Shown here piece by piece: positions 1 to 38,156 of a stretch of 38,156 nt of DNA. The stretch covers positions 175,896 through 214,051 of the forward strand of contig PLZD01000002.1 in the NCBI GenBank assembly GCA_003151975.1, written 5' to 3'. Under the pieces are notes generated by a model. That model made no database searches. It worked only from the letters and a program-made list of their open reading frames with translations, and was not told where the DNA came from. The stretch is from Elusimicrobiota bacterium. Lineage in GTDB: Bacteria > Elusimicrobiota > Elusimicrobia > UBA1565 > UBA9628. Positions within the stretch are counted from its first letter, which is position 1. Each line of letters starts with the position of its first letter. The translations under genes and the position numbers were made by a program.

Positions 1-732
1 GCCTGCGACACCGACCACGACCGCCACGGCATCGTGGCCAAGAGCGCGGGCCTGCTCAACCCGAACCATTATCTGGCGGTCGCGATCTCGTATCTCTTCT
101 CTCATCGCCCCGGCTGGAAGAAGGACGCGGGCATCGGCAAGACCTTGGTCTCAAGCTCCATGATCGACCGCGTCGCGACCGGCCTGGGCCGCCGGCTCGT
201 CGAGGTCCCGGTCGGCTTCAAGTGGTTCGTCAACGGGCTCTTGGACGGCACGCTCGGCTTCGGAGGCGAGGAATCCGCCGGCGGCTCCTTTCTGCGCCGC
301 GACGGATCCGTCTGGACGACCGACAAGGACGGCATCATCCTCGCCCTCCTCTCGGCCGAGATGACGGCGGTTATGGGCAAAGACCCGGGCGAACTCTACC
401 GCGAGCTGACCGCGAAATACGGCGAACCCGTTTACGAGCGCATCGACGCGCCCGCGACGCCGGAGCTCAAGGCCAAGCTTTCAAAGCTCTCTCCCGAACA
501 GATCAAGACGACGGCGCTAGCCGGCGAGAAAATCGAGGCAATGCTGACCAAAGCTCCGGGCAATGGCGCTTCCATTGGCGGCCTCAAAGTCGCGACTAAG
601 AACGGCTGGTTCGCGGCGCGGCCCTCCGGCACGGAGAACGTCTACAAGATCTACGCCGAGAGCTTCCGGGGGGAGGCCCACCTGCGTGAGATCCAGCGCG
701 AGGCGCAGGCCCTCGTCGCGGGTTTGGTCTGA
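1..732 (+). CDS. pgm: Phosphoglucomutase, alpha-D-glucose specific (C-terminal part)
   Basis: This gene is open from the left edge, so the start is missing and 243 residues remain. The product interconverts glucose-1-phosphate and glucose-6-phosphate in the cytoplasm. The visible part opens with the metal-binding loop [10 protein letters not shown] (residues 3-12), followed by the sugar-recognition motif [10 protein letters not shown] near residue 90 and the phosphate-binding loop [12 protein letters not shown] near residue 215. The whole segment aligns by eye with the C-terminal half of E. coli Pgm (about 546 residues), including the stretch [11 protein letters not shown]. It ends in TGA, 17 bp before the next gene, whose -10 element lies in that gap. 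Family assignment is very secure; only the missing N-terminus limits it. Confidence 0.95.
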
Positions 733-737
733 TCAGG

Positions 738-743
738 TATAAT
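738..743 (+). promoter_or_regulatory. -10 element of the peroxiredoxin gene (leaderless)
   Basis: A perfect TATAAT ends 6 nt before the ATG at 750, so transcription should begin at or next to the start codon. No convincing -35 is present 17 bp upstream, and there is no Shine-Dalgarno sequence. Confidence 0.6.
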
Positions 744-749
744 CACCGC

Positions 750-1301
750 ATGAAGAACATCGCTCTGCTCCTGTCGTTGTGCCTTGCGCCGGCCTCCGCG
801 CTGACGATCGCGAATTCCGCGCGCGCCGGCGACGGGCTCCCGCCCGTCGGCTCCGAAGCACCGGATTTCACGCTGAGCTCCCAGGAAGGCAAGCCCGTGA
901 GCCTCAAGGATTATCGCGGCCATTGGATCGTGCTCTACTTCTACCCGAAGGATTTCACGAAGGGCTGCACGATCGAGGCGCACAACTTCCAGGCCGACCT
1001 GGCGAAGTTCAAGAAAAAGAATGCGGTCATCCTCGGCGTCAGCGTCCAAGACGCGGGTTCGCACAAGGATTTCTGCGCGAAGGAAGGCTTGGACTTCAAG
1101 CTCCTCGCCGACGTCGACCACAAGGTTTCCGAGACCTACCGCTCCACGATGGATTACAAGGGCGAGCTGCTCTCGACGCGCAACACCTTCCTCATTGACC
1201 CAAACGGAATCATCCGCATGGAGTGGATCAAGGTGGAGCCTTCCAAGCATTCCGACGAGGTTCTGGCCGCATTGGCCAAACTGCAATCGCCGAAGCGCTA
1301 G
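750..1301 (+). CDS. Secreted peroxiredoxin, BCP/PrxQ-like (AhpC/TSA family)
   Basis: The product is a thiol peroxidase of 183 residues that reduces peroxides. Residues 1-26 look like a signal peptide (Lys-2, hydrophobic core, ANSARAG cleavage region), which predicts a periplasmic location. The thioredoxin-fold motif FYPKDFTKGCT places the peroxidatic cysteine at C73. The usual BCP resolving cysteine five residues later is absent (H78 stands there). C109, in DFCAKEGLDF, could act as a distant resolving cysteine, as in some other PrxQ proteins; otherwise the enzyme is 1-Cys. The start is the ATG placed 6 nt after a TATAAT. The stop TAG shares the CTAG tetranucleotide with the stop of the convergent yceH gene. 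Confidence 0.9.
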   Translation: MKNIALLLSLCLAPASALTIANSARAGDGLPPVGSEAPDFTLSSQEGKPVSLKDYRGHWIVLYFYPKDFTKGCTIEAHNFQADLAKFKKKNAVILGVSVQDAGSHKDFCAKEGLDFKLLADVDHKVSETYRSTMDYKGELLSTRNTFLIDPNGIIRMEWIKVEPSKHSDEVLAALAKLQSPKR

Positions 1302-1924
1302 GCCGGCTTGCCTAGCCGGTCCGAGAGAGCCTTCAACTCGCCTTCGAGCTTAGCAACGCGCTGTTCCAAAAGCGAGAGCCGGTCGGGCGGCGGGGCTTCA
1401 GGCTCGACTGCGGCGGGCGCGGGAACATCCGAAGAGCAGAAGAGGTGGCGATAGCGCGATTCTTTTTGCCCAGGCTGGCGCGGGAGCTTCGCGACGAAGG
1501 GCTCGGGACGCGCGCAGAGGTCCTGGAGCAGGCTCTCGACTTCCGCGGTGCTGGCGAACACGCAAAGGCGGTCGGTGCGCGACTTGAGCTCGCCCGGCGT
1601 CTGCGGGCCGCGCAGGAGTAGCACGCAGACCGTCCCGACGAGCTTGGGATCAGCGGAGCCCACAAGGTTTTCCATCGAGTGCTTGAACTTCGGCACGCGG
1701 CTGCCCGCCTCGTGCACGCGCTCGGCCAAGCCCTTCGAGAGCAAAGAAAAAAGCTCCAAGCGAACGGCTTCCTCGTTCAAATTCATCACGGGCTCGCGGC
1801 TCGATTTCTGATTGCAGGCGTTGAGCAGGGAGTTTAGCGTCAAAGGATAAAGGTCCGGCGTCGTCAGCGATTTTTCCACCAGCGCGCCGAGCGCGCGCGC
1901 TTCGATCTCGGTCAATTGGATCAT
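1298..1924 (-). CDS. yceH: YceH/DUF480 family winged-helix protein
   Basis: This 208-residue protein matches the YceH (UPF0502/DUF480) family along its whole length. Visible family motifs are LTEIEARALGALVEKSLTTP at the N-terminus, NACNQKSSREPVMNL near residue 36, RGPQTPGELKSR near residue 105 and KESRYRHLF near residue 155. The family has tandem winged-helix folds and no firmly assigned biochemical role. The last 35 residues form a predicted short coiled coil (LLEQRVAKLEGELKALSDRL), as in E. coli YceH. The start ATG lies 6 nt after TAGAAT, with TTGAAA 17 nt further upstream and no SD. The 3' end overlaps the convergent peroxiredoxin gene by 4 bp. Confidence 0.9.
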   Translation of the reverse strand: MIQLTEIEARALGALVEKSLTTPDLYPLTLNSLLNACNQKSSREPVMNLNEEAVRLELFSLLSKGLAERVHEAGSRVPKFKHSMENLVGSADPKLVGTVCVLLLRGPQTPGELKSRTDRLCVFASTAEVESLLQDLCARPEPFVAKLPRQPGQKESRYRHLFCSSDVPAPAAVEPEAPPPDRLSLLEQRVAKLEGELKALSDRLGKPA

Positions 1925-1930
1925 GGAGCC

Positions 1931-1959
1931 ATTCTAGCTCGCTGCGAGCGCCGTTTCAA
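1931..1959 (-). promoter_or_regulatory. Leaderless promoter of yceH
   Basis: On the minus strand TTGAAA (1959-1954) and TAGAAT (1936-1931) are separated by exactly 17 bp, and the -10 ends 6 nt before the ATG. The two hexamers match the sigma-70 consensus at 5/6 and 5/6. The -35 is 6 bp from the -35 of the divergent cNMP-binding gene. Confidence 0.7.
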
Positions 1960-1965
1960 TCGGTC

Positions 1966-1994
1966 TTGACGCTCTCGGCATACTAGAGTATCCT
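1966..1994 (+). promoter_or_regulatory. Leaderless promoter of the cNMP-binding gene
   Basis: TTGACG (1966-1971), a 17-bp spacer and TATCCT (1989-1994) end 7 nt before GTG 2002. The same hexamers with the same spacing recur in front of the hydrolase gene at 26389-26417. Confidence 0.65.
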
Positions 1995-2001
1995 CTGAGG
2001 A

Positions 2002-2463
2002 GTGACCGTCACCGAATTCTTCAAGGCTAACGTGCCTTTCCTCGCCGGCTTGACCGACGAGGACGCGACCGCCATGGCCGAGGCGACCAAGCAGCTGACC
2101 TTCAAGACCGGCCAGGCGATTATCATGCAAGGCGTGACCGTGGATGGACTGCACGTCATCGCGGAAGGCAAGGTCTCGGTCCACATCAAGCCCAAGGGCA
2201 AAAGCACGGTCCAAGTCGCGACGCTCACCGTCGGCGATGTGTTCGGGGAGCGCTCCGTGCTCGAGTTCGGCGTGGCGGGCGCGACCATCCGCGCCATCGA
2301 GGAGTGCCGCATCTTCATGGTGCCTCAGGATACCTTCCTGCAGCTCATGGAGACCAACCCCGCCCTCAAGGAAATCTTCATGGCGAAGATCGCCGAGCGC
2401 CGCAAGCCGCTGGTTTCCAATCCCCCGATAAACGAGCCGCCGCCCCCGCAAAAACCGTCTTGA
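2002..2463 (+). CDS. Cyclic-nucleotide-binding domain protein
   Basis: This stand-alone cNMP-binding (CAP-type) domain has 153 residues. The beta-roll is recognisable: LTFKTGQAIIMQGVTVDGLH, then IAEGKVSVHI, then the phosphate-binding-cassette region GDVFGERSVLEFGVAGATIRA, where GE and the later R of the ATIRA stretch are the usual contacts. There is no DNA-binding helix-turn-helix; the protein ends in a proline-rich tail (PPINEPPPPQKPS). It may therefore act as a regulatory subunit or sensor rather than a CRP-type transcription factor. Two class III cyclases lie within 9 kb. The GTG start is chosen because an AGGAG sits directly against it, too close for a normal SD, while a promoter ends 7 nt upstream (leaderless). 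ppiC follows after 26 bp, probably in the same operon. Confidence 0.8.
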   Translation: MTVTEFFKANVPFLAGLTDEDATAMAEATKQLTFKTGQAIIMQGVTVDGLHVIAEGKVSVHIKPKGKSTVQVATLTVGDVFGERSVLEFGVAGATIRAIEECRIFMVPQDTFLQLMETNPALKEIFMAKIAERRKPLVSNPPINEPPPPQKPS

Positions 2464-2489
2464 AATGCCGCGATATTAAGGAGGAGTCC

Positions 2490-2768
2490 ATGCCCCAAGC
2501 CAGAGCCAGCCACATTTTGGTCCCGTCGTCCGCCGAGTGCGAGAAGTTGAAGAAGGAGATCGAAGGCGGAGCGAAGTTCGAAGATCTCGCGAAGAAGCAT
2601 TCCAAGTGCCCCTCCGGCCAAGAAGGCGGAGACCTCGGCACCTTCGGACCCGGCCAGATGGTCCCCGAGTTCGACAAGGTCGTCTTCTCGGGCGAGGTGG
2701 GCAAGGTGCTGGGCCCGGTGAAAACCGAGTTCGGCTACCACCTCATCAAGGTCACCAGCCGCAAGTAG
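2490..2768 (+). CDS. ppiC: Peptidyl-prolyl cis-trans isomerase, parvulin type
   Basis: The product is a cytoplasmic single-domain parvulin of 92 residues, the same size as E. coli PpiC (93). Motifs are RASHILV at the N-terminus, FEDLAKKHSKCPSG near residue 30, GGDLGTFGPGQMVPEFDKVV near residue 46, and the terminal FGYHLIKV. It lacks a signal peptide and any extra SurA/PrsA-type domain. The ATG at 2490 is preceded by a strong SD (AGGAGGAG) with normal spacing. The short distance to the cNMP-binding gene suggests co-transcription from the upstream leaderless promoter. Confidence 0.92.
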   Translation: MPQARASHILVPSSAECEKLKKEIEGGAKFEDLAKKHSKCPSGQEGGDLGTFGPGQMVPEFDKVVFSGEVGKVLGPVKTEFGYHLIKVTSRK

Positions 2769-2789
2769 TCGAAAAACCCCAAACAGAGG

Positions 2790-2829
2790 TATACTATTAT
2801 CAGGCCGGATCGTTGCGATAAACGATCCG
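2790..2829 (+). promoter_or_regulatory. -10 element and 9-bp inverted repeat in the acyl-CoA dehydrogenase leader
   Basis: TATACT (2790-2795) is a plausible -10. The sequence CGGATCGTT (2806-2814) is followed by 6 nt and its perfect complement AACGATCCG (2821-2829). If transcription begins near 2802, the hairpin is at the 5' end of the mRNA. It has no U-tract, so an operator or leader structure is more likely than a terminator for ppiC. Confidence 0.45.
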
Positions 2830-2869
2830 AAGGGCCCTATTTCTATTCGACGAACGGAGCGAGACAACC

Positions 2870-4555
2870 ATGAGCGGAATTGCCGAGAACCTGGGGATGG
2901 TCGGGCTGGACGCGGACACGCGCAAGATGGTGCTGGACACCATCCGGGAGTACGGTAACAAGAAGCTCACGCACGACAAGCTCATCGAGTTCGACAAGCA
3001 CAACGAATTCCCGAAGGATATCATGAAGGACCTCTACGACCCCAACGGCGTCGCGGTCAACATGCTGATGATCCCCGAGAAGTTCGGCGGCCTCGGCGGC
3101 AACTCCTTCGACATCTACCGCGCCTGCGAACTGATTTCGGGCTACGACCTCGGCATCTGCACTTCCGTTTTCGCGACCTTCCTCGGCATGGACCCCATTT
3201 TCGTCGGCGGCACCCAGGCCCAGAAGGAGAAGTGGATCAAGAAGATCGCCGAGGAAGGCTGCATGGTGGCCTACGGCGCCACGGAGGCCGCGGCCGGCTC
3301 GGACCTGCTGCACCTCAAGACCCGCGCCGAGCGCGTCATGGAAGGCGACAAGATCGTCGGCTATAAAATCAACGGCGGCAAGATGTGGATCACCAACGGC
3401 GGCGTGGCGCAGGTTTACACCGTGCTGGCGCGCGCGCCGAAGGGCGTCTCGTGGTTCATCGTCGAGAAGGGCACCAAGGGCCTGACCGCCGACAAGCACG
3501 AGGACAAGCACGGCATTAGGCTTTCCGACACCACTCCGTTGTCCTTTCAGGATGTCTATGTTCCTCTCGAGAATCTCATCGGAGAGGTCGAGGGCAAGGG
3601 CCTGCGCCAAGCGCAGGCGGTGTTCGGCTACACGCGCCTGCTCGTCGCCGCGATGGCCCTGGGCGCCGGCTGGAAGGCGCTCGAGCACGCGATCCGCTAC
3701 AGCCAGATCCGCCTCGTGGGCGGCCAGCCTCTCTGCACCAAACAGGGCTTTACCCACAAGCTGCTCGTGCCGTACGTTGCGCGTCTCGAAGCCTGCCGCG
3801 CCTTCATTGAAGAGATCGCGCGCCGCATCGACGGCGGCGAGGAAGGCCTGCAGACCGAAGGCGCGATCGCCAAGCTCCTGGCGAGCGAAACCGCCAACAA
3901 GGCTTGCGACAACGCCATCCAGGCCTACGGCGGCAACGGCTACGTCCGCGAGTTCCCGGTGGAGAAGATCAAGCGCGACATCAAGATCACCTGTATCTAT
4001 GAAGGCACGACCGAAATCCTCGAGATGACCACCTTCCGTCAGCGCTGGCAGGACAACATCAACGCCGACGGACGCTACTACGACAAGGTCGCCGAATCCC
4101 TCGACGCCCTGCACGCCAAGGGCCCCGACGTGGGCGCCGACGCGGCCGCGATCGCTCTGCGAGCGCTGTCCGCGGTGCTCAAGGCTTGCTACGACCAGAA
4201 GCTGACGGCCAACCAGCACGCGCACCTTAAGCTCGGCGAGCTGATGGCCTACGCCGAGACCGCGGCTTCGTTCTGCCGCGAGGCGGCCAAGGAGACGCTC
4301 TCCGAGGCCGTGGTCTTCGATCACGACGCTTGGCGCGCGATGAGCCGCGTCCACGCCCGCCAGACGGCGTCTTGGATCGCGTCCGAAGGCCTGGCGCTGG
4401 TCGCGGGCTCGTCCGACATCGACCAAGTCGGCCTCGTCGAGACGCTCAACCTCAAGGCGGTCGCCAAAGCGCAGAAGGGCCAGATCGCCGACATGGACCT
4501 CATCGCCAAGAAGATGACCGAGGTCTTTAAGGAAGAGTCGATCACGAAGAGCTAA
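2870..4555 (+). CDS. Acyl-CoA dehydrogenase, long form with C-terminal extension
   Basis: This FAD-dependent acyl-CoA dehydrogenase of 561 residues catalyses alpha,beta-desaturation of acyl-CoA in beta-oxidation. Flavin/substrate-binding motifs are YGATEAAAGSD near residue 138 and KMWITNGG near residue 171. The C-terminal helical domain carries AYGGNGYVREFPVEKIKRD near residue 355 and IYEGTTEI, which places the catalytic base at E378, the position used by short/medium-chain enzymes. About 160 residues follow the classical fold, as in VLCAD/ACAD9-type proteins. No signal or membrane anchor is seen. GGAG lies about 10 nt before the ATG. The leader of roughly 70 nt contains an inverted repeat. 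The stop overlaps the stop of the convergent FIST-cyclase gene by 4 bp. Chain-length specificity cannot be read from sequence. Confidence 0.92.
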   Translation: MSGIAENLGMVGLDADTRKMVLDTIREYGNKKLTHDKLIEFDKHNEFPKDIMKDLYDPNGVAVNMLMIPEKFGGLGGNSFDIYRACELISGYDLGICTSVFATFLGMDPIFVGGTQAQKEKWIKKIAEEGCMVAYGATEAAAGSDLLHLKTRAERVMEGDKIVGYKINGGKMWITNGGVAQVYTVLARAPKGVSWFIVEKGTKGLTADKHEDKHGIRLSDTTPLSFQDVYVPLENLIGEVEGKGLRQAQAVFGYTRLLVAAMALGAGWKALEHAIRYSQIRLVGGQPLCTKQGFTHKLLVPYVARLEACRAFIEEIARRIDGGEEGLQTEGAIAKLLASETANKACDNAIQAYGGNGYVREFPVEKIKRDIKITCIYEGTTEILEMTTFRQRWQDNINADGRYYDKVAESLDALHAKGPDVGADAAAIALRALSAVLKACYDQKLTANQHAHLKLGELMAYAETAASFCREAAKETLSEAVVFDHDAWRAMSRVHARQTASWIASEGLALVAGSSDIDQVGLVETLNLKAVAKAQKGQIADMDLIAKKMTEVFKEESITKS

Positions 4556-6543
4556 AGCCCGCAGTCGTAGGCGACGACGGGCTCTTTTCGGCCTTTGACC
4601 GTCAGTTCACGCCGGCGCGCGCTCCGAAAGCGCGCGCCGGACTTTTTGTACACCGAGTCGGCCAGAAGCAGCCGGCCCGGGACGCAGTTCGACTCGAGCC
4701 GCTGCGCGAGATTGACCGCGTCGCCGATGTAGGTGTACTCGCGCCGGTCCTTCGAGCCCACGTTGGCGCGCACCGCGCGGCCCGAGTTGATCCCGATGCG
4801 CACGGTGAAGGGACTGCGCTTGAGCTTTTTGAATAGGCCGAGGATGCGCCGGCCGGCCTCGACGGCCTGCTTGGGCTCCTTGAAGGCCGCGAAGATACAG
4901 TCGCCGATATACTTGTCGACGTCCCCCCCGCACGCGTAGATGATGTCGGTGGCGGGCTCGAAGATCTCGTTGAGCGCGCGGACGACTTCCTTTGAGCCGC
5001 GCTTCTCGGAATACGAGGTGAAGCCCTTCACGTCGAGGAACATGAAGCAGCCGTTGAATTCGGCGTCCGAGAGCTCGTACTGGCCCCGCGCGGCGTTGGC
5101 GCCGATCTGCTTGTAGACGTCGTGCGGGGTGTAGCGGTGGATGACCTCGTTCTGCTTTTTGAGGACCTCGCTGTCCTGGTACGACTTGCGGCTGAGGTTC
5201 GCCAAGAACCCCTCGGTATTGTCGAGGACCTCCTCGCTGCGGGCGAGCATGTCCGCCAGGCGCCGCGGATCGTCCTCCAGGCAAATCTCGGCCGGCACGC
5301 AGGCTGCTTCCGGTTTTCGCGCCGCGGCGAAGGCCACGATGCCGAGAGTCGTCGTGTGATAGAAAGAGCCCGAGAAAGGCGTCTTGGGGTCGATGATCTG
5401 CTCGTACTTGCTGAGAAAGGGCATGATCTCTCCGGCGGAATAGAAACCGAAGATCGGAACGTCGCGGCCCATGACCTTCCGGATCGCGTCGACCTCGGAG
5501 TCCATCTTGCTGTGCAGGATCGCGTTGCGCGTGCAGCAGCTCACCACGAAGAGGAGCGAGGGCTTGCGCCCGCCCAAGGCCTCGCGGCAGCGCCGGGCCG
5601 CGGCCTTGGCGCCCTCGACCAAGCCCTTGCGGCTGGCCAGGATCAGCTGGACCTTGCGCCCCTGCAGCTCCTCGGCCGGGAAATACGAGATGCAGCCTTT
5701 CTCGAAATCGGTTTTCACGGCCAGTTTGAGCAAGGTCCGCCCCGCGAAGGCCCCTTCGAGTACTAAAGAGAAGCCGTACCGTTGGATTTGCTGTTCGAAG
5801 AATTCGCGCGAGGCCTCGCGTCCGAGGAACTGGCGATAGTAGTCGATGACCGGAACGCCGTCGATCTCGTAGACGTCTCCCCCCACGGCTTTCGTGACCG
5901 TCACGGGCGGCGCCACGGGTTTCCAGCCGTGCTCGAAGCCGAAGCCAAGACGAAAGTCCTTCTTCGACAGATCCAACAGCGCAAGCCTCGCCGCTTTCTT
6001 GGTCAGCTTGGGCCCGACATATTGATAGTTCGTCCAAGACTCCGGGTTGCCCAAGCCCAGATCGTAGTCTCCGCAGCACATGCCGCCGACGACCGGCACG
6101 TTCTCGAGGCAGTGCGTCAGCGCGCGCAAAGTCTCGTTGTCGTAGCCCGTCGCGATGGACGAAAAAAGCAGCGCCAGCGGCAGGTCGCCTTTGCGCCCTT
6201 CGCAGAGCCCCCGCGTCAGGGCCTGGCCCGTGCGCCGCGGATTGTCGCCGACTTCGGCGCCCGCGAATCTCGGCTTGACCGCGTCCAGATCGAGCAGTAA
6301 GGCCGCGACGCTGCGCTTCGTGACGCCGGCGTTGGTGATCTCCGCGTAGGACGAGCCGCCCATCAGAATTTTGGGATCGAGCTCCCGGCAGATTCCCTCG
6401 TGGACTTTCTTCTGGTCGTAGTGGATCGAGCCGAAAACGATCGCGAGGCTGGGTTTGGGGACGGCCTTCTTGGCTTGGCGCACCGCGTCGGCGCCGGCCT
6501 TGAACGGATCAGGGTCCTGACTGACGCCTATTCCTATGCGCAC
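4552..6543 (-). CDS. FIST sensor domain fused to a class III adenylate cyclase
   Basis: This cytoplasmic 663-residue fusion begins with FIST_N (about residues 20-210; VFGSIHYDQ, MGGSSYAEI) and FIST_C (about 215-400; SCCTRNAI, FGFYSAGEI), a small-ligand sensing module. A linker of about 90 residues containing a helical stretch follows, then a class III cyclase domain (about 490-645). Cyclase residues are complete: metal aspartates D504 (FLDVKGFTS) and D548 (KYIGDCIF), adenine-selecting K544 and D608 (YIGDAVN), and transition-state N611 and R615. ATP is therefore the expected substrate and cAMP the product. I place the start at GTG 6543 (MRIGIGVSQDPDP), because TATACT ends 6 nt before it and TGGACA lies 17 bp further up. 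The in-frame TTG at 6561 lies upstream of that -10. Confidence 0.9.
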   Translation of the reverse strand: MRIGIGVSQDPDPFKAGADAVRQAKKAVPKPSLAIVFGSIHYDQKKVHEGICRELDPKILMGGSSYAEITNAGVTKRSVAALLLDLDAVKPRFAGAEVGDNPRRTGQALTRGLCEGRKGDLPLALLFSSIATGYDNETLRALTHCLENVPVVGGMCCGDYDLGLGNPESWTNYQYVGPKLTKKAARLALLDLSKKDFRLGFGFEHGWKPVAPPVTVTKAVGGDVYEIDGVPVIDYYRQFLGREASREFFEQQIQRYGFSLVLEGAFAGRTLLKLAVKTDFEKGCISYFPAEELQGRKVQLILASRKGLVEGAKAAARRCREALGGRKPSLLFVVSCCTRNAILHSKMDSEVDAIRKVMGRDVPIFGFYSAGEIMPFLSKYEQIIDPKTPFSGSFYHTTTLGIVAFAAARKPEAACVPAEICLEDDPRRLADMLARSEEVLDNTEGFLANLSRKSYQDSEVLKKQNEVIHRYTPHDVYKQIGANAARGQYELSDAEFNGCFMFLDVKGFTSYSEKRGSKEVVRALNEIFEPATDIIYACGGDVDKYIGDCIFAAFKEPKQAVEAGRRILGLFKKLKRSPFTVRIGINSGRAVRANVGSKDRREYTYIGDAVNLAQRLESNCVPGRLLLADSVYKKSGARFRSARRRELTVKGRKEPVVAYDCGL

Positions 6544-6549
6544 CGTCAG

Positions 6550-6578
6550 AGTATAGGCCAAGACCCGAGCGTTGTCCA
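6550..6578 (-). promoter_or_regulatory. Leaderless promoter of the FIST-cyclase gene
   Basis: TGGACA (6578-6573), 17 bp, then TATACT (6555-6550) on the minus strand, followed after 6 nt by GTG 6543. Both hexamers match consensus at 5/6. This decides the start codon of the gene. Confidence 0.7.
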
Positions 6579-6602
6579 GGCCCCGTGGATATCTCGCGAA
6601 TT

Positions 6603-6644
6603 ATTGTCTATTTTTCCAGCCATATGGCTGGAAAAATAGACAAT
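6603..6644. repeat. 42-bp perfect palindrome between aldo/keto reductase and FIST-cyclase genes
   Basis: Two 21-bp arms (6603-6623 and 6624-6644) are exact reverse complements with no spacer; the centre is CATATG. The element is AT-rich inside a GC-rich genome. It lies 35 bp beyond the stop of the reductase gene and 24 bp upstream of the -35 of the FIST-cyclase promoter. There is no T-run after it on either strand, so it is not a standard Rho-independent terminator. It could be an operator, a bidirectional termination or mRNA-stability hairpin, or a dispersed palindromic element. Confidence 0.9.
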
Positions 6645-6679
6645 TCTCGGACCGAATCACCCGCGGGCGACCGTCGGGC

Positions 6680-7768
6680 TTAGTAACGGTCGGAGTCGTC
6701 TTTGGGCGCCATCGGCGTCGGATCGAAATGCTCGCCATTGATCGTGGCCCCGCCCGAGGAGAAGTTGCCGGCGCGCGAGATGAAGGCCGCGGGGAAATCG
6801 AGCGTGGGCGTCGTCAGCTCCGAGAGCGCTTTGAGCTGGTCCTTCGTCAATTTCACTTCGAGCGCCTTGACGTTGTCCTCGAGCTGGGCGAGCGTGCGCG
6901 CGCCGATGATTGTCGAGGTCACGCCCGGTTGGGCTTGCAACCACGCAAGCGCGACCTGCGCGGGGCTCGCCTTGGTTTGCTTGGCCGTTTTCAAGAGAAG
7001 ATCGACGACATCGTAAGCGTGGTCGTTGAGGCTGCCCGTCACCCAGTCGCCGCGCTTGCTGTTATGAGCCGCTTTCTTGTTGGCGCGCGTGAATTTCCCC
7101 GACAGAATTCCAAACTTCAGAGGAGACCACGGCGTCACGCCGAGGCCGAAGTGGCGCGCCATTGGGATGAGCTCCCCCTCGACAGTGCGTTCGAGCAAGG
7201 AATATTCGACCTGAAGGGCGGCTAAGGGGGCCCAACCCCGAAGCCGCGCCCACATCTGCGCTTCCGCGCACTTCCACGCGGGCGTGTCGGAGAAGCCGAG
7301 ATAGCGGACCTTGCCCGCGGCGACGAGGTCCTCGAGCGCGCGCATCGTCTCCTCGATCGGCGTGAACTTGTCGTAGCAGTGCATCCAGTAAAGATCGATG
7401 TAGTCGGTCTGCAGCCGGCGCAGGGAGTCTTCGCAGCTCTGGAAGATCGCCTTGCGTCCCGCGCCGCCGGCGTTGGGATCGCCGACGCGCATCGTGCCGA
7501 AGAACTTCGTCGCGATGACCGCGCGCGAGCGCTTGGCCGGAAGGCGGCCCAAATTGTCGCCGATAATTTTCTCGGAGTGGCCCTTCGTGTAGACGTTGGC
7601 CGTGTCGATAAAGTTGCCGCCCTTATCAAGATAGGCGGCGAGCACCTCGGCGGAATCCTTCTCGTCGGAGCCGAAGCCCCATTCCGTGCCGAAAGTCATC
7701 GCTCCGAGGCAGAACGGGCTCACGCGTAATCCGGAACGGCCAAGCGTCACGTAATGGTCGAGGGGCAT
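6680..7768 (-). CDS. Aldo/keto reductase
   Basis: This NAD(P)H-dependent oxidoreductase has a TIM-barrel fold and 362 residues. The catalytic tetrad is visible: D in FIDTANVY near residue 55, Y in the same motif, K in VIATKFFG near residue 88 and H in LYWMHCYD near residue 130. The phosphate-binding end carries STIIGARTLAQLEDN near residue 290. The N-terminal GRSGLRVSPFCLGAMTFG is typical of the voltage-gated-channel-beta/YajO-like branch. Substrate cannot be inferred. An AGGAG that overlaps the stop of the histidine kinase gene precedes the ATG by 6 nt, so the two genes form a kinase-reductase operon. Confidence 0.9.
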   Translation of the reverse strand: MPLDHYVTLGRSGLRVSPFCLGAMTFGTEWGFGSDEKDSAEVLAAYLDKGGNFIDTANVYTKGHSEKIIGDNLGRLPAKRSRAVIATKFFGTMRVGDPNAGGAGRKAIFQSCEDSLRRLQTDYIDLYWMHCYDKFTPIEETMRALEDLVAAGKVRYLGFSDTPAWKCAEAQMWARLRGWAPLAALQVEYSLLERTVEGELIPMARHFGLGVTPWSPLKFGILSGKFTRANKKAAHNSKRGDWVTGSLNDHAYDVVDLLLKTAKQTKASPAQVALAWLQAQPGVTSTIIGARTLAQLEDNVKALEVKLTKDQLKALSELTTPTLDFPAAFISRAGNFSSGGATINGEHFDPTPMAPKDDSDRY

Positions 7769-7777
7769 ATTTTTCTC

Positions 7778-8851
7778 CTAGCGCGGCATCGGCAGAAGCA
7801 TAGTAAATTCCGTTCCGCGCCCGGGCTCGCTTTCGACTTGCAGGTCTCCGCCGTGCGAGCGCACGATGTTGCGCGCAATCGAGAGCCCCAAGCCCGTGCC
7901 TTGCGCCTTCGTCGTAAAGAAGGGAGTAAAGAGCTTCTCAAGCTGCTCGGGCGCGATCCCCGGGCCCGTGTCGCGTATGCGCACGGCCACCTTGCCGCCC
8001 ACGAGCTCGGTGCGAACCTCGAGTTTGCCCTTTCCATCGAGCGCCTGGAAGGCGTTGCGGATCAGGTTCCACAGGACTTGGCGCATCTGGTCGGCGTCGA
8101 ACGGGAGCCTCGGCAAAGTTTCGTCGAGGACTTCTTTGACGACGATCTTGCCGGAGGCGCTCGCGTCCGTCTTCATCGCTGAGAGCACCTCATGCGCCGC
8201 GGCGTTGATGTCGGAGAGCTGAAGCTTGGGCTCGCGCGGCCGAGCGTAGTGCAGAAAATCCGTGATGGTCTGATTGAGCCGGCGGCTTTCCGAGTCGAGC
8301 ACCGAGAGCACCTGAGCCTGATCCTCGGGCGAGAGGCCGCCGCGCGCGAGCGCCTTGGCGGCCATGCTGACCGAGCCCAGCGGATTGCGGATCTCGTGCG
8401 CGACGACGGCCACCATGCTGCCGATTGCGGCCAGCACCTCGGTGTGCTGGAGCTTGCGTTCCATGTCTCGCCGCACGGTGATGTCGATGATCGAGGCCAG
8501 GACAAAGCGTCCCTCGGGAGTGTCGATGGGATTGAGGCCGATCTCGATGGGAACCTCTCCTCCATCCTTGCGCTGGCCGTAGAGATCGCGGCCGGCGCCC
8601 ATGGCCCGGGCGCTGGGATTGGAAAAGAAGCCGGTCCGATGCCCCGCGTGGGCACCGCGATAGCGTTGAGGGACGAGGATCTCCATCTTCTTGCCGAGCA
8701 GTTCTTTGCGCGAATAGCCGAAGAGCTTTTCGGTCTGCGCGTTGACGAGGACGATGAGGCCGGCCGAGTCGACGACGAGGATGGCGTTGGGCGCGGCTTC
8801 GACGGCGAGTTTGTTGAGCGCGTCCTCGGAGCCCTTCTTTCGCGGGGGCAT
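7778..8851 (-). CDS. PAS-domain sensor histidine kinase (NtrB-like, cytoplasmic)
   Basis: This soluble histidine kinase has 357 residues and no membrane segment. A PAS domain spans about residues 15-128 (NAILVVDSAGLIVLVN, LFGYSRKELLGK). The HisKA helix carries phospho-acceptor H152 in AHEIRNPLGS. The ATPase domain shows the N box NLIRNAFQAL, G1 DTGPGIAP, the F box LFTPFFTTK and G2 GTGLGLSIARNIV. No receiver or response-regulator gene is adjacent, so it is an orphan in this window. I use ATG 8851 because TATTCT ends 9 nt upstream; extending the frame further upstream adds residues with no family similarity. The aldo/keto reductase follows after 9 bp. Confidence 0.9.
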   Translation of the reverse strand: MPPRKKGSEDALNKLAVEAAPNAILVVDSAGLIVLVNAQTEKLFGYSRKELLGKKMEILVPQRYRGAHAGHRTGFFSNPSARAMGAGRDLYGQRKDGGEVPIEIGLNPIDTPEGRFVLASIIDITVRRDMERKLQHTEVLAAIGSMVAVVAHEIRNPLGSVSMAAKALARGGLSPEDQAQVLSVLDSESRRLNQTITDFLHYARPREPKLQLSDINAAAHEVLSAMKTDASASGKIVVKEVLDETLPRLPFDADQMRQVLWNLIRNAFQALDGKGKLEVRTELVGGKVAVRIRDTGPGIAPEQLEKLFTPFFTTKAQGTGLGLSIARNIVRSHGGDLQVESEPGRGTEFTMLLPMPR

Positions 8852-8860
8852 AACTCCGTC

Positions 8861-8890
8861 AGAATAGCAATTCAGGCAATTTCGTTGCAA
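8861..8890 (-). promoter_or_regulatory. Promoter of the histidine kinase gene
   Basis: TTGCAA (8890-8885), 18 bp, TATTCT (8866-8861) on the minus strand, ending 9 nt before ATG 8851. The start would be leaderless or have 1-3 nt of leader. No SD is present. Confidence 0.5.
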
Positions 8891-8918
8891 CGACGCATCC
8901 TTCGAGAGACCGGCGAGC

Positions 8919-8947
8919 TTCACGAAGATCGGTGAAATTGCTATTCT
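8919..8947 (+). promoter_or_regulatory. Leaderless promoter of the secreted lysozyme-like gene
   Basis: TTCACG (8919-8924), 17 bp, TATTCT (8942-8947), then 6 nt to ATG 8954. No SD is present. Confidence 0.6.
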
Positions 8948-8953
8948 TCCCTA

Positions 8954-9748
8954 ATGCCGCTGCTCCTGCTCTCTTTGATGGCCGGGCTTGCCTGCGCGGC
9001 GCCGTCCGTTCCCGCAAAGCCCGTCAACGGCATCACGCTGACCGACGCGCAGGCCCAGGAGATCGGCAAGAAGATTTTCCAGAACGAGGCCGGCGGCAAG
9101 ATTCCCTTTCTAACGCACTGGAATGACGGCGAGGATTTCGCCAGCCTTGGCATCGGTCACTTCATCTGGTACCACGAAGGCGCGCCGGGGCCGTTCCACG
9201 AAAGCTTTCCCGAGATGATCAAGTTTCTCGAGGCCGCCGGCGTCGCTATCCCGGACTGGGTCAAGGGACCCTGCCCTTGGAAATCCAAAGACGAATTCTT
9301 CAAAGAATTTCACTCGACGAACATGGACGCGCTGCGGAAAATTCTCGAGGACACCATCCCCCAGCAAGCTCGCTTCGCGGCCAAGCGCCTCGAAGACGCG
9401 CTGCCCAAGATTCTTGAAGGCTTGTCCCCTGCTGAGCAAAATAAAATCCGCGAGCGCTTCTACAAAGTCGCGGCCGACCCGAACGGCGTCTACGCGCTCG
9501 TCGACTACGTGAACTTCAAGGGCGAAGGCATCAGCCCGACCGAACGCTACAATGACAAGGGCTGGGGTCTCCTCCAGGCGTTATCAGAAATGAAGGACGC
9601 CCCCGAAGGGCGGCCTTCCGTCGAATCCTTCGCGGCCGCGGCCGATTTCGTGCTGACGCGCCGCGTGCAGAATTCTCCTCCGGAACGCCATGAAGAGAAA
9701 TGGCTGCCCGGCTGGCGCAAGCGCCTCAAAACCTACACCCCCCAATGA
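8954..9748 (+). CDS. Secreted protein with lysozyme-like N-terminal motif, function unknown
   Basis: This 264-residue protein has an N-terminal signal peptide (about residues 1-15, LLLLSLMAGLACAAP). The region NEAGGK...SLGIGHFIWY (about residues 41-70) has a glutamate followed by a GIGH motif, resembling the catalytic arrangement of phage-type lysozymes. Other conspicuous stretches are YVNFKGEGISPTERYN near residue 183, GWGLLQALSEM near residue 202 and the terminal WLPGWRKRL. I recall similar uncharacterised exported proteins in several Gram-negative phyla, but no defined enzymatic role. A murein- or glycan-active function is inference only. The TGA overlaps the ATG of the downstream cyclase gene (ATGA), so the two are translationally coupled. 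Confidence 0.75.
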   Translation: MPLLLLSLMAGLACAAPSVPAKPVNGITLTDAQAQEIGKKIFQNEAGGKIPFLTHWNDGEDFASLGIGHFIWYHEGAPGPFHESFPEMIKFLEAAGVAIPDWVKGPCPWKSKDEFFKEFHSTNMDALRKILEDTIPQQARFAAKRLEDALPKILEGLSPAEQNKIRERFYKVAADPNGVYALVDYVNFKGEGISPTERYNDKGWGLLQALSEMKDAPEGRPSVESFAAAADFVLTRRVQNSPPERHEEKWLPGWRKRLKTYTPQ

Positions 9749-11334
9749 TAACCCGCAACCTGACGATCCTCCTGACCGACATCAAGGGCTTTACGGACAA
9801 AAGCTCGCACAAAACGCGCGCCGAGATCCAGCACATGCTCGACGAACACAAGCTGATCGTTCTGCCCATACTTGAAGCCAAAGGCGGCAAGCTCATCAAG
9901 ACGATCGGCGACGCCTTCCTCATGACCTTCGAGAGCCCCACCGACGCAGTACTCTCCGGCATCGAGGTCCAAGAAGCCCTGCGCGTCTACAACGAGGGCA
10001 AGGAAGCCGACCTGCGCATCGAGATCCGCATCGCGATCAACCAGGGCGAGGTCAATCTCTCCGACAATGACGTCTACGGCGAGCCCGTCAACATCACCGC
10101 GCGCATCGAGGCCATCGCCGAGGCCAACGAGGTCTTCTTCACCGACGCCGTCTATCTGGCGATGAACAAGAAAGAAGTTCCCTCCGCCGAAGTGGGACTC
10201 CTCCAGCTCAAAGGCATTCCCGAAAAGGTCCGCGTCTACAAAGTGAAGCGCGAGACGCCCGTGGCCGAGAACTCCGCCGGAGATCCCGTGACCGCCGGGG
10301 CCACCCCGACCGCCGCCGACCTCGCCGCGAAGGCCGGCCGCTCGCTCGGCAAGGTGCTCGGCGTCGGGCCCTCGGTGGCCGCCGGCGTCGTGGCCGCGAT
10401 GCCGGGCGTCAAGATGTCCAAGCCGACCCTCTTGAAACGCGCGGCTGCCGTGCTCATCGACGCCTGCATCTGCGGCATTATCGTCAGCGCTCTGGTCCCC
10501 GGAGATCGCGAAGAGGTCCACATCAAGAAGTCGCATCGCGCGCAAACCGAAAGCGCTGCGCCCGTGCCGCCTCCCGCTCCCGCGGCGCCCGGCGGCAAAG
10601 CGGCGACGCCGACTTTGTCCTCGCTCGTCGATTTCGGCAAGGCGTGCAGCGCCGACCTCCAGGCCCACTGCCAGGGGTTCAAGGGCGACATCACGAAGTG
10701 CCTCAAGGCGCACAAGAAAGAGCTGCAGCCCGACTGCTCCGCGCAACTGGCCAATCTCTCGAAGACCGGCTCGGGGATCACCGTGGACGACAACGGCATC
10801 CACGGCGCCGGAATCTCGATCGACGACAACGGCATCCACGCCCCGGGCGTCTCGATCGACGACAACGGCGTCCACCTTCCGGGCATCTCGGTCGACAACA
10901 ACGGCGTGCGCATCGGCGGCGTGACCCTCGCCGACACTTCCAGCAAGAAGAACGTCAACGTCCGCCTCGGCACCGAAGGCGTCACGGTCGATGAGAGCGA
11001 CAAGGACGACGGCGAGGACGTCGGCGGCGGATGGAAGATGCGCACGATCAGGCACGAGAAGAAGTTCCCGTGGTTCGCGGTGTGTTGGTTCGTCTACTCG
11101 TTGGTCTTCCTGAAGCGCATGGGGACGACCCCGGGCGGGCGCATCTGCAAGCTCGCGGTCGTCGAGTATCCATCGGGGATCCCGATCACAAAATCCAACC
11201 GCCTCATGCGCGCGGCCGTCTCTTTGGTCTCGGGCTGGTGCCTCGGCCTCGGCTATCTCTGGGCGCTATGGGAGAAGGACGGGCGCGGCTGGCACGACCT
11301 CATGGCCGGCACGAAGGTCGTCTCGGTCGACTAG
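9745..11334 (+). CDS. Class III nucleotide cyclase with an RDD membrane domain split by a Cys-rich/repeat insert
   Basis: The 529-residue product begins with a class III cyclase domain (about 5-165): metal aspartates D12 (TDIKGFT) and D56 (TIGDAFLM), N116 and R120 (VNITAR). An Ala/Gly-rich linker leads to the first RDD transmembrane helix (about 228-250; LLKRAAAVLIDACICGII). The next RDD helices do not come until about 440-520 (WFAVCWFVYSLVFLKRMGTT, then WHDLMAGTKVV). The insert between them has a Pro/Ala segment, a GLG1-like cysteine-rich repeat (about 297-337; C301, C309, C319, C331) and four 12-residue SIDDNGIH-type repeats (344-391). An acidic stretch follows (about 415-425). With the cyclase cytoplasmic, the insert would lie outside the membrane. 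ATG 9745 overlaps the previous stop. Confidence 0.8.
   Translation: MITRNLTILLTDIKGFTDKSSHKTRAEIQHMLDEHKLIVLPILEAKGGKLIKTIGDAFLMTFESPTDAVLSGIEVQEALRVYNEGKEADLRIEIRIAINQGEVNLSDNDVYGEPVNITARIEAIAEANEVFFTDAVYLAMNKKEVPSAEVGLLQLKGIPEKVRVYKVKRETPVAENSAGDPVTAGATPTAADLAAKAGRSLGKVLGVGPSVAAGVVAAMPGVKMSKPTLLKRAAAVLIDACICGIIVSALVPGDREEVHIKKSHRAQTESAAPVPPPAPAAPGGKAATPTLSSLVDFGKACSADLQAHCQGFKGDITKCLKAHKKELQPDCSAQLANLSKTGSGITVDDNGIHGAGISIDDNGIHAPGVSIDDNGVHLPGISVDNNGVRIGGVTLADTSSKKNVNVRLGTEGVTVDESDKDDGEDVGGGWKMRTIRHEKKFPWFAVCWFVYSLVFLKRMGTTPGGRICKLAVVEYPSGIPITKSNRLMRAAVSLVSGWCLGLGYLWALWEKDGRGWHDLMAGTKVVSVD
10774..10917 (+). repeat. Four tandem 36-bp coding repeats (GISIDDNGIHAP type)
   Basis: Each unit encodes 12 residues: GITVDDNGIHGA, GISIDDNGIHAP, GVSIDDNGVHLP, GISVDNNGVRIG. 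The units are similar but not identical in DNA, so the expansion is not very recent. Regular short Gly/Asp/Asn repeats of this type are compatible with a beta-solenoid. Confidence 0.9.
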
Positions 11335-12503
11335 TAAATCCAGCCCGGCACGCCCTGCGTGGGCGCTTCATGCGGCGTCGAGCGCGGCGAGGGCGCGGGC
11401 TCGGATGTGGGTCGCTTCTGGTCCATGGACTCCACGGGCTCCGCCTCTCTCTCCGGCGCTTCCTCCATGAAGGGCTTGCGATTCTTGCCGCGCACCGCCG
11501 GATTGACGCCTCCGAAGCGCCAGGTCACGGTGAAGCGATGCGAGTCGTTGACGCCCTGACTGTAGCCGAAGGCGTAGTCGATCATGATCCGCGACTTCCA
11601 GCGGTAGCCGAAGCCCGCGGTAAATCCCACGACGTCCTGCAGGAACTGATAGCCCAGGCGGAAGCCGAAGGTCTTCATGATGAAATACTCGCCGCCAAGA
11701 TCCGCGTGCCATTGCCGTCCGCGCACGTCGTACACTCCGTCGGTCGCCAGCGTAAAGACCTGGTCGCTCTGAACCGCGCCCTGCCAGGCAAATCCCGCGC
11801 GCAGCATCGTGGGAAACGGGTCGGCGACCTGGCTGTACCTCAGCGAGCCGCCGAGGTTGAGCCCGGAAAGCCCCATGGACAAACCCGTCTCCGGCGACTG
11901 CATCAAGTAGCCGACGTCCGCGCTGGCGGTGTTGGCGGTGTAGGCTTGGACCAACGTCGAGTGCACGAGCTTGCCCGAGACGCCGAGGAAGTGGTTGATG
12001 CCGTAGCTGCCTCCGTCTTTCGTCTCGACCGGCGTCGAGCCGACGCGCTCGGCGTAGCCCAGACTGTAGATCAGGTCGTTGCTGGCGCTGACGTTGGACG
12101 TTCCCCCCAGCGTGCCGTCGGGGTTGAGCGTGTTGATCTGGATGTTGCCGCCTTGCGCGACGAGGAGGCTCGTGCCCACGCTCGCGTAGCCGTTGCCCGA
12201 GATTCCCGAAAAGGGCAGCGGCCCGCCGTAGGCGTATTGCTGTAGGTTGTTGTCGCTGATGCCTGTTATATAGGAAACGGCCAGTTCGTGCGCCGTCAGA
12301 CGAGCGAGCCCCCCAGGATTGTAATAGAGCGCGGAGGCGTCGGAGGCAACGCCGGTGAAGGCGCCGCCCATGCCGAACGCCCGCGTCCCCATCGGGACGA
12401 GCAGCAAGGGCTCGGCGGAAGCGCCGGGATTGACCGTGGCCATGGCGGGTGCTCCCTGCGCGAGCAGGAGAGCGGCCGCCAACAGCCGGGAGGTCTTCCT
12501 CAT
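11331..12503 (-). CDS. PorV/UPF0164-type outer-membrane beta-barrel protein
   Basis: This 390-residue protein has a signal peptide (about 1-22, ending APAMA). The diagnostic N-terminal segment is MGTRAFGMGGAFTGVASDAS followed by LYYNPGGLARL, seen in the PorV/PorQ, UPF0164 and FadL-like barrel families. The body alternates short beta strands with aromatic ends (YRWKSRIMIDYAFGYSQG, HRFTVTWRFG). A charged, Pro/Glu-rich tail of about 55 residues follows the last strand. In Bacteroidota, PorV is the T9SS shuttle that binds C-terminal signal domains. Here the gene directly follows a protease with such a domain (TAATG overlap at 12503), which suggests a functional pair. The 3' end shares CTAG with the convergent cyclase gene. 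Confidence 0.8.
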   Translation of the reverse strand: MRKTSRLLAAALLLAQGAPAMATVNPGASAEPLLLVPMGTRAFGMGGAFTGVASDASALYYNPGGLARLTAHELAVSYITGISDNNLQQYAYGGPLPFSGISGNGYASVGTSLLVAQGGNIQINTLNPDGTLGGTSNVSASNDLIYSLGYAERVGSTPVETKDGGSYGINHFLGVSGKLVHSTLVQAYTANTASADVGYLMQSPETGLSMGLSGLNLGGSLRYSQVADPFPTMLRAGFAWQGAVQSDQVFTLATDGVYDVRGRQWHADLGGEYFIMKTFGFRLGYQFLQDVVGFTAGFGYRWKSRIMIDYAFGYSQGVNDSHRFTVTWRFGGVNPAVRGKNRKPFMEEAPEREAEPVESMDQKRPTSEPAPSPRSTPHEAPTQGVPGWIY

Positions 12504-15500
12504 TATTTGACCACCACGATTTTCTGCGTCGTCGAGATGTTGGGTCCCTTCATGTAAAGCAAGTAGACGCCGCTCGAGACGACGCGGCCGCTGACGCTGG
12601 TGCCCGCCCAGTTGATCGCGCCCTTGCCGGCGGGCATGTCCTGGTCGAGCAAAGTGGTGATGAATTGCCCGCTCAGGGTGTAGAGCTTCAAGCTGACGTG
12701 TCCCGCCTCCTGGATCTCATACTTGATCGTCGCCGCCTGGCCCGCGCCGGGGCTGAAGACGTTGTTGAACGCCGTCAAGGCCGTCTCATTGGTCGACAGA
12801 TTGAAGGGCACCGACCGCCCCAGCGAGACCGTGCTTCCATAAGTGTTGTACCCGAACACTTCCAAGGATATCGTGCCGAGCGACGGGAAGCGCGCGGCGA
12901 AGCCTTTCTGGAGCTGCAGCGTCCCCGAGATCGAGCCCTCGCCGTTCTGCGCCGTGAGAAAGCCGAGCCAATCGCCCGCCTGGATCGTGGGGTGGGTCAG
13001 CGTCCCGGGGATGATCATGCCGGTCTGATCGCGGAGCTGGGCGTAGGAGAAATTATAGTCCTGGTGGAGCAGCCAGGTCGTCACGTCAACCTGGAACCCG
13101 ATCGTATCGTGGTCGAAAGTGGCCGAGACGATGCTGCCGGTGATCGCGCCCGCCCCGGTATATTGAATGGACATCGTGTAAGTGTTGAGCGAGTTCACGC
13201 CGCTGTTGGAGCCGCCCGAGAACGTGGGCCCACCCGCGATCTCGATGAACATCTGGCCCGGAGTCGGGTTGTTGTAGGCCAGCAGCACGGATCTGGCGCT
13301 CGTGGTGCAGTCGAGATCTTGGCAGAAGCCCTGCACCGTGTTGACGCCGTCCATGACGGGGAGCGCCTGGGCCACTTGATGATGCTGGTAGTCGAAGAGC
13401 GTGATCGTGTAAGCCTTATAAAGTCCGGGGTTGTTGCCGTCGGCGGGCAAAGTCAGGTTGATCGTGACGGGGCCCGCGCCGGCCGGGAAAGTATAAAAGT
13501 CGAGGTCGCCGGCCGGGTAGATCGTGCCGGAAACGAGCGGGATGGTCGCGATGTCCACGGCGGTCTCGAAGCCGTCGTTGCGGCGGGTGGTGGTGTCGTA
13601 GGGATCGTTCGTGCCGCCGACGTCGGAGACGCCGTGCGCGCTGAAGGCGGCCGCGATCGTCGCCTGGACGCAGTTGACGGGATTGCCCTGGACGCCGAGG
13701 CTGCCTCCGCAGGCGTTGACCGCGCACGCGGGCACCAAGCCCATGCTGTCGACCTTGAGCATGGCCTTGACGTATTCGTCGAAGCTCTCCGGGAAAAAGA
13801 GCAGGCTTTGGAAGACGAGGCCATCGACGCAGGCCGAGCCCGGGCCCAGGCCCTGGAGGGCGACGCGCGCCTTGCGGATGTCCCACACGGACTGGCTGAT
13901 GAAGCGGCCGTCGCAGTGGATCTCGCCTTGCCAGGTGTTGTTGCCCAGCACCGCGGGCGTGATGCCGCAGGTGTCGTTGACGCCGGCGCTGTCGAGCTCG
14001 CGGATCGGCACGTGCCCGCCGCCGAACGCTTGGACGACGTAGGTCCCGATTTCCGCGCGATTAAGCGAGCTCGCCGAATAATAGTCCGCGTCGGCCTCGG
14101 AGATCGCGCCGGCCTCGCCGAAGTTGACGGGCGACCAAATCTTCTCGACGACGTAGTGCGTGTACTCGTGGTGCGGGACCGTCGCGTCGTCGGTCAGGAC
14201 GTCCTGGGGGTTCGCGGAGCTGACGTCGCCGAAGATGATGTCGTCATAAGAAGGATCGTAGAACGGGTTTTGGATGTTTGGCGCGACCAATGAGAGCGCG
14301 TGCATCGGATTGCCGATGAAGGCGGCGCTGCTGATGTCGATGCCGGGGATCGCGTTGCCGAGATTGTCGTTGCCGTAGAGCGAGGCCCCGTTGGTCCCGG
14401 TGCCGAACATGAAAAAGTCATGCATGAGGTTCAAGTGGTAGAAGAGGTTGAACTCGCTGCGCAGGCCGATATTGGTGTTGGCCAAGGTCCACGCGGGGCA
14501 CATCGCGGTCCCCGGCACGACGGGAGCGGTCCCGGCCGCGGTCCAAGCGACGCATTGGCTTTGCGCGGAACCCGCGATGTAAGGGTTGGTCAAGGTCAGG
14601 TAGCTCGACACCACGACGTCAAATCCCGTCCCCGAGCCGGGCTGGGAGCCTGACTTGAGCTGGAGATAGTAGAGCTGGCCGGGAACCGCGGCGCCGTTGA
14701 GTACGCCAAGATTGTTGGGGCCCTTTCCGAGGTAGCTCGCCACGGCGTTGCCGGAGGAATCCAGGATCGCTAATTGATCGTCGACGATGATGTCGCCGCC
14801 TTCGCCGAGACCGCTGACCGAGCCGATCTCTCCAACATTAAAATTATTAAAGACCGGCAGGACCTTGACCGCCGTCGGCGGGATCACGCCGCGCAGGTCG
14901 ACCGTCGTGATGATCACGGTGTCCACCGCGTACGGATGCGGGGTGGAGATCGGAGTGGCCACCGTGCTCCACACGCCGGCGCCGTTGTCGTAGTGCGCGG
15001 CGGGCCCGTTGAAATCCGCGACGCGTACGAACGGACCTTGGAACTCCGTGAAAACCTTGCCGATGCCCGCGCCGCAGTAGGTGCCGTCGATGTTGGTGTC
15101 GGCGTAAGTGCTGGCGTCGCCCTGATAGACCCTCATGTGCGCCAGCGGCCGGGACTGGAGCGGCGTCGTGAGCGGATCGATGTCGTAGATCTCCGCGTTC
15201 ATGCCGCCGGAAGAGCCGCAAACATTGCGGACCAAAGAGTGCCGGAACAAGACGCCGCCCGTCGCCGCGTCCACGTAATAGCGCCATTTGCCGTTCTGCG
15301 CGCTCGCCGTGAAGCGCCAGGCCAGGCGCGCCGGCCCGCCCGAGGGATCGGGCAGGATGACGAGCGCGCCCGCGTCGGCCGCGCCGGCGCCCGCCTGCTT
15401 GAGCAGGTTCACGGCTTGGCCCGCCGCGATGAATGGGAACGTGTTGATAATCAGATTCTTTTCGTAGTTCGTGTCCAAGCCCAGGACCGCGCCGTTGCCA

Positions 15501-15898
15501 GCCAGGTGGACCTTCACGTAGGAAAACTCGACGGGCACGCCTTTGAAGTTCTGGCGGAACAGAAGATGCTGGTGCCCCTCGCCGGAAGCGGAGCGCTCCA
15601 AAGTCAGCGTCGCGGGATCGATGCCGAGGCGTTTCTGCGACTCCTTGAGGAACGCCGCCGCCAGCGACTGGGGGGCCGACGCAGAGAGCGACAAAGCTTG
15701 GCCGGATTTGGCCGCCTTGATCCCCCTCTTGTGGTTGTAATCCCAGACCGCCTTGTCCGCGTTGGCGCCGGCCCCGTCGCGCACGCGGCGATGGTGGTAG
15801 GTCGCAAACCGTTTGGCGTCCTGCTTGACTTCAGCGCTCGGCATGATCGCCCACGACATCGAGGCCACGGTGAGAAGCAGCAGCGCGAGAGCGTTCAT
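12503..15898 (-). CDS. Secreted zinc metalloprotease (M4/M36-like) with PPC-like and C-terminal sorting-like domain
   Basis: The product is a large exported protease of 1131 residues. After a signal peptide (about 1-17) comes a fungalysin/thermolysin-type propeptide (about 60-210; RQNFKGVPVEFSYVKVHL). The catalytic site is H577-E-Y-T-H581 with the probable third zinc ligand E601 in GAISEADADYY, the spacing seen in M4/M36 peptidases. A region beginning DPYDTTTRRNDGFETA (about 755-880) resembles a bacterial pre-peptidase C-terminal domain. The last 95 residues (FNNVFSPGAGQ...SSGVYLLYM...TTQKIVVVK) form a FlgD-like/T9SS type A-like beta-sandwich. Many cysteines suggest disulfides. It overlaps the HEAT gene by 4 bp (ATGA) and the PorV-like gene by 1 bp, forming a three-gene operon. 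Confidence 0.85.
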   Translation of the reverse strand: MNALALLLLTVASMSWAIMPSAEVKQDAKRFATYHHRRVRDGAGANADKAVWDYNHKRGIKAAKSGQALSLSASAPQSLAAAFLKESQKRLGIDPATLTLERSASGEGHQHLLFRQNFKGVPVEFSYVKVHLAGNGAVLGLDTNYEKNLIINTFPFIAAGQAVNLLKQAGAGAADAGALVILPDPSGGPARLAWRFTASAQNGKWRYYVDAATGGVLFRHSLVRNVCGSSGGMNAEIYDIDPLTTPLQSRPLAHMRVYQGDASTYADTNIDGTYCGAGIGKVFTEFQGPFVRVADFNGPAAHYDNGAGVWSTVATPISTPHPYAVDTVIITTVDLRGVIPPTAVKVLPVFNNFNVGEIGSVSGLGEGGDIIVDDQLAILDSSGNAVASYLGKGPNNLGVLNGAAVPGQLYYLQLKSGSQPGSGTGFDVVVSSYLTLTNPYIAGSAQSQCVAWTAAGTAPVVPGTAMCPAWTLANTNIGLRSEFNLFYHLNLMHDFFMFGTGTNGASLYGNDNLGNAIPGIDISSAAFIGNPMHALSLVAPNIQNPFYDPSYDDIIFGDVSSANPQDVLTDDATVPHHEYTHYVVEKIWSPVNFGEAGAISEADADYYSASSLNRAEIGTYVVQAFGGGHVPIRELDSAGVNDTCGITPAVLGNNTWQGEIHCDGRFISQSVWDIRKARVALQGLGPGSACVDGLVFQSLLFFPESFDEYVKAMLKVDSMGLVPACAVNACGGSLGVQGNPVNCVQATIAAAFSAHGVSDVGGTNDPYDTTTRRNDGFETAVDIATIPLVSGTIYPAGDLDFYTFPAGAGPVTINLTLPADGNNPGLYKAYTITLFDYQHHQVAQALPVMDGVNTVQGFCQDLDCTTSARSVLLAYNNPTPGQMFIEIAGGPTFSGGSNSGVNSLNTYTMSIQYTGAGAITGSIVSATFDHDTIGFQVDVTTWLLHQDYNFSYAQLRDQTGMIIPGTLTHPTIQAGDWLGFLTAQNGEGSISGTLQLQKGFAARFPSLGTISLEVFGYNTYGSTVSLGRSVPFNLSTNETALTAFNNVFSPGAGQAATIKYEIQEAGHVSLKLYTLSGQFITTLLDQDMPAGKGAINWAGTSVSGRVVSSGVYLLYMKGPNISTTQKIVVVK

Positions 15899-16995
15899 CG
15901 GCTCGGTCCCTCCTTGCGGGTCAGCCTCAGCACCAGGATGAGGGCCGCCTTCACGCGCAGCTTGCCGTCCTTGTCGTCCTCGAGCGTGCGCAGCAGCAGC
16001 GCGTTGGACTGATCGCCTTCCACGGCCTCGAGCACGTCGAGCCCCAGCGCCCGGAGATCGGGATCCTTTTGCTTGAGGGCCTGGTCGGCGAGCTCGACGC
16101 CGACTTTGTCCCCGCGGCGCGCCAGGCCCGCCATGGTTTTGAGCTGCACCTCGACTGCCTTCGAGCCGTTCATGATCTCCTTGAGCAGTGCCGTGGTCTG
16201 TCCGTCCGGGATGTGCGCCAGGCCCGAGAGGGCTTGGGCCGCGACGCGCTTGTCTTGGTCCTTGGCCCCGCGGGCGAGCAGGCGCACGGTCTCGGGGCTC
16301 GAGAAGCTCGACAACGCCCGCATGGCTTCCTCCCTGACGATATAGGACGGGTCGCCGGCGGCCGCGTTGAGGGCGTCGAGCGCGGGTCCGCTGCCGATCT
16401 CCGCCAGCGCGCGCAAGGCCGCGGCGCGCACGTTCTCATCGGGATCGGTCACCGCTGTAAAGAATGGCGCGTCGAAGCCCTCGCCCGGGATCATCTTGGC
16501 CAGCGCGATGTTCGTCGCGTCGCGGACCTCGCCGGACGGATCGTTGAGCAGGGACTCGAAAATCTTGACGGCCTCGACGCCGCCGATCTCGGTGAGCCGG
16601 CGGATGCCGCGCACGCGTGACTTGGCCCGCATGACGAGCTTGGCTTCCTGCTCCGGCTCGAGGTTCTCGGCCGCCGCGGTGCTCGGCCTCACGATGCGCG
16701 CGATGACGGGCACGCCCGAGTCGTCGCCCAGCAGGTGCAGGGCAAACGCCGACTCCACGCGCACGTGCGCGTTGCGGTCGTGGAGCGAGGCGTGCAGGAT
16801 CTTGAGGGGCGCCGGCGCGGGGTTGCCGATCTTGCCCCAAGCGGTCACCGCCGCGGTCCGCACCTCTGCGTCTTTGTTCCAGGTCTCGGACGCGAGCACG
16901 GTAAGCGCCTTCTTGCCCAATTCCGCGGGCTTGAGCGAGGCGTCCGCGGCTAGGAGCTGCGTTGTCATTCCCAAGATGATGCCCAGAAGCAGCAT
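15895..16995 (-). CDS. Exported HEAT-repeat protein
   Basis: This 366-residue protein has a short N-terminal hydrophobic segment (LLLGIILGMTTQLLAADA) that reads as a signal peptide. The rest is a solenoid of HEAT/PBS-lyase-like repeats. Recurrent units include VRTAAVTAWGKIG, VRVESAFALHLLG, VRDATNIALAKM, VRAAALRALAEIG and VREEAMRALSSF, spaced about 30-37 residues. Such proteins are scaffolds for protein-protein contacts, and no enzymatic motif is seen. It is the first gene of the operon with the protease and PorV-like barrel, so a periplasmic role in assembling or escorting them is a reasonable inference. A TATTCT (17010-17005) ends 9 nt before the ATG. Confidence 0.85.
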   Translation of the reverse strand: MLLLGIILGMTTQLLAADASLKPAELGKKALTVLASETWNKDAEVRTAAVTAWGKIGNPAPAPLKILHASLHDRNAHVRVESAFALHLLGDDSGVPVIARIVRPSTAAAENLEPEQEAKLVMRAKSRVRGIRRLTEIGGVEAVKIFESLLNDPSGEVRDATNIALAKMIPGEGFDAPFFTAVTDPDENVRAAALRALAEIGSGPALDALNAAAGDPSYIVREEAMRALSSFSSPETVRLLARGAKDQDKRVAAQALSGLAHIPDGQTTALLKEIMNGSKAVEVQLKTMAGLARRGDKVGVELADQALKQKDPDLRALGLDVLEAVEGDQSNALLLRTLEDDKDGKLRVKAALILVLRLTRKEGPSR

Positions 16996-17004
16996 GCACT
17001 ATGA

Positions 17005-17010
17005 AGAATA
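17005..17010 (-). promoter_or_regulatory. -10 element of the HEAT/protease/PorV-like operon
   Basis: TATTCT on the minus strand ends 9 nt before ATG 16995. No good -35 or SD is seen. Confidence 0.4.
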
Positions 17011-17084
17011 GCCTTCTGCGGTTGCGGAAATATTGCGACCAGATTAAGGGATGTTTACGGCGAAATCAGGGGTTTTCCTAAATT

Positions 17085-17093
17085 TGCTAGAAT
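17085..17093 (+). promoter_or_regulatory. Extended -10 promoter of tRNA-Arg
   Basis: TGCTAGAAT (extended -10, TGnTAnaaT) ends 9 nt before the first base of the tRNA. It is part of a 12-bp word, TTTGCTAGAATT, found again just after the tRNA. Confidence 0.5.
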
Positions 17094-17102
17094 TCGGACC
17101 TT

Positions 17103-17174
17103 GGGCCTGTAGCTCAACGGATAGAGTACGTGGCTTCGAACCACGGGATCCAGGTTCGATTCCTGGCAGGCCCA
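17103..17174 (+). tRNA. tRNA-Arg (anticodon TCG)
   Basis: A full cloverleaf folds by hand: acceptor stem GGGCCTG/CAGGCCC, D arm GCTC/GAGT, anticodon stem CGTGG/CCACG with loop CTTCGAA (anticodon TCG), variable loop of 4 nt, T stem CCAGG/CCTGG with loop TTCGATT, and discriminator A. CCA is not encoded. TCG reads CGA and, by wobble, other CGN arginine codons. Confidence 0.95.
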
Positions 17175-17180
17175 CAGTTT

Positions 17181-17189
17181 TGCTAGAAT
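17181..17189 (+). promoter_or_regulatory. Possible extended -10 for yebC
   Basis: This is a second TGCTAGAAT, identical to the one before the tRNA. It starts 7 nt after the tRNA end and 96 bp before the yebC ATG; the REP-like element would lie in the leader of the resulting transcript. Confidence 0.35.
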
Positions 17190-17195
17190 TACCAA

Positions 17196-17260
17196 CGGTG
17201 CCAGACGTTCACTGTTTTCCAGAGTCTGGCACGAGAGAAAATAGTGAACATCTGGCACCG
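17196..17260. repeat. REP-like palindromic element between tRNA-Arg and yebC
   Basis: Arms 17196-17219 and 17237-17260 pair over 24 bp with one mismatch and one G-T pair. The 17-nt loop contains GTCTGGCAC (17224-17232), which pairs perfectly with GTGCCAGAC (17198-17206) in the left arm, so two mutually exclusive hairpins are possible. Compact elements with repeated TGCCAGAC/GTCTGGCA words look like REP/BIME sequences mobilised by REP-associated Y1 transposases. No such transposase is in the window. Confidence 0.7.
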
Positions 17261-17276
17261 CAGTTAGGAGAGTTAT

Positions 17277-18029
17277 ATGGGTGGACATTCCCACTGGGCC
17301 GGCATCAAGCACAAGAAGGCCATCACCGACTCCAAGAAGGGCAAGGTTTGGACGCGCATCGTGCGCGAAATCACCATCGCGGCCAAGATGGGCGGCGGCG
17401 ACCCCAACATGAACCCCCGCTTGCGCAAGGCCATCGATGATGCCAAGGCGGCCAACATGCCGGCCGACAACGTCAAGCGCGGCATCCAAAAAGGCACCGG
17501 CGAGCTTCCCGGCGTCACCTACGAAGAGCTGGTCTACGAAGGCTACGCGCCCGGCGGCGTGGCCGTGCTCGTCGAAGTCACCACCGACAACCGCAACCGC
17601 ACGGCCGACGAAATCCTCCTGATTTTCACGAAGAACGGCGGCAACCGCGGCGCTTCGGGCTGCGTCGCCTGGATGTTCAAGCCCAAGGGCTTCATCGCGA
17701 TCAAGAAAGAAGACGCCAAGAGCGAGGACGCGGTCATCGAGGCGGCGCTTGATGCCGGCGCCGAGGACGTCGTCACCAACGCCGGCGATTTGTACGAGAT
17801 CTACACCGCGCCCGCCGACCTCGACAAGGTCAAGGACGCTCTCGCCAAGAAGTTCCCGATCGTCACTTCCGAACAGATTCAGAAGCCCGAGAACTCCGTC
17901 GCGGTCGACGAAGCGACGGCGCCCAAGGTCTTGAAGCTCATCGAGCAGATGGAAGACCACGACGACGTCAAGAACGTCTACGCCAACTTCGACATTCCCG
18001 ACCAGATTCTAGCCAAGCTCGGCAGCTAG
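17277..18029 (+). CDS. yebC: YebC/PmpR family regulator
   Basis: This 250-residue cytoplasmic protein belongs to the YebC/TACO1 family. Members are reported to act as DNA-binding regulators and as translation factors that relieve ribosome stalling. Family motifs are GGHSHWAGIKHKK at the N-terminus, KIVREITIAAK-like TRIVREITIAAKMGGGDP near residue 26, MPADNVKRGIQKG near residue 61 and GGVAVLVEVTTDNRNRT near residue 95. The start has an AGGAG SD with 6-nt spacing. ruvC follows after 1 bp, the common yebC-ruvC linkage. The REP-like element lies immediately upstream. Confidence 0.95.
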   Translation: MGGHSHWAGIKHKKAITDSKKGKVWTRIVREITIAAKMGGGDPNMNPRLRKAIDDAKAANMPADNVKRGIQKGTGELPGVTYEELVYEGYAPGGVAVLVEVTTDNRNRTADEILLIFTKNGGNRGASGCVAWMFKPKGFIAIKKEDAKSEDAVIEAALDAGAEDVVTNAGDLYEIYTAPADLDKVKDALAKKFPIVTSEQIQKPENSVAVDEATAPKVLKLIEQMEDHDDVKNVYANFDIPDQILAKLGS

Positions 18030-18030
18030 C

Positions 18031-18558
18031 GTGCACCGCGTCCTCGGCATCGACCCGGGCGTGTCCGAGACCGGCTGGGCCGTGCTCGAGCAAGTTCCCC
18101 CCGGTGCTCCTCGACTGCTGGCCTCGGGACTCATCAAAACGCGGCCCGACACGGAACTCCCAGAGCGGCTACGCCTCATCCATCAGGCTCTAACGGCAAT
18201 CATCGCCGAGCACGCGCCGCAGTCCGTGGCCGTCGAGGAAATGTTCTTCGTCAAAGTGGCCAACACGATCCGCGCGACGCTGCAAGCGCGCGGCGTGGTT
18301 CTGCTCGCCGCCGCTCAAGCGGGCAAGGAAGTGCGCGAGTACAATCCGCGGACCGTCAAGCTCGCGATCACGGGCTCGGGTTCCGCCGAGAAAGCTCAGA
18401 TGCAGACGGTCGTCATGAAAGTGCTTGGCCTTGCCGAGCGCCTGCGGCCTGACGACGTCGCCGATGCCGCCGCTATCGGCCTCTGCCACCTGCGATCCTT
18501 GCGGCACACGAGGCTCAAGGTGCTCGATTCCTTCGGAGGCAAGAGGCGTCTGCCTTGA
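18031..18558 (+). CDS. ruvC: Crossover junction endodeoxyribonuclease RuvC
   Basis: RuvC resolves Holliday junctions by paired nicks, together with RuvAB. The 175-residue product has the RNase H-like fold and all four acidic catalytic residues: D8 in LGIDPG, E69 in AVEEMFF, and D142 and D145 in PDDVADAAAIG. Length equals the family norm. It starts with GTG, 1 bp after the yebC stop. Its TGA overlaps the TTG of the next gene (TTGA). Unlike the usual arrangement, ruvA does not follow: a 2.8-kb insertion separates it from ruvAB. Confidence 0.96.
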   Translation: MHRVLGIDPGVSETGWAVLEQVPPGAPRLLASGLIKTRPDTELPERLRLIHQALTAIIAEHAPQSVAVEEMFFVKVANTIRATLQARGVVLLAAAQAGKEVREYNPRTVKLAITGSGSAEKAQMQTVVMKVLGLAERLRPDDVADAAAIGLCHLRSLRHTRLKVLDSFGGKRRLP

Positions 18559-19976
18559 AGCAGCGGCGCGCCATTATTGGCGGCGCGCTCGTCGTTCTCG
18601 CCGTCCTTCTCGTTTTCTCCCCCGTCCTGCGCAACGGCTTCGTCGATTGGGACGACGACATACTGATCTACGCGAACCCGTACATTCGCGGATTGGATTT
18701 CCTGCATCTGCGCTGGATGCTGACCTCGACGCTGAACTCCGCCTGGCAGCCGTTGGGCTGGTTCACGCTGGCGCTCATCTACAAAATGTTTGGGCTTGCG
18801 GCCTGGGCCTATCACGCGCAAAGTCTAAAACTGCATTTGATCTCGACGGCGCTGGTCTACGCGATCGGCCTGGAATTGCTCGCCGGCGATGTCGCGGCGT
18901 CCGCGCTCGCCGCTCTGCTTTTCGCGCTTCATCCGCTGCAAGTCGAGAGCGTCGCGTGGGCGTCGTGCGGCGCCGACATTTTGTGCTGCATGCTTTCGCT
19001 TGGCGCGATTTACGCATATCTACGCTCGTGGAGGAAGACCTCGTATCTCATCGCGGCTTGGGCCGCTCTTGCGCGCTGGGAGGCCGTGACGATTTTCCCT
19101 CTGCTTTTGATCCTCGACGGACTCGTCCTCAAGAAAAAGTTTCCGTGGCGCGGCAAACTGCCGTTCCTTTTCGTGGCCATGGGAACCGGTGCCGCCAACG
19201 CGATCGCGAAGACTTCCGTAATGAATTATCAGTCATCTTCTCCGTCGGTTGCGGCAGCCGCGCTGGCGCAATTCTCGGTCCTCGGCCGGATCGTCGTGCC
19301 CGTCGCGTTGCGGCCCGTTTATTTCATCACGCCGGAGTCCACTCCGCTGGGATTTTCCGCGGGCCAGGCTGCAGTGTTTCTTCTCGGACTGACCGCGCTG
19401 TCCTTCATGTTCCGCAAAAAGGCTCCCGCGGCGCTGGCGGCGTGGCTCTGCTGCTTGGCCGCCATCGCGCCCGTCGTCTCGATGTCTCGCCCCGGACCTT
19501 TGTTCGTGCACGACCGCTACGCGTATTTGCCGCTCGCGATCGTCGCGATGGGCATCGGCGCGTTGCTGAAGAAACGCAGAGCTTTGCGCCCGGCGGCCTC
19601 CATTGTCGTCGTCTTGCTGGCCGCGGCCTCGATTCAGCGCATCGCTGTCTGGCATGACGCGGAGTCGCTCTGGAAGAGCGTGGCCGCGGTCGATCCGCAA
19701 GAGAGCCTCGCGTACTACGACCTCGGCACTTTGTACATGTCGCGCGGCAAGCCGTATCAAGCGATCTATTATTTCCGCGAGCAAGCGCGCCGCAATCCCG
19801 AGAAGGGCCGCCCGAACCTCGCGCGCGCTTGGAACGATCTCGGCGCGGCTTACTCCGAGCTCGGAAACTGGAGTCGCGCCGCGGCAAGCTTTTCGAGCGC
19901 GCTCATTTACGCGCCCGAAGAACCTCAAATCAAGGCAAACCTGTCCGCCGCGCGTGCCCGACTGCGAAAACATTAG
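18555..19976 (+). CDS. TMTC-like GT-C membrane protein with C-terminal TPRs
   Basis: This polytopic protein of 473 residues resembles the TMTC/protein O-mannosyltransferase-like family. An early luminal acidic motif (NGFVDWDDDILIYANP, residues 27-42) matches the metal/substrate loop of GT-C enzymes. The signature HPLQVESVAWASCGADIL near residue 125 and DRYAYLPLAIVAMG near residue 320 are typical, and about ten hydrophobic segments follow. The last 110 residues hold about two TPR units (ESLAYYDLGTLYMSRGKPYQ; NDLGAAYSELGNWSRAAASF). A lipid-linked sugar transferase acting on exported proteins is the likely role, by family. The TTG start overlaps the ruvC stop. The gene sits between ruvC and ruvA, so it is probably an insertion into that operon. 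Confidence 0.75.
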   Translation: MKQRRAIIGGALVVLAVLLVFSPVLRNGFVDWDDDILIYANPYIRGLDFLHLRWMLTSTLNSAWQPLGWFTLALIYKMFGLAAWAYHAQSLKLHLISTALVYAIGLELLAGDVAASALAALLFALHPLQVESVAWASCGADILCCMLSLGAIYAYLRSWRKTSYLIAAWAALARWEAVTIFPLLLILDGLVLKKKFPWRGKLPFLFVAMGTGAANAIAKTSVMNYQSSSPSVAAAALAQFSVLGRIVVPVALRPVYFITPESTPLGFSAGQAAVFLLGLTALSFMFRKKAPAALAAWLCCLAAIAPVVSMSRPGPLFVHDRYAYLPLAIVAMGIGALLKKRRALRPAASIVVVLLAAASIQRIAVWHDAESLWKSVAAVDPQESLAYYDLGTLYMSRGKPYQAIYYFREQARRNPEKGRPNLARAWNDLGAAYSELGNWSRAAASFSSALIYAPEEPQIKANLSAARARLRKH

Positions 19977-20123
19977 GCCGACCGGGCGGGGCGGCCATAA
20001 ATTTTAGGGCCGCGCCGATTGAACTTGCTAACTTCTCGTTGTGGGGCTACACTTTCTTCAGTATTCGTCGAATTCAGTTATGGCCGACCGGCTAGAATTA
20101 GGCCGACCAGTCTAATTGTCGTT
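19977..20123. other. Gap with repeated GGCCGACC words and possible cassette left boundary
   Basis: There is no gene here. The word GGCCGACC occurs at 19977, 20082 and 20101, twice within ATTAGGCCGACC. A weak hairpin (GCGGCC 19991-19996 / GGCCGC 20008-20013, loop 11 nt) follows the stop of the TMTC-like gene. GTTATGGC occurs at 20077-20084 and again at 20121-20128. It is the exact complement of the GCCATAAC box of the attC-like site at 20605, so either copy could be the left boundary of an integron cassette. Base composition becomes AT-richer here. TCTAAT (20111-20116) lies 7 nt before the next ATG. Confidence 0.5.
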
Positions 20124-20603
20124 ATGGCTCAGTCCAACTTTATGCGCGATTCAGAACTGTTTGATAAGGCCGTCGAGACCTTCTTTGATCCCCTCGCTAA
20201 GGAGCTAGGCTTACCTCTATCCAAGGTCAGAGATGGCGTCTATGATATTTTTTCTCCGCATTTCATCATGCGCATTCGTCTTGACACAGGCCATGCGCGG
20301 GGGCTCAACGTAATTTTGCGGCCCGGCTCCATTCGTGATTGCGATGAGAATGATTATTCTATTGAGCAGTTGGGAATTGGGAATTTCATAAAGTTCTACG
20401 GTGAGGAATGGAATGAACCGCTCATCGACACCGACAAAGATTTTCTCAATCAGGCACACCGGTTAGCAGCGGTCGCAAAACGGCATCTGGCGCAATATTT
20501 GCTTGGCAATGGTAAAGATTGGGAAGCCATCAGGTCGAAAGTAAAAAGTGCATCGCAAAAGAGGCAGCTTGAAATGAAATACCCCTGGATGAAAAAGACA
20601 TGA
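20124..20603 (+). CDS. Hypothetical protein carried as an integron-type gene cassette
   Basis: I do not recognise this 159-residue protein. It is soluble, with no signal peptide or membrane segment, and has mixed alpha/beta character. A charged N-terminal helix (DSELFDKAVETFFDPLAKEL) precedes beta-like stretches (YDIFSPHFIMRIRLD, GLNVILRPGS) and a helical C-terminus rich in Lys/Arg/Gln. It may be a complete small single-domain protein; an immunity- or adaptor-like role would be guesswork. Codon use and base composition are clearly more AT-rich than neighbouring genes. The attC-like site starts 2 bp after the stop. ATG 20124 is preferred because TCTAAT ends 7 nt upstream; an in-frame ATG at 20142 is an alternative. 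Upstream extension to about 20019 is unlikely. Confidence 0.6.
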   Translation: MAQSNFMRDSELFDKAVETFFDPLAKELGLPLSKVRDGVYDIFSPHFIMRIRLDTGHARGLNVILRPGSIRDCDENDYSIEQLGIGNFIKFYGEEWNEPLIDTDKDFLNQAHRLAAVAKRHLAQYLLGNGKDWEAIRSKVKSASQKRQLEMKYPWMKKT

Positions 20604-20604
20604 C

Positions 20605-20682
20605 GCCATAACATCGGGTAGTGCGGCCGGCGGCAATTTAAGGAGTCCCTGTCGCCGCCGCCGCACACCCCGGCGTTAAGCC
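20605..20682 (+). other. attC: attC-like integron recombination site
   Basis: The 78-bp imperfect palindrome starts 2 bp after the stop of the cassette gene. It ends with GTTAAGC (20675-20681), matching the attC core GTTRRRY, and begins with GCCATAAC, whose AAC (20610-20612) pairs with that GTT. After a short, poorly paired spacer, GGG pairs with CCC. A long stem then runs from G20621 to C20634 against G20654 to C20666. Unpaired bases A20620 and C20628 on one arm and C20668 on the other are like attC extrahelical bases. The apical loop is 19 nt. GCCATAAC is the exact complement of GTTATGGC at 20077 and 20121, as expected if the excised circular cassette rebuilds a fully paired R box. No U-run follows, so it is not a terminator. 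Confidence 0.7.
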
Positions 20683-20705
20683 CTAAAGCCTATCCCCTCC
20701 ATCTG

Positions 20706-20734
20706 TTGCCAAAAGGCACACATCGTGTTATACT
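20706..20734 (+). promoter_or_regulatory. Leaderless promoter of the toxin-antitoxin pair
   Basis: TTGCCA (20706-20711), exactly 17 bp, TATACT (20729-20734), then 6 nt to GTG 20741. Each hexamer has 5/6 consensus matches. Confidence 0.7.
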
Positions 20735-20740
20735 TTCGAT

Positions 20741-21028
20741 GTGGGGCATTACGGATGGGATCCCGACAAAAATGAATGGCTCAAAGCCACTCGTGGGATC
20801 AGCTTCGAGCAGATCGAGCTTGCAATCGCAAACGGCTGGGTTCTCGACGTCTTCGATAATCCGAACAAAGAAAAATACCCTTTGCAGCAGGTTCTCGTCG
20901 TCAATGTAAACAACTATGCGTATTTCGTCCCCTACGTGGAGTCCGCGGAAGGGAAGTTTCTTAAAACGATCATCCCAAGTCGAAAAATGACCCGCAAATT
21001 CCTTGGAGGTGCAGATGAAACCACTTAA
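20741..21028 (+). CDS. BrnT-like toxin of a type II toxin-antitoxin system
   Basis: This small basic protein (95 residues) has the BrnT/RelE-like layout: WDPDKNEWLKATRGISFEQI at the N-terminus, a central beta region with YAYFVPYVES, and the C-terminal FLKTIIPSRKMTRKF, the position of the basic catalytic segment. The pattern WD.DKN..L...RGISFE together with IPSRK is typical of toxins paired with CopG-like antitoxins of the kind found next door. The expected activity is a ribosome-dependent or free mRNA endonuclease, known from the family and not shown here. GTG 20741 is selected by the promoter ending 6 nt upstream. The antitoxin start overlaps the last 14 bp. Base composition is AT-richer than the host average. 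Confidence 0.7.
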   Translation: MGHYGWDPDKNEWLKATRGISFEQIELAIANGWVLDVFDNPNKEKYPLQQVLVVNVNNYAYFVPYVESAEGKFLKTIIPSRKMTRKFLGGADETT

Positions 21029-21314
21029 GCTGGATAAGGAAGAGAAGGAGTTGCTCGCGTCTATCGAGCGAGGGGAATGGCGTTCCGTCAAGAATCTGAA
21101 GAAGGAATTGGCCCGTCATCGTCAGATAGCACGGAATACGCTCAAAAAGAACAAGAGGGTCAACATAAGAATCTCTTCAATGGACCTCTTGCAACTGCAA
21201 TTTCTCGCTTCGCGCGAAGGCATACCGTATCAGACCCTTATGGGCAGCGTTCTTCATAAATTCGCGGCCGGGCTTTTGGCGGACAAGGGTCGCAAAGGAT
21301 ACGGCGAAGCCTAA
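21015..21314 (+). CDS. CopG/BrnA-like antitoxin
   Basis: This 99-residue antitoxin is encoded directly after the toxin. The N-terminal half is a charged helical region (DKEEKELLASIERGEWRSVK) that probably wraps the toxin. The C-terminal half carries the ribbon-helix-helix signature KRVNIRISSMDLLQLQFLA followed by GIPYQTLMGSVLHKF. RHH antitoxins normally bind the operon promoter and autorepress, so the compact promoter at 20706-20734 is the likely operator. ATG 21015 is chosen because GGAGGT stands 5 nt before it; translation is coupled to the toxin by a 14-bp overlap. Toxin-first gene order is usual for BrnTA-type modules. Confidence 0.75.
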   Translation: MKPLKLDKEEKELLASIERGEWRSVKNLKKELARHRQIARNTLKKNKRVNIRISSMDLLQLQFLASREGIPYQTLMGSVLHKFAAGLLADKGRKGYGEA

Positions 21315-21369
21315 AACGAAAGACGGCTCCGTCGAGCTCGGCGAGGTTATCTACGACGAAGAGTTATGT

Positions 21370-21375
21370 TATAAT
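21370..21375 (+). promoter_or_regulatory. -10 element of ruvA (leaderless)
   Basis: A perfect TATAAT ends 8 nt before ATG 21384; the -35 (TTATCT at 21347-21352) is weak. ruvAB therefore appears to have its own promoter, consistent with being cut off from ruvC. Confidence 0.55.
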
Positions 21376-21383
21376 CCCTCACG

Positions 21384-22007
21384 ATGATCGTGACCTTGCG
21401 TGGTACGATCCAGGCCAAAGAGGCCGAGCGGGTGGTCGTTGAGGCCGCCGGCGTCGGCTATGAAGTCTCTGTCACTGCGGCCACCTCCCAGAATCTCCCC
21501 GCACTCGGGCACGACGCTTTCCTGTTTGTAACCGAAAGCTTCGCGATGTACGGCGGGGGCCCGACGTTCTACGGCTTCGCGACTCCGGGCGAGAAGGCGA
21601 TGTTCGAGGCCTTCCGAGATAACGTCCAGGGGACCGGCGCCAAGAAGGCGCTTGAGTTTCTCGATAAAGCTTCCAAGTCCCTGCCCGATTTTCGCCGCGC
21701 TATTCTCGACAAAGACGCTAAGATTTTGACAGGAGTCTTCGGCTTCACAAAGAAGACCGCCGACAAGCTGATCGACGCTTTGAAAGACAAGTTTGAAGGC
21801 GTGCCCGCGCCGGGCGTGGAGCGCATCAGCAAGGCCGGAACGCCGGACCTGGCATCGAGCAATCTTTCTCAGGCGCTCAGCGCGCTCGCGGCCCTGGGCT
21901 ACAAGCCCTCCGAGGCGCGCGCGGCGCTCTCGTCGGTCGCCGAGGAATCCGGCGGCGAGAAATTGCCCGTCGAGCAGATCGTGCGGTTGGCGCTGAAGAG
22001 GCTCTAA
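21384..22007 (+). CDS. ruvA: Holliday junction branch-migration protein RuvA
   Basis: RuvA is a junction-binding tetramer that loads RuvB. The 207-residue product has the N-terminal OB fold ([27 protein letters not shown]), helix-hairpin-helix-type regions in the middle ([27 protein letters not shown]) and the flexible C-terminal RuvB-binding domain ([29 protein letters not shown]). Family similarity is clear although the HhH segments deviate from E. coli. There is no SD, and a TATAAT lies 8 nt upstream. The stop overlaps the ruvB ATG (TAATG). Normally this gene directly follows ruvC; here a TMTC-like gene and an integron/TA island intervene. Confidence 0.93.
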
Positions 22008-23035
22008 TGGCGAAAAAGGAAGCGGAGTCCGTCTTGAATCCCACGGTCAAAGCCGAAGAAGAGGTCTTCGATCGCGCGCTGCGCCCCAAGACCCTCGACG
22101 AGTTCATCGGCCAAGAGCAGCTCAAGGAAAATCTTCGCGTCTTCATCCAAGCCGCCAAGAAGAGAAGCGAGCCGCTCGACCACTGTCTCTTTTATTCTCC
22201 CCCCGGTCTCGGCAAGACGACGCTGGCCAACATCATGGCCCGCGAGATGGGGGTCAATCTGCGCACCGCTTCTGGTCCGGTGCTCGAGCGCGCCGGCGAT
22301 TTGGCCGCGATGCTGACCGACTTGACGGAAGGCGACGTGTTCTTCATCGACGAGATTCACCGGCTCAACGCGACCGTCGAGGAAGCCCTCTACCCCGTGA
22401 TGGAGGACTACACTTTTTATATTTCGACGGGCAAAGGCCCCGCCGCTTCCACGCTCAAGCTCGCGGTCCCGCGCTTTACCTTGGTCGGCGCCACGACGCG
22501 CGCGGGATTGCTCACGAGCCCGCTGCGAGACCGCTTCGGCATCGTCGGCAACCTGAGTTTTTATGAGCCCGCGGAACTGGAGGCCATCGTGAAGCGCTCG
22601 GCGGCGATCCTCAAGATCGAGACCGAGAACGAAGGCGCTTCCGAAATCGCGCGCCGCTGCCGCGGCACTCCCCGAATCGCGAACAGACTCCTCAGACGCG
22701 TCCGCGATTTCGCCGAAGTCAAAGGCGACGGCCGGCTGACCGCGGAAATCGCGCGCTACGGCCTCGACAAGCTCGAGGTCGACCACCAAGGCCTCGACGC
22801 GATGGACCGGCGCCTGCTGCGCGCCATCATCGAAAAATTCGACGGCGGACCCGTCGGCGTCGAGAACCTCGCGATCGCCGTCTCCGAGGAGCTCGACACG
22901 CTGACCGACGTCACGGAACCCTATCTCATCCAGATCGGCTTCATCGCGCGCACGCCGCGCGGCCGCATCGTGACCCCGAAAGGCTACGAGCACCTCGGCC
23001 TCAAGCCTCCGCGCCGGAACCTAGAACTACTCTAA
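22007..23035 (+). CDS. ruvB: Holliday junction DNA helicase RuvB
   Basis: RuvB is the AAA+ hexameric motor that drives branch migration with RuvA. The 342-residue product has all motifs: [18 protein letters not shown], Walker A PPGLGKTT near residue 65, Walker [11 protein letters not shown] near residue 112, sensor 1 VGATTRAG, the arginine-finger segment SPLRDRFGI, and the C-terminal winged helix ending [15 protein letters not shown]. Length matches the family. Translation is coupled to ruvA by a TAATG overlap. The spoIID-like gene follows 2 bp downstream. Confidence 0.97.
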
Positions 23036-23037
23036 AC

Positions 23038-24150
23038 GTGAGATTCCTCGTCCTTCTGCTGCTGGCGATTCCAGCCCGAGCGGAACGGCTCATCGACATC
23101 GGCGTGGTGCCCGGCGCCGGCAAACTCACGATGGCCTGCGAGTGGAAGTGCGTGCTGACCGACACGAGAGGCCGCGAGCACATCATCACCCCCCGTTATA
23201 ACGCCGAGGTGGTGGCGACCGACGACGGTCTTCGCATCGGAGCCATCTTGACCGGGCCGGAGGTTCGCCTCAAATCTCCCGATCCCGCTTTCGCAGTCCA
23301 GATCAACAAGAAGCGCTACCCCGGCGTCGTCATCCTTCGCCGCAACGGCCAGAACGGCGTCACCGCGATCGTCGAGCTCGGCATCGAGGACTATTTGCTC
23401 GGCGTGCTGCCCAACGAGATGGAGCCCAATTGGCCGCTCGAGGCGCTCAAGGCGCAGGCCGTCGTCGCGCGCACCTTCGCCTACACCCAAATGGGCAAGT
23501 ACAAGAAGGACGGCTTCGACCTGACCGGCGACACGCGCTCGCAAATGTACGGCGGCCTAGGCAAGGAAGCGCCTCTGGTCGCCGAGGCGGTCAAGGATAC
23601 GAAGGGCGAGGTGCTGGGCTACAAAGGGCAGATTCTCAACGTGTTTTACCATTCGTGCTGCGGCGGGCACACGGCCGACATGGGGATGGTCTGGCCGGGC
23701 CCAGGCTCGACGCCTCGCCCGCTCAAAGGCGTACGCGACAAGTACTGCGTCAGGGTCGCCCAGCCTTGGACGGCCTATTTCAACAACTCCGACATTCTCG
23801 CCGCCGTCGAGCGCCACACCTTGACGGGCGGCAAATTGCGCGCCTTCACTATCGGCAAGAAGGACATTCACGGCTACGTGCGCGACTTCGTCCTCAAGAT
23901 CGGAGACGAGAAGAAGCGCGTCAGCGCCAACGACCTCAGGCAGTGGCTCGGGCCTTCCGAGATTCGCAGCGCGCACATCTCGCGCATCCGCAAGTCCGAC
24001 CACGGCGTCGAATTCATCGGCAAAGGCTCCGGTCACGGCGTGGGGCTCTGCCAGTGGGGCGCGAAAGTTCAAGCGGAGGTCGGGCGCAAGTACGAAAAAA
24101 TCCTGAGCTTCTATTTTCCCGGGTCGACGCTTTCGGTAATCGACGAATGA
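23038..24150 (+). CDS. SpoIID/LytB-domain protein (lytic transglycosylase-like)
   Basis: This exported protein of 370 residues has a short signal peptide (RFLVLLLLAIPARA). The SpoIID domain covers most of the rest: the core motif EDYLLGVLPNEMEPNWPLEA contains the likely catalytic glutamate (in NEM), followed by LKAQAVVARTFA, the metal-site-like HSCCGGHTAD near residue 205 and GSGHGVGLCQWGA near residue 332. SpoIID enzymes cleave denuded peptidoglycan. In non-sporulating bacteria such proteins are envelope-associated and take part in cell division or wall turnover. The GTG start lies 2 bp after the ruvB stop; the TGA overlaps the ATG of the methyltransferase gene. Confidence 0.9.
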   Translation: MRFLVLLLLAIPARAERLIDIGVVPGAGKLTMACEWKCVLTDTRGREHIITPRYNAEVVATDDGLRIGAILTGPEVRLKSPDPAFAVQINKKRYPGVVILRRNGQNGVTAIVELGIEDYLLGVLPNEMEPNWPLEALKAQAVVARTFAYTQMGKYKKDGFDLTGDTRSQMYGGLGKEAPLVAEAVKDTKGEVLGYKGQILNVFYHSCCGGHTADMGMVWPGPGSTPRPLKGVRDKYCVRVAQPWTAYFNNSDILAAVERHTLTGGKLRAFTIGKKDIHGYVRDFVLKIGDEKKRVSANDLRQWLGPSEIRSAHISRIRKSDHGVEFIGKGSGHGVGLCQWGAKVQAEVGRKYEKILSFYFPGSTLSVIDE

Positions 24151-24890
24151 AGGATCCCGAGAAGCGCTTCTCCGAGGTGGCGGCCGATTACGCGAAATAC
24201 CGCCCCTCGTATCCGAGGATGCTGCTCGATTGGATCGCTTTGACCGCGCGGCTGCCGAAGAAGGCGCGCATCGCCGACATCGGCTGCGGGACGGGCATTT
24301 CCGCGCGGCTCTGGGCGGCCCGCGGCGTCTCCGTCATCGGAGTCGATCCCAACAACGACATGCTGACGCTGGCCCGCGCCGAGGGCGGCGGCCCGGAGTA
24401 TCAATCGGGAAGCGCGCAGGCGACGGGCTTGCCGGATTCCTCCGTCGATCTGATCTCCTGCGCGCAGTCTTTTCATTGGTTCGACGTCGACAAAGCGCAG
24501 ACCGAGTTTTCGCGCGTGCTCAAACCCTCGGGCCGGGCGTGCGCGTTCTGGAACCTGCGCTCGCGCGGCGAATTCATGGACGCCTACGAGACCGTGATCA
24601 GCGCGCACTGCACGGACTCGCATGAGGCCACGCACGACCGCGCCGCCATCACCCGCCTGCTTGGGCACCAGCGCACGCTGCAGGCCTCCGAGGCGACTTT
24701 CTCGAGCTCCCAGCCGATGGAGCGCGAGGCGTTCTTCGGCCGCGTGCGCTCGGCCTCCTACGTCGCGCACGGCCTCAAGGAGCCCGACAACTTTTGGGAA
24801 GCCCTCGACAAGCTCTTCGACAAATACGAGAAGGGCGGCATGATCACCTTCTTGTACGATTCGATCGCCGTCGTCTGGAAAGTCCGGTGA
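24147..24890 (+). CDS. Class I SAM-dependent methyltransferase
   Basis: This 247-residue cytoplasmic methyltransferase has motif I IADIGCGTGISARLWA near residue 40, an acidic residue after strand 2 (VIGVDPNNDML) and motif IV-like DLISCAQSFHWFD near residue 100. The N-terminal FSEVAADYAKYRPSYP and the HWFD motif resemble the UbiE/Tam-like small-molecule group often annotated only as methyltransferase type 11. Substrate unknown. ATG 24147 overlaps the upstream TGA (ATGA), and its own TGA overlaps the queA GTG (GTGA), so it is translationally coupled on both sides. Linkage to queA does not by itself imply a tRNA substrate. Confidence 0.88.
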   Translation: MKDPEKRFSEVAADYAKYRPSYPRMLLDWIALTARLPKKARIADIGCGTGISARLWAARGVSVIGVDPNNDMLTLARAEGGGPEYQSGSAQATGLPDSSVDLISCAQSFHWFDVDKAQTEFSRVLKPSGRACAFWNLRSRGEFMDAYETVISAHCTDSHEATHDRAAITRLLGHQRTLQASEATFSSSQPMEREAFFGRVRSASYVAHGLKEPDNFWEALDKLFDKYEKGGMITFLYDSIAVVWKVR

Positions 24891-25903
24891 ACCTGCCGCT
24901 GTCTGACTACGATTTCGCGTTCCCCGAGGAACTCATCGCCTCCGTGCCCGCCGAGCCGCGCGACTCCGCGCGGCTGATGGTGATCGACCGGAAGACTGGC
25001 GCGTGGCGGCACAAGATCTTCCGCGACCTGCCGGAATTTCTCGTTGACGGCGACTGCGTCGTCGTCAACCGTACCAAGGTCTTTGCCTGCCGGCTCTCCG
25101 GGAAGAAATCGACCGGCGGCAAGGCCGAGCTCCTGCTCGTCAAGGAGCTCGAGCCGGGTCGGTGGGCCGCGCTGGCCTCCGGCTTCAAGAAGGGTCACGC
25201 GCTCAATTTCCCGGGCGGCATGTCCGCGATTGTCGAAGGGCTGAATTCGGACGGCGAGTACTTGCTCCGCTTCGGCTCGACGGACGTCATGGGTTATCTC
25301 GAGCGCCACGGGCTCGCGCCGCTGCCGCCTTACATTCTGAAGAAGAAGGGCGCGACCGACGCGAACGACATCGCACGCTACCAGACCGTTTACGCGCGAG
25401 AGCAGGGCTCCATCGCCGCGCCGACGGCCGGCCTGCATTTCACTCCGGCTCTTCTGGAAGCGCTCAAGAAAAAAGGCGTCGTGATCGCCGAGATCACGCT
25501 GCACGTCGGCCGCGGCACTTTCCGGCCCATCGAGAGCGAGGACGCCGCCAAACATCCGATGCTTCCAGAGTGGTACAGCGTGTCGGCCGATCAGGCCGCG
25601 CTGATCAAGAACGCCAAGCGCGTGGTCTCGGTCGGCACCACCTCGACGCGTACCTTGGAGACGCTCGCCGCGCTTCCCGCGGGCTTCGGCCCCGGCGAGG
25701 GCTGGACTGTCCTATACATCCATCCGGGACGGCCCTTCAAGATCGTCGGCGCGCTGATCACGAACTTTCATCTGCCGAAGTCGACGCCGCTTCTGCTGGC
25801 CAGCGCTTTTCTCGGACGCGAGAAGCTGCTCGCCGCCTACCAAGAAGCCTTCAAGCAACGATATCGGCTCTACTCGTACGGCGACGCGATGCTCGTCATC
25901 TAG
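24887..25903 (+). CDS. queA: tRNA preQ1(34) S-adenosylmethionine ribosyltransferase-isomerase QueA
   Basis: QueA transfers and isomerises the ribose moiety of SAM to preQ1 in tRNA, giving epoxyqueuosine. The 338-residue product has the family motifs LSDYDFAFPEELIASVPAEP at the N-terminus, GDCVVVNRTKVFACRL near residue 50, YQTVYAREQGSIAAPTAGLH near residue 165, TLHVGRGTFRPI, and the terminal NFHLPKSTPLLLASAF and YSYGDAMLV. GTG 24887 overlaps the upstream stop. tgt, which inserts preQ1, lies 1.4 kb downstream, so two queuosine steps are encoded nearby. Confidence 0.96.
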   Translation: MNLPLSDYDFAFPEELIASVPAEPRDSARLMVIDRKTGAWRHKIFRDLPEFLVDGDCVVVNRTKVFACRLSGKKSTGGKAELLLVKELEPGRWAALASGFKKGHALNFPGGMSAIVEGLNSDGEYLLRFGSTDVMGYLERHGLAPLPPYILKKKGATDANDIARYQTVYAREQGSIAAPTAGLHFTPALLEALKKKGVVIAEITLHVGRGTFRPIESEDAAKHPMLPEWYSVSADQAALIKNAKRVVSVGTTSTRTLETLAALPAGFGPGEGWTVLYIHPGRPFKIVGALITNFHLPKSTPLLLASAFLGREKLLAAYQEAFKQRYRLYSYGDAMLVI

Positions 25904-25916
25904 ATTTCACATGCCG

Positions 25917-25948
25917 TTGACACCGTCCCGCCCAAAGTATTCTATGAT
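25917..25948 (+). promoter_or_regulatory. Promoter of the AhpD-like gene
   Basis: A perfect TTGACA (25917-25922) is followed by TATTCT (25938-25943, spacer 15) and overlapping alternatives TTCTAT (spacer 17) and TATGAT (spacer 20). Unlike most promoters here it drives a gene with a leader and a strong SD. Confidence 0.55.
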
Positions 25949-25982
25949 CAGGCCGTAGCGCAAAATTCAAGGAGGTATCACG

Positions 25983-26324
25983 ATGACCGCCCGCAAGCAT
26001 TCCCCCGCCACTCAGCAGAAGCCCATTCAGCAGAAGCAATGGATGGAGCACGCCTGGCCCGAAGCCCATCAGCAGTTCCGCGAGCTCTACGAGCTCGTCC
26101 AGAACAAGGGCGTCCTCGAGCCCAAGACCAAGGCCCTCATCGGCTTGGCCGCCGCCTCGCTGCAGCGCTGCAAGCACTGCGTGTCCAGCAAGGTCGACCA
26201 GCTCAAGAACGACCACAACGCCACCGACCAGGAGATCGCCGAGACGATGATGATCGCGAGCCTCTCGGCCGCCGGCACCAACCTCGCCTGGGCCAAGGAA
26301 GTCTTCGAAGAGAAGCTCGGATAA
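25983..26324 (+). CDS. Carboxymuconolactone decarboxylase/AhpD-like protein
   Basis: This small helical protein of 113 residues belongs to the AhpD/CMD superfamily. The segment ALIGLAAASLQRCKHCVSSK contains the redox-type C63-x-x-C66 pair. The histidine that normally follows the second cysteine by four residues in AhpD-type enzymes is replaced by K70. Peroxidase-linked thiol chemistry is therefore plausible but may be altered. The C-terminal helix (EIAETMMIASLSAAGTNLAW) is typical. The start has an ideal SD (AAGGAGGT, 6-nt spacing) and a consensus -35 upstream, suggesting strong expression. A Rho-independent terminator follows, so the gene is a single transcription unit. Confidence 0.85.
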   Translation: MTARKHSPATQQKPIQQKQWMEHAWPEAHQQFRELYELVQNKGVLEPKTKALIGLAAASLQRCKHCVSSKVDQLKNDHNATDQEIAETMMIASLSAAGTNLAWAKEVFEEKLG

Positions 26325-26341
26325 GTCCCCTTCGGATCGGG

Positions 26342-26379
26342 AGGCCCCGGCGACGGTATCGCCGGGGCCTTTCTTTTTT
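26342..26379 (+). terminator. Rho-independent terminator after the AhpD-like gene
   Basis: A perfect 12-bp stem (26342-26353 / 26359-26370) with a 5-nt loop is followed by TTCTTTTTT. It is the only clear intrinsic terminator seen in the window. Confidence 0.93.
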
Positions 26380-26388
26380 ACGTTCCTC

Positions 26389-26417
26389 TTGACGCGGGGA
26401 CGCCGACGGGGTATCCT
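26389..26417 (+). promoter_or_regulatory. Leaderless promoter of the hydrolase gene
   Basis: TTGACG (26389-26394), 17 bp, TATCCT (26412-26417), then 8 nt to ATG 26426. The hexamers and spacing are identical to those at 1966-1994. Confidence 0.65.
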
Positions 26418-26425
26418 GTCGCATC

Positions 26426-27298
26426 ATGGAAGCTCTCATCGGCGTCAGCGCGGTGATTTTGTTCGTGCTGATGATCAGCTACACGGCGGCGGCCGTCGCG
26501 CTCAACGGCGGCAAGCACATACCGATGACGGTCAGCCCCGAATTGCTGGGCATAAAGTACGAGCCTGTGTCCTTCAATTCCGCCGACGGCATCGCGCTCA
26601 AGGGCTGGTTCGTTCCCGCCTCCGCCGCGAGCGCCAAGACCATTATTTTCTGCCACGGGTGGGGCGCCAACAAAGGCGAGGTCTTCAAGAACACATCCTT
26701 TCTTCACAAGGAAGGCTTCAACCTGTTTTATTTCGACTTTCGCTGCTGCGGCGAGAGTTCGGGAAAAATGCTGAGCGTCGGCGCGCTCGAGGCCCGGGAC
26801 TTGGACGCGGCGGTTTCATTCGTGAAAGCGCGCCGCCCCGACGACAATCTCGCGATCTACGGCGTCTCGATGGGCTCGATGGTCGCCTTCGCGGGCTTAA
26901 CAAGGCATCCCGAACTGCGCGCCGCCGTGCTCGAGTGCCCGTTCTGGTCGCACGACGACGCGCTGGCCCGCTACGCCTGGGCCAAATTCAGCATTCCCTA
27001 TTACCCCTTCATGCCGCTCGTCTTTTTCTTCGTGCGCCAGAGGCTGGGCTTCGATCCGGAGGACGTGACGAGCCCCGCGCGCCTGGCCTCGAAGCTCAAG
27101 GCCGTGCCGATCCTTGCGGTCTGCGGCGAGAACGACTTGATCGCGGTCCCCGCGCTGGGCCGCGCTCTGGTCAAGAACCTGCCGCGCGCCGGCGAGGTCT
27201 GGGTCGTGCCGGGCGCCGCCCACGCCAAGTGCGCCGAGGCGGCTGGACAGGCCTATCAGGACAAGCTCGCGGGCTTCTTTTCCGAGCACGTGTCCTGA
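26426..27298 (+). CDS. Membrane-anchored alpha/beta hydrolase
   Basis: This 290-residue serine hydrolase has an N-terminal transmembrane segment (about residues 3-27). The alpha/beta-hydrolase core has the oxyanion-hole motif FCHGWGANKG near residue 75, the nucleophile elbow G-V-S148-M-G, the acid in VCGENDLIAVP near residue 235 and the histidine in PGAAHAKCAE near residue 265. It resembles the YqkD/BEM46-like group, whose substrates are mostly unknown. The ATG is placed 8 nt after a TATCCT in a TTGACG-N17 promoter, with no SD. It lies directly downstream of the terminator and is probably transcribed alone or with tgt. Confidence 0.88.
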   Translation: MEALIGVSAVILFVLMISYTAAAVALNGGKHIPMTVSPELLGIKYEPVSFNSADGIALKGWFVPASAASAKTIIFCHGWGANKGEVFKNTSFLHKEGFNLFYFDFRCCGESSGKMLSVGALEARDLDAAVSFVKARRPDDNLAIYGVSMGSMVAFAGLTRHPELRAAVLECPFWSHDDALARYAWAKFSIPYYPFMPLVFFFVRQRLGFDPEDVTSPARLASKLKAVPILAVCGENDLIAVPALGRALVKNLPRAGEVWVVPGAAHAKCAEAAGQAYQDKLAGFFSEHVS

Positions 27299-27307
27299 TC
27301 GAAAAGT

Positions 27308-27313
27308 TATCAT
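27308..27313 (+). promoter_or_regulatory. -10 element of tgt
   Basis: TATCAT ends 7 nt before TTG 27321. No good -35 is seen and there is no SD. Confidence 0.4.
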
Positions 27314-27320
27314 ATCCCGC

Positions 27321-28460
27321 TTGAGCTTCAAGCTTCTCTCGAAGTGCTCGCGGACGCAGGCGAGGGCCGGCGTGCTCGAGACGCCGCACGGCGTCTTCGA
27401 GACTCCCGCCTTCATGCCTGTCGCCACCCAGGCGACGGTCAAGGCCATCTCGTCTGAGGACATCGACAGCCTCGGCGTGCGCGGGATCCTCGCCAACAGC
27501 TACCACCTCTATCTGCGCCCGGGCACGACGGTGGTCAAGGCGGCCGGCGGTTTGCACAAGTTCATGGCCTACGACGGGATGATCCTGACCGACTCCGGCG
27601 GCTTTCAAGTATTAAGCCTCTCGGATTTGCGCAAAATTTCCGACGAGGGCGTCGTGTTCCGCTCCCACATCGACGGCAGCGAGCACAAGCTCACGCCGGA
27701 GACCGTCATCAACGTGCAGGCCGACCTTAACTCGGATTGTTGGACAACCCTGGATGAATGTCCTCCATACCCGGCAACCGAGGCGGTGGCCAGAGAAGCG
27801 CTCGTGCGCACGATGGCCTGGACCGACCGCTCTGTGCACGCCTTCAAAATCCATCAAGATCGCGGAGCCAAGAATCTTTTTTTTCCGATCCTCCAGGGCT
27901 CGCTCTACCCCCACCTGCGCCGCGAGGCCGCCGAGCACATGGCCACCGTCCCGGCCGACGGCATCTCGATCGGCGGCTTCATGGTCGGCGAAACCAAACC
28001 GCACACCTGGGAGGTCCTCGAGCAGACGACGCGCGTCCTGCCGGAAAATAAGCCGCGCTATCTCATGGGCGTCGGCACGCCGGAGGACCTCTGGGACTCG
28101 GTCGCGCTCGGCATCGACATGATGGACTGCGTCTGGCCGACGCGCGTGGCCCGCAACGGACAGATTTTAACTCGGCGCGGGAAATACAACGTCACCAATC
28201 AGCGCTTCCGCCAAGATTTCCTGCCGCTCGAACCGGGCTGTTCCTGCTTCGTGTGCAAGCGCTACTCGCGGGCCTACCTCGGCCACATATACCGGTGCAA
28301 GGAACTCCTGTCGTACCGCCTCCTGTCCTATCACAATCTTCACGTGATGCACGACATCGCCGGCGAAATCCGCCGCGCGATCCTGGAAGACCGCTTCGAG
28401 GAAAGCCGCAAGGCTTTCTTCACGACCTTCCGCGAGGCCGATGCCCAAAAACTCCGCTGA
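27321..28460 (+). CDS. tgt: tRNA-guanine transglycosylase
   Basis: Tgt exchanges guanine-34 for preQ1 in tRNAs with GUN anticodons. The 379-residue product shows D91 in LTDSGGFQV, DECPPYPA at 145-152, the ILQGS motif near 190, the probable nucleophile D269 in GIDMMDCVWPTR, and the zinc site C307-x-C309-xx-C312 with H338. Two variations are visible: DLNSDCWTTLDE where most homologues have LGSDIMM.LDE, and GGFMVGE instead of GGLAVGE. The TTG start gives the expected N-terminus (MSFKLL) and sits 7 nt after a possible -10. The 3' end overlaps the DUF2723 gene by 20 bp. Confidence 0.95.
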   Translation: MSFKLLSKCSRTQARAGVLETPHGVFETPAFMPVATQATVKAISSEDIDSLGVRGILANSYHLYLRPGTTVVKAAGGLHKFMAYDGMILTDSGGFQVLSLSDLRKISDEGVVFRSHIDGSEHKLTPETVINVQADLNSDCWTTLDECPPYPATEAVAREALVRTMAWTDRSVHAFKIHQDRGAKNLFFPILQGSLYPHLRREAAEHMATVPADGISIGGFMVGETKPHTWEVLEQTTRVLPENKPRYLMGVGTPEDLWDSVALGIDMMDCVWPTRVARNGQILTRRGKYNVTNQRFRQDFLPLEPGCSCFVCKRYSRAYLGHIYRCKELLSYRLLSYHNLHVMHDIAGEIRRAILEDRFEESRKAFFTTFREADAQKLR

Positions 28461-30192
28461 GAAAAAGGACGACCTCATCTCCTTCGCCATCGCGGCGATT
28501 CTTTTCTCCGTCTATTGGATTCTGCGCTGCCGCACCTTCGGCCCAGGGGACTCTCCCCAGCATGTTCTAAGCGCGGTGACTTGGGGAGTTTCCGTCGCGC
28601 CGGGCTATCCGCTGTACGTAATTCTGGGAAAGCTGATGTCTGTTCTCCCTTTTGGGACGACAGCCGCCAACGTCAACGGCCTCTCGGGTTTGCTGCATGC
28701 CGCGGCCGCCGGTATTTTCTATCTTCTGCTCAAAAAACAAGGTCAGGGGACTCTTCCCGCGCTCGTCGCGACGGCGCTGATGGCGTTCTCGCGACTGTTC
28801 TGGTATTACTCCGAGATCGCCGAAGTCCGCGCGCTCAACGATTTCCTGGCGGTGACCGCCGCCCTCGCGCTCGTCGTTTATTCGCATCAGAGAACTTCCG
28901 CGATTATTTTCGCCGCCGCCGCAATCGGTCTCGGACTCGGCCATCATCCGACGTTCGTTTTGATACTCCCAGCCCTGGCCTACTTGCTGTGGACGAAGAA
29001 GTCCGATTTAAAACGCGCTTCTCCTCTCCTTCCCGCGGCGGTCGCCGTCGCGGCCTGCGCCGCTCCATATCTCATCCTTTGGATCAGGCTCCACAACGGA
29101 GCGCCCGCCTGGAATCCCGCGGAGACAAAAACGGCGCACGACGTTTGGGCGCTCTTCACACGGCAGTCGGTTGGCGGGCCGTTGCGCATGGTCGTAGGCT
29201 CGGGCGTCTTCGGCTTCGGCTCCTTCGACGGCCCGAGATTTTTGCAGCACCTGCTCTGGTTTATTTCCGCGTGCTGGACCGACATCAATCCCGCGGGGCT
29301 CGTGCTGGCTGCAATCGGCGCGTTTGCTCTCTGGACGAATGAGCGACGTACGCTTTTTTTCTGGGCTCTCTGGATCTTCGTCTCCGCCTTCGTTTTCATC
29401 GCGATCTCGAGTCAGCAGTTGATCTTGTGCGACGCGGACTATGTGCGCGGCATGGTCGCGCGCTTCTATCTGCTCCCCTACATCGGCATTTTCGCGCTCG
29501 CGGGCTTCGGGGCCGGGCGTGTGCTCGAAAAAATTCGCCCCGTGTTCGGTTGGGCGCTGCTCTTGGGCGTCATCGCGATCCCGGTCTTCGCCCGCCCGAT
29601 GGATCTTCGCCATCACAATATCCTCATGGATTACTGCCGTCTCATCGTGAAAAGCTCGGGTCCGAAAGACATGATCATACTCGCGCCCGACGACACGATC
29701 TTGGGAATGAGTTATCTGGAACTCGCCGAGGGCTCGACCGAGGACCGCGTCCTGCTCGTGCCCTCGCTCTTCGCCTATCCCCCATACATCCGGCGGCTGC
29801 ACGCACGGCACCCCGATCTCGCGCTGCCCTTCGAAAAACGCGCGCTCTCCGTCGATTGGAGTCAATGGCTGAAGATGAATCCCGGCCGACGGTTGTTCTC
29901 CGAGGCCGTCAACCGGGACACGCTGCTCGAGCGTGCGCCCAATAGTATTCCGCACGGCGTTCTTGCGGAGGTCTTGGTCAAGCCGCGCAAGAGCGATCCC
30001 GGCGCCGACGCGAACGAATTCCTCGCGATGACTCCGGACGACTTCATCACGCGCTGGGGCATCGAGGATTTCACGCAGGAAGTCTATCTGACGCGAACCT
30101 ACCGCATGCTGCTCGAATGGTACGGCAGCAGGCTCGGGCCGCATGATGAAGCCGTCGGGCTGCGTCTTAAGGCGCGACTGGAGGCGCTCTGA
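28441..30192 (+). CDS. DUF2723 (GT117/TMEM260-like) membrane protein, copy 1
   Basis: This polytopic membrane protein of 583 residues carries the DUF2723 N-terminal signature FGPGDSPQHVLSAVTWGV with acidic D37, then PGYPLYVILGKLMS, WYYSEIAEVRALNDFL near residue 122 and GLGHHPTFVLILPAL near residue 162. About ten to twelve hydrophobic helices are followed by a soluble C-terminal region with DDTILGMSYLELAEG. TMEM260, a eukaryotic member of the wider family, is a protein O-mannosyltransferase, so sugar transfer from a lipid-linked donor on the outer face is a reasonable inference. The ATG lies inside the end of tgt (20-bp overlap). A close paralogue follows immediately. Confidence 0.85.
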   Translation: MPKNSAEKKDDLISFAIAAILFSVYWILRCRTFGPGDSPQHVLSAVTWGVSVAPGYPLYVILGKLMSVLPFGTTAANVNGLSGLLHAAAAGIFYLLLKKQGQGTLPALVATALMAFSRLFWYYSEIAEVRALNDFLAVTAALALVVYSHQRTSAIIFAAAAIGLGLGHHPTFVLILPALAYLLWTKKSDLKRASPLLPAAVAVAACAAPYLILWIRLHNGAPAWNPAETKTAHDVWALFTRQSVGGPLRMVVGSGVFGFGSFDGPRFLQHLLWFISACWTDINPAGLVLAAIGAFALWTNERRTLFFWALWIFVSAFVFIAISSQQLILCDADYVRGMVARFYLLPYIGIFALAGFGAGRVLEKIRPVFGWALLLGVIAIPVFARPMDLRHHNILMDYCRLIVKSSGPKDMIILAPDDTILGMSYLELAEGSTEDRVLLVPSLFAYPPYIRRLHARHPDLALPFEKRALSVDWSQWLKMNPGRRLFSEAVNRDTLLERAPNSIPHGVLAEVLVKPRKSDPGADANEFLAMTPDDFITRWGIEDFTQEVYLTRTYRMLLEWYGSRLGPHDEAVGLRLKARLEAL

Positions 30193-31955
30193 AAAAGTCG
30201 ACCAACGACCGCGACCTCCTTCCTGCGCTCGGCATTTTCGCCGCGCTGCTCGCGGTCTATTGGAACGGACGCAGCGCCTCGTTCGGCGCGGGCGACAGCC
30301 CGCAGCATGTGCTGAGCGCGCTGACCTGGGGCGTCTCGTGGCCTCCCGGCTATCCGCTCTACACTTTCCTGGCGCATTTCTTCTCGATGCTGCCCATCGG
30401 GACGCCCGAAGGCAATGTCAACGGCTTCTCGGGCCTCTGCCACGCCGCGGCGGGAGCGGTCCTATTCCTGACGCTGCGCCGCCGCTCGGTCGATCTGTTC
30501 CCCGCGCTCGCGGCCGTGGCGCTCATGGCGTTCTCCCCCTTGTTCTGGTATTACTCCGAGGTCGCCGAGGTCCGCGCGCTCAACGATCTGCTGGCGATCG
30601 CGGCCGCCTACTGCGTCTTCCGCTGGACTGAAGGGAAGGAGAAGCCCTGGCTCTACATCCTCGCCTTCGTGCTCGGCCTCGGGATCAGCCATCACCCGAC
30701 CTACGTGCTGATCCTGCCGGCCATCGCCTGGTGGCTTTGGCGGGAACGCGCGATTCCTTCTTACACGAAGGGCGCGCTCGCCTGCGCCTACGCCGCCGCC
30801 GCGTGCGCCGTTCCCTATCTGATCCTCGGATTCCACCTGCATCGCTCGATGCCGGTTTACAATCCGATGGGAGTCGCTTCGTGGCACGACGTCCTCGACC
30901 TATTCTTGCGCAAAAATCTCGGAGGACCTCTGCGCATGGTGGGAGGCCGCGGCTTCTTCGACCTCGGCGGATTCCGATGGGAGCCTTTGGCCGCTCAAGC
31001 CGCCTGGATGGTACATTCTCTTTGGTCGGAACCCGGCGTGTTCGGCGCCCTGCTGGCCCTGGCGGGCGCGGCGGATCTATGGAAGCGCGACCGCGCGGCG
31101 CTGGGCTTTTGGGGCATTTGGCTCGCGGCGAGTATGGGCTGCTTTCTGTTCATAAGCAGCCAGCAGCTCCACTTGCACGATCCAGAATACGCGCGCGCGG
31201 TGGCGATACGATTTTATCTGATGCCGTTCCTCGGACTATTCGCCCTGAGCGGTCGCGGCGCGCAGTGGCTGATCGAAAAAGGCGCGCGCATGGGCCGGCG
31301 GCCGCTGGCTCTCGGCTTCCTCGCGTTAGTCTGCTGCGCGCAATACTTTCTAAACGCGACGAACCTGGCGCGGCAAGACCCGCTTCTCGATTACGGCCGC
31401 GACATCATCGAGAGCTCAGGCCCGTCGGACATCGTGATCCTCGCGTCCGACGACACGATCCTCGTCGAGAATTACCTGGACTACATCAAGCACGAAACCG
31501 GCGATCGCGTCTTCCTAAATCCCGTGCTGTTCGCCTTCAAGCCCTACATCGCCGATCTCAAGGCGCGTTACCCGAAGCTGAACCTGCCCCCGGCCGGTCC
31601 CGCGGGGCTTCCGATGGACTGGCATCTTTGGCAAAAGCTCAACCCGGGCCGCGGCCTTTACTCCGAGGCGATGTTCCTGACGATCATGCAGAAGGATTTC
31701 AAGGGAATCTCTCCCCACGGCGCCTTGCTGGCGCTCACCGACAAACCCGTCGGCAACACGCGGGCCGAGGCCGCGGCCTTTCTGCGGACAACCAAAATCG
31801 CGCAGTTATCGGCGAATAATATTCACCGCTTCACGCAGGAACTCTATCTCGCGCGCACCGACGCCGTTCTGCTGGCGACCTACGAGAGCGAGCTCGACCA
31901 AAAAAAGGACGCCGACTTGATCTCTGAGATCAACGCGCGCTTTGCCGGTCTCTAG
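30189..31955 (+). CDS. DUF2723 membrane protein, copy 2, apparent CTG start
   Basis: This tandem paralogue of the preceding gene has 588 residues with the chosen start. Shared landmarks are FGAGDSPQHVLSALTWGV with D36, PPGYPLYTFLAHFFS, WYYSEVAEVRALNDLL, GLGISHHPTYVLILPA and the soluble-domain motif DDTILVENYLDY. Between the in-frame stop at 30168-30170 and GTG 30309 there is no ATG, GTG or TTG. GTG 30309 would remove the first transmembrane helix and the GDSP motif. CTG 30189 overlaps the upstream TGA (CTGA), has GGAGG 4 nt before it, and gives an N-terminus aligning with copy 1. The 3' end overlaps the convergent gene by 26 bp. Confidence 0.8.
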   Translation: MKKSTNDRDLLPALGIFAALLAVYWNGRSASFGAGDSPQHVLSALTWGVSWPPGYPLYTFLAHFFSMLPIGTPEGNVNGFSGLCHAAAGAVLFLTLRRRSVDLFPALAAVALMAFSPLFWYYSEVAEVRALNDLLAIAAAYCVFRWTEGKEKPWLYILAFVLGLGISHHPTYVLILPAIAWWLWRERAIPSYTKGALACAYAAAACAVPYLILGFHLHRSMPVYNPMGVASWHDVLDLFLRKNLGGPLRMVGGRGFFDLGGFRWEPLAAQAAWMVHSLWSEPGVFGALLALAGAADLWKRDRAALGFWGIWLAASMGCFLFISSQQLHLHDPEYARAVAIRFYLMPFLGLFALSGRGAQWLIEKGARMGRRPLALGFLALVCCAQYFLNATNLARQDPLLDYGRDIIESSGPSDIVILASDDTILVENYLDYIKHETGDRVFLNPVLFAFKPYIADLKARYPKLNLPPAGPAGLPMDWHLWQKLNPGRGLYSEAMFLTIMQKDFKGISPHGALLALTDKPVGNTRAEAAAFLRTTKIAQLSANNIHRFTQELYLARTDAVLLATYESELDQKKDADLISEINARFAGL

Positions 31956-33510
31956 GCCGGCCCGCCAAGGCGAACTCCGCGTTGGCCTTGCCGGCGAGGT
32001 CCGTGCCTCCCAAGACCCACGCCGCGTCGTTGAGCAGGATGGCGCGATGGAAATGGACGAGGCTTTGATCGTTGGTGCGCGTAAAAGCCAGCGCCAGGAC
32101 GATCCACAGGCTCCAAACTCCCGCGAGCGCGTTCCACCGAACTCCGGCCCGAGCGGGCCGGGAGCTCGGAAGACTCCACAGCGCCCCGGCGCACGCCGCG
32201 ATGATCAGCGCGTACTGCGCCAGTCCCGGCCACAACAGTCCGGGGCGAGCACCGCCCAGTAGAGTCAATGAAACGCCGCCCTCCTTCATCAGCGGCAGAA
32301 TCATCTCGACCAGCGGGTTGGCGCAAACGGGCGCGACGTGCGGCCAGCCGATCTGGGCGCAGGCGACCTGGAGCACGGAGAGCGCCAAGGTCAGCGCGAA
32401 CAAGACCCCCCCATCGGCCGCCAGCGCCAGCGGCGCGCAAAGAAAAGGCAGTGCCGGCGCCAAATAGCGCGGGCCGAAAGTCCAGCCGCCGTCCCAACCA
32501 TAGAAGCCGGCGTTCGCGATGAAGATAGCCGCGGGAACCAGCGCGAGCACGGCGAGTTCCCGCTTCGAGCGCGCCGTTTTTCCGAGCGCGGAAAATCCCG
32601 CGATGGAAAAAATCAGCACAGGCGATATGAAAAAAAGCCCGCGCGAGACCGAGAACAGCAGCGCGACGGCGGCCGAGGCGCGCGGCAAAGCGATCCCGAA
32701 GATTCCGGCGGAAGCTCCGCGGTTAAATTCCACGAAGTCGTTGTGCGCGTAGGCCAGCGACCAGACGCTCCCAAAGCAGGAGAGATCGTACCAGGCGAGG
32801 ACCGCGGCGCACGCGGCGGCGCCGGCCGCGAAGGCGAGCTTGGCCCGCCACTTCAGTACTGAAGAGAAAGCGTACCAGGCGAGGACAACGGCTGCGAAGA
32901 CGGCGATGTGGTCGCACAGGACGGCAAGGCCAGCGCAGAGGCCCCCGATTAGGCTCAGCGCGGTGCTTCGCGCTCCGCGCGAAGCTTCTTTACGGCCCGC
33001 CTGATAAAGGACTACGAATGACAAGAAGAGAAAAAAAGCCGCGGTGTCATGGCCGCTGAACAGGACGGCGTGGTTGAAGGCGATCGTGCCGAAAGCGAAG
33101 GCGATCGTCGCCCATGCGGCGCCGCGCGGTTCAGCGCCAAGAGATAGCGCGAACTGAAAGAGCAAAAGCCCCGTCAGCGCGAACGGCAAAGTCACGACGG
33201 CGAGGCGAACGAAGTAGTCGGCAGCGGGGTCGTCGAGCACGCGCGCGACCGCACCACTCCTTCGCAACACCCAGTAAACCGGTGCCGCAAGAAACGGCAG
33301 GCCGATCGCCTTGTTGGAGTAGTAATGGCCGCGCCAGACCGACTTGTCCACGGTGTCCTGCTGGGTGGAGTCGATCGTAAAGCGCCCTTCGTCGACCATC
33401 GCGCTCAGGAGCATGTAGCGGCTGGTCGTGTTGTCGTACTCGCGGGGCTGGTGGAAGAAGGCGGCGCCGAGAAACAGCGCGCCGAAGAGCAGTCCCATGG
33501 TCCGTTGCAT
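31930..33510 (-). CDS. Polytopic GT-C-like membrane protein, paralogue A
   Basis: This integral membrane protein has 526 residues and about twelve hydrophobic segments. The N-terminal motif HQPREYDNTTSRYMLLSA, then GHYYSNKAIGLPFLAAPVYW near residue 62, is shared with the protein encoded at 35807-37381 (HQPVDYDNTKSRYMLLGA; GHYYTVKAIGLPFIAAPVYW). Further shared motifs are FGPRYLAPALPFL and PHVAPVCANPLVEMILPLM. The architecture fits a lipid-linked sugar transferase of the GT-C/ArnT-PMT type, but no catalytic residue can be assigned with confidence. ATG 33510 is chosen because TATAAT ends 7 nt upstream; further upstream in-frame starts would run into the divergent YfhO-like gene's promoter. Confidence 0.7.
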   Translation of the reverse strand: MQRTMGLLFGALFLGAAFFHQPREYDNTTSRYMLLSAMVDEGRFTIDSTQQDTVDKSVWRGHYYSNKAIGLPFLAAPVYWVLRRSGAVARVLDDPAADYFVRLAVVTLPFALTGLLLFQFALSLGAEPRGAAWATIAFAFGTIAFNHAVLFSGHDTAAFFLFLSFVVLYQAGRKEASRGARSTALSLIGGLCAGLAVLCDHIAVFAAVVLAWYAFSSVLKWRAKLAFAAGAAACAAVLAWYDLSCFGSVWSLAYAHNDFVEFNRGASAGIFGIALPRASAAVALLFSVSRGLFFISPVLIFSIAGFSALGKTARSKRELAVLALVPAAIFIANAGFYGWDGGWTFGPRYLAPALPFLCAPLALAADGGVLFALTLALSVLQVACAQIGWPHVAPVCANPLVEMILPLMKEGGVSLTLLGGARPGLLWPGLAQYALIIAACAGALWSLPSSRPARAGVRWNALAGVWSLWIVLALAFTRTNDQSLVHFHRAILLNDAAWVLGGTDLAGKANAEFALAGRPRDRQSAR

Positions 33511-33517
33511 GCAGGGA

Positions 33518-33543
33518 ATTATACTCGATGGAAACGCTATACT
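33518..33543. promoter_or_regulatory. Divergent overlapping -10 elements
   Basis: TATAAT on the minus strand (33523-33518) ends 7 nt before ATG 33510. TATACT on the plus strand (33538-33543) ends 10 nt before GTG 33554. The two start codons are only 43 bp apart, so RNA polymerases should compete for the region. Neither has a clear -35 or SD. Confidence 0.5.
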
Positions 33544-33553
33544 TGCAAACATC

Positions 33554-35848
33554 GTGACCACATCCAGCCAGAGACGCGGCATGCTGCTTTCCGCGGCGTT
33601 CTTTCTGGCCCTGATTTTATTCCTGTTCTCCGGCGTCATGGCCTCCGGGCGCGGCGTCGTTCTTTCGAAGCAGTATCTCGACAATTCCTCAACCTACATC
33701 CCGCTCGCGGCGTTTGGCTTCGCGCAGCTGCGTCAAGGCAATCTGCCGCTTTGGAATCCGCACACTTTCTGCGGCACGCCCTTCTTTGGAAATTTCACTT
33801 CGGCCATGCTGTACCCGCCGAATTGGCTGCACTTGGTCCTGCCGCTCGGAACCGCGATCAATGTCCGAATCATTTTTCACGTTTTGTGGGCGGGCCTGGG
33901 AGTCTTTTTCTGGTGCCGGCGGCGAGGGATCGGCGTTTGGGGCGCGCGCCTCGCGGGCGCTTTGTTCACGCTCTCGGGATCGTACTTTCTGCGTATTTAC
34001 TCGGGCTCGCTCATCGACCTTTCGACGATGGCCTGGGCGCCGTGGCTGTTCCTCGCCATCGACGGCTGGCTCTCCGATGGAAACCGGGCTTGGTGCGCCG
34101 CCGGCATGGCCTGCGTCGCGATGCAGGTCTTGGCAGGGCATCCCCAATACGCCTACTACTCCGCGCTGGCCGCCGCGCTTTACTCCAGTCTCGTCATGTG
34201 TTTTGCGAACGGGCCTCGACGGCGCGTTCCCGGGCTGCTGGCCATATTCGCAGGCGGCGGAATGCTCGCCGCGGTCCAGATTCTGACGGGTCTTCAGACC
34301 GCCGCGGAGTCCGTTCGCGGAGGCATTACCGCGGCTTACTCCGGGAGCTTCTCTCTTCCGCCAGAGAATTTTCTGACCATGCTCGCGCCCAATCTGTTCG
34401 GAGATCTCACCCATTTCCCGTACTTCGGCCGCTGCTATCTTTGGGAGACCTGTCTCTTCGTCAGCGTCACAGGTCTGTCGCTCGCGATCTCAGCCGCCTT
34501 TTCGTCCGACAGGACGGCGCGGGTTCCCGCGCTGACGGCTCTCGGATTAGGACTGCTGTCTCTGGGCGCGCGCGTGCCGTTTCTTTACAAGGTCCTCTAT
34601 CACGCCCTTCCCGGCTACGCGCGTCTGCGCGGGACCTGCAAGTTCGGCACGCTGTTCTGTCTCTTTGTTTGTCTCTTGGCGGGAATGGGCTTCGACAAGC
34701 TGTTGACCGCTCGCTGGCCGAAGCGTTGGGCATGGATTTCCGGAATTCTGGGCGCGCTCGTCATTGCGGCGGCGCTCGGTCTCGAGCGCGGTTGGGCCCG
34801 CGTGCTCGCCGGGTTCTCCGCTTTGGGAGAAAACTATTACATCGCCGATCTGATGAAGGAGCCCGCCTTCGCCGCCCAATCAGCGCAATTCGCGGCGCGC
34901 CAGCTTATTTTTTGCGGCACGACTTTGATCGCGCTCTCCGCGCTTTTATTTTTGACGAAACGCTCCAAGCGGTTCGCGTACGGCGTTCTCGTCTTGGCGC
35001 TGGTCGAATCGATCTGTTTCGCACGCAACAGCCTGACGACGATGCCTCTCGAGCCCGACTATCCCGCGGCCTGGAGCAAGATTCTGACCCAGCGCGCGGG
35101 AGACTGGCGCATGCTGCATATTTGGACGCCCTACCCCGACATCAGCCTGACTCTCGACGCCGAGGACATCTGGGGCTACGAGCAGCTGATCTCGGCGCGC
35201 TACGCGCAGTTCATGGCCTTCACGCAAGGCCATGATCCCGAACGAGCCTCGTCCTATCTCTCCTTCGACCGCATCCCGCCCATTTATCGCCTGCTGCGCT
35301 GCCGCTATGTCTTCCTGCCGAATGGCAAGACAATCGAGCTGCCGTCCCCGCTCGGACGGCTGCAGCTGATCCGCAGCTACAGGGTACTCTCGAAACGAGA
35401 CGACATCCTCGGCGCTCTCATTTCTCCTCGGTTCGATCCAGGCAAGACGGTGATTCTTGAAAAAGAGCCCGTGCCCGCACCGGCTGGCAGCGACGCGGCC
35501 GGCACGGCATCGGTCGTGGCCTCGTCGACCGATTGGCTCGAGATCGAAGCCGACCTTCCGGCGGCGGCCGTGCTTCTGGTGACCGACGCCTACAGCGCCG
35601 GCTGGAAGGCCCGCGCGCTCCCGAATTCGGCGCAAAGAGATTACGAGATCCTCCCGGCGGACTACATCATGCGGGCCGTGCCGTTATCCGCCGGCCGGCA
35701 TCATTTTCGTTTGGAATACGATCCGTGGGGCTACCGCCTCGGCAAATGGATCAGCCTCTTGTCGTTAGCGGCCTTCGCGTGGTTTTGGCTGACGACGGCG
35801 GGCGTCTCAGCGACCTTCCAGCGTCTCGGCGCGCGCCGCGCGCGCTAA
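33554..35848 (+). CDS. YfhO-like large membrane protein
   Basis: This 764-residue protein is of the bacterial membrane protein YfhO type. Characteristic parts are LDNSSTYIPLAAFGFAQLRQ near residue 40, GNLPLWNPHTFCGTPFFGNF near residue 60, YPPNWLHLVLPLG near residue 82 and AGHPQYAYYSALAAALYSSL near residue 195. About a dozen transmembrane helices are followed by a soluble C-terminal domain of about 250 residues (from DWRMLHIWTPYPDISL) and a final helix. Bacillus YfhO and relatives act in glycosylation of lipoteichoic acid, so a GT-C-type sugar transferase role is likely. The start is GTG 33554, downstream of a TATACT; a longer frame back to 33428 overlaps the divergent gene and adds no family-like residues. 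It overlaps the next minus-strand gene tail-to-tail by 42 bp. Confidence 0.82.
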   Translation: MTTSSQRRGMLLSAAFFLALILFLFSGVMASGRGVVLSKQYLDNSSTYIPLAAFGFAQLRQGNLPLWNPHTFCGTPFFGNFTSAMLYPPNWLHLVLPLGTAINVRIIFHVLWAGLGVFFWCRRRGIGVWGARLAGALFTLSGSYFLRIYSGSLIDLSTMAWAPWLFLAIDGWLSDGNRAWCAAGMACVAMQVLAGHPQYAYYSALAAALYSSLVMCFANGPRRRVPGLLAIFAGGGMLAAVQILTGLQTAAESVRGGITAAYSGSFSLPPENFLTMLAPNLFGDLTHFPYFGRCYLWETCLFVSVTGLSLAISAAFSSDRTARVPALTALGLGLLSLGARVPFLYKVLYHALPGYARLRGTCKFGTLFCLFVCLLAGMGFDKLLTARWPKRWAWISGILGALVIAAALGLERGWARVLAGFSALGENYYIADLMKEPAFAAQSAQFAARQLIFCGTTLIALSALLFLTKRSKRFAYGVLVLALVESICFARNSLTTMPLEPDYPAAWSKILTQRAGDWRMLHIWTPYPDISLTLDAEDIWGYEQLISARYAQFMAFTQGHDPERASSYLSFDRIPPIYRLLRCRYVFLPNGKTIELPSPLGRLQLIRSYRVLSKRDDILGALISPRFDPGKTVILEKEPVPAPAGSDAAGTASVVASSTDWLEIEADLPAAAVLLVTDAYSAGWKARALPNSAQRDYEILPADYIMRAVPLSAGRHHFRLEYDPWGYRLGKWISLLSLAAFAWFWLTTAGVSATFQRLGARRAR

Positions 35849-37381
35849 TTCCTGCGACTGCAGGGACTTCGCGGCGTCATTGAGGACGATGCCCCGGTAG
35901 CGATGGACCGCGGCGGCATCGGGAGTCCTGACGAAAAGCAGGCATAGCGCGACCGCGGCGCTCCATGCCGCGATCATCGCCCGCCAACGCCACGACAGCC
36001 GCCGCGCGCGAGGTTTGGAGAGCCCCCGCAGAGCCAGGCCGGCCAACAGCGCGACGACGCAAAGCTGCGCGATGCCTACGGCCGCGGCAATCGGCCGCAT
36101 TCCGCCTAGCAAAGTCAACGCGTACCCGCCCTCGCGCATCAACGGGATGATAAATTCCGCAAGCGGATTCCGGATCTCCGGGGCGGCGTGCGGCCAGCCC
36201 GCCTGCGCGCACGCGACCTGCAGGACCGACGGCCAAAACGCGAGCTGAAACCAAGGCCCTCCGTCGGCGGCCAGCGCCATCGGCACCGCGAGAAAAGGGA
36301 GCACGGGCACGAGATAGCGCGGTCCGAAGCCCCAGCCGCCGTGCCAGCCGAAATAGCCCGCGTAGAGCGCGACCATCGATCCGACGATGAGGCAGATCGC
36401 GACGAACTCCCGGCGCAGAGCCGCTCGCCGGCGCATGAACGACAAGCCGGCCGCGGCAAACAGCAGGACCGGCGAGATGAACAGAAGTCCTCGCGCGGGC
36501 GATAGCAGCTCGCCGAAGAGAGCGTCCAGCGACGGCCGCGAAATCCCGAATACGCCTTGGGCCGTGCCTTCGCGCAGCGGAGCGAAGGCAAATCCCGCGT
36601 AGCTCATGGTCAAAAACGATCCCGTGCACGCGCGGTTGTAGATGGCGAGCGCCAGCGCGCAGAGAGCGGCGCCGACCGCGAAAGCGCCCTTGGCGCGCGC
36701 CGATATCGGCGCGCTCAACGCGTAGCCCGCCAGCACGAGCGCGCACGGCAGCAGCGAGTACTCGCAAAGAACGGCGCAGCCCGCGCTCAGGCCCGCCGCC
36801 AGACCCCAAAGAAGGCCGCGGAGATCATTCGGCCCGCCGCCGCGGCTTTCGAGGAACAGTATGGCGAAGCTCGAGAAAAGAAAAAATGCCGCCGTTTGAT
36901 GGCCCGAAAAAAGCGCGGCATGGTTGAGCGCGATCGTGCCGAAAGCGTACGCGAGCACCGACCACAGCGCGTTGCGCGGCGGCGCTCCCATCGCGATCAG
37001 CACGCGAAGCAAGATCAGTCCGAGAAAGGCGAAGGGCAGGCTCACGACCGCGACGCGCACGAGATATTTCGCGGACGGGTCGGCGAGTATGGTCGGATCG
37101 GGCAGGCTCGCGAGGTTGCCCAGCACGCAGCGGCGCAGGAGCCAATAAACCGGCGCCGCGATAAAGGGCAGCCCGATCGCCTTGACCGTGTAGTAATGAC
37201 CGTTGAAGAAAGCCTTATCGATGGTGTACTGCTGATGCGAATCGATGGACAGCCGCCCCTCGTCGACGAGCGCGCCGAGCAGCATGTAGCGGCTCTTGGT
37301 GTTGTCGTAATCGACGGGCTGATGGAAGCCCGCGGACGCGAGGAGCATGGCGGCGAACAGGAAGCCGTGGACGCGGGTCAT
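35807..37381 (-). CDS. Polytopic GT-C-like membrane protein, paralogue B
   Basis: This integral membrane protein of 524 residues is clearly paralogous to that at 31930-33510. They share DYDNTKSRYMLLGALVDEGR, GHYYTVKAIGLPFIAAPVYW, FGPRYLVPVLPFLAVPMALA and QVACAQAGWPHAAPEIRNPL, and end with a similar RGIVLNDAA motif. The N-terminal loop after the first helix carries acidic residues (D and E in VDEGRLSID), as in GT-C donors' metal sites, but this assignment is tentative. ATG 37381 lies 8 nt after TATAAT (37395-37390) and has no SD. The two paralogues flank the YfhO-like gene, and each is convergent with a plus-strand gene. Confidence 0.72.
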   Translation of the reverse strand: MTRVHGFLFAAMLLASAGFHQPVDYDNTKSRYMLLGALVDEGRLSIDSHQQYTIDKAFFNGHYYTVKAIGLPFIAAPVYWLLRRCVLGNLASLPDPTILADPSAKYLVRVAVVSLPFAFLGLILLRVLIAMGAPPRNALWSVLAYAFGTIALNHAALFSGHQTAAFFLFSSFAILFLESRGGGPNDLRGLLWGLAAGLSAGCAVLCEYSLLPCALVLAGYALSAPISARAKGAFAVGAALCALALAIYNRACTGSFLTMSYAGFAFAPLREGTAQGVFGISRPSLDALFGELLSPARGLLFISPVLLFAAAGLSFMRRRAALRREFVAICLIVGSMVALYAGYFGWHGGWGFGPRYLVPVLPFLAVPMALAADGGPWFQLAFWPSVLQVACAQAGWPHAAPEIRNPLAEFIIPLMREGGYALTLLGGMRPIAAAVGIAQLCVVALLAGLALRGLSKPRARRLSWRWRAMIAAWSAAVALCLLFVRTPDAAAVHRYRGIVLNDAAKSLQSQELARAARAETLEGR

Positions 37382-37389
37382 CGATCTGG

Positions 37390-37395
37390 ATTATA
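37390..37395 (-). promoter_or_regulatory. -10 element of paralogue B (leaderless)
   Basis: A perfect TATAAT on the minus strand ends 8 nt before ATG 37381. The 114-bp gap to hppA also contains a possible plus-strand promoter (TTGACC 37414-37419, 18 bp, CTTAAT). Confidence 0.55.
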
Positions 37396-37495
37396 CAGGT
37401 TTTTTTCGGCGGCTTGACCGAAAGGAACGAAAAATGGCTTAATCTCCAATCCTTAATAACCATAAGCAATAGATGACACCTAGCGGAGGCCCATC

Positions 37496-38156
37496 ATGAA
37501 GCCCGCCCTTATCCTGATCTTCGGAATTTCCATTTTCGCCCTCGTCGTCGCCTTCTGGCTCATCCAGTGGGTCATGGCCAAGGACACCGGCACCGACGAG
37601 ATGCGCAAGATTTCCGACGCGATCAAGGCCGGCGCCGAAGCCTTCCTGCGCCGCCAGAATTACACGATCATCATGCTCGCGTCGGCTCTGGCCGCCGTGA
37701 TTTTCGTTCTCTACGCTTTCGTGCGCGGTCATAACGAACACGATGCCGCCTTGCCGATGGTGCTGGCTCTTTGCACGACCGGTTCCTTTATAATGGGCGC
37801 CGCCTGCTCCGTCATCGCGGGCTACATCGGCATGTGGGTCGCCATCCGCACCAACATCCGCACGGCGTCGGCGGCGCGCACCTCGCTCAACGACGCGCTC
37901 CAGATCGCCCTGCGCGGCGGCGCGGTTTCCGGCCTCTTCGTGACCTCGATGTCCTTGCTCGGCGTCGGCGGCCTCTTCACCTTCCTCAAGTTCCTCGGCT
38001 TCGAGTACTCGCACATCCCGTTCATGATCGTCGGCTACGGCTTCGGCGCGTCGTTTGTCGCGCTCTTCGCTCAGATCGGCGGCGGCATCTACACCAAGGC
38101 CGCCGACGTCGGCGCGGATCTTGTCGGCAAAGTCGAAGCCGGCATCCCCGAGGACG
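37496..38156 (+). CDS. hppA: Membrane-bound ion-translocating pyrophosphatase (N-terminal part)
   Basis: The gene runs off the right edge; 220 residues are visible of a family usually 660-800 long. The enzyme couples pyrophosphate hydrolysis to H+ or Na+ export across the inner membrane. Visible landmarks are an N-terminal helix, then MRKISDAIKAGAEAFLRRQ near residue 40, GYIGMWVAIRTNIRTASAAR near residue 108, and the pyrophosphate/Mg-binding stretch YTKAADVGADLVGKVEAGIP near residue 200. GGAGG precedes the ATG by 6 nt, so this gene has a conventional leader. The residues deciding K+ dependence and ion specificity lie beyond the window. Confidence 0.95.
   Translation, partial: MKPALILIFGISIFALVVAFWLIQWVMAKDTGTDEMRKISDAIKAGAEAFLRRQNYTIIMLASALAAVIFVLYAFVRGHNEHDAALPMVLALCTTGSFIMGAACSVIAGYIGMWVAIRTNIRTASAARTSLNDALQIALRGGAVSGLFVTSMSLLGVGGLFTFLKFLGFEYSHIPFMIVGYGFGASFVALFAQIGGGIYTKAADVGADLVGKVEAGIPED

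Follow-up and report, generated by a model that had tools for sequence, protein, structure and literature searches.

The ruvC–ruvA locus

The DNA analysed here (the window, 38 156 nucleotides, contig C2, positions 175896-214051) is from an uncultured Elusimicrobia bacterium (G000), the genome of which is a 68-contig draft of 4.64 Mb with 96% completeness. An insert between ruvC and ruvA carries, in order, a TPR membrane-protein gene, an attI platform, a gene cassette and a BrnT-type toxin-antitoxin-like pair; the coordinates are given in Table 1. Comparison with relatives lacking this island had been suggested in a preliminary description of the sequence, which also named a conserved terminator in related genomes as evidence against a cassette. 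In the relatives compared, ruvA immediately follows ruvC, which represents the empty site, and there is no hairpin between the two genes; one genus is an exception, because ruvC could not be located in the stretch retrieved for it.

The BrnT-type pair was assigned by matches to PF04365 (E 5e-8) and PF12441 (E 4e-5), both under the curated cut-off. No attC was found for this pair by either of two attC models (R1 and R3, see below), and a candidate second attC at 21300-21375 was rejected, having no stable fold and no model match. The operon link of ruvC and ruvA, conserved in this bacterial order, is broken in this genome. A promoter-like sequence (TTGCCA-17-TATACT) is located at 20706-20734, and ruvA may depend on a promoter within the insert.

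Table 1. Features of the insert between ruvC and ruvA (positions in the window).
Feature	Position	Strand	Details
Whole insert	18559-21383	+	2.8 kb, between ruvC and ruvA
Stand-alone attI-Pc platform	19973-20121	+	about 149 bp; 89% identity to C12 copy
Inverted repeat	19976-19996	+	GGCCG...CGGCC; left end of platform
Putative cassette promoter Pc	20025-20053	+	TTGCTA, 17 nt, TACACT
attI repeats	20077-20117	+	GTTATGGCCGACC (20077-20089) and TTAGGCCGACCAGTCTAATT (20098-20117)
Recombination point at attI (G/TT)	20121-20122	+	divergence point of window and C12; cassette closure
Gene cassette	20122-20675	+	554 bp; left end complements R'', attC at right end
Cassette gene	20124-20603	+	159 aa; ATG at 20124, start codon within left-end box
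attC site	20605-20681	+	R'' 20605-20612; R' GTTAAGC 20675-20681
BrnT-like toxin and CopG/BrnA-like antitoxin genes	20741-21311	+	after attC

The attC site and the borders of the cassette

The insert had been described as containing an integron-type cassette with a genuine attC site, and the attC site is real. The R'' box, GCCATAAC, follows just after the TGA stop codon of the cassette gene (20601-20603) and is paired with R' through an imperfect, GC-rich stem, in which a single base is unpaired and which ends in a loop of 19 nt. The hairpin folded better than shuffled sequences on both strands (z about -3.5 and -3.8). A covariance model of attC (R3), trained solely on attC sites from arrays linked to intI in other Elusimicrobia genomes in order to avoid circularity, matched positions 20601-20683 with 61.2 bits (E 9.9e-17 for the window, 1.2e-14 for the whole genome), and plain BLAST matched the site to other loci of its own genome (E 4e-12 to 6e-10).

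The left end of the cassette, GTTATGGC, is exactly complementary to R'' over 8 nt. In a cassette derived from a circle, the left end has to be complementary to the R'' of that cassette, and the proposal that the left end supplies the R' half in the circle was upheld by this closure, the two ends reconstituting R'/R'' on circularization. Folding of the bottom strand in the circular form predicted for the excised cassette gave a longer R'/R'' stem (-31.1 versus -26.2 kcal/mol; z of -6.2 versus -4.0). The same relationship was assessed across the genome with left ends set independently, from the preceding attC or from the attI border. Closure over at least 8 nt was found in 22 of 26 cassettes, with a mean match of 8.8 nt; after 10 000 permutations of the partners, the mean was 1.6 such closures (maximum 9) and the mean match 4.6 nt.

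A GC-rich hairpin directly after a stop codon could also be a transcription terminator, the resemblance to a cassette being due to chance, but there is no T run behind this hairpin and related hairpins are found behind other, unrelated cassettes. The terminator reading is refuted by the match to the independent model and by the closure of R'' with the left end, and its probability is negligible.

GTTATGGC is present twice, at 20077 and 20121, and the cassette had accordingly been placed at either 20078-20675 or 20122-20675. The second start stands and the first does not. A copy of the upstream sequence on contig C12 is similar through GTTA at 20121-20124 and diverges beyond; because this copy also contains the 20077 repeat, the repeat was assigned to attI and a left boundary at 20077 was ruled out.

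The cassette gene is AT-richer than its surroundings, as noted at the outset, and its product, then unrecognized, was placed in no family of Pfam, NCBIfam or PADLOC. No homologue was detected in 295 genomes of the phylum, nor was a viral homologue found; the predicted structure was of low confidence (pLDDT 65) and its fold matches were insignificant (E ≥ 0.3). Most likely it is an accessory protein specific to the lineage, a type common among cassette genes.

An attI platform precedes the cassette

Over 154 bp, the sequence upstream of the cassette shares 89% identity with the C12 copy, which lies on the minus strand at about 49288-49440. This match runs from -149/-150 to +3 relative to the junction, with no similarity beyond, so that the shared module is bordered by the left inverted repeat and by the G/TT point (the slash marks recombination); the genes on both sides are unrelated or different. 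Related modules were identified on C11, C57, C52, C53 (two) and C10, as well as beside the integrase gene on C40, where the sequence that follows intI (C40:1-170) is similar to that on the left of the window cassette. At least six further arrays without an adjacent intI are preceded by such platforms. The stop codon of the TPR gene (19974-19976) falls within the first bases of the platform, and that of the C40 intI is likewise placed.

The aligned modules have in common the inverted repeat on the left, a promoter-like section that contains a -10-like hexamer at a similar position, and TTAGGC(C/T)GACC repeats before G/TT. The core of these repeats is kept in attI-type modules of three genomes and is present in further genomes; the repeats are probable integrase-binding sites. 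The left repeat is probably a terminator insulating Pc, because the copy immediately behind intI on C40 forms a perfect hairpin of 8 bp with TTT after it. A generic promoter scan did not pick out Pc at 20025-20053. A model of the attI module (R2), run genome-wide, gave 12 matches at E ≤ 1, every one at integron parts, and its matches on C57, C55 and C10, which were outside the training set, sit directly before attC-bearing cassettes. Judged by its homology to the post-intI sequence and to the modules before other cassettes, the module appears to be an attI with a putative cassette promoter. The attI-like sequence differs at several arrays (C2:166k, C41, C55 and C37), and a single integrase may be unable to act on these sites as well.

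With intI elsewhere, the resident integrase might have inserted the cassette off target, at a non-classical attG site with no true attI. Such insertions are known (Loot et al., 2024, as cited in PMC12901181 and PMC12444791) and are alike in that an integrase scatters cassettes beyond its own attI. However, attG sites are neither attI nor attC, whereas the target in the window resembles attI; it is a repeated module with a promoter, common to other arrays and to the post-intI sequence, and not a random genomic GTT. The platform copy on C12 largely refutes the attG reading at this locus, and we regard it as very improbable.

Cassette arrays and the integrase gene

A search for other attC sites and for an IntI gene elsewhere in the genome, as had been recommended, found both. 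The cassette had been thought to be single, and it is the only one between ruvC and ruvA, but the genome contains about 21-22 attC sites, which are distributed over about 15 separate arrays, each with 1-3 cassettes: C2:166k (2), the window (1), C3 (2), C10, C11, C12, C37, C41 (2), C52 (2), C53:45k, C53:280k (3), C55, C57, C60 (2) and C65. Eighteen sites were recognized by the attC model R1, R3 added C41:5674 and C55:134029, and a closer search added those on C10 and C57. Most attC sites and closures are intact, and the arrays C53:45k, C57 and C65 are decayed. Arrays C60, C37 and C52, and intI itself, are near contig ends.

No flanking target duplication was found at the window array, C41 being the sole array with a direct repeat. 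There, a block of platform plus cassettes (L152, minus strand) is flanked by a 31-bp repeat, GGCATGGGCGTGAAGTACAAGTACGGCTGAG, which is the 3' end of the ferredoxin-like gene upstream, so that the insertion rebuilt the end of the gene. Cassettes on C12 (L042) and C57 (L240), which sit at different platforms, code for small lipoprotein-like proteins that are related to each other (about 30% identity), two such genes sharing one cassette on C12.

The reported absence of an integrase was borne out for the window, and a profile search found none on contig C2; the cassette therefore has no integrase adjacent to it as in a complete integron. The genome as a whole nevertheless has one full integron integrase gene, an intact ORF at C40:158-1363 (minus strand), which scored 425 bits against TIGR02249 (cut-off 265). 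Residues 74-380 could be aligned with the solved Vibrio integrase (VchIntI, 2a3v), including the integron-specific region before RRHH, and the nearest relatives, at up to 70% identity, are in Elusimicrobia genomes. The gene is oriented toward its attI, and the contig ends inside this attI before G/TT is reached; an array beside intI was not seen because intI is so close to this end. There was no intI-like match near the arrays.

A 35-bp motif upstream of intI (C40:1329-1363), GTGGAACTTTTT...GGGGTC..TCGTAT.CTCTT, has 14 copies in the genome, and the intI start codon is within a few bases of it, possibly making the transcript leaderless. GGAAC-N17-CGTAT is similar to promoters recognized by ECF sigma factors, so that intI may be part of a stress regulon under a regulator other than LexA. 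The motif was also considered as a mobilizer of the platforms and rejected, the 14 copies being promoter-like and mostly far from arrays.

Contigs C43 (120487-120653) and C40 (1-170) end in the same sequence of about 25 bases just past the attI-like sequence, and C37 may continue either of them. Judging from its sequence, the C43 copy has retained, next to its attI-like sequence, what look like the final codons of intI, so that a second, deleted intI-attI copy may exist. No intI remnant was found at the other arrays.

Integron components in other genomes

Among 57 genomes surveyed for attC and intI, 28 had attC and 20 had intI. The arrays linked to intI in L067 and Treponema bryantii, neither of which contributed to the training of R1, likewise gave attC matches with this model. 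Several genomes of one genus of the same family (g6) had neither attC nor intI and served as a negative control. Related platforms occur in other genera. In three genomes that were not in training, attI matches precede closing cassettes on two contigs (G043) or are located upstream of an attC in the same orientation (G032 and G007). No intI was detected in G007 and G032, which have both cassettes and platform matches, nor in G008, which has six attC sites on four contigs. One record titled as a Klebsiella pneumoniae MAG (L086) has an environmental-type IntI 60% identical to an Elusimicrobia IntI and is probably a mislabelled bin.

Discussion

Integrons are usually described as one integrase with one attI beside it and one array, along which expression fades. 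The intact attC sites, the single integrase gene and the repeated attI modules make it likely, in our judgement, that the window cassette occupies a stand-alone attI platform and that this is a dispersed integron, in which one integrase acts in trans. The C40 IntI would most likely bind the folded bottom strand of the cassette attC and would join attC to attI between G20121 and T20122. Insertion would put the gene about 70 bp behind Pc, which faces the cassette, with the terminator-like repeat at the left end of the platform. The genome holds at least a dozen such small arrays and not one long array. The sequence itself shows the attC site, the cassette borders, the integrase gene, the repetition of the attI platforms and, in relatives, the empty site; activity of Pc, use of the distant platforms by IntI and the way in which the platforms spread are inferred.

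The platforms may have spread in either of two ways. Copies of the intI-attI region may have lost intI, which is possible because the C43 copy keeps a 3' remnant of the gene, or the platform itself may move, which is possible because its borders are sharp and the other arrays have no intI remnants. A related explanation is that complete integrons at these loci each lost intI, leaving attI and a few immobile cassettes. In its favour are the apparent intI codons on C43 and the decay of some arrays, the latter being as expected of old relics, and intI loss is listed as one origin of integrase-less clusters (Cury et al., as cited in PMC8618304). Yet the other arrays lack such remnants, most attC sites and closures are intact, and the window and C12 modules match only from the terminator-like repeat to G/TT, with unrelated genes upstream. 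We consider the relic explanation rather unlikely; it and activity in trans can both be partly true.

The dispersed integron has partial counterparts. Clusters of attC or single attC sites without an integrase are termed CALIN and SALIN, terms of IntegronFinder (PMC9024848, PMC12690207), and the window locus, with its attC cassette away from intI, is a SALIN by definition. The likeness ends at the dedicated attI-promoter platform, repeated at many loci, since these definitions omit attI; attI sites outside class 1 are poorly described and fall outside what IntegronFinder searches for (PMC9024848). The Xanthomonas CALINs, as far as the excerpted text of PMC12444791 goes, are alike in comprising several intI-less arrays in genomes that may keep one intI, and differ in that no attI platform is described there at those loci; scattered CALINs and attG insertions are likewise presented without attI platforms in the excerpts of PMC12444791 and PMC12901181. 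In the reverse-orientation chromosomal integrons of Treponema (PMC3607928) intI is also transcribed toward attI, but the array is beside intI and one attI per integron is stated. A 2021 review does not include Elusimicrobiota in its list of integron-bearing phyla (PMC8618304), and nothing on integrons in Elusimicrobia was found in the open-access literature. Two papers there mention the phylum together with an integron integrase, and neither, judged by title and abstract, deals with integrons of Elusimicrobia; the novelty of the dispersed integron is judged within open-access text.

A broader form of the dispersed integron is offered tentatively, as a possibility that we hold with some doubt: in this bacterial order the integron may have been rebuilt as a network of one integrase and many promoter-bearing attI platforms, spreading as units of about 150 bp, with most cassettes expressed as the first of an array and not stored silent. 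If true, many attI-promoter platforms under one integrase would alter both the expression and the storage of cassettes. Dispersed platforms would also offer a concrete, testable origin for some of the integrase-less cassettes now classed as CALIN or SALIN.
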